Source of the DNA: Acidobacteriota bacterium
GTDB taxonomy: Bacteria; Actinomycetota; Acidimicrobiia; ATN3
Assembly: GCA_003577105.1 (NCBI GenBank)
Contig: QEUQ01000012.1
Location: 1 to 52,327 of the forward strand
Direction of reading: 5' to 3'
DNA: 52,327 nucleotides
Below are positions 1 through 52,327 of the stretch, piece by piece. Made by a program: the position numbers and the translations under genes. How positions within the stretch are numbered: position 1 is the stretch's first letter; the number at the start of each line of letters is the position of its first letter. Under the pieces are notes generated by a model. The model was not told the origin of the DNA and did no database searches. It was given only the letters and a program-made list of their open reading frames with translations.

Positions 1-617
1 GACAAACCGTCGGCCATTCGGGGCGTCCGCTGTTCGGCTTCGAGGCGAAAACGCCCGGCAACCCACGACGGGGTTGACCGACCAATCCATATCAGCCGCG
101 TAAATCGGTCGTAGTGCTCGTCCTTCAATACCCGAAGCGTCTTTAGCACCTTCAGGCGCCGTTCCTGCCCCAGCTTTTCGAACTCTCGACCGAAGATGCC
201 CTTTTCGTCCTTGGCCTCAATGGGGCTCCCCGCGAACTTCGGTCGGTGAACGTCGAATATAAGCAGCGCCAGCATTTCACCGGCCATTCCACACAGCGCG
301 ATTGTGCCGACGCTGTTGCCGAGCACGTAGCTAACTTTGGCGTGGCGGAGCGGCCAGATCACCTTTGCCAGGATCTTTGCCTCCGCCGGGACGATGTTGA
401 TCCCGGACTCTTGTTCCGTGATCTCGGCATATCGCTTCTGCAGCGCTTCAACCGAACCGTCGACGCCAGGCGTCGTTAGATCGCTCAACAGGTTGTCGGC
501 AGCCACCTCGCCATCGGTGCCTATTTCCAGCTTTGGATCAATCGACGGAAAAGCGAGTGGTTTGAGAAACAGACGCGCGCTGTACTCATGGGGACCCGGG
601 TCTTCGTCGGCGTTCAT
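1..617 (-). CDS. Unknown protein, C-terminus beyond left edge
   Basis: An open frame reads leftward from ATG at 617 to the window edge without a stop (205 codons). A stop codon lies in frame seven codons before the ATG, so the start is fixed. The protein begins MNADEDPGPHEYSARLFL; around residues 85-115 there is a hydrophobic stretch (ending AGEMLALLIF) that could be one buried or membrane helix, and the rest is charged. I do not recognise a family. It is divergent from the restriction operon, with about 410 bases between the starts, so it may be another gene of the same defence island. Coding is supported by the long open frame and balanced amino-acid use, not by homology. Confidence 0.6.
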   Translation of the reverse strand, partial: MNADEDPGPHEYSARLFLKPLAFPSIDPKLEIGTDGEVAADNLLSDLTTPGVDGSVEALQKRYAEITEQESGINIVPAEAKILAKVIWPLRHAKVSYVLGNSVGTIALCGMAGEMLALLIFDVHRPKFAGSPIEAKDEKGIFGREFEKLGQERRLKVLKTLRVLKDEHYDRFTRLIWIGRSTPSWVAGRFRLEAEQRTPRMADGL

Positions 618-1028
618 CGCAGCGCTGTCATCAAATCACGTTACCTATCATTGGCATCGGTTCGTATCGATTCGAATACTCGCGCAGCGCCTCGGATGGC
701 GCAGCGTCGCCACCGTCGAGACGAATTCGCGCGGACCACTCGCGCCAACCCCGACCGACGACGGCAGTAACGCCACCCCTGCACCGTAGTCAGTCGTCGC
801 GCGGCCATCGGCCGCCCATCATCGTCGCACACGAAGCCGGTAGGCTTTGTTGACGCAACTGCTGGGAGCGTTGACGGTGCGGACTTCCCTCATCAACCCG
901 GGAATCTATGAAACGCAACCATGCGGCCGGCCCCTCTCGCCGACCGTGGCCACTCCGGCGCGCGCCCTCGGGAGGCCAAACAGCCAAGTCGGCCAAGCCA
1001 ACCTTCGCCACGCAGGGCCCGTCGCGCT
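618..1028. other. Divergent intergenic region, no gene supported
   Basis: This 411-base stretch lies between the leftward unknown gene and hsdR and presumably holds both promoters. Short open frames exist on both strands, but they are arginine-rich, lack ribosome sites and look like chance frames. I see no clear palindrome or -10/-35 pair that I would defend. Confidence 0.4.
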
Positions 1029-3878
1029 GTGACACCGCAAGACGAGCGCGACTACCTTCATCCAGAGCAGAAGGCTCGCAAGCGCATCGACGAAATGCTC
1101 ATGGCTGCCGGCTGGATAGTCCAGGACTACAAAGCCGTCAACCTCTACGCGGGAACGGGCGTAGCCGTTCGTGAGCTCATCACCAGTGCCGGCCCGGCCG
1201 ACTACGTGCTCTTCGTGAACCGGCGGGCGGTCGGAGTAATCGAGGCCAAGAAGAAGGGGACAACGCTTTCGGGCGTCGAGTGGCAGACCATCAAGTATCA
1301 GACGAACGTGCCAGACGAACTGTCTGCATTCCTCGTCGACAGGAAGCGCGACGACGGCTCGACAATTCGTTGCGTGTCGTACGCATACGAATCAACCGGT
1401 GACGAGACCTGGTTCACATGCCACAGCGACCCCGAACCTACCGCCCGGCAGGTGCACTGGTTCCACCGTCCCGAGACCTTCGAGAGCCAGATCGCCGATG
1501 CAGAAAAGGGCGTCGGCGGCACACTTCGCGCCCGCATTCCCGCCCTGCCCGCACTGACCCACGATCCTGGCCGGTTGCGTGATGCGCAGTTCGTGGCGAT
1601 CACCAATTTGGAGCGATCGCTGAAGCACAACCATCCCCGAGCACTGATCCAGATGGCTCCCGGAAGCGGCAAGACCTTTGCCGCGGCCAATATCTGCGAG
1701 CGCCTGATCGCTCACAGCCAGGCCAAGCGCATCCTCTTCCTCGTCGACAGAGCCAACCTTGGCCGCCAAACCCTCAAAGAGTTCCAGGGATTCGAGGTCT
1801 CCGGCTCGGGCCGGAAGTTCACCGAGCTCTACAACGTCCAGCACCTGACACACAACAAGGTCGACCCCGTCGCGAGTGTTTGCATCGGCACGATTCAGCG
1901 CGTCTTCTCAATGCTGCGCGGCGAGGCCGAGTTGCCCGACGACCTAGACGAGGAGTCTGCCTACGAGATCGGCCCCAGTCGGCCCGTCGAAGTCGACTAC
2001 AACTCAGAGCTGCCGATTGAGGCGTTCGATGTGATCATCATCGATGAGTGCCACCGCTCGATCTACGGCGTTTGGCGCCAGGTGCTCGAGTACTTCGATG
2101 CATTCCTCATCGGCCTCACCGCGACACCGGGCAAGCAGACCTTCGGATTCTTCAACAAGAACTTGGTCATGGAGTATGGATTCCCCCAGGCCGTCGCAGA
2201 CGGGGTGAACGTCGATTTCGACGTGTTCCGGCTATCCACCGCGATCAGTGAGTCTGGCTCGACTATCGAGGCCGGGTATTGGACGACCTTTAGAGATCGC
2301 GAGACCCGCGACGAGAGACTTGAACAGGTCGACGAAGACCTCGCCTACGACGAAAATGATCTCGACAAGAAGGTGGTCGCCAAAGATCAGATCCGCACGA
2401 TCATCCGAGCGATTCGCGACAACCTGCCGGCGATGTTCCCCGACCGCGACCTTGACGATGACGCCCGGCTGCGCCACATCCCCAAGACGTTGATCTTTGC
2501 GAAGGATGACAGCCACGCCGAAGACATTGTGCGCATCGCCCGCGAGGAGCTCGGCAAGGGCAACGACGTGGTCGCCAAGATCACATACCGCTCGTCTGAG
2601 GGCGGCTCGAAACCAGAGGATCTCCTGCAAGCCTTCCGCACCAGCTACTACCCACGCATTGCTGTGACAGTCGACATGATCGCGACGGGTACCGACGTGA
2701 AGCCCATCGAGATGGTCGTCTTCATGCGGATGGTGCGATCTCGCAACTTCTTCGAACAGATGAAGGGGAGGGGAGTGCGCACCATTTCTGATAGCGACCT
2801 CCAGGTGGTCACCCCCGATGCCGCGCACAAAGACCGCTTCGTGCTCGTCGATGCGGTCGGCGTCACCGAAACGAAGCTAATCGAGACGACCCCCCTCGAA
2901 CGCAAGCGAGGTGTGCCACTCGACAAGCTCTTGCACCAGGTCGCGCTCGGCCAAGTGAGCGAGGATCTCGTATCGACGCTTGCATCACGCCTCGCCCGCA
3001 TTGAGAGCCGCATTGGCGCTGGCGAGCGCGAGAGGCTCGAAGCGATCGCCGGGCAATCACTCAAGTCGATCGAGCACGGACTCATCGAAGCAATCGATCC
3101 CGACCGACAGCTCGCCGCAGCACGGGCGACGAGCGGAACTGAAGACCCAACCGACGCACAGATTGATGAGGCCAAGGCAGTGATGTTCGCCGAGGCCGTC
3201 ATGCCGATTGCTGCCAACCCCGAGCTTCGCGAAGCACTGGTGGACGTGCAGCGAAGTTTCGACCAGGTGATCGACGAGATCAGCATGGATGAGATCACCC
3301 GAGCCGAGTTCGCCGTTGACGCCCGTGCCCGCGCGGCCGAGTACGTTGAGTCGTTCAAGGCCTTTCTCGACGAGCACAAGGATGAGATCACTGCCCTCCA
3401 GGTGCTCTATGGCCGGCCGTACTCGAAGCGCCTTACTTATGAGGATGTGAAGGAATTAGCCGAAGCCATTGGGCGCCCGCCGCACCCATGGACCCCCGAG
3501 CGGTTATGGGAGGCATATGAGACCCTCGACGCATCGAAGGTTCGTGGGTCGGCCGGTACGGTGTTGACCAACATCGTCTCGCTCGTGCGTTTCACGCTAG
3601 GCGATGAAGACGAGCTTGCTCCGTTTCCGGAACAGGTCAACGAGCGGTTCGAGGCTTGGATCATTCAGCAAGAGAGCGCGGGCCGAGCGTTCTCGGATGA
3701 AGAACTCGAATGGCTGTACTTGATACGTGACCACCTGGCGGCATCGTTGTCGATCGAGTCACGGGAGTTGCTTGACCCGCCCTTCAGCCAGCACGGCGGC
3801 CTGGGCCGTGCGAAGGAGTTGTTCGGGCCGGGCCTTAACGAACTATTGGATGAGCTCGGTGAGGTCACGGCAGCGTGA
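1029..3878 (+). CDS. hsdR: Type I restriction enzyme, R (endonuclease/translocase) subunit
   Basis: This is the motor and nuclease subunit of a type I restriction-modification complex; it translocates DNA with ATP and cuts unmethylated DNA. From a GTG at 1029 the protein is 949 residues. The N-terminal nuclease has D58 followed by E72-A-K74 (PD-(D/E)xK type). The helicase core has Walker A PGSGKT near residue 212, the DECH box at 339 and the QMKGRG motif VI at 577; the C-terminal third matches the helical EcoEI-type R domain. The frame stays open back to 921, but the residues before 1029 are arginine/proline-rich and unlike the family, whose members begin close to a PEQKAR-like motif, so GTG 1029 is preferred. 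Its TGA overlaps the GTG of hsdS by 4 bases. Confidence 0.93.
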   Translation: MTPQDERDYLHPEQKARKRIDEMLMAAGWIVQDYKAVNLYAGTGVAVRELITSAGPADYVLFVNRRAVGVIEAKKKGTTLSGVEWQTIKYQTNVPDELSAFLVDRKRDDGSTIRCVSYAYESTGDETWFTCHSDPEPTARQVHWFHRPETFESQIADAEKGVGGTLRARIPALPALTHDPGRLRDAQFVAITNLERSLKHNHPRALIQMAPGSGKTFAAANICERLIAHSQAKRILFLVDRANLGRQTLKEFQGFEVSGSGRKFTELYNVQHLTHNKVDPVASVCIGTIQRVFSMLRGEAELPDDLDEESAYEIGPSRPVEVDYNSELPIEAFDVIIIDECHRSIYGVWRQVLEYFDAFLIGLTATPGKQTFGFFNKNLVMEYGFPQAVADGVNVDFDVFRLSTAISESGSTIEAGYWTTFRDRETRDERLEQVDEDLAYDENDLDKKVVAKDQIRTIIRAIRDNLPAMFPDRDLDDDARLRHIPKTLIFAKDDSHAEDIVRIAREELGKGNDVVAKITYRSSEGGSKPEDLLQAFRTSYYPRIAVTVDMIATGTDVKPIEMVVFMRMVRSRNFFEQMKGRGVRTISDSDLQVVTPDAAHKDRFVLVDAVGVTETKLIETTPLERKRGVPLDKLLHQVALGQVSEDLVSTLASRLARIESRIGAGERERLEAIAGQSLKSIEHGLIEAIDPDRQLAAARATSGTEDPTDAQIDEAKAVMFAEAVMPIAANPELREALVDVQRSFDQVIDEISMDEITRAEFAVDARARAAEYVESFKAFLDEHKDEITALQVLYGRPYSKRLTYEDVKELAEAIGRPPHPWTPERLWEAYETLDASKVRGSAGTVLTNIVSLVRFTLGDEDELAPFPEQVNERFEAWIIQQESAGRAFSDEELEWLYLIRDHLAASLSIESRELLDPPFSQHGGLGRAKELFGPGLNELLDELGEVTAA

Positions 3879-5182
3879 GCGATCTGCCATCCGGATGGGC
3901 GTGGACGACTCTTGGCGACGTCAGTCGCAAGCCCCAGTATGGCTGGACCTCAAAGTCGAACCCGGAATCAGCCGGGCTTCCGTACCTGCGGACCACAGAC
4001 ATCACCAAGGGGCCGATCGACTGGGGGCAGGTCCCAAAATGTGTCGAAACACCAGCTGACCTTCATCGCTTCCTCTTGCAGCCCGGGGACATCGTTGTCT
4101 CACGCGCCGGGTCAGTGGGTGTGAGTGCGCTCATTCAGCGACCACCACCAGCCATCTTCGCGTCGTATCTGATTCGCCTTCAGGTGATCGCCCCCATGAG
4201 TGCTGCCTATGTGGCGCACTTCCTCCAGAGCTCCGGCTATTGGCGCCAGGTATCTGACGCCAAGGTCGGAATCGCGGTTCAGAACGTCAGCGCGAAGAAG
4301 CTTGCAGCGATCGCGCTTCCTGTACCGCCGCTGGCGGAGCAGGAGCGGATCGTCGCTGCGATTGAGGAGCACTTCTCCCACCTCGACGCCGCCGACGCAT
4401 CACTTCGATCTGCCGAGACTAGGCTGGGGCTGGTGACTTCCAGGGCCGTGGACGTGGCCTTCCTGTCGCTCGACAAGCGTGTGCCTGTCGGTGAAATCGC
4501 GGACGTCCGCGGCGGGATCCAGAAGCAGCCCAAGCGAAAGCCGAAGGACAACGCGGCACCCTTCCTCCGCGTGGCGAACGTTGGCCACGGCCGAATGGAC
4601 CTCCGAGATGTGCACGAGATTGAGCTGTTCGACGGTGAGCTGGAACGCTGCCGCCTCCAGGCCGGCGACCTCTTGGTTGTTGAGGGGAATGGGAGCCCGG
4701 ACCAGATTGGTCGGTCAGCGGTTTGGCAAGGCGAGATCGACGACTGCGTTCACCAGAACCATCTGATCCGCGTGCGACCAGGTCCGCAGCTCGATCCTGA
4801 GTTCCTCGGTCTCTACTGGAACGCCCCATCCACCCGCGCACAGCTGACGGCAGTCGCCAGCAGTACCAGCGGCCTTCACACGCTGAGCACCGCGAAGGTC
4901 AAGCGCATCGAAGTCCCCGCAGCGCCTATAGACCGGCAGAAGGCCATCGTTGCTCACCTCACCGTGCAGATCGCGGCGTTCGCCCGTCTCCGGGCATCGC
5001 TTCGACTGGCTACTGAACGCCAGTCGAACCTGCGACACGCCATCCTTGCTGCCGCTTTCTCGGGCAAGCTCGTCCCACAAGATCCAGATGACGAACCGGC
5101 TTCGGTTCTGCTCGATCGCATCCGAGAGGAGCGAGCGGCCGCGACGCCCAAGAAGCGCGCGCGCAGCGCGGCCGCAACGTGA
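3875..5182 (+). CDS. hsdS: Type I restriction enzyme, S (specificity) subunit
   Basis: This subunit recognises the two halves of the bipartite DNA target for both HsdM and HsdR. It has 435 residues, the usual size. It shows the twofold pattern of the family: a first target-recognition domain from LPSGWAWTTLGDV, a conserved spacer (VPPLAEQERIVAAIEEHF, about residues 148-166), a second recognition domain starting at GEIADVRGGI, and a C-terminal spacer with AILAAAFSGKLV. The GTG start overlaps the hsdR stop, which implies translational coupling. A type I operon usually places hsdM next to hsdS; here two unrelated genes come between them. Confidence 0.92.
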   Translation: MSDLPSGWAWTTLGDVSRKPQYGWTSKSNPESAGLPYLRTTDITKGPIDWGQVPKCVETPADLHRFLLQPGDIVVSRAGSVGVSALIQRPPPAIFASYLIRLQVIAPMSAAYVAHFLQSSGYWRQVSDAKVGIAVQNVSAKKLAAIALPVPPLAEQERIVAAIEEHFSHLDAADASLRSAETRLGLVTSRAVDVAFLSLDKRVPVGEIADVRGGIQKQPKRKPKDNAAPFLRVANVGHGRMDLRDVHEIELFDGELERCRLQAGDLLVVEGNGSPDQIGRSAVWQGEIDDCVHQNHLIRVRPGPQLDPEFLGLYWNAPSTRAQLTAVASSTSGLHTLSTAKVKRIEVPAAPIDRQKAIVAHLTVQIAAFARLRASLRLATERQSNLRHAILAAAFSGKLVPQDPDDEPASVLLDRIREERAAATPKKRARSAAAT

Positions 5183-5241
5183 GCCGCGCGGTTCTGTCGT
5201 ACCCCTTGCGTATTGTCTGTGGCGATGCATGGGGAGGCCAG

Positions 5242-6165
5242 ATGCGCGAGTGGAGCCCACATTCATACGAGAAGATCTCGATCTTCAGTGACTACTTGCA
5301 ACAGTTCGCCGTTGCCGCGGGGTCGGCGACAAACCGCGTCTACATTGACGCATTCGGCGGCGACACGGTGAACGTCTTGCGGGGCAGTGGTAGGACCTTT
5401 GCGGGCTCGGCAGAAATCGCGCTCGCGATCGAACCACCCTTCAGCCACCTTCGGTTCTTTGAACTCAAGGCGGGCCGCGCTGCAGCATTGCGGCGTCTCA
5501 TCGCATCTGATCCGAGGCGCGCGTCGGTGATCGAGGGTGACTGCAACTCCACAATGGCAGGGGTCCTTGCCGGCTTGCCGGTGCAAGCACCGACATTCGC
5601 ATTCCTCGATCCAGACGGCATGGAGCTGAACTGGTCGACTATCCGCATGCTGGCCGATCACAAGCGTCGCTATGCCAACGAGACCGGCAAGAGCAAAGTC
5701 GAAATGTGGGTTCTCTTCTCCAGTGCCGGAATCGTGAGAGTGCTAGGGTCGAACAGGCAGCTCGCGCTAGAGAAGGGATTCCCGGAAAAGATCGCTCGGC
5801 TCTACGGGGCCTGGGGCCCCTGGGAACGGGTCTGGGAGGCCAAGCTTGACGGTGAGATAAGCGGTGGCGATGCGAAGAAGGCCTACTTATTCTTGTACAT
5901 GGACAGACTCGCATCCCTGGGGTATCGGCACCTGCTTGTCCGGCCAATTGAGAATTCGCGCAACGAGCTATTTGCCATGGTCTTCGTCACTGACCATCCG
6001 GCCGGCGCCTCGATCATGAAGTGGGCCGTCGAGCGCGACCGGGCGATTCCCGAACCTGGAACGCTTTTCGATGCTGTGGAGTCTCGTCCGCCATACGAAG
6101 ATCTACACACCGGTTGGCGCGAGAGTTTTCCGATTGAGTTGCCGGAGTGGGAGGAGCTTGGGTGA
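5242..6165 (+). CDS. tcmP: Three-Cys-motif partner protein TcmP
   Basis: This matches my memory of the TcmP family (conserved start REWSPHSYEK and the DPDG region), proteins found next to a three-cysteine protein of the Gp37/Gp68 type, which is indeed the next gene. The pattern V-Y-I-D-A-F-G-G (near residue 30), an acidic residue in FFELK, GDCN and FLDPDG suggests a Rossmann fold of the SAM-methyltransferase kind; that is inference, and the biochemical role of the family is unknown to me. I chose ATG 5242 because GGGGAGG stands 4 bases upstream and family members start this way. A longer frame begins at GTG 5179 and would overlap hsdS by 4 bases. Confidence 0.8.
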   Translation: MREWSPHSYEKISIFSDYLQQFAVAAGSATNRVYIDAFGGDTVNVLRGSGRTFAGSAEIALAIEPPFSHLRFFELKAGRAAALRRLIASDPRRASVIEGDCNSTMAGVLAGLPVQAPTFAFLDPDGMELNWSTIRMLADHKRRYANETGKSKVEMWVLFSSAGIVRVLGSNRQLALEKGFPEKIARLYGAWGPWERVWEAKLDGEISGGDAKKAYLFLYMDRLASLGYRHLLVRPIENSRNELFAMVFVTDHPAGASIMKWAVERDRAIPEPGTLFDAVESRPPYEDLHTGWRESFPIELPEWEELG

Positions 6166-6186
6166 GATCAGGATTAAGCGCGAGGC

Positions 6187-6954
6187 ATGTCCGTGGCTGA
6201 CTCGTCGATCGAGTGGACCGACGCCACTTGGAATCCAACGACGGGGTGCAACCGCATATCGCCGGGTTGCGATTCTTGCTACGCGCTGAAGATGAGTGCG
6301 CGGCTGAAGGCGATGGGGCAGGAGAAGTACCAAAACGACGGAGACCCGAAGACGAGTGGTCCCGGCTTCAAGCTGACCGTTCATCCCGAAACGCTGACGC
6401 TGCCTCTCTCGTGGGTTCGCCCGAGAATGATCTTCGTTAACTCGATGAGCGACTTGTTCCATCGCGACGTTCCGGTCACCTTCATTCGCGATGTGTTTCA
6501 AGTCATGCGTGCCACGCCGCAGCACAGCTACCAGGTGTTGACAAAGCGATCGAGACGTCTCGCGAGACTTGCCGATCAGCTTGACTGGCCAGCCAACCTC
6601 TGGATGGGCGTATCTGTCGAATCGCAGCGATACACGTTTCGCGTCGATCACTTGCGAAGCGTGCCATCGACTGTGCGTTTCCTTTCTGCCGAGCCATTGC
6701 TCGGGCCAGTCATCCTCGACCTCGATGGAATCGACTGGGTCATTGCCGGTGGAGAGAGCGGCGCGGGCGCCCGGCCCGTCGAAGGAGCCTGGCTCCGAAG
6801 CCTACGTGACCAATGTGGCCAATCGGGAACACCATTCTTCTTCAAGCAGTGGGGCGGTCGTTCGCCGAAGTCCGGTGGGCGTCGCATCGACGGGCGAACA
6901 TGGGATCAGTACCCCGCCGTCGCGAGGCCGTTGGCCGCGGGAGTCGCATCATGA
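6187..6954 (+). CDS. Phage Gp37/Gp68-like three-cysteine protein (DUF5131-type)
   Basis: A 255-residue protein beginning MSVADSSIEWTDATWNPTTG, the family signature. Cysteines 21, 28 and 31 form C-x6-C-x2-C, a three-cysteine cluster fit to bind metal or an iron-sulfur centre; it differs from the usual radical-SAM CxxxCxxC spacing. Further conserved-looking blocks are VNSMSDLFH, LTKRSRR, GVSVESQ, SAEPLLG and the C-terminal FFKQWGG. The family was first named from mycobacteriophage genes and is found with TcmP; the reaction is unknown. It sits 21 bases after tcmP, and its stop overlaps the hsdM start (ATGA), so it is almost surely co-expressed with the methylase. Confidence 0.85.
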   Translation: MSVADSSIEWTDATWNPTTGCNRISPGCDSCYALKMSARLKAMGQEKYQNDGDPKTSGPGFKLTVHPETLTLPLSWVRPRMIFVNSMSDLFHRDVPVTFIRDVFQVMRATPQHSYQVLTKRSRRLARLADQLDWPANLWMGVSVESQRYTFRVDHLRSVPSTVRFLSAEPLLGPVILDLDGIDWVIAGGESGAGARPVEGAWLRSLRDQCGQSGTPFFFKQWGGRSPKSGGRRIDGRTWDQYPAVARPLAAGVAS

Positions 6955-8435
6955 GTGGCGCCAAGGCGATCGTCGACAAGCTCTGGAACTACTGCCACAT
7001 CTTGCGCGATGACGGCTTGTCGTATGGCGACTATCTCGAGCAACTCACGTACTTGCTCTTTCTGAAGATGGCAGAGGAGCAGCGCCAACTAGGTCTTGAT
7101 CGCATTGTGCCCGAGCGCTTCGACTGGCCTTCGTTACTCAACAAGAAAGGCGAGGTACTCGAAGCTCACTACATTGCAATCCTCAATCAGCTCGGCGGTA
7201 CTGATGACTTGCTGGGAGTGGTGTTCCGCAAGGCACAGAATCGCATCCAAGATCCGGCGAAACTCGAGCGCCTCATCAAAGACCTGATTGGTAGCGAGCA
7301 GTGGATGTCGCTCGACGCTGATGTCAAAGGGGACGCCTACGAAGGATTGCTGGAGAAGAACGCGGCCGACACAAAGACCGGAGCGGGCCAGTACTTCACG
7401 CCCCGGGCGCTCATCTCAGCGATGGTCGACGTGATGCAGCCTGCGCCGAACATGCGAATCTGTGATCCGGCGTGTGGCACCGGAGGCTTCTTCCTTGCGG
7501 CGTTCGATTACATCGTTCGTCACAATCCAAACTTGGATCCCGATCAGAAGCGCCACATCCGCTCAGGGTTGTTCACGGGCTGGGAGATAGTCGACAACAC
7601 AGCCCGGCTGTGCGCGATGAATCTGTTGTTGCACGGGATTGAGAGCCCGGAGTCCGACAGCCCCATTCACGTTGATGACGCGTTGAGGGCCGATCCGGGC
7701 GAGCGCTTCGACATGGTGCTGACCAATGCGCCGTTCGGCAAGAAGTCATCGGTCACGATCGTCAATGGTGAGGGCAAGGCCGAGAAGCAGAGTCTGACCG
7801 TGGTGCGAGACGACTTCTGGGCGTCGACGTCGAACAAGCAGCTGAACTTCTTGCAGCACGTCAAGACGCTGCTGAAAGTCGAGGGCAGCGCGGCAGTTGT
7901 CGTGCCCGACAATGTGCTATTTGAGGGTGGAGCCGGTGAGACGATTCGCCGCAGGCTGCTTCACGAGTGCGACGTACATACGCTGCTGCGCTTGCCGACG
8001 GGGATCTTTTATGCCCAGGGCGTAAAGGCAAACGTGCTCTTCTTCGACCGCAAGCCCGGCTCCGACACACCCTGGACGAAAGAGCTGTGGTTCTACGACC
8101 TGCGAACGAACATGCACTTCACGTTGAAGACGAATCCGCTCAGACGAGCCGATCTTGACGACTTCGTTGAGTGCTACCGGCCGGGCCAGAGGGGCAAACG
8201 TAAGGAGACCGAGCGCTTCCACCGGTTCGGCTATGACGAATTGGTGGCGCGCGACAAAGCGAGCCTCGACATCTTCTGGCTGCGCGACGAGAGCCTCGAA
8301 GACACCGACAATCTTCCGCCACCTGGTGTGATTGCCGCTGAAATCGTCGAAGATCTCGAGGCGGCCCTCGCTGAATTCACCGAGTTGGCCGGGTCGCTCG
8401 AGGGCATCGCAGTGGAGGTCGAGGAAGTTGACTGA
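6951..8435 (+). CDS. hsdM: Type I restriction enzyme, M (DNA adenine methylase) subunit
   Basis: This subunit transfers a methyl group from SAM to adenine in the site chosen by HsdS. It is 494 residues from ATG 6951, which overlaps the previous stop by 4 bases; the frame is open further upstream, but the family begins with this helical N-terminal domain (IVDKLWNYCHILRDDGLSYGDY). GAGQYFTP precedes motif I, DPACGTGGFF, at residue 172. Motif IV reads NAPFG at residue 259 (AAT GCG CCG TTC) instead of the usual NPPF/NPPY. Overall length and order of motifs are normal, so I expect it to be active, but the substitution is worth noting. Confidence 0.93.
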   Translation: MSGAKAIVDKLWNYCHILRDDGLSYGDYLEQLTYLLFLKMAEEQRQLGLDRIVPERFDWPSLLNKKGEVLEAHYIAILNQLGGTDDLLGVVFRKAQNRIQDPAKLERLIKDLIGSEQWMSLDADVKGDAYEGLLEKNAADTKTGAGQYFTPRALISAMVDVMQPAPNMRICDPACGTGGFFLAAFDYIVRHNPNLDPDQKRHIRSGLFTGWEIVDNTARLCAMNLLLHGIESPESDSPIHVDDALRADPGERFDMVLTNAPFGKKSSVTIVNGEGKAEKQSLTVVRDDFWASTSNKQLNFLQHVKTLLKVEGSAAVVVPDNVLFEGGAGETIRRRLLHECDVHTLLRLPTGIFYAQGVKANVLFFDRKPGSDTPWTKELWFYDLRTNMHFTLKTNPLRRADLDDFVECYRPGQRGKRKETERFHRFGYDELVARDKASLDIFWLRDESLEDTDNLPPPGVIAAEIVEDLEAALAEFTELAGSLEGIAVEVEEVD

Positions 8436-8489
8436 TACGACAGCAATGCCACGTACTTGGCTGGTTCGAGCATGAGGGGTTCGAGCTGA

Positions 8490-11400
8490 GTGGATTATCC
8501 GGTTATCGACAGGATCCGACGCCTCAATGAACAGGACGCTGTGCGACTTGCCCAGGCCTTGATCTTTGGCGAGGTGGGTCGCCTCGCCTTGAAAATCGAC
8601 GGATTCTCGATGTCGGGGCGAACCAAGGCGAAGGACCAAGGGATCGACGGACGGACATCGTTTCCGCTCGGCTGCAAGACGCCTCTTCCTCGAGGTCAGT
8701 GCGTTTGGCAAGTGAAGAGCGGTGTATCCGCTCGGAAAGCCGCTGACGAGTTTGCCGAGAAACACGTTGCTCTCCGGAAGGCGATTAGCGCAGGCGCTGA
8801 CTACGTGCTGTTCTGGACTCAGGACCCCAGCGATACCGCGCGTAAATCGCTCGAGTCCGACTTCCGAGCCCACATTGAACGCATTAGATCCGACGCGGCA
8901 ATCACGTTCTTATACGCGGAGCAGATCGAAGCGCTGTGCTGGCAGGTGCCGGCGACTCTTGCTCAAGTCCTGGAAGTACCGCTCGGTGGGCTCGTCTCTC
9001 TTCAGAAGTGGGGAGTGGGCATAGGGCTATCGGCTGAATTCAATGCAGACCCAGCGCGAAGCGATCTAATCGAGTCAATCAGGGGACATATCAGGAGAAG
9101 TCAGTCATCGGGGAGCGCTTTGCACCTTGTCGGTGACACGGGAGTCGGGAAGAGTCGACTGGTGTTCGAGGCACTGTCGCGCGCCGGAATTGAAGAACGT
9201 GTGCTTGTCGGCGCGGGTCCTGAGGCCGTTGACACCGCTCTTCTTGCGGAAATCGTTCAGCGCGGCAACGCCTCGGTAGTTCTAGTCGTTGACGACTGCG
9301 ATTCCGACGGTAGGAACCGGATTCAGCGTTATGTGGACATGGCGTCAGGAAGGATCAGGCTGGTGACCGTAGGCCCGCGGCTGTACCGCGAGCGGCCGTC
9401 TGACGGGAGTCCATATCAAGAGGTACTTCCAGTCTCGACTGATGTTGCCGCGGAGATAGCGAGAGCCGTCGGGCTCGGCGAGCAAGACGCATCGAGGGTT
9501 GCGCACCTTGCGGAAGGTTACCCCGGCTTGGCTCACATCCTCGCGACGGCGATGGCTCGTGGCGACGATCGTAGTGAAGTGGCCGATCTGGTGCGCACGA
9601 ACCCCGAACTTCGTCAGGTTCTTGACCAGCTCATCCCTTCCAACACCGATAGGCAACTGCTTGGAGTACTGGCGCTCTTCGATAAGCTCGGTTTCGAAGG
9701 GGACCTCGCGGGGGAGGTGACTGTCGCGTGTCAACTACTCGGGGTTGACGAGAACGCGCTTCGCGGCGTTGTAGATCGCGAAACCGGGCGATTCGTGTCG
9801 GCCGCGGGACGCTACCGTCAAGTCACGCCGCGCCTGTTGGCAGTATCAATGGCGACTGGGTTCCTCGCCGAGAACAATGCGCGTTTCATGCAGGCACTCG
9901 AGGGAATGCCGCAAACACTCCGCGACAGGATCCTGCACCAGATGACGACTTTTGCTGGCGATCGGGCTGCTGCGGAAATTTTCGCCGAGCTATTGGTGGC
10001 ACCCCCTTTTGATAGCGGCGTTCTTGCCGACCTCGACGCGGGGAATGCGAGCGTACTGCCTCTCGGTGCTGTCGTGGCGTCGAGCGCGACGATGGATGCT
10101 ATCGATCGCCTTCTAGCACGTGGGACAAGTGGCGCAGTGCGGGAGTTTCGGCTGGGGCGGCGCGACATGGTCTGGGCGCTCGGGCTTCTCGCGTGGGATG
10201 AGGAGCATTTTGAGCGCGCGGCTGACGCGCTTCTCAAATTGGCTATTGGCGAGAACGAAACCTGGGGAAACAATGCGACTGGACTGCTGAAGGGATTATT
10301 TCTGGTTCATCTCGGCGGTACGGCAGCACCGTTCCAGCTGAGGCTCGCATGGGCACGTCGCGCGCTGGAGACCCGCGATGGCGAGGCCGTCTCCGTCCTG
10401 ATCGAGGCGCTTGGAAATGCGTTGACAATTCACGAGTCTCGTATGTCGGCAGACTTTGGCGAACGTCGCGAGCCAGTAGAATGGCGGCCTCCTTCGGTCG
10501 CCGACGAAATCGAAGCGCGTCGCGGCGCGTGGAAGTTGCTGATTTCGATTGCGCGTAATCCTGAACACCGTAGTCAGGTAGCCACAGCGCTGGCAGCCGG
10601 ACTCTTTGGGGCTGTCCGTCGCGGTCTCGCCGAAGAGATTGTGACCGACCTACCAAGCATTCCGTGGGGCGATCGCGAGAGGGCCGAGCTCGGGAAAGCG
10701 ATTGCTCATTTGTCGGAATCGTCTCGGTCAGAGGATCCGGGGCCCAAGTTGCAGGCTCTCCACTCGCAGTTCATCGGCGAGACGCTTGATCAGCGACTGG
10801 CATACGTTCTGTCGCTATCGCCATGGGATCTCGCTGGGAACAGGCAGGAGCAGTTGAGCGGCGAACCATCGGTGATCGGAGAGCTGGCACGCGATCTCGA
10901 TGACGCAGGATTAGGCCAAATCGTGTTTGCTGCCGAGCGATCGATATCGGGGGATCCGCGGACGTCATTCGCACTCTTTGAGATGCTTGCTCGTATGCGC
11001 GGGAGCGTGGCGGCCTTCGATGCACTTCAGGCCCTTCGTCCTGTTCCCGAGGCGGCAGTACTGGGAATGCTTCGCGGTTTGTCTCGTGAGCTACCGGAGG
11101 ACTGGTCCGTGGGCGTACTCTCAGGCTGGATCGAGTCGCCAGACCTCGGGGTATTGGTCGTTCGGGCGGCTCATGTCCTTCCGGCCTCGCCTGCCATCGC
11201 GAGCCTGGCACTTGAAGCGGTTCGGAGAGGTACTGTCGATTCTGCGGAGCTCGGCAGGTTCCTATTTGGGGGGTGGGCGCGGCAGCTCCCAGCCGGAGAC
11301 GTCGCCGCCATCCTGGCCGAGCTCGCCTCTGCTCACACCGCCGTCGCGACGGAGCAAGCCCTGGGAATCCTGGAGCAGTGGGCTGACGCACGACCTGACA

Positions 11401-12089
11401 CGGAGGTGCCTGATGAACTGGGAGGTGTTGGGCGCCAATTGCTTGACCAGACGACAGGGCTCGGCCGGCACGATCGCGGAATGATTTCGCTATACCGAGG
11501 GAAACTTGTTCCGCGCTTGCGCATGACGTTCAGTGACCGCCTCGATCTGTTTCTCGAGTTGCTTCGGGGAATGGAATCTTTCCTGACCGACGATGATCTG
11601 ACGATTCTTGATGCGCTCGCATCCGAGAGGCCGAAGGAGACGGTCGAAACACTCGTTGCGCTGGCTGCGGCGCCGAACGAGTTGTCGCTTGGATACATGG
11701 AGCACTCCAAGATTCTCTCGAGGCTTCGCGCGATTGCAGGCACTGAGATACTCGGGGAGTCGATTGCAGAACTGCCCCGCGACGCGTTACCGCGACTGGT
11801 GGGCCACATTGACTTCTCTGGCGACGAACCTGATCCACTCATCGGGCTACTGATCGAAATGGATGGCACGGGCGTGCGAGTCCAAGCGACGACGGAATTC
11901 TTATACCCGGAGCACGGCTGGACAGGTTTGGAATCCGTACACTTCGAAGAGCGGCGCGCGGTGGTCGATCATTGGATGGCGATTGCAGGTATCAGCGCGC
12001 CGTTCCAGGAGTGGCTGACAGACCTTGCGTCGGACTTGGACGAAAGAATTGCCTCAGCGCGAAACGCGGAGGTGGAGCGAGGGCGTTGA
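8490..12089 (+). CDS. Mrr-like nuclease / STAND-type NTPase fusion, candidate defence protein
   Basis: A 1199-residue protein from GTG 8490, 54 bases after hsdM on the same strand. Residues 1 to about 160 look like a restriction-endonuclease fold of the Mrr type: D53 in GIDGRT, then Q74-V-K76 in VWQVKSG, and a final strand/helix with YVLFWT. Residues about 185-400 hold a P-loop NTPase with Walker A GDTGVGKS (215-222) and Walker B VVLVVDD (D268, D269), resembling STAND ATPases. From about 400 to the end I see only alpha-helical, leucine/alanine-rich segments that may be repeats serving as a sensor. Nuclease head, STAND switch and large helical sensor is the layout of Avs-type antiphage proteins; I cannot place it in a named family. 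The function is inferred from layout and neighbours. Confidence 0.75.
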   Translation: MDYPVIDRIRRLNEQDAVRLAQALIFGEVGRLALKIDGFSMSGRTKAKDQGIDGRTSFPLGCKTPLPRGQCVWQVKSGVSARKAADEFAEKHVALRKAISAGADYVLFWTQDPSDTARKSLESDFRAHIERIRSDAAITFLYAEQIEALCWQVPATLAQVLEVPLGGLVSLQKWGVGIGLSAEFNADPARSDLIESIRGHIRRSQSSGSALHLVGDTGVGKSRLVFEALSRAGIEERVLVGAGPEAVDTALLAEIVQRGNASVVLVVDDCDSDGRNRIQRYVDMASGRIRLVTVGPRLYRERPSDGSPYQEVLPVSTDVAAEIARAVGLGEQDASRVAHLAEGYPGLAHILATAMARGDDRSEVADLVRTNPELRQVLDQLIPSNTDRQLLGVLALFDKLGFEGDLAGEVTVACQLLGVDENALRGVVDRETGRFVSAAGRYRQVTPRLLAVSMATGFLAENNARFMQALEGMPQTLRDRILHQMTTFAGDRAAAEIFAELLVAPPFDSGVLADLDAGNASVLPLGAVVASSATMDAIDRLLARGTSGAVREFRLGRRDMVWALGLLAWDEEHFERAADALLKLAIGENETWGNNATGLLKGLFLVHLGGTAAPFQLRLAWARRALETRDGEAVSVLIEALGNALTIHESRMSADFGERREPVEWRPPSVADEIEARRGAWKLLISIARNPEHRSQVATALAAGLFGAVRRGLAEEIVTDLPSIPWGDRERAELGKAIAHLSESSRSEDPGPKLQALHSQFIGETLDQRLAYVLSLSPWDLAGNRQEQLSGEPSVIGELARDLDDAGLGQIVFAAERSISGDPRTSFALFEMLARMRGSVAAFDALQALRPVPEAAVLGMLRGLSRELPEDWSVGVLSGWIESPDLGVLVVRAAHVLPASPAIASLALEAVRRGTVDSAELGRFLFGGWARQLPAGDVAAILAELASAHTAVATEQALGILEQWADARPDTEVPDELGGVGRQLLDQTTGLGRHDRGMISLYRGKLVPRLRMTFSDRLDLFLELLRGMESFLTDDDLTILDALASERPKETVETLVALAAAPNELSLGYMEHSKILSRLRAIAGTEILGESIAELPRDALPRLVGHIDFSGDEPDPLIGLLIEMDGTGVRVQATTEFLYPEHGWTGLESVHFEERRAVVDHWMAIAGISAPFQEWLTDLASDLDERIASARNAEVERGR

Positions 12090-12275
12090 CGAATTTTGGG
12101 CCGAGGTGATTCGAGCGAACTTCGGCAGCGGATCGAGTGTCAAACATTTGTCAAACGAACCGGGCGAAACGGGGCCGGATTCGGGCGGACTCGGAGAAGG
12201 CAGCGAGCGGTTGAATCGTCCGTGACCAGCCCATACGCGCATCCATCCGCACCACCCTGAACCACTCGGTCAAAC
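12090..12275. other. Spacer at island boundary
   Basis: No gene is supported here. A short direct repeat TGTCAAAC occurs twice 10 bases apart around 12138-12156. The stretch leads into the tRNA-like fragment and may be the outer end of an integrated element. Confidence 0.3.
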
Positions 12276-12319
12276 TCATAACCCGAAGGTCGTTGGTTCA
12301 AATCCAACCCCCGCTACGA
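12276..12319 (+). other. 3' half of a tRNA-Met(CAU)-like sequence, probable attachment-site remnant
   Basis: The sequence reads as anticodon loop CTCATAA, then the 3' anticodon stem, a variable loop, a T arm with perfect 5-bp stem GTTGG/CCAAC around loop TTCAAAT, and a 3' acceptor strand CCCCGCT. The 5' half is missing: the bases before the loop cannot pair with CCCGA, and no GTAGCGGGG-like start is found upstream. A tRNA 3' half of this kind is the usual attachment-site duplicate left by integrative elements using tyrosine recombinases. It is followed 13 bases later by a terminator hairpin, as after a real tRNA gene. Confidence 0.7.
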
Positions 12320-12332
12320 ATCGAACGCACTG

Positions 12333-12361
12333 AAGCCCCAGGTCATCGGCCTGGGGCTTCT
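12333..12361. terminator. Strong hairpin terminator
   Basis: A perfect 11-bp inverted repeat (GAAGCCCCAGG / CCTGGGGCTTC) with a 7-base loop, followed on the plus strand by a weak T-rich run (TCTTGTCT). It can end transcription of the tRNA-like remnant, and of the leftward AbiE genes whose last codons lie inside the hairpin. Confidence 0.75.
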
Positions 12362-13212
12362 CTTGTCTCGGGAGCCCGGTCTCGATTCGCGTCGAGGCGT
12401 TCGAGGAACTTCGCCACGGCGATGACGGCGTCGTTGACGACGACATCCCAATCTAGACCGGGGTATATCTCGAGCACGGTCTCCGCGTACGCCAGTGGAC
12501 CTTGCGCCAGGGGAGTGGCAAAGTTGTCGGCCAGGTCGCCAAGGGCCGTGCGCGTAGCTCCGATTAGTTCTGAGCCAAACATGCTCCTCACGCAATCGCC
12601 CGCAGCCGCGGGCCCGCCCTCGTCGTTGTGCAGCAATACAAACGCGACGTCATACCAGTCTTTGGTAGCTCGCCGACCGTACGCAGCATGGATCTTTGCG
12701 AGAAGGAACCCGGCGAGACGAGCCACAGGTAGCTCGACGGTGACCATCGCACCATCGACAACGCTCGAGAATTCCCGCTCCTCCCAGTCGCGACCAACAA
12801 GACCAGTTCCCCGCAGATTGACGGCGCCGAGGTCGTTGCACTGGTCGAACTTGATTGTTGCGCTGCCGGGCGCATCGTCGATATCCGCGAGGAACTCGGC
12901 ACTGACAGCACTTGCCGGCTCGCATTGGGTGTGCCATCGCCAAGCGCGCTAGCTGTCCGCCGAAAACCCTGAGGCGCGTAGGGCCGTTTCAAGGCGCGCG
13001 ACGTTGGGTGATCCGTCGTAGATCTCCAGATTGACCTGAAGATCGATATCGGTTGTACCGATGTGCAGCATCTGAGATCGCGTGCACAACAGATCTGGAA
13101 CCAGTCCACCGAGCAGCACGAATCGTGGGTTCGTTCCGTAGGCCGCGACAAGTCGGACGAGCGCCTCCTGAGCGAGCTCGCGTGCCCTGCGGCTACGCGG
13201 AAGCTCCGACAT
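12343..13212 (-). pseudogene. abiEii: AbiEii-type nucleotidyltransferase toxin, interrupted by an in-frame TAG
   Basis: The N-terminal part starts MSELPRSRRARELAQ and has the nucleotidyltransferase core FVLLGGLVPD and GTTDIDLQV; it stops at a TAG (12949-12951) after GFSADS. Reading through in the same frame gives RAWRWHTQ, then DDAPGSATIKFDQ, and the typical C-terminal block KIHAAYGRRATKDWYDV to a natural stop at 12343. So one point mutation (for example CAG to TAG) splits an otherwise complete 289-codon gene. AbiEii toxins act as nucleotidyltransferases and pair with AbiEi antitoxins. The start overlaps the end of abiEi by 20 bases. Either toxin activity is lost or the TAG is read through. 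Confidence 0.75.
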
Positions 13213-14236
13213 GCAGTACCTCCTTGAGATGGTTCGCAGCCTCAGCAAACCGGCCACCCTTGGCAAGTAGATCGGCATAGACGCGCGCGGAAGACGCGCA
13301 GCGGATATCGCCAATCTGAGTACCCGCGACTGAAGTGATGCGACTGGGAAGCGGGCGAACTTCGATTCGATGCCCCCGCTCGACGACACGAGCATCGATC
13401 GTGTCGGCCAAGGCTAGCGGGTCGTCGAACACTTCGCGACCCAAATAAAGCTCCAGGACCGATACGTTTGACAGGTAAGGCGCGAGCAGCACAGATGCCG
13501 CGCCGGCAGTCACGGCCCAGTCGACCCCCGACCTATTCAGTGCTGGCGCAATTTCGCTACCAAGCGAGTCGATTGGGTCTCGCCACAGGCGATGCATCAG
13601 CACAACCGGGGCCTTGGCCTCCTGAACTGCGACCGCATGCGAGTAGTTATCGAGAAGCGCATTGGCATCGGCTACACGACGAGCCGAGCCTGGCCCGCGT
13701 GCAACGTCGTGCTGCAACAAGCCGAGTTCTTCGAGGTAGGCGAGCGCCTTGGCTGTAGCGCCGCGCGATAGCCCCGCGGCGTGTTGAATCGACGCGACGC
13801 GCGGCTCGACTCCGCTAAGGGCTGCTTCTGCCACGGCGATTGTTGATGCCGACCAACTCGCTTTCGAGCCTTCTGAAACCGAAGGTTTGGCGTCGCGAAC
13901 GACGACGAGGCCGCTCAAGATGGCAATGTTTGCCCGGCCGCGCTCGTCAACCCATCCAATTCCGTGGTCGCTCAGCCATTCGCGCGCACCCGTAGAAAGG
14001 TCGTGAGCGAGTACAACGTCGATCTTGCCTGCGAGCATCGCGAGGCGCTTGACATCGGCCGGCCAGCCCTCACCTGCCCAGCCCGTGACGAACCGATGGG
14101 GGCTGCCGGTTGTGCGAACAGTGACCGAAAACGTTCTGGCCAGCGGGTCAAGCTGGTCGACGTCGATCTTGCATCCAGGTGGCAGGGCGGCAATGAGGGC
14201 AGCCCGGATGCGCGTCTGTGGGCTGCGACGCGACAT
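13193..14236 (-). CDS. abiEi: AbiEi-type antitoxin / transcriptional repressor (type IV TA)
   Basis: A 347-residue protein upstream of, and overlapping, the AbiEii-type gene. A central region (about residues 150-190: VASIQHAAGLSRGATAKALAYLEELGLL) reads as a winged helix-turn-helix, followed by the C-terminal antitoxin part ending KEVLHVG. The N-terminal part (ending GWVDERGRANI) is an extra domain seen in longer members. AbiEi antitoxins are known to repress their own operon by binding inverted repeats; a palindrome lies 18 bases before the start. GGAGG sits 4 bases before the ATG. The antitoxin frame is intact although its toxin is broken. Confidence 0.7.
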   Translation of the reverse strand: MSRRSPQTRIRAALIAALPPGCKIDVDQLDPLARTFSVTVRTTGSPHRFVTGWAGEGWPADVKRLAMLAGKIDVVLAHDLSTGAREWLSDHGIGWVDERGRANIAILSGLVVVRDAKPSVSEGSKASWSASTIAVAEAALSGVEPRVASIQHAAGLSRGATAKALAYLEELGLLQHDVARGPGSARRVADANALLDNYSHAVAVQEAKAPVVLMHRLWRDPIDSLGSEIAPALNRSGVDWAVTAGAASVLLAPYLSNVSVLELYLGREVFDDPLALADTIDARVVERGHRIEVRPLPSRITSVAGTQIGDIRCASSARVYADLLAKGGRFAEAANHLKEVLHVGASA

Positions 14237-14253
14237 AGTACCTCCATGACAAG

Positions 14254-14276
14254 TAGTTCACTATACCAGTGAACTA
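14254..14276. promoter_or_regulatory. Palindromic operator before abiEi
   Basis: TAGTTCACT and AGTGAACTA form a perfect 9-bp inverted repeat with a 5-base spacer, and a further half site TAGTGAACA follows at 14283-14291. The position just upstream of the leftward ribosome site fits autoregulation by the AbiEi-type antitoxin. Confidence 0.65.
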
Positions 14277-14291
14277 TAGAGAATAGTGAAC

Positions 14292-14754
14292 ATTAGCTTG
14301 AGTTTCGCACGGAACTTGGGTCGTTTTCGCGCGGTTCGTGCCTCCTGCACTTGGGCGCACATCGGCCCGACATGCAGTGCAGAGCAAGGAGTGTTTGGCG
14401 CAGGTCGGCCTCGGGCTCGCCCAGACCGCGGGTACCGCTCCCGCGGTAGCGGATCACCTGCACCTTTCGGCTCAAAAGCCCGTGCAGCGGCGATTTGAGG
14501 AGTGCGATCACAAATCGGTTCACTCCGCCATCTTGGCATCCGTGCGAAGCCAGTCGGCGCGCTTTCGGCCGCCGAACGGATTCTGCACGCCTCGAGAATT
14601 CGGCCTGCGAAGCGAGGCGGCGCGGCCCGGCGGCTTGTTCGACCCTTAATTCGGCGGTAGTTGGTTCAATCCCTGCCCCGGCTTCGAGCCGTCGGCGATT
14701 CGCGTCACATCGATTCGCGCAGACGCCTGTGACATCAATCACCTGTACAAGACA
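14292..14754. other. Gene-poor stretch with a second tRNA-like fragment
   Basis: I find no credible gene. Open frames on both strands are rich in Arg/Ser/Pro; the minus-strand one contains GAGIEPTTAELRV, which is the well-known false translation of antisense tRNA sequence. The composition resembles degraded DNA between accessory modules. Confidence 0.45.
14644..14687 (+). other. tRNA-Lys-like 3' fragment, possible second attachment remnant
   Basis: The segment reads like anticodon loop CCCTTAA, variable loop, T arm (GTTGG TTCAATC CCTGC, imperfect stem) and acceptor strand CCCCGGCT. The matching 5' half (a GCCGGGG-like start) is absent upstream. The antisense translation gives the typical tRNA-derived false peptide. 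The T stem has mismatches, so this is either an old attachment remnant or a decayed tRNA. Confidence 0.4.
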
Positions 14755-14788
14755 TGCTCATATATGCATATGCTAATATATGTGCATG
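14755..14788. promoter_or_regulatory. AT-rich palindromic promoter/operator of vapBC
   Basis: The bases before the antitoxin start contain interleaved ATATATG/CATATG motifs in both orientations (GCTCATATATGCATATG, CTAATATATGTGCATG). Such AT-rich inverted repeats overlapping the start codon are typical of autoregulated toxin-antitoxin operons. No clean Shine-Dalgarno sequence is present, so translation may be leaderless. Confidence 0.45.
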
Positions 14789-15031
14789 CTAGATAAGCGA
14801 CTCCAGGTGCTCGTCGACCACGAGCGGTATGAGCGGCTGGCCAAGCGCGCCAAAGAACGAGGCACGTCGATCGGGATGCTCGTTCGCGAAGCAATCGACA
14901 GCTGCTATCCCGACGTTGAGCCACGACGCAAGCTTGCAGCGAAGCGGATTCTCGCAGCGGAGCCCATGCCACTTCCCGACATCAAGGAGTTCAAACGTGA
15001 ACTCGATGCTATTCGGGGCAATCGTCATTGA
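14780..15031 (+). CDS. vapB: Ribbon-helix-helix antitoxin (VapB-like)
   Basis: An 83-residue protein (81 if the second ATG at 14786 is used) with an N-terminal ribbon-helix-helix pattern: a short beta strand LQVLVDHERYERL, then two helices LAKRAKERG and SIGMLVREAIDSCY. The C-terminal tail would wrap the toxin. It directly precedes a PIN-domain gene whose TTG overlaps its stop (TTGA), the usual VapBC arrangement. The start codon lies within the AT-rich palindromic region, so the protein probably represses its own promoter. Confidence 0.8.
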   Translation: MCMLDKRLQVLVDHERYERLAKRAKERGTSIGMLVREAIDSCYPDVEPRRKLAAKRILAAEPMPLPDIKEFKRELDAIRGNRH

Positions 15032-15468
15032 ATGTGCTCGACACCAGCGTGCTCGTCTATGCCGTTGGCGGTGACCACCCCAAGCGCGAGTCGTGCAGGC
15101 GAGTGATTGCATCCATCGAAGAGGGGCTGCTCAACGCGACGACAACCGTCGAGGCGATCCAGGAGTTCATCCACGTGAGATCTCGCCGGCGATCGCGTGC
15201 TGACGCGGCCGCCCTCGGGCTCGAGTACGCCGCGCTCCTCACGCCGCTCGTAGCGCCGACAGCAGAAGACTTGCGCGAGGGCGTCCGGATATTCGAGGGC
15301 AGCAGCAAGATCGGTGCGTTCGATGCCGTCATTGCTGCTGTGGCGATCGCGCGGGGCGCGGCCCTCATCTCGATCGACAATGACTTCGCACTAGTCGACG
15401 GGCTTGAACACGTCGATCCTTCGTCGCCCGAGTTCGAGGCGCTGCTGGCGTCAAAGAGAGAACTCTAG
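15028..15468 (+). CDS. vapC: PIN-domain ribonuclease toxin (VapC-like)
   Basis: A 146-residue PIN domain beginning LNVLDTSVLVYAVGG, with the first catalytic Asp in LDTS (residue 5), a Glu in TTVEAIQEF, an Asp in GAFDAVIAAVA and a last Asp in ISIDNDFA. All four acidic positions of PIN nucleases are therefore in place. VapC toxins cleave RNA, often tRNA or rRNA. It starts with TTG at 15028 inside the antitoxin stop codon. Confidence 0.85.
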   Translation: MNVLDTSVLVYAVGGDHPKRESCRRVIASIEEGLLNATTTVEAIQEFIHVRSRRRSRADAAALGLEYAALLTPLVAPTAEDLREGVRIFEGSSKIGAFDAVIAAVAIARGAALISIDNDFALVDGLEHVDPSSPEFEALLASKREL

Positions 15469-15699
15469 ATTCGCGAGCAGGCAGTCACCACTGCGCCAGG
15501 CCGTTCGCGCGCAAGGTCGCGGCAGCCGCTGTCAGCAACTTGTCGGTCTCAGTGTTTCCAACCGATCGCGTCCGCAACCACCCGAACGTGAGTCCGTCGG
15601 CGACTTCCGTGTAGATGTCCGTACTGGAGTCCAAGATGCCGCCTACTGGCGTGCTGACGCCCTCGGTCGCGGGAAGCACCACGCCGCCGCGAACGCTGC

Positions 15700-15735
15700 C
15701 TGAAGTCCGCCCTCCTTGCTCGGTCCACACCAGCT
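15700..15735. repeat. 36-bp direct repeat, copy 1
   Basis: Identical over 36 bp to 15766-15801. The two copies start 66 bp apart (22 codons), so reading frame is kept; the 30 bp between them carries the in-frame stop that truncates the minus-strand gene. Confidence 0.95.
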
Positions 15736-15765
15736 ATTGCGCGTTCCTCCTGTTCACCTCGACTC

Positions 15766-15801
15766 CTGAAGTCCGCCCTCCTTGCTCGGTCCACACCAGC
15801 C
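15766..15801. repeat. 36-bp direct repeat, copy 2
   Basis: Second exact copy of the 36-bp sequence at 15700-15735, encoding (minus strand) the peptide around VWTEQGGRTSG. Confidence 0.95.
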
Positions 15802-16989
15802 GGCACATTGTCGAGGTGCCCGGGAAGTTCCCGGCGAGCACGCCCGAGGGTAGTCCCGGCATCGGGCGATGACGCGCGATTGTCAGCAGGTGAGTGACGT
15901 CTTCGTTGTGCATCCCGAGGCGCTTGGCTTCCTCGGCGTACTGGTTCACGAGCAGCGGGTGGGGGCGGAGCATCCCCGTTGGCCAGGGCGCCGCACCGGC
16001 TTCGGGGCCCAAGGTCGAAAAAGCAACTTGCGGCGAATCAGGCGCTAGCTCGCTCAACGCATTCGCGATCCCCTCAGCAAGCTGGATGAGGTGGTCGAGA
16101 TCACCGGGGTCCGCCCGGTACCCATTGACGGCCAACGAGACCACCCCGTGAGTTGCCTCCAGTCGAATCCATGGGTCATTCCGTTGAGGAAGATATGGCC
16201 TGAGCCGCTCGGCAACAGCGGCGACGAACCCGTCGTCGAGCCCTCTTCCCCCCGGCATCATGTATCCGGGTACTCCGTAGTCGTCGAGAACGGGATCTCG
16301 GAGGAAGCCCTGCATCACTTTGCGTTTCACAGTGATTGGGGGCAACGGCGCTATCTCCGGAGTCCGCACGTGCACGGCGGTACTTGGAACCCAAACAGCG
16401 TTGGCTGCGAACGGTTCATTTGGGCGCTCCTTGACGAACCCTACAAACTCAGACGCCGACCTTCGCGTGACGACCCTGACGTCAAATAGCGCTCCGCCCT
16501 GGCGCACGCCGCCTTCGACGGCCGCGAGTTCCAGCAGCTCATGACTGACAAGTCCAAATCGGCCGCTTGGCAGTGCGCCGACGCTTACGTTGAAGGTGTA
16601 GTCGGGCCAGGCCGGCTGTGTCGCTGTGAAGCCGTTGTGAATCGCCTGACCGATAGAGGTCAGGCCCCGCTCGTGCGCGAAAGCCTCAAGAGTGACCGCC
16701 GGGTGACCGCGGCGGGCATCTTCGACATCGTCGGGCGTGAAAGCGGCGTGGCCGAATCGCGGCTGTGATCCCACGGCAGGTCCGGGCGACTCCGGCGTGG
16801 ACTCTCCCTCAGACTTATTACGTGATCGGCTGAACAGACCCAAGCGCCTTCCTCCATTGATGTACTCGTACCAGGTGCCGCGGCGCGCCCTTCGCGATGC
16901 CGTATTCATTGGGGGTTCTCAGCCACCCCAGCCTCGGCAGCGGGATTGTACTCATCAATTGCTGCCACGCCCGCGGGTGCCGGGCGCGA

Positions 16990-17061
16990 GAGCGGGCGGG
17001 TATCAAGCAGACCGAATTGGCTCGCCGCGCAGATGTGCCCCAGCCGGTGATTTCCGCGTAG
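16990..17061 (+). pseudogene. Remnant of an XRE-type helix-turn-helix
   Basis: One frame reads ERAGIKQTELARRADVPQPVISA then TAG. This is the canonical core of a lambda-repressor-like helix-turn-helix, which would normally continue with a Tyr-Glu. No start codon or continuing frame is convincing, so it looks like a decayed regulator or antitoxin. It could be a chance match, but the pattern is long. Confidence 0.35.
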
Positions 17062-17159
17062 ATGCCACAACTTCAATCTTGAGAGCGCTCGGTCGGCCGG
17101 GTGAGGCAAGAGAGGAGTCAGACTGACGCTGTCGCTAGCCCTCGCGGTACGCTGGAGTG

Positions 17160-17918
17160 ATGGATCAAACTCTTGACGCGCTGGCCGCAGAGACGGCTGG
17201 CCTCTCGTCGTTCCTCGAGCAACTGACGGATGACCAATGGCGGCATCCCTCTGCGTGTGCTGGCTGGTCGGTTTCCGACGTCGTTCTGCATCTCGCGCAG
17301 TCCGAGGAGGGCGTGATTTCGGCTTTCGATCATGGCAGTGCGGGTATTCCGCTCGCGCCCTACGCCAAAGAGGCAGTGTCAGGCGGCGGTGGAGCGGTAG
17401 ACGGAATTGTCGAAGCCGCCGTGCGCGCCGAGAGGCCGACTATTCCGGCTGACGTGCTGCCTCGCTGGCAGGAGGCCCACGCCGGCGTAATGCGACGCTT
17501 CCGAGAGGCTGAACCCGGTGCCAGACTCAACTGGATATCCGTGCCGCTGTCTCCCCGCACTCTTGCCACCACTCGGATTGCCGAGCATTGGATCCACGGC
17601 ATGGACATTCGCGAGCCACTTGGTGATCCCGCACCCGACACCGATCGGCTCGAGCTGATAGCGCGCCTCGCGTGGCGCACCCTCGGCTACGCGTTCGGGA
17701 GCGTTGGAGAGGTAGCGCCTTCGGTCGCGCTGCGTCTCGAGGGACCCGAGGGCGAGGCCTGGAAATTTGGCTCCGATGACGCAGAGGTGGTGATCACTGG
17801 ACCGGCGGGCGACTGGTGCCGTGTGGCCGCGAGAAGGCTTGACCCGGGTGAGTCATCCCTTATCTACGAAGGTACGGCGGGCAAACGAGTGCTGGAGCTG
17901 GTTCGCACCTACGCCTGA
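17160..17918 (+). CDS. Maleylpyruvate isomerase-family, mycothiol-type DinB-fold protein
   Basis: A 252-residue protein with an N-terminal four-helix DinB-like domain: QWRHPSACAGWSVSDVVLHLAQSE carries the first His, and IAEHWIHGMDIREPLG the second cluster, which together form the metal site of MDMPI enzymes. The C-terminal domain (SVALRLEGPEGEAWKFG to the end) is the small alpha/beta domain seen in TIGR03083/84-like members. Such enzymes use mycothiol, the actinobacterial thiol, in isomerisation or thiol-transfer reactions; the substrate here is unknown. A GTG at 17157 is an equally possible start. It stands alone. Confidence 0.8.
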   Translation: MDQTLDALAAETAGLSSFLEQLTDDQWRHPSACAGWSVSDVVLHLAQSEEGVISAFDHGSAGIPLAPYAKEAVSGGGGAVDGIVEAAVRAERPTIPADVLPRWQEAHAGVMRRFREAEPGARLNWISVPLSPRTLATTRIAEHWIHGMDIREPLGDPAPDTDRLELIARLAWRTLGYAFGSVGEVAPSVALRLEGPEGEAWKFGSDDAEVVITGPAGDWCRVAARRLDPGESSLIYEGTAGKRVLELVRTYA

Positions 17919-18013
17919 GTTAGCGGCAAAGGTGGGTACTTCGAGAAACATTTGTTAGCTTCCCTTCATGTCAATTGCCCTGATACCGGGCCGTATTGAA
18001 GATGGAGGCGCAG

Positions 18014-19492
18014 ATGCCCGTATTTCGTAGTCGTGTCGCGAGGAAGCTGGCCCTGGCGGTCGGCGTGCTGTTGATAGCGCTCTTCGTCACCGCGCCTGTC
18101 ATAGAGCAGGCTGAGGCGCTTACAAATGAGGAGAGGATTCCGGTTGGTTCGTTGCCGTACGCCGTCGATGTAAACCCGGTCACCAACAAGATCTACGTTG
18201 CGAACTACGCCTCCGGAAGCGTGTCGGTGATTGACGGGAATAACAACTCGACGACGCCTGTGACCGTTGGGACCGGTGCCCGTGACATTGCGATCAACAA
18301 GGTGACAAACAAGATCTACGTAGCCAACTTCACTTCCCCATTCATCTCTGTTATCGATGGCGTCAACAACTCGGCGACGCCCGTGACCGTCGGCTCAAAC
18401 CCTGTAGCGGTGGCAGTCAACGAAGTGACCAACAAGATCTACGTGGTAAACAACGCCTCAAATAACGTCACCGTAATTGACGGGAGCAACAATTCAACAA
18501 CGACGGTGGCAGTGGGACCTGCACCCGGGGCCATCGCTGTCAATCAAACGACTAACAAGATCTACGTCACTAATTACTCATCTAACAACGTCACCGTAAT
18601 TGACGGGAGCAACAACTCGACCACGCCAGTGGCAGTGGGCACGGGTCCCACCGCAGTTGCCGTAAACGAGGCCACCAACAAGATCTACGTCGCAAACCAG
18701 GTCGCCTCCTCCGTGACTCGGATCAACGGAACTGACAACTCGACGACTCCGATCGCGTCCGGGACTCAGCCGACATCCGTTGCCGTAAACGAGGCCACCA
18801 ACAAGATCTACGTCGCAAACTTCGCGTCGAGCAACGTGACAGTGATCAACGGAACTGACAACTCGACGACTCCTATCGCGGCTGGGACTCAGCCGTCATC
18901 CGTTGCCGTCAACGAGGCCACCAACAAGATCTACGTCGCGAACTATGGGTCGGGCAACATCACGGTTATCGAAGGCACCAACAACTCCTCGACATCAGTT
19001 GCGGCTGGAGGCGGACCTTTCGATGCGGCGGTCAATCAGGCGACTAACAAGATCTATGTGGCAAACCGCCTCGCGGCCGACGTTTCGCAATTCACCGATT
19101 CCACCCTCGACGATCTCGCCTCCGATGTCGGCGACCCATCGCGCCGCGGCGTTTGTGCCGAAGGCACCATCAGGCCCGGATTCCAGATGTACCTGACAAT
19201 CTCATCCGACGTTGACCAGACCATTCGGATCGACTACCTAACCAACTACGGCCGGGTGTCAAAGGCCCAAGCGCTGACTGGGGGCGTGAGGTACACCGAG
19301 AACGTAAACGGAATACTGCCAGTACTTCTAGGCGGTGTTGGGATTGTGCCCGACCCCAACGCCATAGATACCTCGGTGAAGATCACCGGATCGGAGCGGG
19401 TCTATCTTGCATGCCCGCTGTATTTCAACGCATCGATAGGTGCAGCAGGTGGCGTCAACGGAGGCCATGTCCAGGACTCAACTCGAGGGTGA
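18014..19492 (+). CDS. Secreted YVTN-type beta-propeller repeat protein
   Basis: ATG 18014 follows GGAGG by 5 bases. Residues 1-36 form a signal peptide (MPVFRSRVARKLALAVG, a hydrophobic core, then IEQAEA). Eight units of exactly 41 residues follow, each with the core VNEATNKIYVAN...VTVIDGTNNSTTP, the YVTN/YncE type of beta-propeller blade. After the repeats comes a roughly 140-residue C-terminal domain (from DSTLDDLASD) with two cysteines (GVCAEG and LACPLY) that may form a disulfide. It is probably an exported surface or matrix protein; ligand unknown. A hairpin 15 bases after the stop may end transcription. Confidence 0.85.
   Translation: MPVFRSRVARKLALAVGVLLIALFVTAPVIEQAEALTNEERIPVGSLPYAVDVNPVTNKIYVANYASGSVSVIDGNNNSTTPVTVGTGARDIAINKVTNKIYVANFTSPFISVIDGVNNSATPVTVGSNPVAVAVNEVTNKIYVVNNASNNVTVIDGSNNSTTTVAVGPAPGAIAVNQTTNKIYVTNYSSNNVTVIDGSNNSTTPVAVGTGPTAVAVNEATNKIYVANQVASSVTRINGTDNSTTPIASGTQPTSVAVNEATNKIYVANFASSNVTVINGTDNSTTPIAAGTQPSSVAVNEATNKIYVANYGSGNITVIEGTNNSSTSVAAGGGPFDAAVNQATNKIYVANRLAADVSQFTDSTLDDLASDVGDPSRRGVCAEGTIRPGFQMYLTISSDVDQTIRIDYLTNYGRVSKAQALTGGVRYTENVNGILPVLLGGVGIVPDPNAIDTSVKITGSERVYLACPLYFNASIGAAGGVNGGHVQDSTRG
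18138..19100 (+). repeat. Eight tandem 123-bp coding repeats
   Basis: The anchor AAGATCTA occurs with its ATCT at 18191, 18314, 18437, 18560, 18683, 18806, 18929 and 19052, a spacing of exactly 123 bp each time. Copies 5 to 7 are the most alike at DNA level, which suggests recent duplication or gene conversion within the array. Confidence 0.95.
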
Positions 19493-19506
19493 TCACCGTC
19501 GGATTT

Positions 19507-19534
19507 CGGGATGGTCGCAGAATCGGCCATCCCG
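19507..19534. terminator. Hairpin after the propeller gene
   Basis: CGGGATGG and CCATCCCG form an 8-bp perfect stem with a 12-base loop, 15 bases beyond the stop codon. No T run follows, so it may be a weak terminator or an mRNA-stabilising hairpin. Confidence 0.4.
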
Positions 19535-19749
19535 GGACCGACAGCTCTTGGCCCGATCTATTGATTCCGACTCGGCAACGAGTCTTTAGCAAGTGGGATG
19601 TGCCTTCTGCGCTAGTGGCGGATGCATGACCGAGATGCCATCAGTCAGCATGTTTGCTGAGAGTGCGGGTGAGCCTGCCGCGAAGGGCGATCGGTCCCGT
19701 CGCGAAACCTGAGCATCAATCGCATTCGCTCGCCGACGCGCGTCGCCCT

Positions 19750-20151
19750 CTAGAGATCCTGCCCCTCTGCCTCGGCAACCGGTACTGCGATGACCATCTT
19801 GCCGTCGAACATGACGTTGGGGTTTCGGATCGCTACGTACTTGGGCGATTGCTGAACAAGTAGCTGAGTCGGGTTCTCTGGGTCGTACAGCACTCGCACG
19901 GGCTCACCTTCGGCAAGGCCGGTGAGCGTCACCTCGTTCATATTGGCCCGAGCCGTAACCCGCACCGGTGCGGCGCCGCCGGCTGGGGTGAATTCGACCG
20001 TGAATTCGTACACCTCGACGACGCCGTCGGCCTTGCGCTCTCCGGTGTCTCGCATGGCAATGATGGTTGCCACAGTCTGCTCGCCGCGCCTTGCCAAGAC
20101 GCGAGTGAGCGCCTTTTCTTCCTTCGTCAGTTTCGGTCTGAAGATTCCCAT
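19750..20151 (-). CDS. Small unknown protein with a DUF3592-like segment
   Basis: A 133-residue soluble protein starting MGIFRPKLTKEEKALTRVL. The middle reads as alternating beta strands (VVEVYEFTVEFTP, VRVTARANMNEVTL), and the segment PVRVLYDPENPTQLLV resembles the YDP-x-NP motif of DUF3592 proteins, though the usual membrane helices are absent. No function can be given. It stands alone, convergent with the propeller gene. Confidence 0.6.
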   Translation of the reverse strand: MGIFRPKLTKEEKALTRVLARRGEQTVATIIAMRDTGERKADGVVEVYEFTVEFTPAGGAAPVRVTARANMNEVTLTGLAEGEPVRVLYDPENPTQLLVQQSPKYVAIRNPNVMFDGKMVIAVPVAEAEGQDL

Positions 20152-20210
20152 GGGGTCAGGTTATTGGCGGGCGAGCCGATCGTGCCACGCGAGAGACGCG
20201 CAGCAAATCG

Positions 20211-20462
20211 ATGCGCCATCGCGCACCTGCCCGATCTGATTCGAGGCAGGCTGTACTAGATGCAGGTAGATCTGCATCTAGTCGCACCAAGTGCAATCGC
20301 GTCTGCAGGTGGAACCGTCCCACAGGCGCGGAGGCGCTTCGTCGACAGCGCTTCGCGAGGCAGGTCGCCGTTGAAATGGCGTCGCTGCGCAGTGATCCGA
20401 CAGCCTGGGGTGACTACCTCGCCGAGATCGACGCAACATCGGTGTGCGATGGCGTCGGTTGA
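20211..20462 (+). CDS. Possible antitoxin preceding the MazF-type toxin
   Basis: An 83-codon frame whose stop overlaps the toxin start by 14 bases. The last half (ALRRQRFARQVAVEMASLRSDPTAWGDYLAEIDATSVCDG) looks like the acidic, disordered tail of a toxin-binding antitoxin. The first half is Arg/Ser-rich and unconvincing, so the true start is unclear; a frameshift in the N-terminal DNA-binding part is possible. Another frame from ATG 20260 runs straight into the toxin. Called from position and the C-terminal part only. Confidence 0.45.
   Translation: MRHRAPARSDSRQAVLDAGRSASSRTKCNRVCRWNRPTGAEALRRQRFARQVAVEMASLRSDPTAWGDYLAEIDATSVCDGVG
20256..20281. promoter_or_regulatory. Palindromic operator of the MazF-type module
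   Basis: CTAGATGCAG and CTGCATCTAG are a perfect 10-bp inverted repeat with a 6-base spacer GTAGAT. It lies within the first part of the putative antitoxin frame, which supports a later antitoxin start or decay of that gene; it fits an autoregulatory site. Confidence 0.6.
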
Positions 20463-20784
20463 CGATCTCTGGCGAGTCGACTTCGGGGAGCCATACCCGG
20501 GGGAACCAGCCAAGCACCGCCCCGCGCTTATCCTTGGGCCAGCTGAGACCTTTGGCGCTATGCCATTTGTGATACTCGCACCGCTCACGACGACGCACCG
20601 GAACCTGTCTTTACACGTCGAGGTGGAACCGACCCAATTGACAGGGCTTGCCGGCGTCAGCTATGTCCAATGCGAACTGGTTCGGTCGGTCAGTGATAAG
20701 CGCCTCGTGCATAGGCTCGGGAGCATCGACCCGCCAACAAGCGTCCGAGTCGCGGAGATTCTCAAAACGCTGCTGAACTACTGA
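20449..20784 (+). CDS. mazF: MazF/PemK-type endoribonuclease toxin
   Basis: A 111-residue protein from ATG 20449. It has the family pattern: DLWRVDFGEPYPGEPAKHRPALIL at the start, VILAPLTTTHRN in the middle (strand plus conserved Thr), GVSYVQCELVRSVSDKRLVHRLGSI and a C-terminal helix. MazF toxins cut mRNA or other RNA at short sequences. The fold-defining N-terminal strand and the R-P-A turn are present, so the toxin seems intact. It overlaps the small frame upstream by 14 bases. Confidence 0.85.
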   Translation: MASVDDLWRVDFGEPYPGEPAKHRPALILGPAETFGAMPFVILAPLTTTHRNLSLHVEVEPTQLTGLAGVSYVQCELVRSVSDKRLVHRLGSIDPPTSVRVAEILKTLLNY

Positions 20785-20793
20785 GCGCGGCAA

Positions 20794-21246
20794 TCACGTC
20801 TGTAGCGAATCGTCGCGCGGCCAGGTCCACGCGTAGTAGACGACGGCCGCTAGCGCTGCGGTTTCTACCGCACTCCCAGCGACGAAGTAGCTCCATTCGC
20901 CAATCGCCGAGCCGACAATCGTGAGCGCGTAGAGCAGACTCAGTGAAATGTTGAGCACGCGATTGAGACGCGGGCCCAGTACCAACGTAGCGAAGATCAT
21001 CAGGCTGGGAATCAGTATGTAAGTCGTGGTCCCGAGTAGAAATCCTTGGCCCACGTCGAACTTGAAGACCTTGCCCGCTTCGAGGGATGCGCGGAAGTCA
21101 GGGCGATAGAGGCTGAAGAGATCAACGTAGGCGAATACGAACAGCATCGTCGCCCAGAGCCCCGAGATCTTGATTCGGACACCTACGGGAGCCGGGTTCA
21201 GCGTTGCTCCATCCGTCGCCTGTGCGTCCGGGCTCGTGCTTTCCAT
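20794..21246 (-). CDS. Four-helix membrane protein (DUF6326-like)
   Basis: A 150-residue protein with four predicted membrane segments: LWATMLFVFAYVDLFSLY, FLLGTTTYILIPSLMIFATL, VLNISLSLLYALTIVGSAI and a last one in ETAALAAVVYYAW. The pattern matches small actinobacterial membrane proteins annotated DUF6326; function unknown. It is divergent from a TetR regulator across a large palindrome, which suggests that the regulator controls it. Confidence 0.7.
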   Translation of the reverse strand: MESTSPDAQATDGATLNPAPVGVRIKISGLWATMLFVFAYVDLFSLYRPDFRASLEAGKVFKFDVGQGFLLGTTTYILIPSLMIFATLVLGPRLNRVLNISLSLLYALTIVGSAIGEWSYFVAGSAVETAALAAVVYYAWTWPRDDSLQT

Positions 21247-21271
21247 TGAGCACCTCCGTCGAGACTTCCTT

Positions 21272-21308
21272 AGCTTACTAAGTAATCCTATGAATTACTT
21301 AGTAAGCT
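21272..21308. promoter_or_regulatory. TetR operator, 15-bp-arm palindrome
   Basis: AGCTTACTAAGTAAT and ATTACTTAGTAAGCT form a perfect 15-bp inverted repeat around the 7-base spacer CCTATGA. It sits in the gap between the two divergent genes and can control both. An in-frame ATG at 21290 lies in the spacer, an argument for the later TetR start at 21317. Confidence 0.9.
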
Positions 21309-21316
21309 TGTCAACC

Positions 21317-22030
21317 ATGAAGAAGAACAGGGCTGGCCAATCTCGCTTACCCGTGACTCGAGAACGGATCTTGCGGGCCGCGATAGCGGTCGCAGATGAG
21401 CACGGCCTAGCTGCGGTGACCATGCGGCGACTCGGTTCAGAGCTCGGTGTTGAGGCGATGTCGCTCTACAAGCATGTCGCCAACAAGGACGCGATCTTGG
21501 ACGGCATCGCCGAGCTGGTCATCGGCGAGATCGAGGTACCGGGCGGGGAGGCCGGGTGGATGGAAGCCATGCGGCGGCGGGCCAGGTCGGCTAGAGAAGT
21601 GTTGACTAGACACTCGTGGGCCGTCGGGCTCATGGAGAGCCGAGCGACGATGGCAGTCGCCGTCGAAGGGTACGTCGACAGTGTGCTCGGCATACTCAGA
21701 TCGGGTGGTTTTTCGATCGAAGACGCAGCTCACGCTTTCTGGCTCCTCGACAACTACGTCTACGGTCACGTGATCCACGAGGCGAGCGTGGCGCGAGGCA
21801 ACACCGAAAGGGCGACAGGCCCGGCTTCTACGGCCGGCGGCGAGGTAGCGTCGGGCGACCACTCCCACCTTCGCGAGGTGAAGGAGTACGCGCAGGACTT
21901 CGAGTTCAGCATGGATGGGGAGTTCGAGTTCGGCCTCGACCTCATTCTCAACGCTTTGAATCAGCGCTTGCAGCTGCCTTCAGAACTCGGCGCTGCCACC
22001 GACAACCGCGGTACAGCGCACAGGAAATGA
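21317..22030 (+). CDS. TetR-family transcriptional repressor
   Basis: A 237-residue regulator. The N-terminal DNA-binding domain reads TRERILRAAIAVADEHG ... TMRRLGSELGVEAMSLYKHVANKDAILDGI, the class with YKHV in the recognition helix that is common in TetR proteins controlling drug or stress exporters (TetR_C_1-like C-terminal domain). The ligand domain contains an acidic His-rich loop (GGEVASGDHSHLREVKEY). It is transcribed away from the DUF6326-like gene, with the large palindrome between them as likely operator. Confidence 0.85.
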   Translation: MKKNRAGQSRLPVTRERILRAAIAVADEHGLAAVTMRRLGSELGVEAMSLYKHVANKDAILDGIAELVIGEIEVPGGEAGWMEAMRRRARSAREVLTRHSWAVGLMESRATMAVAVEGYVDSVLGILRSGGFSIEDAAHAFWLLDNYVYGHVIHEASVARGNTERATGPASTAGGEVASGDHSHLREVKEYAQDFEFSMDGEFEFGLDLILNALNQRLQLPSELGAATDNRGTAHRK

Positions 22031-22041
22031 CGCGGCGGCCA

Positions 22042-22509
22042 TCAGCTTTCGTGCTCAGCAGATTCCGACGCGATTCGAGCTGTGGCGCGTTCAATCCGAA
22101 TGAGCATTGCAGCTGACGGCACCACCTTGCCGCTCCGATAGGTGCTGAGGCGCGAGGCGCTTGTGCCGATCAGATTGGCGAATTCGGCGTTGGTCAAACC
22201 CGTGCTCGCGACAGCTTTGCGCACCCTTTCGGCGACCTCTGAACGGTCGGCTAACTCCTCCTTTCTCCGGGCATTCTCGATTGCTAGTGCAAATAGAGTG
22301 CCTGCCCGATCGGCATCGGGAGCGCGTGATGACAAATAGCGCTCAACGCGGCGCGCAACTGAACCCCATGGCGAACGGCGGATCTCGTCGAGGACTGGTT
22401 TCCAATCGGGAACAAGTCCGCGTTCGATGACCGTTACCAATGCCTCAAAGGGCCAAGTTTGGACGTCGTCATCGGGAGATGCATCGACGTTGCGGAATTT
22501 CACCGTCAT
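22042..22509 (-). CDS. XRE-type regulator, probable antitoxin
   Basis: A 155-residue protein with a C-terminal lambda-repressor-like helix-turn-helix: GLTNAEFANLIGTSASRLSTYRSGKVVPS, near residues 105-135. The N-terminal half is helical (WPFEALVTVIERGLVPDWKPVLDEIRRSPWG), a form found in regulators paired with nucleotidyltransferase toxins. Its ATG overlaps the stop of the upstream gene by 4 bases, so the two are coupled. It ends 12 bases from the convergent TetR gene. Confidence 0.75.
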   Translation of the reverse strand: MTVKFRNVDASPDDDVQTWPFEALVTVIERGLVPDWKPVLDEIRRSPWGSVARRVERYLSSRAPDADRAGTLFALAIENARRKEELADRSEVAERVRKAVASTGLTNAEFANLIGTSASRLSTYRSGKVVPSAAMLIRIERATARIASESAEHES

Positions 22510-23198
22510 TGCGCCACCCCGCTCAGGCGCAGTGCCAGCGCTTGACAGGCCATTACCACATCTGCCCAGTCGTGCCAGCGCTCATCGAGGCCCTTGTAGC
22601 GAGGAAGCTCAGCGGTTACTTCTGCATCACGCGGACGCGGGTCTGCGAGCGCGATCACGAGCGAAGTGAGCACCGACGCGTCCTCGCCTGACCTGTCGAC
22701 GTAGTAGTCGTCAATGTGCGAGAGGATCTCAACCGCCGCGTCTTCACCCAGGTGCGCAGACAGAGCGACTACGTCGAGATAGTCGCGAACGACGTTTCGC
22801 TGTACTACCAGGTAGGCCTTGACCCGCAGCGCCTCAGGAGCAGTTGGGGCTTTGACTGAAGTGTCGGGCGCAACTTCGACCTCGCAGGTTTCAAGGGGTC
22901 GCTTGCGCCTCATCTGGCGAAGTCCCGCCTCTACGCCGTCGAGATTGCCCATGATCGTGAACGGCGGTCTAGATGCCCGCACGGAGGTGGCCCATCCCTC
23001 GGTGGCCTCTACTGCGTCCAGCACTGCTTCGTATCGATCAACTAGGTCTGGCAGAACATGGTCGTGAACAAATGACTCGCGATGGCCGGCGTGGAGCGCG
23101 GCGGCCGACCCGCCCACCAGTACTGCGTCAGGCACGACTTCTTGTAGTCGAGACGCCGACTCCAAGACACGCTGGAGAGAGGGGTCTTGATCATCCAT
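22506..23198 (-). CDS. Nucleotidyltransferase-like toxin partner (AbiEii/MenT-like)
   Basis: A 230-residue protein. VPDAVLVGGSAAALHAGHRESFVHDHVLPDL matches the nucleotidyltransferase core G-G-S...(D/H)xD, although the catalytic pair reads HDH rather than DID-like, and PEALRVKAYLVVQRNVVRDYLDVVAL is the typical later Lys/Asp region. This layout, with an HTH partner directly behind, is found in AbiEii-like toxin-antitoxin pairs. ATG 23198 is preferred: the in-frame ATG at 23210 falls within a palindrome and -10-like box. Confidence 0.6.
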   Translation of the reverse strand: MDDQDPSLQRVLESASRLQEVVPDAVLVGGSAAALHAGHRESFVHDHVLPDLVDRYEAVLDAVEATEGWATSVRASRPPFTIMGNLDGVEAGLRQMRRKRPLETCEVEVAPDTSVKAPTAPEALRVKAYLVVQRNVVRDYLDVVALSAHLGEDAAVEILSHIDDYYVDRSGEDASVLTSLVIALADPRPRDAEVTAELPRYKGLDERWHDWADVVMACQALALRLSGVAQ

Positions 23199-23202
23199 TG
23201 GT

Positions 23203-23220
23203 ATTATCATATCTGATATG
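23203..23220 (-). promoter_or_regulatory. Promoter/operator of the XRE-nucleotidyltransferase pair
   Basis: CATATC-T-GATATG is a perfect 6-bp inverted repeat overlapping GATAAT/TATGAT, which resembles a -10 box reading leftward, just before the start of the toxin-like gene. Likely autoregulatory site. Confidence 0.4.
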
Positions 23221-23251
23221 CGGACCCAATGCTGGGCGGCACCGAAGCGTC

Positions 23252-24313
23252 TTATGCGCCACCTAGGCCGCGAACGATTTCGTCCACGACCTCAGAAGTC
23301 GAGTAGCTCCCGCCTAGATCGACAGTCCTGACGCCCCTTGCGGTGGCCTCGAAAGCAGCATTTCTAATTGCTGCCGCTGCCGCGGCCGCAGCGGTATCGC
23401 CAGCTCGACCGGCATAGTCGAGTACCGCCGCGCATGCGAGCACCATGGCCAGGGGATTGGCGACGTTCTTGCCCTTGAGAGCAGGTGCCGTACCGTGTGG
23501 AGCCTCGGCCATGACGACTCCTGGTCGTAGTTCGGCATCTAGCGCAAGAAGAACCGATTCGGCCCCCGCAATTGAGCCGAAGAGGGCCAGCACCAAGTCC
23601 GACAGGCAATCACCGTCACGGTTGAGGGTGGGCATCACTATGGGCGACTCGCTTGCCTCGTGGATGAAGCCCGCATATGCCGCATCGATCAAGGTTGGCC
23701 GGTAAATCACATCCGGATATCTTTCGGATGCGCCGTCGAGTTCTTCCTTGAGCATGCCTTCATAGACCGGCGAGACGGTCCACTTCGGACCGCCATAGAC
23801 GTGGGCGCCAATGGCTGCTGCCGTCACAAACGAGTATTCGGCGGTCGCGCGGCAGTGGCGCCTGTCGATGCGCTCGACTCGGGTCGCTTCTTCATCGGCT
23901 GCTCCAGTCGCGCCATGTCGCTCCTCGTCGGCTCCGTAGGCATCGCCAACGGCCATTCGAACGACGACGATCGGATGCACGATTGGCGCGAGCGGAGTGA
24001 CTCCTGGAAGTCGGCGGCCACTTCGCACGATCACCGATCCGCCAATTGCCTCTCTCAAGATCCGATTTGGTGATCCAACGTCATCTGCTCCAGCGGGCGT
24101 GATGGTCGCGGCCTTGAGGCCAAAGCCAACTTGGCGCATTGCTTGGGCCGATTCGGTGACGACTGCATTTGAGGTGCGGCGTCTGTTTTCGAGCGAGAGA
24201 TCGAAGCGATGCAGCTTGATCGGGAGTCCGAGCAAGTCCGAATCGAGAACGCGCAGCGCCTCTATAAGGAGTTCTTGTCCGGTCTCGTCGCCTTCGCAAA
24301 CAACAATTTCCAT
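23252..24313 (-). CDS. Isocitrate/isopropylmalate-family dehydrogenase
   Basis: A 353-residue beta-decarboxylating dehydrogenase. The start MEIVVCEGDETGQELL replaces the usual GDGIGPE with GDETGQE. ATITPAGADDVGSPNRILREAIGGSVIVRSGRR corresponds to the substrate-binding loop; LNRDGDCLSDLVLALFGSIAGA is the metal-binding N-x-x-GD-x-LSD block, and EAPHGTAPALKGKNVANPLAM is the NAD-binding signature. The family oxidises isocitrate, isopropylmalate or related 2-hydroxy acids; which one cannot be told. A run of nine alanines with one Thr (TAAAAAAAAI) precedes the last helix. The gene lies 34 bases downstream of the truncated acyl-CoA dehydrogenase copy. Confidence 0.8.
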   Translation of the reverse strand: MEIVVCEGDETGQELLIEALRVLDSDLLGLPIKLHRFDLSLENRRRTSNAVVTESAQAMRQVGFGLKAATITPAGADDVGSPNRILREAIGGSVIVRSGRRLPGVTPLAPIVHPIVVVRMAVGDAYGADEERHGATGAADEEATRVERIDRRHCRATAEYSFVTAAAIGAHVYGGPKWTVSPVYEGMLKEELDGASERYPDVIYRPTLIDAAYAGFIHEASESPIVMPTLNRDGDCLSDLVLALFGSIAGAESVLLALDAELRPGVVMAEAPHGTAPALKGKNVANPLAMVLACAAVLDYAGRAGDTAAAAAAAAIRNAAFEATARGVRTVDLGGSYSTSEVVDEIVRGLGGA

Positions 24314-24347
24314 GCCTCACTACCTTCGTTCGCGCCGAAGTGACGAC

Positions 24348-24605
24348 TCAACGACCGACTTGGTTGAGTGCACGTTGACCGATCTTGTCGAGGGGCTTGC
24401 CCTTAGTCACGCCGTCAACATCTAACGGCACCAAGAACGATCCGGTGCCGACGATGCCATCGCCCATGTCGATTGCGCAGAAGAGCGATGTTGCGATTGC
24501 GATCGTGCCATTGGAGACCCACGCCGACTTCTGCCCATTGATGACGAACTCGTCGCCGTCCTTGCGGGCGATCACGTTGGGGGGAGTCTCCCACTCGATG
24601 AACAT
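24348..24605 (-). pseudogene. Truncated, internally deleted copy of an acyl-CoA dehydrogenase gene
   Basis: An 85-codon frame that joins the first three codons of the full gene at 26986-28176 (M-F-I) to its codons 150-228 (from EWETPPNVIARK to RALNQ), then ends V-G-R-stop. The join falls on a repeated GAGTGGGA-x-AC sequence that encodes E-W-E-T-P both at codons 4-8 and at 150-154, so a deletion of 438 bp between direct repeats explains it. The fragment is only part of the fold and cannot be an active dehydrogenase. It lies directly upstream of the dehydrogenase at 23.3 kb and may supply its leader. Confidence 0.85.
24359..24605. repeat. Duplicated segment, matches 27492-27729 plus the start of the full gene
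   Basis: Near-identical to 27492-27729 with only a handful of scattered substitutions (for example GATTGCGATC for CGTCGCGATC, and CATCTAACGG for CATCTAGCGG). The few changes suggest a fairly recent duplication. Confidence 0.9.
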
Positions 24606-24811
24606 CTTCCGGCTCCTTACTTGCCGACTTGGACGCGTGCTAGGCAAATTGGTGTTGGTGAGGATCGATTGGTTATTCACGGGCAATTCAAGCCGAGTCG
24701 AACCGCTGTGCTGATAATAGGACAGTCGAACTGTCCAGCCCTACGGCTGCGTATCACTCATCGTGACCGGATTGCTTGCTAGATCGCTAATTAGGAATCG
24801 GAGCACCCGCA

Positions 24812-26329
24812 TTGAAGATCATTGCGAACAGTCGTGTAACAGGCCTCAGGATTACCAGCCTTGTGGCCGGACTAGTGCTGCTAGCTGTCGGCTCGAGCTG
24901 CCGTGCTCCACAGGATCCTGGCACTGTCATCAAGATCGGCCTGATCGCGACATTCAACGGCCCGCTTGCTTACTCTGGAAATGCCTTCTCCAAAGGCACG
25001 CAAATGTACGCAGATGAAATCAAAGACGCGGGCGGCCTCTTTGATGGCAAGACGATTGAGATTGTGTCGTGTGACACCGAGCGTCAGCCACAGAAGGAAG
25101 TGACATGCGTCGAGAAGCTGGTGAACAAGGACAAGGTCACAGCGATCATCGCTGATAACTCCGAGGGCATTCGTTCACCGAGGGCCATGCAGACGCTTGA
25201 GAAGGGCAAGGTTCCAGTGATGCTGCCGATCCAGGCGCTCCCAGAAGATCAAATGACTCCGGAAAAAGCGCCATATCTTTTCGGTCAGGCCAGCCGTCAT
25301 GACGATGCCATCACGCTAATCAACTTTCTCAAGAACAAACGCGATCAGACTCGAATCGGGTTGCTCCATGCAACTGATCTCTACGGTTTCGAAGGCCACC
25401 AGCAAGCCATGGACGCTTTTGCCCAAGCAGGTCTCGCGCCGGTAGCGGTTGAATCATTTGCCGTAGGCGATACCGATATGACAATTCAGGCAATGAGACT
25501 GCGTGATAGCGGTGCGACATCGGTGATCGTCTGGGGCTTTGGCTCTGACGCTGCTCGAGCCGTCGAATCGATGATTCGAATCGGATATCGGCCGCAAATC
25601 GCAGGCCCATCGGCTCTCTTCATGAACACTTACCGTCAACTGCTCCAGGGCAACTCAAACGACACGATTCTGACGATGCCCCACGCAAAGGGGGATGCGC
25701 CTGTCAACATGCAAGAGGCAATGTGGATCTTCCGCTTTTTCAAGCGGTACGGCTTCAATTTCTTCACAATTAATGGCAAGTCTGCACCGGACTGGCCGGG
25801 TCTTGAGCTCGCTGCCTACAAGACAATTCGCTATCTAGGGATTGCCATGGACAGGATGCGCAGTACCGAAGGCGAAGATATCCGCCACCTCTTTGAGAGT
25901 GGCCAGCGTTTCGAGTCTCTCGGATCACAGGTGAGGTGGAGCCAGACGAGTCATCTGGCCCGGACAGTGCCCGAGACAGAGACCTACATCGCCCGTTTCT
26001 CCGATGGTCACGCGTTATTCGATTGGGATGACCGCGCGTTTCTTGCGGGACAGTGGTGCCAGCGCGATATGGAAGAGGAAATGACAGAGGCGCGGCTCAA
26101 CGCTGCTCGCGAGGATCCCGGCGGCGTGATGAATGTCGTGATTGTGGCATCGCGCCGCTGTTTTGACACTTATCACGACGAATACCTGGCTTACATGGGT
26201 CCCGAGAAATACAACATGCTCAAAGACATGATGGATATGGCAATTTCCAATCCGGAAATGGCCGCTCGCATGGCAGAGGGAAAAGGTCCAGACGATCCCG
26301 CGATGAGGCCTAGCCCCTCGCCTCTTTAG
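24812..26329 (+). CDS. ABC transporter substrate-binding lipoprotein (branched-chain amino-acid type)
   Basis: A 505-residue exported protein. TTG 24812 has GGAG 8 bases upstream. Residues 1-30 are a lipoprotein-like signal (basic start, hydrophobic core LVAGLVLLAV, Cys30). IKIGLIATFNGPLAYSGNAFSKGTQMYADEIKDAGG is the first half of a LivJ/Peripla_BP_6 domain; the hinge and second lobe follow (GATSVIVWGFGSDAARAVESM). The last 120 residues are an extra Met-rich tail (KDMMDMAISNPEMAARMAEG). No permease or ATPase genes are adjacent, so its transporter is elsewhere or it acts as a sensor. The ligand is unknown. Confidence 0.8.
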   Translation: MKIIANSRVTGLRITSLVAGLVLLAVGSSCRAPQDPGTVIKIGLIATFNGPLAYSGNAFSKGTQMYADEIKDAGGLFDGKTIEIVSCDTERQPQKEVTCVEKLVNKDKVTAIIADNSEGIRSPRAMQTLEKGKVPVMLPIQALPEDQMTPEKAPYLFGQASRHDDAITLINFLKNKRDQTRIGLLHATDLYGFEGHQQAMDAFAQAGLAPVAVESFAVGDTDMTIQAMRLRDSGATSVIVWGFGSDAARAVESMIRIGYRPQIAGPSALFMNTYRQLLQGNSNDTILTMPHAKGDAPVNMQEAMWIFRFFKRYGFNFFTINGKSAPDWPGLELAAYKTIRYLGIAMDRMRSTEGEDIRHLFESGQRFESLGSQVRWSQTSHLARTVPETETYIARFSDGHALFDWDDRAFLAGQWCQRDMEEEMTEARLNAAREDPGGVMNVVIVASRRCFDTYHDEYLAYMGPEKYNMLKDMMDMAISNPEMAARMAEGKGPDDPAMRPSPSPL

Positions 26330-26964
26330 AAGCTCACCAACCTCAGTTGAGTGGCCCAGTGCCGATTACTTGCCAACGTTCCGACTTGCCGGATTGGCGG
26401 TTGTATCGGCCTGTCGCGCGCCAGGGGTTCAAGCAGTTCTGCGAATACTTCCAAATCGGCCCGGGGGTATTCCGTTGGGTACCAACGGCAAGAGGGCTCG
26501 CGCGAGGAGATGCCTGCCGTGGGTAGGACGTTGTAGTACTCAGTGCGTCGTCCTGCATTGGGAACTGAAATTCCAAATTCTGATTGGGCGGCCCAGTTGA
26601 GGTCTTGATCCAGTAGAAGCCGAGCAGGCCCTCTGCCGGTGCCGGTGCTGCTGCGTCTGCTAGGCCGATGGCACCCAGATATTCCGTGGTGAGGTTGGGC
26701 CACGTCCCACCTCCAGACTGAGTCAGCTTCGCCTAATTTCCGTCGGCGAGGCGGAGCATCGTCTGGGTCGCGTAGGCCGTTGAGCTGCAATCCGCCACGC
26801 CCATCGACGAAACTTTCGATGCTAACGAGGCGCCCCTTGTCGTCGAAATATAGCGAAATCGTCTTGTTGAGCAGCTGACGTGCTGACTCGGTACGCGCAT
26901 CGGAGAACTTGAGGTGAAATCCGCCACGCCACGGGTCGTAACTAAGGTGGATCTGTGTGGGCAA
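26326..26964 (-). CDS. Unknown protein with a DUF2283-like start
   Basis: A 212-codon frame. The first 55 residues (IHLSYDPWRGGFHLKFSDARTES...ISLYFDDKGRLVSIES) resemble the two-strand pattern of DUF2283-like small proteins: YDP near the start and a D-x-x-GR-x-VSIE end. Beyond residue 75 the sequence is Arg/Pro/Ser-rich and less protein-like, and other frames are open there too, so the 3' part may be frameshifted or degraded. It overlaps the convergent substrate-binding gene by 4 bases. Confidence 0.45.
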   Translation of the reverse strand: MPTQIHLSYDPWRGGFHLKFSDARTESARQLLNKTISLYFDDKGRLVSIESFVDGRGGLQLNGLRDPDDAPPRRRKLGEADSVWRWDVAQPHHGISGCHRPSRRSSTGTGRGPARLLLDQDLNWAAQSEFGISVPNAGRRTEYYNVLPTAGISSREPSCRWYPTEYPRADLEVFAELLEPLARDRPIQPPIRQVGTLASNRHWATQLRLVSF

Positions 26965-26985
26965 ATCGGAAACTCCGGTCGGCCC

Positions 26986-28176
26986 CTACAACTTTCCCGC
27001 AGCGACGATGCTCAGCACCTCATTGCAGCCATCCTCGATCATCGAGGCGCGCGCATCCCGGAGGATTTTCTCGATTGGATACTCACGTGTGAGTCCGTTC
27101 CCACCGAATATCTGAAGTGCCGCACTTGATACGTCAAACGCGGTTTGGGTGGCCAGGGTCTTTGATGCCACGGCCAAATCCATTCGAGGTGTCTGAGTCA
27201 TGTTCCACATGACGGCCCTCCGGCTAAGCGCTGTTGCAGCCTCGACCTTGCGGAACATGTCAAAGAGGCGCGACTTCACACTCTGGTGCTCGATGATCGC
27301 CACTCCACCTTGGACTCGCTCCTTCGCATAGTCGACGGCAAGTTCTAGCGCGGCCCGGGCAAGTCCGGAGAAGGTGGACCCCATGCCGCTGTTGGCCGTT
27401 GCGAGTACGACCTCCATGCCCATGCTCATTATCTGGGGAGGCATGAGCATGTAGCTCTCGGGGATTCGCACGTTGTCGAAGAAGATCTCGCCTTGGTTGA
27501 GTGCACGTTGACCGATCTTGTCGAGGGGCTTGCCCTTAGTCACGCCGTCAACATCTAGCGGCACCAAGAACGATCCGGTGCCGACGATGCCATCGCCCAT
27601 GTCGATTGCGCAGAAGAGCGATGTTGCCGTCGCGATCGTGCCATTGGAGACCCACGCCGACTTCTGCCCGTTGATGACGAACTCGTCGCCATCCTTGCGG
27701 GCGATCACGTTAGGGGGGGTCTCCCACTCGGCAATGCGCTCGCCATCCATGATGAAGTCCGAGCCGTGGTCAGGCTCGGTGGCGCACCAGCAACCAATTT
27801 GGTCTTCGCCGGAGAAGCGATCGATGAGTTCCTGGCGACCAGTCATCATCGCGGCCATGCGAGGGAACCCGTTGACGCCCAGGCTGATCGCCAATCCGGG
27901 ATCCCCCCACCCTTGCTCCTCGCCAACTATGCATCGGATGCGCGCCTGTTGTGCCGGAGTGAGGTCGGGCGAAGTCGCTATGTCGGCAATTCCCAGCTCT
28001 TCGTGGCGACGAAACACCTCCCACAGCTCCGAATCGGGAGCGACCACGTCAGACGGATCGGCGAGCTTGTCGAGGCGCTGACCAATGGGGCGCATGACCT
28101 CTTCGGCGAAGCGGTGGATAGTAGTGCGAATTTCGCGCTCTTCCTCGGTGAGGGGGGTTTCCCACTCGATGAACAT
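26986..28176 (-). CDS. Acyl-CoA dehydrogenase
   Basis: A 396-residue flavoprotein that introduces a double bond next to the thioester of acyl-CoA. It shows GCWCATEPDHGSD (the TEP flavin-binding block), INGQKSAWVSNGTIA, then SGLARAALELAVDYAKERVQGG (helical C-terminal domain), and the end block ALQIFGGNGLTREYPIEKILRDAR-x-S-M-I-EDG. Length and order are normal. The position usually holding the catalytic Glu near the C-terminus is replaced or moved in many subfamilies and cannot be assigned here. A partial copy of this gene lies 2.4 kb downstream. It may serve with the TesB-type thioesterase at 29 kb in acyl-CoA metabolism. Confidence 0.9.
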   Translation of the reverse strand: MFIEWETPLTEEEREIRTTIHRFAEEVMRPIGQRLDKLADPSDVVAPDSELWEVFRRHEELGIADIATSPDLTPAQQARIRCIVGEEQGWGDPGLAISLGVNGFPRMAAMMTGRQELIDRFSGEDQIGCWCATEPDHGSDFIMDGERIAEWETPPNVIARKDGDEFVINGQKSAWVSNGTIATATSLFCAIDMGDGIVGTGSFLVPLDVDGVTKGKPLDKIGQRALNQGEIFFDNVRIPESYMLMPPQIMSMGMEVVLATANSGMGSTFSGLARAALELAVDYAKERVQGGVAIIEHQSVKSRLFDMFRKVEAATALSRRAVMWNMTQTPRMDLAVASKTLATQTAFDVSSAALQIFGGNGLTREYPIEKILRDARASMIEDGCNEVLSIVAAGKL

Positions 28177-28443
28177 GACCTAACTCCTTAGTGCCCGGCC
28201 CAGCGGCCCGTCGGATCTCAAATTGGCTGGTCGTCGAAAATGCCCAAACTGAGGCACCTCTGCCAATCCTAAAGGCGGGCGGGTAAGGTCGCGCCAGCGA
28301 GCAGCCCGTGCTGGTCTGCCGAAAGCACTGGACTAGCAGTGGCGAGTTTCGCTGGTTCGGAGTACGCTCGTGTACTTCGGGTTGGGGCCGACGACGTGAA
28401 GCTCGTTGAATCGGACCCGACACCACCCTACGAAGGGACAGTC

Positions 28444-28671
28444 ATGTCTGAGCCTGCAGCAAGCGAGCCCAAACAGTGGATGACCACTCTCCTCCTCTCA
28501 ATCTTCCTCGGCGGACTCGGCGTTGACCGTTTCTACCTGGGCTACACGGGTCTTGGCGTGCTCAAGTTGCTGACCTTGGGCGGGTGCGGAATCTGGGCGA
28601 TCGTAGACATCATCTTGATTGCAACTGACAAGATGGTTGACGCAGAAGGCCGAGCGCTCGTCCGCGAATAA
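28444..28671 (+). CDS. TM2-domain membrane protein
   Basis: A 75-residue protein from ATG 28444 (AAGGGA six bases before). It has the TM2 pattern: a first helix [25 protein letters not shown] with the D-R-F-Y-L-G motif in the turn, then a second helix [22 protein letters not shown]2 proteins are widespread small membrane proteins of unclear function. The following gene overlaps its 3' end. Confidence 0.9.
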
Positions 28672-29038
28672 ACTCGCCGAATTCGCCGGACTTCAAACGC
28701 CAGTAGCGAGGCTCACCGCGTTTGGGGCAATCACTGGGGTGGTCCTCGTGGTGCCGTACGAACGGCTCGAAGCAGGTCCTGAGCTGTCCTTGTGGGCTCG
28801 ACTGGGGGTGCCCGCTTGGTCAATTGGGTTGACGAGGGCCTATTCCAAGCTGCTCAGCGGGAACGTTCGCGGAGCGTTTGAGCAGAATCCCTTGATCTTT
28901 CCGGTCGTAGCCGTAGTTGGAGCCATTGCAGCAGCCGACGTGCGGGCATTGGCGACCAAGTATCGGGATTCGCGCCGACGAGCATCATCTCACGCCCAGG
29001 CACTCAATTCCGCCGGATCAAATCAGCCGGAGAGCTGA
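28619..29038 (+). CDS. DUF2752-like membrane protein
   Basis: Up to 139 residues; the stretch [38 protein letters not shown] corresponds to the DUF2752 core (G-x-TRA...L-x-G-x-x-x-A-x-x-x-NPL followed by a membrane helix), but the C-P-x-CG that usually precedes TRA is missing. One helix before ([16 protein letters not shown]) and one after are predicted. The TTG start at 28619 overlaps the TM2 gene by 53 bases; the true start could be later. TM2 and DUF2752 genes are often neighbours, which supports the call. Confidence 0.6.
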
Positions 29039-29073
29039 CCCCAAGTCGTCTCTGCTAGCTCTCGAGCGCTAGC

Positions 29074-29994
29074 TTAGGGGTTGGTGCGCGGCACGAAGCC
29101 GAACTGCATCATTGACGCTGTCTGGCTGGCGGTGGCCATGAGCCGGCCATCCTCACTCCAGATGTGGGCGGCACCGTGGCCGTAGTTGCCTGTAGCCAAG
29201 TGCGCTCGCAGGTCGAGCAGTATCCACTCGGTCTCGACGAATTCACCGATGCGAATTGTGTTGTCGAGGCTTGTGCCGCCGGCGATCACCTCACATCCGT
29301 GCGCGACCGAGAGCGGCACCATGTCAGACATGAAGGCCGCCACGATTGGTGTGATCGCTTCACCGTCTTTGCGGCGCATCCAAATGCAGACGCGTCCGGG
29401 GCCGGGGTCTGGGTGCTCCATGATCTCCGGGTGGCGCAGCTCGAGCACAGTATTGAAGCCCGAGTCCTTGGGAAACTCGGGGACTTTGAATTCGGAATCG
29501 GCGAACTTCGCGAGGCCAGAGAAGGGGTTGGTCCAGCGGTCGGCGTCGTCGGGGGCCGAGACCCTTGGCGCGTTTTCAAACTGACCGTTCATGCCATCTG
29601 GCCGATGAATGCCAGTCGCCCCAAGGGAAGCGAACATCACCTGACCGTCGATGTCGGTACCGGTTACCCGCACCTGATTGGTGCGCCGTCCGGGCGCGAG
29701 CACCTCGGCTAAGACCGAAATGGTCGCTCCGGCCGGAGCCGTTGCTACGAACTGAGTGGTCATCCAGACGGCTTGGCGTTGGGAGACCGACTCCGATGCC
29801 GCAATCGACGCAGCCAACGCGGTGCCGCCGTAGAGCTTGCCGTCAAGGCGTGCCAGGTGCTTTTCAACTGTGAATTCGTAGTGGCCGGGCTCGCTTCCTG
29901 CGACGAGACCCAAGAAGTCGGTATCGCGCTTGAGGCGATTGTTCAGCTCGTCGTTGGCCGCAGCCGTCGGACTTGTTGTCACTGGGGTCTCCAT
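29074..29994 (-). CDS. Acyl-CoA thioesterase (TesB-like double hotdog)
   Basis: A 306-residue protein with the two-hotdog layout of thioesterase II-type enzymes. The first hotdog contains LYGGTALAASIAASESVS and the strand VWMTTQFVATAP; the second contains SDMVPLSVAHGCEVIAGGTSLDNTIRI and ends WILLDLRAHLATGNYGHGAAHIWSEDGRLMATASQTASM, the conserved C-terminal block with the Asp of the catalytic region. It hydrolyses acyl-CoA to free acid and CoA; chain-length preference is not readable. It lies between membrane-protein genes with no obvious operon partner. Confidence 0.85.
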   Translation of the reverse strand: METPVTTSPTAAANDELNNRLKRDTDFLGLVAGSEPGHYEFTVEKHLARLDGKLYGGTALAASIAASESVSQRQAVWMTTQFVATAPAGATISVLAEVLAPGRRTNQVRVTGTDIDGQVMFASLGATGIHRPDGMNGQFENAPRVSAPDDADRWTNPFSGLAKFADSEFKVPEFPKDSGFNTVLELRHPEIMEHPDPGPGRVCIWMRRKDGEAITPIVAAFMSDMVPLSVAHGCEVIAGGTSLDNTIRIGEFVETEWILLDLRAHLATGNYGHGAAHIWSEDGRLMATASQTASMMQFGFVPRTNP

Positions 29995-30014
29995 CGCTCA
30001 TTCATTTGGGGCGC

Positions 30015-30722
30015 TCAGACCGCCGCCGGTTCGCCGATGTGGCGTGACGCCATGAGAATCACGGCTATCACGGCAACCAGGGTGCCGCTCAAAATGAACG
30101 GCACGCGGCCCGTGCCCATCCATGCGAGGCCTGCCCAAACACCGGCGGCAAGCAACCCGACGCCAGAGAGTGCTGCATGAATTCTCAGTGCTGTGCCGCG
30201 TGCATGTCCGGGTACCAGGTCGGCAATCCATGCGCGGCTAACGCCATCGGTCAGCGCCGCGTAAGCACCATAGAGCGGGAATAGCACGCAGAGCCAAGCG
30301 GGCGTCGTCGTCATTCCAAATCCGAGGTAGGCGGTCGCGAAGATGCCAAGGCCGCATGCAAAGACAACTCGTCGATTGAGCCGGTCTGAGATTGCCCCCG
30401 CGGGGTATGAAAGCGCTGCATACGAGAGGTTGTAGAGGACATAGAGCGCTACGACGCCGCCGAATTCAAAGCCGAGATCCTTGGCGCGCAACAGCAGAAG
30501 GGTGTCGGGGAAGTTCACGATTGCGAACAAGCCAAGTATTGAGATGACCCTCCAGAACCTGGATGGGAGATCGGCCGTTGACCAAGTGACGCGGGTGCCA
30601 ATGCCCGGGTGCGGTCGTTCTCTAATCAGAAAGACAAGGGCGGCGCTTGCGGTCGCCGGGATGACTGCGATCCAGAGCAAGGGGGAGAAGCGGCGGCTCG
30701 TTTTGCTCGCAGGAAGATTCAT
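30015..30722 (-). pseudogene. MFS transporter lacking its N-terminal half
   Basis: From ATG 30722 the frame gives 235 residues containing only the second six-helix half of a major facilitator carrier: a linker (SPLLWIAVIPATASAALVFLIRERPHPG), then helices with the loop motif SYPAGAISDRLNRRVVF that marks the start of the C-terminal half. A full carrier has about 400 residues and a first half with its own copy of this motif; none is found nearby. The frame begins 14 bases after the stop of the ATPase gene, so an insertion or deletion has probably removed the first half. It could be a membrane remnant without transport activity. Confidence 0.7.
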
Positions 30723-30735
30723 CACTTTGCATTCT

Positions 30736-31962
30736 TCAGCTGCTCCATAGTGCAGAGATCGGAACTGCCCAAACGTCACTGCCGAGGGGGAGCACATTGC
30801 GCCCCGCATACATCACCAGACCTCTGCGGAATAGGCGCGGGTAGCGGCTTTTCAGGGACGCAATTCCGGCGGTCGCCGTACGCGGAACCTCTCTTGCCCG
30901 CTTGATCTCGATCGCAACGAGTCCGTCGCCGACTTCAATTACAAGATCTACTTCGTACCGGTCGCGGTCGCGCCAGTGAAACATCCCGTCAGCGCCACCT
31001 ATCCACTCAAGCTGGGTGGCAATCTCGTTGACAACGAACGATTCGAGAAGCGCGCCGCGTCGGCTGTCGTTCACGCCTCCAGGGTCAGGTGCGACCAGGA
31101 TCGGATCCGTCATGTGTATTTTTTGCACCGCTCGTTCGGTGTCGGTCGCATTCATGCGAAAACCGGGCAAGCGGCGGATTAGGCGCATCTCCTCCAAGAG
31201 ATCTAGATATCGCGATGCCGTTCGTCGGTCGATCCCGAGCCCACTGATCAAGTGATTTACGACGAGCTCGTGGCCCGCGATTCCTGCCATACCGTCGAGC
31301 AGTCGAATCAGACGTCGGTGATCGACTGTTTGGTCCGACTCGCGAAGCGTTTCGGGTATGACGCTTCGCAAGTAGTCGCGGCGCCATCGCCGGTGATCCG
31401 CATTCGATGTGACAAGGAGTGGAAATCCCGTTGTTGCGGCCTCTTCGTCGTATTTGGCACCCGAAAGTTCGGTGCACGAAAGCGACGCTGGGTCACCGTA
31501 TAGCAAGACGTCCACTCTCGCGGCCGGATTCCCGTGTCGTTCTGCAGAATTGAGGGGACCGAGTTCAAATCGGCTGCATCGGCCCGCCAGCGGATTGGAC
31601 CCGTCCATGGTGGGCAGGTCAACGCGCGTAGAGCCGGTGAGCAGGAAGTGGCCGGGTCTGCCAACCGCATCAATGGTGTCCTTTATCGGCACCAAGATTT
31701 CCGGAACCAGCTGGGCCTCGTCGATCACCGTTCCGAAGGGGAGGGATTCGACGAAGAGGAGCGGCGATTGCCTGGCAGATGCTCGAGTGTCGGGCTCCGA
31801 GAAACTTATGTAGCGCTGATATGCCGCTTCTTCAACAAGCCTGCGAACGAGCGACGTCTTGCCGCTCGCCCGAGGGCCGACGAGCACGCTGACCGGCAGT
31901 CCGTCGGAGGCTGTCTGACGGAGTGCCGGTAGTAAACCTCTGTCTATCCATTTCCTGTTCAT
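30736..31962 (-). CDS. AAA ATPase with DUF4143 (nuclease-like) C-terminus
   Basis: From ATG 31962 (MNRKWIDRGLLPAL) the protein has 408 residues. Walker A reads GPRASGKTSLV near residue 35, Walker B TVIDEAQLVPEIL, and HFLLTGSTRVDL is the sensor-1 region. The C-terminal DUF4143 part has GALLESFVVNEI, the core FHWRDRDRYEVDLVIEVGDGLVAIEIKRAREV (E-V-D...E-I-K, a PD-(D/E)xK-like site) and a final strand. This family is common in mobile or accessory regions; its role is unknown. Tandem 23-bp repeats lie just before the start. Confidence 0.85.
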   Translation of the reverse strand: MNRKWIDRGLLPALRQTASDGLPVSVLVGPRASGKTSLVRRLVEEAAYQRYISFSEPDTRASARQSPLLFVESLPFGTVIDEAQLVPEILVPIKDTIDAVGRPGHFLLTGSTRVDLPTMDGSNPLAGRCSRFELGPLNSAERHGNPAARVDVLLYGDPASLSCTELSGAKYDEEAATTGFPLLVTSNADHRRWRRDYLRSVIPETLRESDQTVDHRRLIRLLDGMAGIAGHELVVNHLISGLGIDRRTASRYLDLLEEMRLIRRLPGFRMNATDTERAVQKIHMTDPILVAPDPGGVNDSRRGALLESFVVNEIATQLEWIGGADGMFHWRDRDRYEVDLVIEVGDGLVAIEIKRAREVPRTATAGIASLKSRYPRLFRRGLVMYAGRNVLPLGSDVWAVPISALWSS

Positions 31963-31972
31963 TGAAGATGAG

Positions 31973-32024
31973 TGTACCAAACAGCCACTGTTCCATGTAC
32001 CAATCCGCCACCTTCCAATGTACC
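31973..32024. repeat. Tandem 23-bp repeats before the ATPase gene
   Basis: TGTACC recurs at 31973, 31996 and 32019, each 23 bp apart. On the minus strand the units start GGTACAT and share TGGC near their end; the two full copies agree at 16 of 23 positions. They lie 11-62 bases before the ATPase start codon and may be binding sites for a regulator. Confidence 0.75.
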
Positions 32025-32059
32025 GTTCAGCCAAGCCGAGGCGGTGGCCTGTTGCCCCT

Positions 32060-33550
32060 CTACCTCGGGGATCCGATCGAATTCAGGGTGAGGGTCGCGG
32101 TGCTACCAACGCTTGGAAGCGATTCAATTACCACGGACCATGGGTCGGCGAGAGCCGGGGTCTTGACCGTAATCACTGATGCACCTGCGAAAACCTCTAT
32201 CGAAGCGGTGTCGAGTAGCACTCGGATCGACTCGCCCGCCCCGTCGGTAAGGCCAAGAGGCGCCCGGTAGGCAGCTGGGCTTGTCGGGCGGTCGATCTGG
32301 TTCGAGTCGAGCGTCAGAACAATCTCGTCGCGATCTAAGTCGAGCTGCAGGGTCGCAGCCTTGTCGGCGCGGCGAAATTCGATAATCACAGCGTCCTCAG
32401 AGCTGAGCTCGGAGTCCAGCTCGAGGTCGAAATCGAGTGCAGGCGCCTTCAACGCCAAAGGCACCCCAATTGTCGCTGAAATCTCCGCGCCGGCCAGTAC
32501 AAGCGAATCCATGTAATAGCGGGTGAGCTCGGCCACCGGCTCTTGCTTCAGCCGAAGCCCACCGCCGGTGCGAATCAGGCTGAGCTCGCGCGGGATGCTC
32601 ATTTGGCCGCACCACTGCGCATTCGGATCTGGACTCACGTCGCGCCAGTTCCCGGCCCATCCAGCCCAAACCCGTCTTCCGCCGGGCGCAGAGTTCCAAG
32701 CTTGCGGCGCGTAGTAGTCAGGTCCGAAGTCGACCCAGAACGTAGGATCGGTTGGCACAAATACCGAGCCGTCGAAGTCGCCAACAACTGCCTGAACCCC
32801 CGAACCCGAGTGGGGAGCTCCTTCGGTAAGACTGACGGCGAGCACCCATCTCACATCGTCGTCAGCTTCAAAGCGGATTAGCTCGGGCATCTCCCATGTG
32901 CCTGAATCAGCGAAGGCGTCGCGCAAGGTGCTCGCGTGGGCCCAGTTCCTGAGATCAGAAGACGTGTAGACCTCGACCGCTTGTCCGGCGGCGAGGAGCA
33001 TGATCCAATGGCTTCCGGCGGGGCTGTTTCCAGAGGGCGATATGTGCTTCGAACTCGAAGCGCCGTCGAACCAGAAGACCGTTGGGTCGCGGAAGTCTGT
33101 GATGCCCGGCGGGGCCTCCAAGATCGGCGCATCCAGCTTGGTGAACTCTTCGCCTTGATCGCGTGACCAAGCCAGCCCTTGGCACTCCGGGGAGTCACCG
33201 CTGAGCGCGTGATATGTGAAAAGGGCGACGAGCGTGTTCGATCCGAAACCGGCCGAATCTTCACTGTCGATCACGGCAGAACCCGAGAAAATCAGGCCGT
33301 GTTTGTCTGGCGCGAGCGCTATTGGGCGATGCGTCCACGAGATCAAGTCGTCAGATGTCGCGTGCCCCCAGTGCATTGGCCCCCACGAAGTCGAGTGCGG
33401 ATTGTGTTGATAGAAGAGGTGATACAGCCCCTTCGCGAAGACGAGACCATTTGGATCGTTCAGCCAGCCGCTCGGCGGAGTGAAATGAATCAGCGGGCGG
33501 CGCGCATCCGCGCCCACAAGAAGACTCCGGCCTTCACCGATACTTGCCAT
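32060..33550 (-). CDS. Glycoside hydrolase family 32 (fructosidase: sucrose/levan type)
   Basis: A 496-residue enzyme that splits fructose from sucrose or fructans. All three catalytic motifs are present: WLNDPNG with nucleophile D32, FRDP with D155, and WEMPEL with acid/base E220. A C-terminal beta-sandwich (about residues 345-490) follows, with IEVFAGASVITV, its usual end motif. No signal peptide is seen from ATG 33550, so it is probably intracellular and acts on imported sugar. The longer start at 33595 is possible but would overlap the divergent gene further. The start codon overlaps that of the divergent membrane-protein gene. Confidence 0.9.
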   Translation of the reverse strand: MASIGEGRSLLVGADARRPLIHFTPPSGWLNDPNGLVFAKGLYHLFYQHNPHSTSWGPMHWGHATSDDLISWTHRPIALAPDKHGLIFSGSAVIDSEDSAGFGSNTLVALFTYHALSGDSPECQGLAWSRDQGEEFTKLDAPILEAPPGITDFRDPTVFWFDGASSSKHISPSGNSPAGSHWIMLLAAGQAVEVYTSSDLRNWAHASTLRDAFADSGTWEMPELIRFEADDDVRWVLAVSLTEGAPHSGSGVQAVVGDFDGSVFVPTDPTFWVDFGPDYYAPQAWNSAPGGRRVWAGWAGNWRDVSPDPNAQWCGQMSIPRELSLIRTGGGLRLKQEPVAELTRYYMDSLVLAGAEISATIGVPLALKAPALDFDLELDSELSSEDAVIIEFRRADKAATLQLDLDRDEIVLTLDSNQIDRPTSPAAYRAPLGLTDGAGESIRVLLDTASIEVFAGASVITVKTPALADPWSVVIESLPSVGSTATLTLNSIGSPR

Positions 33551-34271
33551 GCTGTACTCGCTTATCGAAGCAATGTGCGGGAGAGCATTGAACACTCAAT
33601 TGACGCACGAACGCCGGAAACTGTGGGCCATATGGACCCTGTGGTGCGCCGCGGGCGAGACGATCGGTATTGGACTCGCTGCCGCGATTGCCATAACCGC
33701 ATTTGTCTCTGAACCCTCAGGTCTCGGCGGCAAGCTTGCGGCGCTGACCGCCGTGACGATCGGCGGTTGCATCGAAGGGCTCGCCGTCGGTTCATTTCAG
33801 TGGCGGGTGCTTCGCGGGCGACTGCCGGAGCTCCCGTGGGGAAGGTGGACCCGTGTGACGGTCGGAGTCGCCGCGCTCTTCTGGGTACTCGGCTCGTTCG
33901 CACCGATCATGCTTCTAGGCGGCAACGGCGCGGAGGCCGGAGCGGCTTCGACTTCGGGGCCACCGGTCTGGCTTCAGGCGGTGATTGGCGCGGCTGGAGG
34001 CGCGGTCGCCGTTATTGGGTTTGGCTTCGCTCAGTGGATGGTTCTTCGGGATCACGCTGAGCGCGCATCCCGCTGGATCTGGATCAATGCGGCCGGGTGG
34101 GCACTGGCGATGTTTTGGATCATGGGCGCCGCCGGCATGCCAACGCCGGAGATGGCGGCCTATCAGAAGATTCTCATTGGATGCGCGGCCGGCGTCCTCG
34201 CGGGTGTCAGTGTCGGTGTCATTACCGGATACGTAGTCGTCAGACTAGAGGCACGCGAGCGCCCGGCGTGA
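33549..34271 (+). CDS. Membrane protein of unknown function
   Basis: Up to 240 residues with about six hydrophobic helices: ETIGIGLAAAIAITAFV, LAALTAVTIGGCIEGLAVG, VTVGVAALFWVLGSFAPIMLL, LQAVIGAAGGAVAVIGFGFAQWMVL, WINAAGWALAMFWIMGAAG and a last one in GCAAGVLAGVSVGVITGYVVV. The motif (F/A)QWxVLR occurs twice (FQWRVLRGR and AQWMVLRDH), so the protein is an internal duplication of three-helix halves. No family name is certain. An alternative ATG is at 33573; the first one overlaps the start of the GH32 gene. Confidence 0.65.
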   Translation: MLYSLIEAMCGRALNTQLTHERRKLWAIWTLWCAAGETIGIGLAAAIAITAFVSEPSGLGGKLAALTAVTIGGCIEGLAVGSFQWRVLRGRLPELPWGRWTRVTVGVAALFWVLGSFAPIMLLGGNGAEAGAASTSGPPVWLQAVIGAAGGAVAVIGFGFAQWMVLRDHAERASRWIWINAAGWALAMFWIMGAAGMPTPEMAAYQKILIGCAAGVLAGVSVGVITGYVVVRLEARERPA

Positions 34272-34358
34272 TAGCGCCCGGGGCCAACCTATTAGCATTG
34301 ACAAATATGACGTTCTCAGGCCCGGCGAAGCTGGGCGAATAGTGGCCGGGAGAATTCC

Positions 34359-35558
34359 ATGCAAAGCGTGACCATTGTCGGGGCGGGACTTTCCGGCCTG
34401 ACAGCCGGGATCATCCTTGCGAGAGACGGCTACGAGGTCACCGTTTTAGAAGAGAAGGAGCGGGTAGGCGGCGCGTCGCTCACTGCCTCGGCGGTTGCCA
34501 AGCACGACATCTCATTTGCGGACATGACGCCTCTTGATCTTGGCGCGATCAACCGGTATCTGGGATTCGACTTGGCCGAGCCCGCCGAACCAGCTAGGCC
34601 AGGCGATCCAGCTCGGCCAGCCGAACCAGCCGAACTCACTAGAGCGGGCCACGCGAGAGCCGGATCACTCGAATCGGCACCGTTCTGCAATCCGCTGCCA
34701 GTCCTTCGGTTGCGTGTGTACGGGAAGGTAATCGATCTGGAGCCGCCACCCGGCGTTCACATGAAGACCGTCGAGCGCGGAGCACGCGAGTCATCGCTTG
34801 ACATGCGCCTTTACGAGCTGGCGATCGACGCGGGGGTGAAGTTCTCGTTCAAGGAGGCGGTGCGTCGCCGGCAAGACTTCGCCGAGCTGCCACCGAACTC
34901 GATCATTGCCACGGGCATGTTTCGCCATGCCTTTGACGCGCTCGACATTCCGTATTCGAGGGCGCACGGCTATTTCGCTGGCGGCCCGGCAGGCGCCGAT
35001 CGCAGCCCCTATTGCGTCGCCTACTTCAACGAGCACACTCGTGACTACGCCTACTTCGCGTCGGCAAATGGCGTAGGTGCCGCAGTGCTCTTCCAGCGTC
35101 GCAAGCCGCTAACCGTCGCATCCATGGAGTGGTTTCCCGCTCAACTCGCCGAAGACGAGGGCATCGAATTCACTCGATGGGATGCGATTGACAACTTGGT
35201 AGGCACGCCGACCGGCACCCTCTGGAATCCCCGCCTATTCAGCGGGAACTTGATCTTGACGGGCACCCTCGCGGGCATGCAGGACCCGTCAATGGTGCTC
35301 GGTGTCCATGGCGCGCTTGTCTCGGGCAAGATCGCAGCGATGGCCGTTTCTAGCAGAGATGGCGCGCTTGCCGAGTTTCGCCGCCTGAACAGGTGGTGGA
35401 AGGTCGCGTATCTGGCTCGCCGAGTTCTCTGGGCGACTCATCCGTGGGGGCCGCGGGCTGCCATGCCGCAGGTGCTCAAGCTCGCGCCCCACATCGATCA
35501 GCGATATGTTTGGATGGTGACACCCGCGATCCCGGGCTGGATGCACCTAGACGACTAG
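34359..35558 (+). CDS. FAD/NAD(P)-dependent oxidoreductase
   Basis: A 399-residue flavoprotein. Residues 1-38 form the FAD-binding fold (VTIVGAGLSGLTAGIILARDGYEVTVLEE, GxGxxG plus the acidic end of strand 2, then RVGG). Around residues 76-95 a low-complexity insert AEPAEPARPGDPARPAEPAEL, built from 18-bp DNA repeats, interrupts the fold. Later blocks include IIATGMFRHAF and NLILTGTLAGMQDPSMVLGVHGALVSGKIAA, the second FAD-contacting region. It resembles amine-oxidase or desaturase-like proteins, but the substrate is unknown. Confidence 0.75.
   Translation: MQSVTIVGAGLSGLTAGIILARDGYEVTVLEEKERVGGASLTASAVAKHDISFADMTPLDLGAINRYLGFDLAEPAEPARPGDPARPAEPAELTRAGHARAGSLESAPFCNPLPVLRLRVYGKVIDLEPPPGVHMKTVERGARESSLDMRLYELAIDAGVKFSFKEAVRRRQDFAELPPNSIIATGMFRHAFDALDIPYSRAHGYFAGGPAGADRSPYCVAYFNEHTRDYAYFASANGVGAAVLFQRRKPLTVASMEWFPAQLAEDEGIEFTRWDAIDNLVGTPTGTLWNPRLFSGNLILTGTLAGMQDPSMVLGVHGALVSGKIAAMAVSSRDGALAEFRRLNRWWKVAYLARRVLWATHPWGPRAAMPQVLKLAPHIDQRYVWMVTPAIPGWMHLDD
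34587..34635 (+). repeat. 18-bp minisatellite within the oxidoreductase gene
   Basis: GAACCAGCTAGGCCAGGC, GATCCAGCTCGGCCAGCC and a third partial copy GAACCAGCCGAAC follow each other and encode the P-A-R-P-x-(D/E) repeats. Confidence 0.85.
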
Positions 35559-35622
35559 CAGTCACAGGCTGGTCCTCGTTATGTGCCCAGCAGCACGTGC
35601 CTGGATTTCCCAACACAACGCT

Positions 35623-35669
35623 ATGTCTCGATATCCAGACATGCTATGATGTCTTGATATGAAGACATC
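35623..35669. promoter_or_regulatory. Two HipB-type operators
   Basis: ATGTCTCGATATCCAGACAT (35623-35642) and ATGTCTTGATATGAAGACAT (35649-35668) are near-identical palindromes whose starts are 26 bp apart. The second extends to GATGTCTT/AAGACATC and includes the ATG of hipB in its right arm. Such paired sites allow cooperative autoregulation. Confidence 0.85.
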
Positions 35670-35904
35670 AAAGCACCATGACAAGCCATTTCATGTGGGC
35701 ACAGCGGCCACGCTTGGGTTGGCGATCAGGCACTACCGGCTGGCGGCAGGTCTTTCGCAGGACGAATTGGCAAAGCGCGCCGGCTTGCATCGCACTTACC
35801 TTTCGGGCCTTGAGCAAGGTCGCGAGACCGAACAATTGCGCCGGATCTTTCGCGTCCTCAATCAGCTCGGCGTTGGGATCACCTTAGAGAGGGACGACCC
35901 GTAG
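35659..35904 (+). CDS. hipB: HipB-like antitoxin (XRE helix-turn-helix)
   Basis: An 81-residue protein with the lambda-repressor-like fold: LGLAIRHYRLAAGLSQDELAKRAGLHRTYLSGLEQGRETEQLRRIFRVLNQLGVGITLE. It binds the paired operators and neutralises HipA. The annotated ATG lies in the second operator, so bound HipB would also cover the start codon; an in-frame GTG at 35695 just before the helix-turn-helix is an alternative start. HipA follows after 2 bases. Confidence 0.9.
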   Translation: MKTSKHHDKPFHVGTAATLGLAIRHYRLAAGLSQDELAKRAGLHRTYLSGLEQGRETEQLRRIFRVLNQLGVGITLERDDP

Positions 35905-35906
35905 AG

Positions 35907-37133
35907 GTGGATGAGCTAGCGGTCTGGATAGACGGAATCCGGGTGGCGGTTATTCGGCGTGAGAAAGGCCGAATTCACCTTGCATACACCGAGGACGCCC
36001 TCGACCGTTTTGATTTGGGTACTCCACTTGTCTCGCTATCTCTTCCGCTGATTCCGGAGCGCTACCCCCAGGGTGTGGTGACGGCCTTCTTGGACAACCT
36101 GCTTCCCGAAGGCGAGCCCCGGCGTGCGATCGCTCGCGAGCTAGGTACTTCCGATCGGGATGTATTCGGACTGATTCGAGAGCTCGGGAGGGATTGCGCC
36201 GGTGCTCTGGTGATTCAGCCCAACGACGAAGCGCCACCCGTTACCGATTCAACGCTTGCCGCCGAGCCGATCGAGCGGGAGGACCTTGCTCACATGGTCG
36301 AGAATCTACGTTTCGCGCCTCTCGGCACTGGCGGTCGCGTCCGCGTTTCTCTCGCCGGTGTGCAGGAGAAGTTGGCATTGACTCGCCTCGGAGATGGCCA
36401 GTGGGGGAGGCCTGTCGATGGGACTCCATCTACCCACATTCTCAAGCCCGAGATTGCCGCCTACCCATTTACTGTCGAGAACGAAGCCTTTTGCATGAGA
36501 CTCGCGAAGCGTCTAGGACTAGACGTTGCTACCGTTGAGACGACAACCATCGCTGAGCGCAAGCTGATAATCGTCGAGAGATTCGATCGCCTAGTTGCAA
36601 GCGGCGGTCAGACGCGCCGCCTTCACCAGGAGGATTTTTGCCAAGCGTTTGGGCTTAGGCCCGACCGCAAGTACGAAGACGAAGGCGGGCCGTCGCTTTG
36701 TCGAATCGCCCAATTACTGATGACGGTTGCAGAGCGAGGATCCGCTGACAACTTGCTGAAGGCAGTCGTACTGAACGTGGTCCTAGGCAACGGAGACGCG
36801 CACGCCAAGAACTACTCGATATTGCGCGACACATCGGGCGCACTGCGCCTAGCTCCCCTTTACGACCTGATGTCAACATTGCACTACGGCGATGGCCGAC
36901 TCGCGATGTCCATCGGCGGCGTCACGCGCATTGAACGAATATCGGCAGACCGGATCCTCAACGAAGCGACGGGTTGGGGCATGAATCGTGGGCGCGCATC
37001 CGAATTGCTTGACGACTTGATTCAGCGAATTCCAGAAGCTGTCATGGCGGCAGCAGATGAGACCCCTGGATTGCCAATGGAGATACCGGCTATCGCACGA
37101 AGTCAATTGGAACTGCTGAAGTCCAGGTCATGA
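35907..37133 (+). CDS. hipA: HipA-like serine/threonine kinase toxin
   Basis: A 408-residue kinase of the HipA family. N-terminal subdomain VWIDGIRVAVIRREKGRIHLAY, then FLDNLLPEGEPRR, the glycine-containing loop VSLAGVQEKLALT, the lysine strand STHILKPE, the catalytic loop GNGDAHAKNYS (D297) and the metal motif YDLMS. All kinase landmarks are present, so the toxin seems intact. E. coli HipA phosphorylates glutamyl-tRNA synthetase and so stops translation; the target here is unproven. It starts at GTG 35907, two bases after hipB. Confidence 0.92.
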   Translation: MDELAVWIDGIRVAVIRREKGRIHLAYTEDALDRFDLGTPLVSLSLPLIPERYPQGVVTAFLDNLLPEGEPRRAIARELGTSDRDVFGLIRELGRDCAGALVIQPNDEAPPVTDSTLAAEPIEREDLAHMVENLRFAPLGTGGRVRVSLAGVQEKLALTRLGDGQWGRPVDGTPSTHILKPEIAAYPFTVENEAFCMRLAKRLGLDVATVETTTIAERKLIIVERFDRLVASGGQTRRLHQEDFCQAFGLRPDRKYEDEGGPSLCRIAQLLMTVAERGSADNLLKAVVLNVVLGNGDAHAKNYSILRDTSGALRLAPLYDLMSTLHYGDGRLAMSIGGVTRIERISADRILNEATGWGMNRGRASELLDDLIQRIPEAVMAAADETPGLPMEIPAIARSQLELLKSRS

Positions 37134-37199
37134 GGCAGCTGGGTATCCTGCAGGCGCGTTTGCGACGGTCGCAGCCTCGTCTACACAAGGAAATCACAG

Positions 37200-39041
37200 G
37201 TGTCCTATCGCTCTGAGCCCGTAACCACACATCCGATGGCGGCCGGGGCCCGTGCTCTATTGAGGGCAACCGGCGTCAGGAACGAAGACTTCGGCAAGCC
37301 CGTAATTGCGGTTGTCAACTCCTTCACCGAATTCGTCCCCGGCCATGTCCACCTGTCCGAGATCGGCCGGCGGGTGTGCGAGGGCGTCTGGGCTGCAGGG
37401 GGTATCGCTCGAGAGTTCAACACGATCGCGATTGACGACGGCATCGCCATGGGCCACGACGGCATGCTCTATTCGCTGCCAAGCCGTGATCTCATCGCCG
37501 ATTCAGTCGAGTACATGGTCAACGCGCATTGCGTCGACGCAATGATCTGCATTTCAAACTGCGACAAGATCACTCCGGGAATGCTCATGGCCGGAGCTCG
37601 CCTGAACATTCCTGCGATATACGTGTCGGGCGGGCCGATGGAGGCGGGCCGGGTGACGATCGACGGGGTCGAGCGCCGGCTTGATGCGACCGATTCGGTG
37701 CTGGTCTCACTCAATCCGGCTCACCTCGGGGGCGCAAAGCAAGAAGTCGAGGAGAACGCCTGCCCGACCTGTGGAAGCTGCTCGGGCATGTTCACAGCCA
37801 ACTCGATGAACTGCCTCGCCGAGGCGCTGGGGCTGGCACTGCCAGGTAACGGCACGCTCGTGGCAACCCATGCTGACAGGGCCCGCCTCTTTGACGATGC
37901 AGCTAAGCGCATTGTTGATCTCGCCCGTCGTCACTATGAGGACGGTGACGAGGCGATCCTGCCTCGCTCGATCGTGACTTGGGAGTCGCTCATGAACGCG
38001 ATGTCAATGGACATTGCGATGGGCGGGTCGACCAATACGATCTTGCATCTCCTCGCGATTGCAGATGAGGCGGGCGTGGACTTCGCCATGGCCGACATCG
38101 ATGCGCTCTCTCGCCGAGTGCCATTCCTCTGCAAGGTCGCTCCGGCCACATCCGATTATTTCGTTGAAGATGTTCACAAGGCCGGAGGCGTAATTGGGAT
38201 CATCGGCGAGTTGGAGCGGGCCGGACTGATCGACGCTACCGTGCGGACCCTTGTCGAGCCGGGCGGCACCCTTGCTGATGTCCTAACCAAGTGGGATGTG
38301 CGCCGTACGAGTGATCCCGAAGTGCTCAGCTTCTACTCGGCTGACGCGTGCGGCGAGACCGGTGCCAAAGCCATGTCACATGAGACTCGCTCAGAACTTG
38401 ATCTCGATCGCGAGAAGGGTTGTCTTCGTGACGTCGAGCACGCGTACAGCCCCGACGGCGGGCTGGCTGTGCTCTACGGAAACCTCGCCGAAGACGGATG
38501 CATAGTCAAGACCGGCTCGGTGCCGTCGCATATGACTCGATTCACCGGCAAGGCGAAGATATTCGACCAACAGGATCAAGTTGCCTCGGCAGTCTTCTCT
38601 GGCAAGGTCGGGGAGGGCGACGTGATTGTCATCAGATATGAGGGCCCCAAGGGCGGACCGGGCATGCAGGAAATGCTCATGCCGACAATTCTCATGAAGG
38701 GGCTTGGCCTCGCCGAGAAGGCGGCATTGATCACCGATGGGCGCTTCTCGGGCGCAACGAGCGGGCTGTCGATCGGCCACATCTCGCCCGAAGCAGCAGC
38801 CGGAGGCGTGCTGGCCCTAGTAGAGGAAGACGACTTGATCACGATTGACATCGCTGGAAGGTCGATTCACCTCGAGGTCTCCGACGATGAGCTTGCCCGT
38901 AGGCGAGAGCAGATGGAATCCGGGCCTGAGCCATATAGGCCACAGGGTGAGCGAAGCCGGGTTGTCACCCGGGCACTGGCGGCCTACGCGGCCTTTGCTT
39001 CGAGCGCGGACAAGGGCGGCGTGCGTCGCATCCCCACTTGA
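37200..39041 (+). CDS. ilvD: Dihydroxy-acid dehydratase (branched-chain amino-acid synthesis)
   Basis: A 613-residue enzyme converting 2,3-dihydroxy acids to the 2-keto acids of valine and isoleucine. It is of the long E. coli type: [34 protein letters not shown] (C121), [18 protein letters not shown] (C188, C191, C194), SGGPMEAG and C-terminal [14 protein letters not shown]. The [11 protein letters not shown] motif, without the NPCNxHL cysteine of the 2Fe-2S type, points to the oxygen-sensitive [4Fe-4S] form. It starts at GTG 37200 and stands alone; no other ilv gene is in the window. Confidence 0.96.
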
Positions 39042-39072
39042 AGCCTCAGCGGCATCGCTTCTTCGTCCTGCC

Positions 39073-40431
39073 TTAGGCTCGCCCCCGCAGTCCAGCAACC
39101 GCTCTCTCGGCTTCATCGACAACGCGGGCGCCAGCTGTGACGGCGTGAACTCCCATCCATTGCAGAGGTTCAGGTTCCCACTTCTTGGAGCGATGGCCGA
39201 CCCACGGGAGACTGGTGAGTTCGCTCTCCTCGCCGCGGATTAGGTCGGCGAGAGTTCGGCCCGCAGCATTGGCCGCGGCGACGCCCTGGCCCGTGTACCC
39301 GCCCCCCCAGGCGAATCCGAGCTCGCGGTCGTATCCAACACCGGGAAGCAGATCTCGCGGGACGCCAAGAACTCCGCCCCAATGGTGGGACACGCCGATC
39401 TCTTTCAACGGGGGAAACATCTCGCCGAGAGCGCGCCTCAGGCGATGCTCCATTTCCACATTGCGCATTGGTGTCTGCGGGATTCGGCCTTTCCACCATG
39501 TCGGAGCGCCCAATCCGCCCCAGGCGATTCGGCCATCGGATGTGCGCTGTCCGTAGCCGAGCAAGATTGCGCTCAGCTCAAAGAGCTCCCGATCGGCGAG
39601 GCCAATCTCTTCCCACATAGCGTCGTCGATCGGCTCAGTGGCAATCATGTAATTGCCGAGAGCCAAGACCTCTCGCTCTTGGCAATCGATGGTGCTGGTG
39701 TAGGCCTCCGTCGCTCGAACGATGACGTCGGCGCGGACCGTGCCTCCTTCGGCTGCCAACTTTCTTTTCTCGATGTGCTTGATCCGAGTGCCTTCGTAGA
39801 TCACTCCACCCAGCCTCTCGACTTCGCGAGCGAGACCTCTGGCAAGTCGTGCGGGGTGCAGAGCGGCGGCGTGAGGGGTGAATAGCGCTCCGCGTATTCC
39901 AGCCATGTTGACCTTGTCCTTGGCCGCACTCGCGTCGAGAAGTTGCCAGGCATCGTCTTGCCCGTAGCGGAGCAGGCCCTGGTAGTGGTGACGTACCCGC
40001 CGCATCTGACCTGAATTGGTTGCCACATATAGCGCTCCACCCTTGTGGAAGCCGCAATCAATGCCGGCGGCGGCGACTACCGAGCCAACGTCGTCAACGC
40101 TGCGATACATCTCTCGAAACATGGCATCGACTGAACCCGGTCCTCCCTTGCGCTCGACGGCGCTGACGGGGCCGCCAAAGTCGCCGACGCACCATCCTCC
40201 ATTTCTGCCCGAGGCGCCGAACCCAGCGGTCTCGCGCTCGAAGATCGTGACGCGAATGGAGGGATCGGCTCTCAGGAGAGAGTGCGCCGTCCAAAGTCCG
40301 GTGAATCCGGCGCCGACTATCGCGACGTCTACGTCAGCATCCCCGGCAAGAGGCGGCCGCGGCGCGAGGTCGTCGCCCGGCTCAAGCGTGTCGTGCCAAA
40401 AGGAGGCAGATTCAATGCGTTCAGATGCCAT
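39073..40431 (-). CDS. FAD-dependent oxidoreductase, DAO/PuuB-like
   Basis: A 452-residue enzyme of the D-amino-acid-oxidase superfamily. FAD fold: VDVAIVGAGFTGLWTAHSLLRADPSIRVTIFERE with the following GFGASGRNGGWCVG, the hallmark of gamma-glutamylputrescine-oxidase-like enzymes. The middle part (GALFTPHAAALHPARLARGLAREVERLGG) is typical, and the end GFAWGGGYTGQGVAAANAAGRTLADLI closes the FAD site. Substrates are usually amines or N-methyl amino acids. It is divergent from a TetR regulator only 18 bases away, which probably controls it. Confidence 0.85.
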   Translation of the reverse strand: MASERIESASFWHDTLEPGDDLAPRPPLAGDADVDVAIVGAGFTGLWTAHSLLRADPSIRVTIFERETAGFGASGRNGGWCVGDFGGPVSAVERKGGPGSVDAMFREMYRSVDDVGSVVAAAGIDCGFHKGGALYVATNSGQMRRVRHHYQGLLRYGQDDAWQLLDASAAKDKVNMAGIRGALFTPHAAALHPARLARGLAREVERLGGVIYEGTRIKHIEKRKLAAEGGTVRADVIVRATEAYTSTIDCQEREVLALGNYMIATEPIDDAMWEEIGLADRELFELSAILLGYGQRTSDGRIAWGGLGAPTWWKGRIPQTPMRNVEMEHRLRRALGEMFPPLKEIGVSHHWGGVLGVPRDLLPGVGYDRELGFAWGGGYTGQGVAAANAAGRTLADLIRGEESELTSLPWVGHRSKKWEPEPLQWMGVHAVTAGARVVDEAERAVAGLRGRA

Positions 40432-40449
40432 GCCGCTAGAATAGACACG

Positions 40450-41052
40450 ATGTCTCGTTTAGCGCCAGTTGCCAAGCCGACCCGACCACGAATCCGAGCG
40501 GGTGGACGCAGTGCTGTCGTGCGCGAGCGTGTGGCTCGCGCCTGTCTGGAACTTCTTGCCGAGGGGCACGGTGACTTCGGGCCGCTAGATGTGGCGCGCC
40601 GCTCGGGGGTCAGCCGCGCGACCGTCTATCGCTGGTGGCCTACCAAAGCAGACTTGTTGAAAGAGGCGCTTGAGGCTCACACGCGCCAGCTCAGGATCTC
40701 CGACTCCGGCGACTGGGGCGATGACCTTCGGGCGGTGGTCGCCAGCTTTGCGAAGTTCTTCGAAGATCCGATTGAAGTCAGCCAGAACGCCCTGATGGCC
40801 TCGGGCGCATATCCCGAGTACAACGCAGCAGTGCTCGAGCACTATGAATCGATCTTCGCTACCTGGCGCGAGCTCTTTGAGCGAGCACGCGAGAGGGGCG
40901 AGGTTCGTGCCGATGTCGATGCCGATGCAACGCTGCTAGTCGCAGGCTCAGCACTCCTGCTGGTCCCGCTCCTGTTTCGCCGGAAGGTGACCCGGCGAGA
41001 GCTTGATCAGATAGTCGAGATCGTCTGGCGCGGAACCTGTAGCGAGGGCTGA
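40450..41052 (+). CDS. TetR-family regulator
   Basis: A 200-residue regulator from ATG 40450. The DNA-binding part reads VVRERVARACLELLAEGHGDFGPLDVARRSGVSRATVYRWWPTKADLLKEAL, where VYRWWPTK is the recognition helix of a well-known TetR subgroup (TetR_C_16-like regulators). The ligand domain is helical (FEDPIEVSQNALMASGAYPEY). The 18-base gap to the divergent oxidoreductase gene holds AGACA-CGA-TGTCT, a short palindrome overlapping the start, so it probably represses both genes. Confidence 0.85.
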   Translation: MSRLAPVAKPTRPRIRAGGRSAVVRERVARACLELLAEGHGDFGPLDVARRSGVSRATVYRWWPTKADLLKEALEAHTRQLRISDSGDWGDDLRAVVASFAKFFEDPIEVSQNALMASGAYPEYNAAVLEHYESIFATWRELFERARERGEVRADVDADATLLVAGSALLLVPLLFRRKVTRRELDQIVEIVWRGTCSEG

Positions 41053-41071
41053 TCAGAACTCCCGTGGAGCC

Positions 41072-42244
41072 CTATGTGTGTGTTTCGCCCACCACATATG
41101 GCTGGACTGCCTCGCGGACTTGACTTGAGTCGGCCATCGATCCGTGCATTGCGCCAGTCGGGTCGGCCCCGCTGAAGGTACGGCTCGGACACGCCGGGGG
41201 GTCTCCTCCGTAGACCTTGAACTCGGCAATCAAGCGGTTGTCCGCCGGAGAAATCAGGCGGATCCGAGTCCATTTTCTGACCCGCCTGAGGTCGGCCCGT
41301 TTGTTGGTGTCGTCAAAGTACCAAGCTCCCGGGCATCGCTGAACAAGATCGTTGCCGTAGTCAAGACATGCGACGATCTGCAGGTGACGACGCAGCCGAG
41401 GCTCCCAGCCGAGCTGGGTGAACGCGTTGTATCGGTAGTACTCGTCGGGCTGAGGCGCAGAGGCAAACGCAAGTACCGGATGGTAGTCAGTGTCGTCCCG
41501 GTATCCACTTGTGCCCGGTACCGTTTGGCCCACACATGCGGCAGCAACGCCCGTCTCCATTTCATTTTCGTTTTCGAGGAGCAACTTCTTTTCGATGAGA
41601 ATGCGCGGCACGGCCTCCTCCAAAATTCCAAACGCACTTGCGAATGAGGCGTCGCTGAGGCCAATAGCCCCTAGTAGCGAAGTCTTCGTTGTGATCTCCG
41701 CTCCGGCCAGGTTCGTATCCGTAAGCATCGCTCGTTCTAGGTAGGCGTCGTCGAGCTTTGCCTCACTCAGGTCGGCTTTCTCGAGATTGATCTTGTAGGC
41801 GTGCGTGCCACGGAAATTCGCGCCGCGCAGCAGTGCCCGGGCCATGGTGGCTCCAGTCAGGTTTGCCCCGGCTAGATTGGCGCCTTCTAAGTTGGCATCG
41901 GTCAGATCGGCATTCTGAAGACTCGCGCGGCTCATGTCGGCGCCAGAGAGATCGGCGCCTACCAGCTTCGCTCCAGAGAAGACGGCTTCGGTCAGATTGG
42001 ATCCGGAGAAGTCTCGTCGATTCAGTACATGACCAGCAAAGTTCCGCCCAGAAAGGTCCTTACCGCTTAGATCCCGGGTGTCGATCCACCAGAGCGCGGC
42101 CGCTGCTATCGAAGTCAAGACACAGGCCGCAACGACAGCGCGAAACAAGTTGCGGGCAGCTCGTGGTCTTGCCCGGCGTGGCTCCGCAGGGTCGGCGAAC
42201 TCCGGCGAATCCTCGCGGCGCTGCGCGCAGTCTCGCTGCCTCAC
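41072..42244 (-). CDS. Membrane-anchored pentapeptide-repeat protein
   Basis: A 390-residue protein. A single membrane anchor (FRAVVAACVLTSIAAAALWWI, about residues 34-54) is followed by some 26 pentapeptide repeats of the A(D/N)LxG form (about residues 57-190, for example GADLSGADMSRASLQNADLTDANLEGANL), which make a right-handed quadrilateral helix. A C-terminal domain with four spaced cysteines (AACVGQ, VACLDY, QRCPGAW, PPACPS) lies outside the cell membrane. Function unknown. Confidence 0.85.
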   Translation of the reverse strand: MRQRDCAQRREDSPEFADPAEPRRARPRAARNLFRAVVAACVLTSIAAAALWWIDTRDLSGKDLSGRNFAGHVLNRRDFSGSNLTEAVFSGAKLVGADLSGADMSRASLQNADLTDANLEGANLAGANLTGATMARALLRGANFRGTHAYKINLEKADLSEAKLDDAYLERAMLTDTNLAGAEITTKTSLLGAIGLSDASFASAFGILEEAVPRILIEKKLLLENENEMETGVAAACVGQTVPGTSGYRDDTDYHPVLAFASAPQPDEYYRYNAFTQLGWEPRLRRHLQIVACLDYGNDLVQRCPGAWYFDDTNKRADLRRVRKWTRIRLISPADNRLIAEFKVYGGDPPACPSRTFSGADPTGAMHGSMADSSQVREAVQPYVVGETHT

Positions 42245-42392
42245 AAGGCTCTCCTGTCATCCGAGTCTCGACAAGACTACGAAAAGGCCGCTATCAAGGG
42301 CCGTGATTACGGAGCCCAAACCCGTCTGCTGCCGAGAGAAACTAACGCTTCATGCAGGTCGCTGGTGCACCGATACATAATGAGCTTCGCCT

Positions 42393-43196
42393 GTGGGCGG
42401 ATCCGAACTTCGGGAGGCTCTCTTGCTGCTCGCACAGAACGCAGATAGAGCGGAAGTCGCGAACAGAGCGACGGGAATCCGCATTTCAAGCGGTTTCCTC
42501 TTGCTTTTCTTGTGCGTTCTCTCGATCGCCGGATTGGCTCTCTACTTGCGGGCACGCAAGAGGGGGAAGGCCTATGCAGCAGCCAACTGGCTCTACTTCT
42601 TGACCTACGGAACCCTCGCGTTCCAAGTCGTGCACACGGTTGAGCACTTGATCCAAACCGGATATTGGATTCGCTTTCCCTATAACAATCCGTGGTTGTC
42701 GCCGTGGGCAGACGCTGCCGCTCGAGGTCTTGCGGTGATGGGCGATTCGAGTGCGAGGCTTCAAACCGGCAATGAGTTACTCCACCTCGCAGGTAACGGC
42801 GTCTTCTTCTTCGGCTTAGTCGCGATGTTTATCTCGCTGCGAGATGCCGGTGCGCGTGGCAACAAGATGTGGGGCGCGTGGTGGGCATTGATTCTCGAAG
42901 GTATCCATTTCGGTGAGCACATCGTGTTGACCACAACGTGGTACACGATCGGCAAGCCTTATGGCCTCTCGGTTCTCTTCGGGTGGGCGTACACGCTTCC
43001 GGAGCCGTGGCCGCCCGCGGTTCGCATCTGGTGGCACTTCATGTTCAACCTGATGCCCATGGTCTGTGCTCTGGTCGCGCTCCGCGAGATGTACAAGTTC
43101 AAGGTCTTTGCGCCACTCGACAAGGGCGCGGGGGAAGAGGCCGGGGAAGAGGTGGGAGACGAGAAGGCAGCCCCAGAGCCTGCGCCTGCCACCTGA
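42393..43196 (+). CDS. Histidine-rich multi-helix membrane protein, unknown
   Basis: A 267-residue protein with five or six membrane helices, starting at GTG 42393. Histidines lie inside or at the edge of helices in a regular way: QVVHTVEHLIQTGYW, ELLHLAGNGVFFF, ILEGIHFGEHIVLTT and IWWHFMFNLMPM. Such H-x3-H and H-x4-EH spacing suggests bound metal or heme. The C-terminal tail is charged (EEAGEEVGDEKAAPEPAP). The family is not one I can name with confidence. Convergent with the CRTAC1-like gene. Confidence 0.65.
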   Translation: MGGSELREALLLLAQNADRAEVANRATGIRISSGFLLLFLCVLSIAGLALYLRARKRGKAYAAANWLYFLTYGTLAFQVVHTVEHLIQTGYWIRFPYNNPWLSPWADAAARGLAVMGDSSARLQTGNELLHLAGNGVFFFGLVAMFISLRDAGARGNKMWGAWWALILEGIHFGEHIVLTTTWYTIGKPYGLSVLFGWAYTLPEPWPPAVRIWWHFMFNLMPMVCALVALREMYKFKVFAPLDKGAGEEAGEEVGDEKAAPEPAPAT

Positions 43197-43202
43197 CATA
43201 TC

Positions 43203-43226
43203 ACCAAGGTTGCCTCTGGCCTTGGT
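43203..43226. terminator. Bidirectional hairpin between convergent genes
   Basis: ACCAAGG and CCTTGGT form a 7-bp stem with a 10-base loop in the 33-base gap between two convergent genes. T runs are weak, so the strength is uncertain. Confidence 0.5.
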
Positions 43227-43229
43227 TGC

Positions 43230-44945
43230 TTAGCCGGCAAGTGCCAGGCAGTCGGATTCCTTTGGTTCGATGGTTGTGTTGAGAGCAACATCATTGAGAA
43301 CCTGCCTGCAGCCCGACGTCGGCCACTCGATTGCAACCTCAGCGACAGGGGCGTTGGATTTGCCCAGGCCAAAGTGAAGTCCCTTTTCGCTCTGCCCGAG
43401 GAATTGCGAACCACCCAAGACTTCTCGGTATTGCGCTGCGTCGCCCTTGCCGGCCGTTACCGTCACGACCGCTCCGATACCGTCATGGTTTGATCTCGAC
43501 CCAATCGGCTTCACGGCAAGCCACCGATTGCCCGGCTCCGCTGCGAGATTCCTGAAGATCCTCAGCCGCCCCGAATTCTCGGCTACGACTATGTCTTCAA
43601 AGCCGTCCTTGTCTAGGTCCAGTGTTGCCAGGCCCTTGCCTTTGCGTGTTGGGGCGACACCGGCTTCGGCCGCGACGTCTTTGAACTTGGCTTTGCCGTC
43701 ATTGCGCCAGAGGCGGGTGGTGTCTCCGTGGAAGCGGTCGGCCCCCATCCCCTGATATGGCCAGAACTGCCCTGCTGTCTGGGCAATATCGACGACGCCA
43801 CGGTTTTGATAGTCAAGTGGCATCGATCCCCACCCCCATGCGCCGTCTCGTACGCCCGCACGATCGGTCCAATCGCTAAAGACCCGCCCGCCCTCATTTC
43901 TATATAGGCGATTGCCGCTCTCTCCCCAGAGCGCGCAGAACTCTCTGTCGAGAATCCGATCGCCACATGCGGACCCTGTCTGATAAATGGAAGAAACAAA
44001 GATGTCGGGGCGACCGTCACCGTCGTAATCCGCGATTGCCACACCCATGCCGTTTTCGTCGGAGTCGACCTTCGCCTCGTGGGTGGCATCGGTGAATGTG
44101 CCGTCTCCGTTGTTCCAAAGCAGTTGCCCGCGGTTGAAATCCGCGCCGATGTAGATGTCTTGATATCCGTCACGGTCCAGATCGGTAAAGACAGGGGAGA
44201 ACGCGAAATGGCCGGCGAGCCACCCTCCAGTCGTTGAGATCGTGATACCAGCCTGCTCAGTTCGATCTTCGAAATGACCCGGGTTCGCCTTACCAAGATT
44301 TCTCAAGAGCCTCGCGTTTGAGGGCGCACCCGGATAGATGGCGTCATATCGCCACTCGCCGGTCAAGATGTCGAGGAAGCCGTCGCGGTCGTAGTCACCC
44401 ACCGCAATGCCAAATCCATAGACACTCTCTTCTTCTCTCGGATGCGCGAAGCCACGTTGAACTCCGACCTCTGTCAGCTTCCCGTGGCAATCATTGGCGA
44501 ATAGGTAGTTCCGCTTGTCATGAAGGGCGGTGATGATCAGATCTGGACAGCCCTTGTTGTCGAGATCGGCCCATGCGGCGCCGTTCGATCGGGCCAGTGC
44601 CGGACCGTCAAGCAGCCCAGCTTCTTTGCTTCGGTCTTCAAAGGTTCCATCGCCTCTGTTTCGGTAAAGGATCGGGTAGTCGTTCAACCTAGTGACGAGT
44701 AGGTCGGTGTTTCCATCGCCGTCGTAGTCGCCCGCTGCTACGCCGCCCGCCATGAAGTCCGGTCCGCAAATGACCGGGTCAAAGCAGTCGTAGCCCTTGA
44801 ATTGCGTGTAGTTGATGCCAGTGCGCTCTGTGATCTCTTCAAAGCTCTCGCCCGGAGGGGCATCTGAGGGGGTGCATGCGAAGGAGCCGAGGGCGACAAG
44901 CGCCGTGAGCGCGACAAGAGCGCGGCACGCCAGAAATCGCTTCAC
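43230..44945 (-). CDS. CRTAC1-like FG-GAP/ASPIC exported protein
   Basis: A 571-residue exported protein. GTG 44945 is preferred (AAGGAG 9 bases upstream, then MKRFLACRALVALTALVALGSFAC as signal); ATGs at 44954 and 44978 are also in frame. The body has repeated FG-GAP/VCBS calcium-binding loops of the form D-x-D-x-D-G-x-x-D (DYDGDGNTD, DYDRDGFLD, DLDRDGYQD, DYDGDGRPD, DLDKDGFED), giving a beta-propeller. The last 100 residues form an ASPIC/UnbV-type domain (NRWLAVKPIGSRSNHDGIGAVVTV ... LGGSQFLGQSEKGLHFGLG). Known relatives are extracellular, some with adhesion roles. Confidence 0.88.
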   Translation of the reverse strand: MKRFLACRALVALTALVALGSFACTPSDAPPGESFEEITERTGINYTQFKGYDCFDPVICGPDFMAGGVAAGDYDGDGNTDLLVTRLNDYPILYRNRGDGTFEDRSKEAGLLDGPALARSNGAAWADLDNKGCPDLIITALHDKRNYLFANDCHGKLTEVGVQRGFAHPREEESVYGFGIAVGDYDRDGFLDILTGEWRYDAIYPGAPSNARLLRNLGKANPGHFEDRTEQAGITISTTGGWLAGHFAFSPVFTDLDRDGYQDIYIGADFNRGQLLWNNGDGTFTDATHEAKVDSDENGMGVAIADYDGDGRPDIFVSSIYQTGSACGDRILDREFCALWGESGNRLYRNEGGRVFSDWTDRAGVRDGAWGWGSMPLDYQNRGVVDIAQTAGQFWPYQGMGADRFHGDTTRLWRNDGKAKFKDVAAEAGVAPTRKGKGLATLDLDKDGFEDIVVAENSGRLRIFRNLAAEPGNRWLAVKPIGSRSNHDGIGAVVTVTAGKGDAAQYREVLGGSQFLGQSEKGLHFGLGKSNAPVAEVAIEWPTSGCRQVLNDVALNTTIEPKESDCLALAG

Positions 44946-45116
44946 GGCTCCCATCTCCTTTCGGCTCTTCAGTCCCATGAGTATCTACGCGCCAGTGTGA
45001 CAAGTGGATCCGGTCGGTTTGATTTGCCTCACAAGCGCAGGTGAGCAGTCTCGAAGTAGCGAATGGCGGTGGTACCATCGGCGCACTTCGTCATGGATCG
45101 CTATTGGAGGAGCATC

Positions 45117-45512
45117 ATGCTTGGCTGGATCGCAAACATCGAAGAACTCACGGTGAACAATCCGAACTTTCGAACCGTCGAGCACACCGGCACCCATGCC
45201 CAGCTGACCCTCATGTCGATTCCTCCCGGTAGCGAGATCGGTTGGGAAGTCCACCACGACATCGACCAATTCCTCCGTCTCGAGCAGGGCAAGGCGCGGG
45301 TTGAGTTCGGCTCCTCTGCCGAGGGGGTAGATGAGACTCATGATGTCGAAGATGACTGGGCGATCATTGTCCCAGCGGGCGTCTGGCACAACGTTGTGAA
45401 CACCGGTGATGTAGACATCAAGCTCTACTCGATCTACTCACCGCCAGAGCACCCAGCCGGGACTGTTCACGCGACGAAGGCCGACGCGGACGCCGACGAG
45501 CACCACCACTGA
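45117..45512 (+). CDS. Cupin-domain protein
   Basis: A 131-residue protein with one cupin barrel: motif 1 IGWEVHHDIDQFLRLEQGKARVEFG (two His and Glu-like residues for metal) and motif 2 WAIIVPAGVWHNVVNTGDVDIKLY (last His). ATG 45117 is chosen because GGAGG stands 6 bases upstream. The C-terminal tail (DADADEHHH) is natural. It resembles mannose-6-phosphate isomerase-like small cupins of unknown reaction. The ATP-grasp gene follows after 26 bases. Confidence 0.85.
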   Translation: MLGWIANIEELTVNNPNFRTVEHTGTHAQLTLMSIPPGSEIGWEVHHDIDQFLRLEQGKARVEFGSSAEGVDETHDVEDDWAIIVPAGVWHNVVNTGDVDIKLYSIYSPPEHPAGTVHATKADADADEHHH

Positions 45513-45538
45513 AGAGCCCGGCAGGCCAATCTTTCGAA

Positions 45539-46498
45539 TTGGTCAGTCGCGTCGCGCTAGTTAGCGCGCGGGATTTCTTTGATCTAGACGAAGATCTCCC
45601 GCTGGTTCAATTGGCCCTTGAAGCCAGGGGAATCGGCGCTGTCATCGTTGACTGGCATGACCGCGCGTTTGAATGGGGGAGTGTCGAACTTGCTGTTGTG
45701 AGATCGACATGGGACTACACATCCCGATTGGATGAGTTCATTGCCTGGGCCGAGCGAGTCGCATCGGCCACGGTGCTCTGCAATCCGGTCGAGATTCTCA
45801 GGTGGAACACTCACAAGCGGTACTTGATTGACCTGGCCTCAGCCGGCTTGCCGGTGGTGCCGACGGAGCTGATTGAGCCTGAGCCTGGTGTGGCGCCCAC
45901 CGTTTCCTTCATCGCCGCGAAGTTGAGTGCCGCTCTCAATCGCTTCGACGACGAACAGGCGGCACCTGAAATCGTCGTGAAGCCGGCAGTCTCGGCCGGC
46001 GCACGAGACACCGAGCGCTATGCGTTAAGCGCACTCGACCTAGCCTGTGAGCACGTCAACGCACTGCTCGCCGCCGGACGAAGTGTCTTGGTCCAGCCTT
46101 ATGTCAGAAGTGTCGACTCCGGAGGCGAGACGGGCCTGGTCTTTGCAGGGGACGCTTACTCGCACGCGTTCCGCAAGGACGCGCTGTTGGGCACTGGCTC
46201 GCAATTTGTCGCGGGCCACTACCGTGAAGAGACGATCTCGGCAGTCGAGGCATCGGCTGATCAGCTCAAAGCGGCAGACGCGATTCTCGATTCAGTTGCC
46301 GATTGCGTTCCCGGAAGGTCACGCCGCGATCTTCTGTACGCGAGAGTCGATTTTGCGACGAGTGCCAATGGCACTCCGCTGCTCATGGAGTTGGAGCTGA
46401 CGGAACCATCGCTGTTTTGTGCGTACTCACCCGGTTCTGCCGATCGGTTCGCCGACGCGATTGCCGGCGCCCTTGGCCGGTCAGAGGGTCAATGCTGA
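45539..46498 (+). CDS. ATP-grasp ligase, RimK/DcsG-like
   Basis: A 319-residue ATP-grasp protein. LAVVRSTWDYTSRLDEF is the signature of a group that includes the cycloserine-pathway ligase DcsG; NTHKRYLIDLASAGLPVVPT is the first lid region, EIVVKPAVSAGARDT the ATP-binding strand and lysine, and LLYARVDFATSANGTPLLMELELTEPSLF the metal-binding end (D, E, E). It would join a carboxylate to an amine using ATP; substrates unknown. TTG start, 26 bases behind the cupin gene, so the two may act together. Confidence 0.8.
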   Translation: MVSRVALVSARDFFDLDEDLPLVQLALEARGIGAVIVDWHDRAFEWGSVELAVVRSTWDYTSRLDEFIAWAERVASATVLCNPVEILRWNTHKRYLIDLASAGLPVVPTELIEPEPGVAPTVSFIAAKLSAALNRFDDEQAAPEIVVKPAVSAGARDTERYALSALDLACEHVNALLAAGRSVLVQPYVRSVDSGGETGLVFAGDAYSHAFRKDALLGTGSQFVAGHYREETISAVEASADQLKAADAILDSVADCVPGRSRRDLLYARVDFATSANGTPLLMELELTEPSLFCAYSPGSADRFADAIAGALGRSEGQC

Positions 46499-46506
46499 TT
46501 CACTGA

Positions 46507-47577
46507 TCAGGATCCGACGGCCCCTTCGATCGCCTGCCCCATGACCTCGAGGCCTCGTTCGGTGACCTTATCTCTCCAAACCGGATCGTCAACGAAGAAT
46601 GCGGCGCGCATCTGCTCGCCGATCTCCTTTCCCTTCTCAGACCGACGATCGCCGTACTGCTCGAGCCAGTTGTCCGCTCGGATCGCGCCTAGTACCTCGA
46701 GGGGGTCGCGAGTTCCGAACTCGAGAACTATTGAGACGGTTTGAGCCCAGTTGACAGTCTCGTCGAAGCCAAGTCCTACAAGTCCACACGTTATGGGGTC
46801 CGCCGACTCCGGGCGGGCTGAGCGCATGATCCCTCCCCACCACTGCGATGCCAGATCGCTGGCATCTTCATCGACGTTGGCTGTTTGCATGACGCTTCCA
46901 AAGCCGGGGGGGCCAATCCCGGTATGAAAATCGACATTGATCGCGAGCGATGCTTTCCCCAGTTCCTGTCGCCAGACCGAGGTGAGAACTTCGTTTGACC
47001 ACGTAGGCGCAGCGCCTCCGTACTGGAGCCCTTCGGGGTGAATGTACTGACCCCCGACCGACGCGCGGTACGCGGCAATCGGCCCCTCGGCACTGGCGTA
47101 TTCGGTAATCGCGTCGGTCCACGCTTGGCTGTCATCGAGTTCGGCGGGATTCAGGACATCGAAGAGCGCCTCGTATGCGTCATTGTCGGGGTATGGGCCG
47201 GCGTGATCGACAAAGTTCCTGTTTACGTCGATGTTGTTGTGGTCGACTCGCCTGTCCCAGGCAAACCCAAATGGATTGATCCCGTGTACAAGGATCACGC
47301 CGACTCCCTTGGGCAGTTCGGTGAAGAGCCCTTCTCGCATGGCAATGCGCTGCAGACCCGAACCGCAGCGACCCTCGACTCCGTGGGTCCCCGAGCCGAT
47401 GACGACGACTGCCGCAGCGTCTTGGCTACCGAAACGGGCGACGTCGATGGCGAGTTCCTCGCCACTGGGGTCGTCAAGGGGATGTGCGTGGCTTGTTATC
47501 TGAGCACCGGCGGCCTCTGCTTCAGAGATAAAGCCTTGCCGAGCCGTGGCATAGGTAGCCGGAAAGTAATCGGTCAT
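46507..47577 (-). CDS. DUF2817 (M14-like zinc carboxypeptidase fold) protein
   Basis: A 356-residue protein of the DUF2817 group, related to M14 metallopeptidases. VVVIGSGTHGVEGRCGSGLQ holds the zinc ligands H65 and E68; ILVHGINPFGFAWDRRVDHNNIDVNRNFVDH is the substrate-binding Arg/Asn block, NVDFHTGIGPPGFGSV the third ligand His, and IVLEFGT the catalytic Glu. All key positions are in place. It probably hydrolyses an amide or peptide; the substrate is not known. Convergent with the ATP-grasp gene. Confidence 0.88.
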   Translation of the reverse strand: MTDYFPATYATARQGFISEAEAAGAQITSHAHPLDDPSGEELAIDVARFGSQDAAAVVVIGSGTHGVEGRCGSGLQRIAMREGLFTELPKGVGVILVHGINPFGFAWDRRVDHNNIDVNRNFVDHAGPYPDNDAYEALFDVLNPAELDDSQAWTDAITEYASAEGPIAAYRASVGGQYIHPEGLQYGGAAPTWSNEVLTSVWRQELGKASLAINVDFHTGIGPPGFGSVMQTANVDEDASDLASQWWGGIMRSARPESADPITCGLVGLGFDETVNWAQTVSIVLEFGTRDPLEVLGAIRADNWLEQYGDRRSEKGKEIGEQMRAAFFVDDPVWRDKVTERGLEVMGQAIEGAVGS

Positions 47578-47625
47578 CGCAGAGTTCGCTTTGATCCGTG
47601 CAAGCTGCTCACGTCTGCACCCACG

Positions 47626-48513
47626 TCATGTCAACAGTCCGGCCAGCGTTCGCCACTCATCGACGGGCAGCTCCATGTCAGCTCTCAGAACCTGAATGCA
47701 CACATGGTCGGCACCCGCCTCGTAGTGCTCGTTGACGCGTGCCGCGATCTGCTCGGCATCTCCCCAGGCAACGATCGAATCGACTAGGCGGTCGCTGGCA
47801 CTGGACGGGTCTTCCCAATCCGAGTCGTCAAACCCGAGAGTTTTCAGGTTCCTCATATAGTTCGGTGCTCTTAGATAGACAGTAAGCATGGTGCGAGCAA
47901 TGCCGCGGGCGGTCTCGGGATCGGTCTCGAGTACGACCATCTGCTCCGGAGCCAGTAACGCCTCGTCTCCCATGATCTTGCGGGCCCTCTCGGTGTGCTC
48001 GGGAGTGGTCAGGTACGGGTGTGCGCCGCTTGCCCTCTCGGCGGCGAGCTCGAGCATCTTGGGTCCGAGCGCCGCAAGTACCCGCCCAGGGTCGCCTGTG
48101 GGCCCGGTTGCCATGAACATCGCTGAATCCATCGAATCGAGGTAGTTCCGCATGTAGCTGTACGGCTTCGAGTAGTCGTGCTTTCGAAGGTGTTGAACAA
48201 GGTGATGGTGGCTAACGCCGATCCCGAGGAGAAATCGATCGGGGTAGGCCTCTGCCAGAGTCTTCTGGCACGCCGCCATGGTCATGGGATCACGAGCGTA
48301 GATGTTGGCAATTCCGGTCGCAATCTTCAGATTTTCAGTCGCTCCAAGCATGGTGGCAGCGGCGACAAACGGGTCACGCCCAACGGCCTCGGGTACCCAC
48401 ACGGTCGAATAGCCCATCTCCTCGACTTGCCTGCAAGCTGCTTGCACTTCAGAAGTCGGATGCGCGTCAAACGCCCCCGACCAAATACCGATCTTGCCGA
48501 TCTCGACTGTCAT
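47626..48513 (-). CDS. F420-dependent LLM-class oxidoreductase (TIGR03620-like)
   Basis: A 295-residue luciferase-fold enzyme: VEIGKIGIWSGAFDAHPTSEVQAACRQVEEMGYSTVWVPEAVGRDPFVAAATMLGATENLKIATGIANIY has the barrel start and the F420-binding loop typical of the actinobacterial class. The middle (LLGIGVSHHHLVQHLRKHDYSKPYSYMRNYLDSMD) and the end (GADHVCIQVL) also fit. Such enzymes transfer hydride between F420 and organic substrates; the exact substrate is unknown. The ABM-type gene lies 21 bases upstream on the same strand, so they probably form an operon. Confidence 0.9.
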   Translation of the reverse strand: MTVEIGKIGIWSGAFDAHPTSEVQAACRQVEEMGYSTVWVPEAVGRDPFVAAATMLGATENLKIATGIANIYARDPMTMAACQKTLAEAYPDRFLLGIGVSHHHLVQHLRKHDYSKPYSYMRNYLDSMDSAMFMATGPTGDPGRVLAALGPKMLELAAERASGAHPYLTTPEHTERARKIMGDEALLAPEQMVVLETDPETARGIARTMLTVYLRAPNYMRNLKTLGFDDSDWEDPSSASDRLVDSIVAWGDAEQIAARVNEHYEAGADHVCIQVLRADMELPVDEWRTLAGLLT

Positions 48514-48534
48514 CTGGTGCTTCCTTGGCCAGAA

Positions 48535-48888
48535 CTAGCGGACGAAGCCGCCGAGAGTGCCAAACCACTCCGCGCCCATGCTGGCCATGCGCTGGCGGTA
48601 CTCGTCAGACGGCTCGCCAAACGCGGTCGCCTTGACGACTTGGACGGCAGAGATCATTTTGGGAAGCAGTGGCATGACGTTGGCTCCGTGAACCGCGGCA
48701 GCGTCAGAATCGAGGTAGCGTTCGAAGACGTGAACCATCGATTCGTCTTCACTGATGAACCACTCGTAGCCAAGCGTGCCTTCTTCTTTCTCGGCCGACT
48801 CGACCATCTCGGCCATGACGCTCTTGATCGTCTCGAGTTGCCCATCATTCACTTTGAGTTCGAGGTGCAACGCAACTTGCTTGTCCAT
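48535..48888 (-). CDS. ABM-domain (quinol monooxygenase-like) protein
   Basis: A 117-residue dimeric alpha/beta-barrel protein from ATG 48888. MDKQVALHLELKVNDGQLETIKSVMAEMVESAEKEEGTLGYEWFISEDESMVHVFERYLDSDAAAVHG shows the ABM order: strand, helix, EGTLGYEW, then VFERYLDSDAAAVH. Some relatives (YgiN) oxidise quinols without cofactor; others are of unknown role. The longer in-frame start at 48960 has no family support. Upstream of and probably co-transcribed with the LLM oxidoreductase gene. Confidence 0.88.
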   Translation of the reverse strand: MDKQVALHLELKVNDGQLETIKSVMAEMVESAEKEEGTLGYEWFISEDESMVHVFERYLDSDAAAVHGANVMPLLPKMISAVQVVKATAFGEPSDEYRQRMASMGAEWFGTLGGFVR

Positions 48889-49041
48889 GGGATATCGCTC
48901 CGTCAATTGGGTCTGGCGCTGAGGAGCAAACTTACCGCACGGGGTATGACAATTTCCCAATCGGTACCGAGAGTCAGAGGCTGAGCCATCGGTCTAGGCT
49001 CCTGGCCCTCGGCCGATCACGTTTTGATCACACTTCCAACG

Positions 49042-49983
49042 CTACTGGGGGGCCTGCTCCCCAATAGCTGACTTTGAAGTGAATCTCTCGCGACCTGCAA
49101 TACGCTCACGCCTATGGAGTGCTCGGGTCAGACGGAAGGCCTCAAGAGCCTCGCCGCCAATTTCGCCCTGGAGTGGAAATGGCTCTCTATGTTGAATGAG
49201 CGGATCTCGCCGGGGTCTGCGTTCGGGCCTCGTGTTGACGTAATCGCCTCTCCCACAGATCTCGACGGCGTCACCGGACTCAAAGTCGGGTATCAGCAAC
49301 GTGAAGATCCCCGTAGAGCGAAGGTTGCCAGCGCTCTTGAGCATGCCATCGCCGACATATTCCGGCCACTTGATCTCCCTTAATACGGCGTCTAACTGAA
49401 GAAATCCAGGCGGACCTCCGCGATGCGATACGTCTGGGATTCCGTCGGGGCTGACGGTAGCGAGGAAGGCTGTTTCTGCTCGAGCTATCAGGTCGGCAAA
49501 GGCGGGGTCGGCCAGGTCAATCGTCGTCCTCGACTCAGGGCCGAAGAATCGGTCATCGCCGATGATCGCTGAGGGGACAACATATTTGCGGCAGTTGGTA
49601 AATGCCTCAGAAGCTACGACCACAGTTGGTCTGTTGCCAGCGGGCACCTCGCCGTTGAAGCGGGCACGCCTTGCCGTCTGCATGCTGATCGCAAGTCCAC
49701 CAACTGGCCCAGGGGGCAGGGAGGCCTCCTCGCTCAGCTCAAACTCGGTTAGTTGAGGGGCGTCGTCAGTCGGGCCAAGCGCTCTAACGAGTGGGGGAGG
49801 CCCTGAGAGAACTCCGAATTCGAGGCGGCCAGAGTTCGGCGTCACAGCCATGACGATCAGGTCAGCTTCGCCCGCAAACTGAGTGACGGGGCCTACCCAG
49901 TCAGCTAGTCCGTCTGCGACCTCGACAGTACGCGCCTCCTCCTGAACTGCGCGTTGTCCTGCGTGGTACTTCAGCGGGGCCAT
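49042..49983 (-). CDS. Pyridoxamine-5'-phosphate-oxidase-like flavin protein
   Basis: A 313-residue protein from ATG 49983; the family usually starts with the YHAGQRAVQEEA motif seen at residues 5-16, so the longer start at 50055 is less likely. The first part forms one split barrel (LIVMAVTPNSGRLEFGVL), the second carries AFLATVSPDGIPDVSHRGGPPGFL and DGMLKSAGNLRSTGIFTLLIPDFESGDAVEICGRG, the flavin- or F420-binding region of PNPOx-like proteins. The reaction is unknown. Confidence 0.8.
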   Translation of the reverse strand: MAPLKYHAGQRAVQEEARTVEVADGLADWVGPVTQFAGEADLIVMAVTPNSGRLEFGVLSGPPPLVRALGPTDDAPQLTEFELSEEASLPPGPVGGLAISMQTARRARFNGEVPAGNRPTVVVASEAFTNCRKYVVPSAIIGDDRFFGPESRTTIDLADPAFADLIARAETAFLATVSPDGIPDVSHRGGPPGFLQLDAVLREIKWPEYVGDGMLKSAGNLRSTGIFTLLIPDFESGDAVEICGRGDYVNTRPERRPRRDPLIQHREPFPLQGEIGGEALEAFRLTRALHRRERIAGRERFTSKSAIGEQAPQ

Positions 49984-50182
49984 TGCCGGGACTCCCTGCG
50001 ATCGCACATGTTTGCGCTCCGTTCCCGGCCACATTGAGAAGTGGGATGTGGCCATCTTATATCTGGCATTGGCAGGTTTTCCGAGGGACCGAGCGCACTT
50101 CCGCTCTAACCCGTCACCGCGGATCGGCAGTTGCCAACAAGACCCCGCGGTTGGCCGTCAGGCGGGTTCGAAATATTCGATC

Positions 50183-50683
50183 TCAGTCTGGCGCAGCGAG
50201 AAGATGCAGCACCAGCTTGTCGGGTTTTGACTGACTCAAGTAAGGGGCCGCCGTCGCGTGAAGCTTGATCTCACCGCCCGATGTCGTGTCGTGCAGATGA
50301 ATGATCCTTGATAGGCCCATTCGCGAGATGTGAACGTCGGTCGAGCTTCGGTCAAACGAGATCACCTCATCGCCGGCTGCCTCGCCGTCCCAGTTCAGCA
50401 CCTTGATGGCACTAGATGTGACTACCCCGAGAAGCGCAGGCGTCATGCCATGCTCACGAGCCATCGCCTCCTTGGCAACGTAGCTCCCTACACCTGCGCC
50501 CACACCGGCACCAAGAGGGCCGCCGCCAGCTACATCGCCGGCAGTGGCACCAGTCATGCCACCTACTAACTGGGCCTTGACAAGGTCTTGCCAGCCGAAA
50601 ATACCGGCGGCCAGAACTTGTTCATCTCCGAGAGCTGTCTTGGCCGCGTCAACCAGGTATTCCTCATCTCCAGCGTGCTTCAC
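50183..50683 (-). CDS. Small unknown protein behind the fucosidase gene
   Basis: A 166-residue protein from GTG 50683, 13 bases after the fucosidase stop; a longer frame would overlap that gene by 150 bases and encode a Cys/Ser-rich stretch, so it is rejected. YLVDAAKTALGDEQVLAAGIFGWQDLVKAQLVGGMTGATAGDVAGGGPLGAGVGAGVGSYVAKEAMA contains a glycine-zipper-like segment. The second half (ALLGVVTSSAIKVLNW...VISFDRSSTDVHISRMGLSRIIHLHD) resembles a pleckstrin-like beta domain found in actinobacterial small proteins. No named function. Confidence 0.6.
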   Translation of the reverse strand: MKHAGDEEYLVDAAKTALGDEQVLAAGIFGWQDLVKAQLVGGMTGATAGDVAGGGPLGAGVGAGVGSYVAKEAMAREHGMTPALLGVVTSSAIKVLNWDGEAAGDEVISFDRSSTDVHISRMGLSRIIHLHDTTSGGEIKLHATAAPYLSQSKPDKLVLHLLAAPD

Positions 50684-50696
50684 TTCACAAATCCGT

Positions 50697-52190
50697 TCAC
50701 TGGTTTCCAGCAACTTCGCCGAGCGGGCGCACCCCTCGACTCGGCGAGATTCGCAATACATGTGCAGGTGAGAGCTGCAATCGCTCGGGCAACTCCACGA
50801 GCAAGCGCCCATCATCGACCGACCACTCGATCGGCTCATCCAAGCCAAGCATCTCGACCTCAGTCACCTCCGAAACCGCTAAGTCGCGAATCTCCAGAGT
50901 TCGAGCCGACGGGGTCTCGAGCAGCGCCACACATAGATCGTCGCCAGACCTGAGGAAGCGAACCGGCGTGCCCTGGGTCGTCTCGCCTTCGGCTACCTCC
51001 CACGGCCTGCTGCCCAGAACGGCGCTGCTATTGACGCTCATCCACTCGCCGAGACCGCGAAGGGGCACTTGCTGTTGAAGAGGAATCGACCCGTCTGGCC
51101 CGGGCCCGATGCCGATCAACAAGTTGCCGTTCTTTGAGACAACATCGACGAATGTGCGGACTAACTCGGTCACGGTCACGATATCTTGGGGTCGCTCGTT
51201 GCGGTTGGCGCCGAAGCTGTGCCCGACCCCACGAGTCGCCTCCCACTTCTTCTCCTTGATCTCGTGAAAGACCGCGTACTCAGGTGTTGAAAAGTCGAAA
51301 TGGTTTGCGTTGGGAAACGTCAAGTTCTTGGCGCTCTCGGGCACAAACCTCCAGAGCCGCTGGATCAGCCCGCCGACCCCCTTGGCGATCGCCTCGGTCG
51401 CAATGTTGCGGGGCATCTTTGACTGGATCCATCGGTCGTTGATGACTCCCTCATCCACGGTGTTGTAGTAGTGCGCAAAGAGTGCGGGAACGTCACCCGC
51501 GGGAGGCCAGCAGATGTCGTTCCAGAGGACTGACGGCTGGTACTTGTCGATCAACTCGGCCACGTGAGCCGCGGCGTAGTCTGCATAGGCTTGAGAGCCG
51601 GGGACTGCGAGGGCGGTGTCGGCCGCAGCCCTGATCAGAGCACCGTTATACGGCCAGTCGTACCCGCCTGAGTAGTAGAGGCCCATGCGCATACCCTGGC
51701 TTCGAACCGCCTCAGAAAAATCGCCGACGAGATCACGCTCGGCGTGGTATCGCCCTTTGACCGGATGCTCAATTGATGCCGGCCAAAGGCAAAACCCTTC
51801 GTGGTGCTTGGTGGTGAGCACGACATAGCCCGCACCCGCATCCTTACAAAGGGATGCGAGGCCATCGAGATCCGCGCTATTTGCGCCCTCATTGAATTGG
51901 CCTACGAAGTTGTCGTACTCGAAGTCAGCTCCGTAAGTCTCGCTGTGGTGCAGTTGAGTCGGGCTACCCTCGATTTGCATCGTGTTCAGGTACCACTCGG
52001 CGTACGGATTGTGGCTGAGCATGTAGGCCGGGCCCTTAGCCTTCAGCAGCTCCTGGATATTTCCCACCTGCGGCGCCCACCCCGGCACTGAGTAGAGGCC
52101 CCAATGCAAGAAGACGCCTAGCTTCGCGTCGTCGTACCACTGCGGAACTTCATGTTCGGAGACTGATTCCCAGGTCGGCTCGTAGGTCAC
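50697..52190 (-). CDS. Alpha-L-fucosidase, glycoside hydrolase family 29
   Basis: A 497-residue enzyme that releases L-fucose. The typical landmarks are WYDDAKLGVFLHWGLYSVPGWAP (substrate His and Trp), YVVLTTKHHEGFCLWPA (two His), MGLYYSGGYDW and PSVLWNDICWP, with D225 as the nucleophile; NLLIGIGPGPDGSI precedes the C-terminal beta domain. There is no signal peptide, so it works inside the cell. Together with the GH32 enzyme at 33 kb it points to use of plant or algal sugars. Confidence 0.93.
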   Translation of the reverse strand: MTYEPTWESVSEHEVPQWYDDAKLGVFLHWGLYSVPGWAPQVGNIQELLKAKGPAYMLSHNPYAEWYLNTMQIEGSPTQLHHSETYGADFEYDNFVGQFNEGANSADLDGLASLCKDAGAGYVVLTTKHHEGFCLWPASIEHPVKGRYHAERDLVGDFSEAVRSQGMRMGLYYSGGYDWPYNGALIRAAADTALAVPGSQAYADYAAAHVAELIDKYQPSVLWNDICWPPAGDVPALFAHYYNTVDEGVINDRWIQSKMPRNIATEAIAKGVGGLIQRLWRFVPESAKNLTFPNANHFDFSTPEYAVFHEIKEKKWEATRGVGHSFGANRNERPQDIVTVTELVRTFVDVVSKNGNLLIGIGPGPDGSIPLQQQVPLRGLGEWMSVNSSAVLGSRPWEVAEGETTQGTPVRFLRSGDDLCVALLETPSARTLEIRDLAVSEVTEVEMLGLDEPIEWSVDDGRLLVELPERLQLSPAHVLRISPSRGVRPLGEVAGNQ

Positions 52191-52198
52191 TGCTCAGC

Positions 52199-52327
52199 TC
52201 ATTTCTTTCCTGATTCGAAGCCCTCAGCGAAGAACTCCATGCCGCGCGACTCGTCGAGCACTTCTTGAAGGGCCTTGTGGTGGGTGAGTACATAGAGGGT
52301 GTTTCGTGCTCGAGTGCCAAAGGCGGG
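52199..52327 (-). CDS. C-terminal end of an unknown protein
   Basis: An open frame enters from the right edge and stops at TGA 52199-52201. The last 42 residues (with NTLYVLTHHKALQEVL and ending EFFAEGFESGKK) are helical and resemble the C-terminal tail of several enzyme families, but too little is visible to name one. It lies 8 bases before the fucosidase start on the same strand, so both belong to one operon. Confidence 0.55.
   Translation of the reverse strand, partial: PAFGTRARNTLYVLTHHKALQEVLDESRGMEFFAEGFESGKK

Follow-up and report, generated by a model that had tools for sequence, protein, structure and literature searches.

A probable anti-phage protein of the PD-λ-4 A family with a putative N-terminal nuclease and a STAND NTPase module

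The gene and its surroundings

The window (the whole stretch of 52,327 nucleotides that we analyzed) contains an intact open reading frame at 8490-12089 on the + strand, with a GTG start at 8490 and a stop codon at 12087-12089. It encodes an effector-STAND-sensor protein of 1199 amino acids, a homologue of PD-λ-4 A, which is part of an anti-phage system of E. coli. An in-frame TGA lies immediately 5' of the GTG. The alignment with the closest relative (39% identity over 1-1196) begins at residue 1 of that relative, which supports this start. The reverse strand of the region is rich in stop codons, and the gene is present as a single copy in the genome.

Upstream is a type I restriction-modification (R-M) operon (921-8435, + strand), which ends 54 bp before the gene. 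It comprises hsdR (921-3878), hsdS (3875-5182), a tcmP-like gene (5179-6165), a DUF5131 radical-SAM-like gene (6187-6954), and hsdM (6813-8435), all on the + strand. The tcmP-like and DUF5131 genes (together 5179-6954, + strand) sit between hsdS and hsdM and match the PADLOC candidates PDC-M41A/B.

Just downstream of the gene is the 3' half of a tRNA-Met (12274-12317, + strand), with a CAT anticodon and an intact T-arm. A search of the assembly with up to 3 mismatches found no further copy of this fragment. It is a candidate remnant of an attachment site at the right end of a defense cluster. Further on, at 12949-14236 on the - strand, a gene for an AbiEi-like antitoxin (Pfam AbiEi_2) overlaps a short open reading frame that ends early and has, by eye, a nucleotidyltransferase-like GG...D.D motif; this is possibly a broken AbiE pair.

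The closest relative of the window protein is similar over its full length (39–41% identity, aligned from residue 1) and is encoded on four identical IMG/VR contigs (L129 to L132). There, a complete tRNA-Met and a gene for a phage-type integrase lie in the same stretch; the tRNA-Met region matches Rhodococcus plasmids and the integrase matches a Mycobacterium plasmid. In contrast to the window gene, this relative does not adjoin a type I R-M operon within the stretch that was read, and a gene with an AbiJ domain adjoins it downstream instead. Within the class that the window belongs to, 4 of 395 genomes (counting the window's own) had matches to this relative.

Domain anatomy of the protein

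The original prediction was of a nuclease, a STAND module, and a large helical C-terminus, in that order, and it proposed structure prediction and fold comparison as a check. Alignments of relatives, a full-length AF2 model (mean pLDDT of 86.2, with an alignment of 52 rows as the input), and Foldseek all support this anatomy; the folds that were matched include the STAND module and HEAT/importin-like repeats.

The N-terminal domain (residues 1–160; 8490-8969) is the putative Mrr-like nuclease of the PD-(D/E)xK type. It includes the motif D49-x-G-x-D53 ... Q74-x-K76 (8634-8717). Across 52 nuclease-type proteins, which are only 16–24% identical to the window protein, the invariant columns are D49, G51, D53, Q74, and K76, along with G220, K221, and R223 from the NTPase. 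These 52 rows were picked by the presence of D53, Q74, and K76 (D49 and G51 played no part in the choice), so a fairer test of those three residues is given by the 75 full-length rows that were not selected this way. Among these, D53 is present in 63/75 and Q74 and K76 in 62/75 each; the remainder carry a different N-terminal domain. The D53...Q74-x-K76 pattern that had been read as Mrr-like catalysis is thus conserved, and it is also kept in PD-λ-4 A from E. coli.

In the AF2 model, the N-terminus is arranged as alpha (14–31), beta (54–58), beta (69–76), alpha, beta (104–109), alpha (115–132), and beta (138–141). D53 lies just ahead of the first core strand and Q74-x-K76 is on the second strand. 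A model of the isolated domain agrees in topology with the full-protein model. Using Foldseek, the isolated domain had weak matches to the PD-(D/E)xK nucleases Mus81-Eme1, Avs4, NucS, and Can2 (best E = 0.12), and a Pfam scan of the window protein did not match Mrr or any other nuclease model. So the predicted topology fits the PD-(D/E)xK fold that was originally proposed, while the fold matches are weak and the Pfam model for Mrr is unmatched. Taking the motif conservation, the topology, and the weak fold matches together, the N-terminal domain is likely, though not proven, to be a PD-(D/E)xK nuclease.

We also considered that the protein might be a STAND regulator whose N-terminus is a degenerate nuclease, which would bind nucleic acid or protein without cutting and would act in transcription control or in the maintenance of a mobile element. 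The nuclease families and folds give no significant match, one clade of relatives has an additional N-terminal helix-turn-helix (MqsA/HTH_31), and bacterial transcription regulators do exist among the STAND proteins (PMC7159879). However, D49, D53, Q74, and K76 are kept in the nuclease-type rows at around 20% identity, which points to catalysis. Furthermore, the E. coli homologue belongs to an anti-phage system (PMC9519451). We judge the regulator to be very unlikely.

The core of the STAND NTPase spans residues 186–325 (9045-9464). Both Walker motifs that were originally proposed hold up. Walker A is GDTGVGKS (residues 215–222; 9132-9155), and its K221 is invariant, as is R223 (each 75/75 full-length rows). 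Walker B is VVLVVDDC (residues 263–270; 9276-9299), with D268 in 65/75 rows and C270 in 72/75. Pfam gave only a weak match to AAA_16. In the AF2 model, a P-loop NTPase is followed by a winged helix, and the rest is all-helical to the C-terminus. The helical lid and the winged-helix-like part occupy residues 326–447 (9465-9830) and include a beta-hairpin at 436–445; PADLOC's PD-Lambda-4_A model matches across this part (residues 192–680).

The last 750 or so amino acids (residues 448–1199; 9831-12086) are helical repeats in the model, and Foldseek relates them to importins and other HEAT-type repeat proteins. They include a family signature that is evident in the alignment, ENETWGNNATG (residues 588–598; 10251-10283). 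For the whole model, the best Foldseek matches by E-value were human SAMD9 (3e-7), PH0952 (a STAND protein from an archaeon), importins and further helical-repeat proteins, Apaf-1, CED-4, and NRC3; condensin HEAT-like and karyopherin/HEAT-like repeats were also among the matches. TM-scores for the whole model were low (0.1–0.5), so the resemblance of these proteins to the window protein is confined to the STAND module and the overall layout. From the viral library, the top match was a phage protein annotated as Novel STAND NTPase 3 (E = 1.2e-3). A sequence search of solved structures with the window protein alone found no match, and the same search with a profile of the family gave only sub-threshold matches to NLRs (NRC1) and Apaf-1.

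Conservation is not even along the protein. It is highest in the nuclease domain (1.85 bits) and in a helical block at 561–720 (1.84 bits) and lowest at 721–1060 (1.22–1.26 bits). This variable region is a candidate for the sensing surface.

Homology to PD-λ-4 A and replacement of the effector

The window protein was originally described as not recognizable as a member of a named family, and this turned out to be incorrect. The window protein matches PADLOC's PD-Lambda-4_A model (PDLC03991) over residues 192–680 only (E = 3e-25), and all ten proteins of our first alignment match this model as well. The E. coli gene matches PDLC03991 over 1–1283 (2524 bits), with PD-λ-4_B adjoining it. (DNA similar to this E. 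coli gene is found in 175 of 5426 complete genomes.) E. coli PD-λ-4 A can be aligned from end to end with a profile of the window family (profile positions 5–1255, 630 bits). Although the window protein and E. coli PD-λ-4 A are just ~14% identical over the alignment, E28, D49, G51, D53, Q74, K76, E87, K221, R223, and D268 are all kept. The original suggestion of a new sensor-effector protein was partly borne out: the layout is that of a sensor-effector, and as a homologue of a known defense protein it is not a new kind, though it is very divergent and lacks the B gene.

A PADLOC scan of the open reading frames downstream of the window gene found no PD-λ-4_B. When E. coli PD-λ-4_B was compared by tblastn to the window and to the relatives' loci that had been collected by then, only the E. 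coli locus matched, so we rejected PD-λ-4_B as a general partner. Its absence from the window and from the other relatives tested implies that the A protein normally stands alone. Should PD-λ-4_B be essential, the window protein may function differently from the E. coli system.

Another idea was that the protein is a member of a defined Avs type (Avs1 to Avs4) that the profiles overlooked. The effector-STAND-sensor layout is indeed the same, as the original prediction had pointed out and as the alignments, AF2, and Foldseek agree, and Avs4 was the third-ranked PDB match for the N-terminal model (E = 0.39). However, a profile search, which had been proposed along with the analogy, found no PADLOC model for Avs that matched the window protein at E-values up to 0.1. 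No solved Avs structure was among the best 50 fold matches for the whole protein, and PADLOC assigned the window protein and all the relatives tested to PD-Lambda-4_A. We give hardly any weight to membership in an Avs type.

Our collection of relatives came to about 90 and covers archaea as well as many bacterial phyla. A tblastn search of plasmids yielded 16 of these. A scan of a genome collection with the window protein as the single query found no relative, while a scan with a four-row alignment identified 80 loci, which are from Pseudomonadota, Bacteroidota, Cyanobacteriota, Chloroflexota, Nitrospirota, Poribacteria, Bacillota, and several archaea. No relative was found in phage records.

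Of the 75 full-length rows, 13 lack the nuclease motif and still align in the STAND and helical parts (because the scan patterns include some of that motif, the proportion of proteins with a nuclease is not an unbiased frequency). The N-terminus is replaced by an α/β-hydrolase in 5 proteins (two of these were scanned and matched PGAP1, DUF676, or Abhydrolase models, and the other three were assigned by their similar N-termini), by a calcineurin-like phosphoesterase in 1, and by what we will call the IFYSWQ domain in 7, all from Bacteroidetes. The IFYSWQ domain is possibly TIR-like: Pfam's TIR model matched one sequence with E = 0.029, and there was no match in the PDB. Effector types cluster on the tree, with 3 changes versus a mean of 12.7 after shuffling. 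(The tree was built with a quick method, and the window protein is on a long branch with its exact position unsure.) This swapping of effectors on a shared STAND-helical body fits an Avs- or NLR-like protein with a sensor, a switch, and an effector.

We also noticed two oddities of architecture. The clade that includes L033, L098, and their kin has its extra helix-turn-helix ahead of the nuclease, which suggests self-regulation or DNA binding. And at four loci (L008, L011, L069, and L084), the protein is split into two open reading frames, at differing places; these overlap in L011 and L069. The splits may be due to decay, assembly errors, or frameshifting.

The relatives' neighborhoods are rich in defense genes. 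The relatives' immediate neighbors (139 proteins) matched 215 PADLOC models versus 5 for genes over 5 kb away (101 proteins), where these counts are of models rather than proteins and are inflated by the models for HsdS. Fic-family genes adjoin several relatives (at 5048-6121 of L016, 56-1231 of L135, and 11303-11476 of L014), and SoFic accounts for 3/139 immediate neighbors. In two relatives from Phaeobacter and haloarchaeal plasmids, a rhomboid protease gene is directly downstream on the opposite strand (L010, 11835-12416, and L011, 11821-12516, both on the - strand). We rejected the rhomboid protease as a partner, as tblastn found no similar gene near other relatives.

The position of the window gene, 54 bp behind a complete type I R-M operon, raises the question of whether the protein is a restriction-type nuclease. 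It would be driven by nucleotides, would act on unmodified or modified DNA, and would aid or back up the R-M system, with helical repeats that bind DNA instead of a phage protein. A type I hsdR likewise lies upstream of a relative on a cyanobacterial plasmid, HsdS recurs among the immediate neighbors (3/139), and the fold matches to karyopherin/HEAT-like and condensin HEAT-like repeats could be read in the same way. Also, most of the DNase-type systems in PMC9519451 are noted as giving direct immunity. But most relatives do not have an adjacent R-M operon, and R-M subunits are a minority of neighbors. No helicase family was matched. And elsewhere the same body carries a hydrolase or a phosphoesterase, which would be ill-suited to a body dedicated to DNA recognition. 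We consider the restriction-type nuclease unlikely.

Proposed role and comparison with known systems

The gene product is very likely an anti-phage alarm protein. More specifically, we think it is probably a single-gene immune protein that belongs to the PD-λ-4 A family, is built like Avs or NLR proteins, and goes from sensing to a STAND switch to DNA cutting. In favor of this reading are the homology to a protein of a defensive system, the conserved residues of both the nuclease and the NTPase, the exchange of effectors, and the defense genes nearby. In the resting state, the protein would be held off in a nucleotide-bound STAND form. The helical-repeat C-terminus would sense, within the cell, a phage component or another signal of infection. 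The STAND module would then exchange its nucleotide and so let copies of the protein oligomerize, which would gather and activate the N-terminal PD-(D/E)xK domains, and DNA would be cut. The cutting might be abortive, with both phage and host DNA destroyed, or just the invader might be degraded. An abortive step is not assured, because 7 of the 11 DNA-binding or DNA-cleaving systems reported in PMC9519451 conferred direct immunity and did not act by abortive infection.

PD-λ-4 came out of a functional selection in E. coli in which every system was confirmed to lower phage plating (PMC9519451). PD-λ-4 has been placed under the P-loop NTPases and not under the PD-(D/E)xK nucleases (PMC10952713). 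In the accessible literature, we found no mechanism for the PD-λ-4 family. What our analysis appears to add to that literature is the N-terminal nuclease of PD-λ-4 A, its usual occurrence as a stand-alone gene, and the swapping of its effectors. With the nuclease placed, A usually occurring without B, and lineages that swap the nuclease, PD-λ-4 becomes a testable effector-switch-sensor system. Our analysis singles out D53, K76, and K221 and the region 721–1060, and homologues with other effectors are available for comparison. The analysis would also add another widespread NLR-like family to bacterial and archaeal immunity.

To a broader proposal we give slightly less than even weight. The family might be a large and ancient group of stand-alone, NLR-like prokaryotic immune receptors, distinct from Avs and distributed among archaea and many bacterial phyla, in which a single conserved STAND-helical body is joined to interchangeable effectors (nuclease, α/β-hydrolase, phosphoesterase, and possibly TIR-like). 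The two-gene PD-λ-4 of E. coli would then be a version with an accessory gene, and the feature of the phage that is sensed would differ from those sensed by Avs.

Among known systems, PD-λ-4 from E. coli (Vassallo et al. 2022) is homologous to the window protein over its full length, has the same domain order, and keeps the active-site residues, and both PD-λ-4 A and the window's relatives are found in defense or mobile regions. The E. coli system differs by its B gene and by its low identity to the window protein. STAND immune proteins in general have a tripartite design with variable N-terminal effectors, and Avs proteins have nuclease effectors whose activators are phage terminase, portal, or Ksap1 (PMC12931631). 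Like Avs1 to Avs4 (AVAST), the window protein has a predicted N-terminal nuclease, a central STAND NTPase, and a long C-terminal repeat region as the putative sensor. Unlike them, its repeats resemble HEAT/karyopherin repeats rather than being clearly TPRs, and it matches no Avs profile. SAMD9, Apaf-1, CED-4, and NRC2/3 share with the window protein a P-loop STAND module and, after it, helical repeats, while the effectors of SAMD9 and of the plant and animal NLRs are different.
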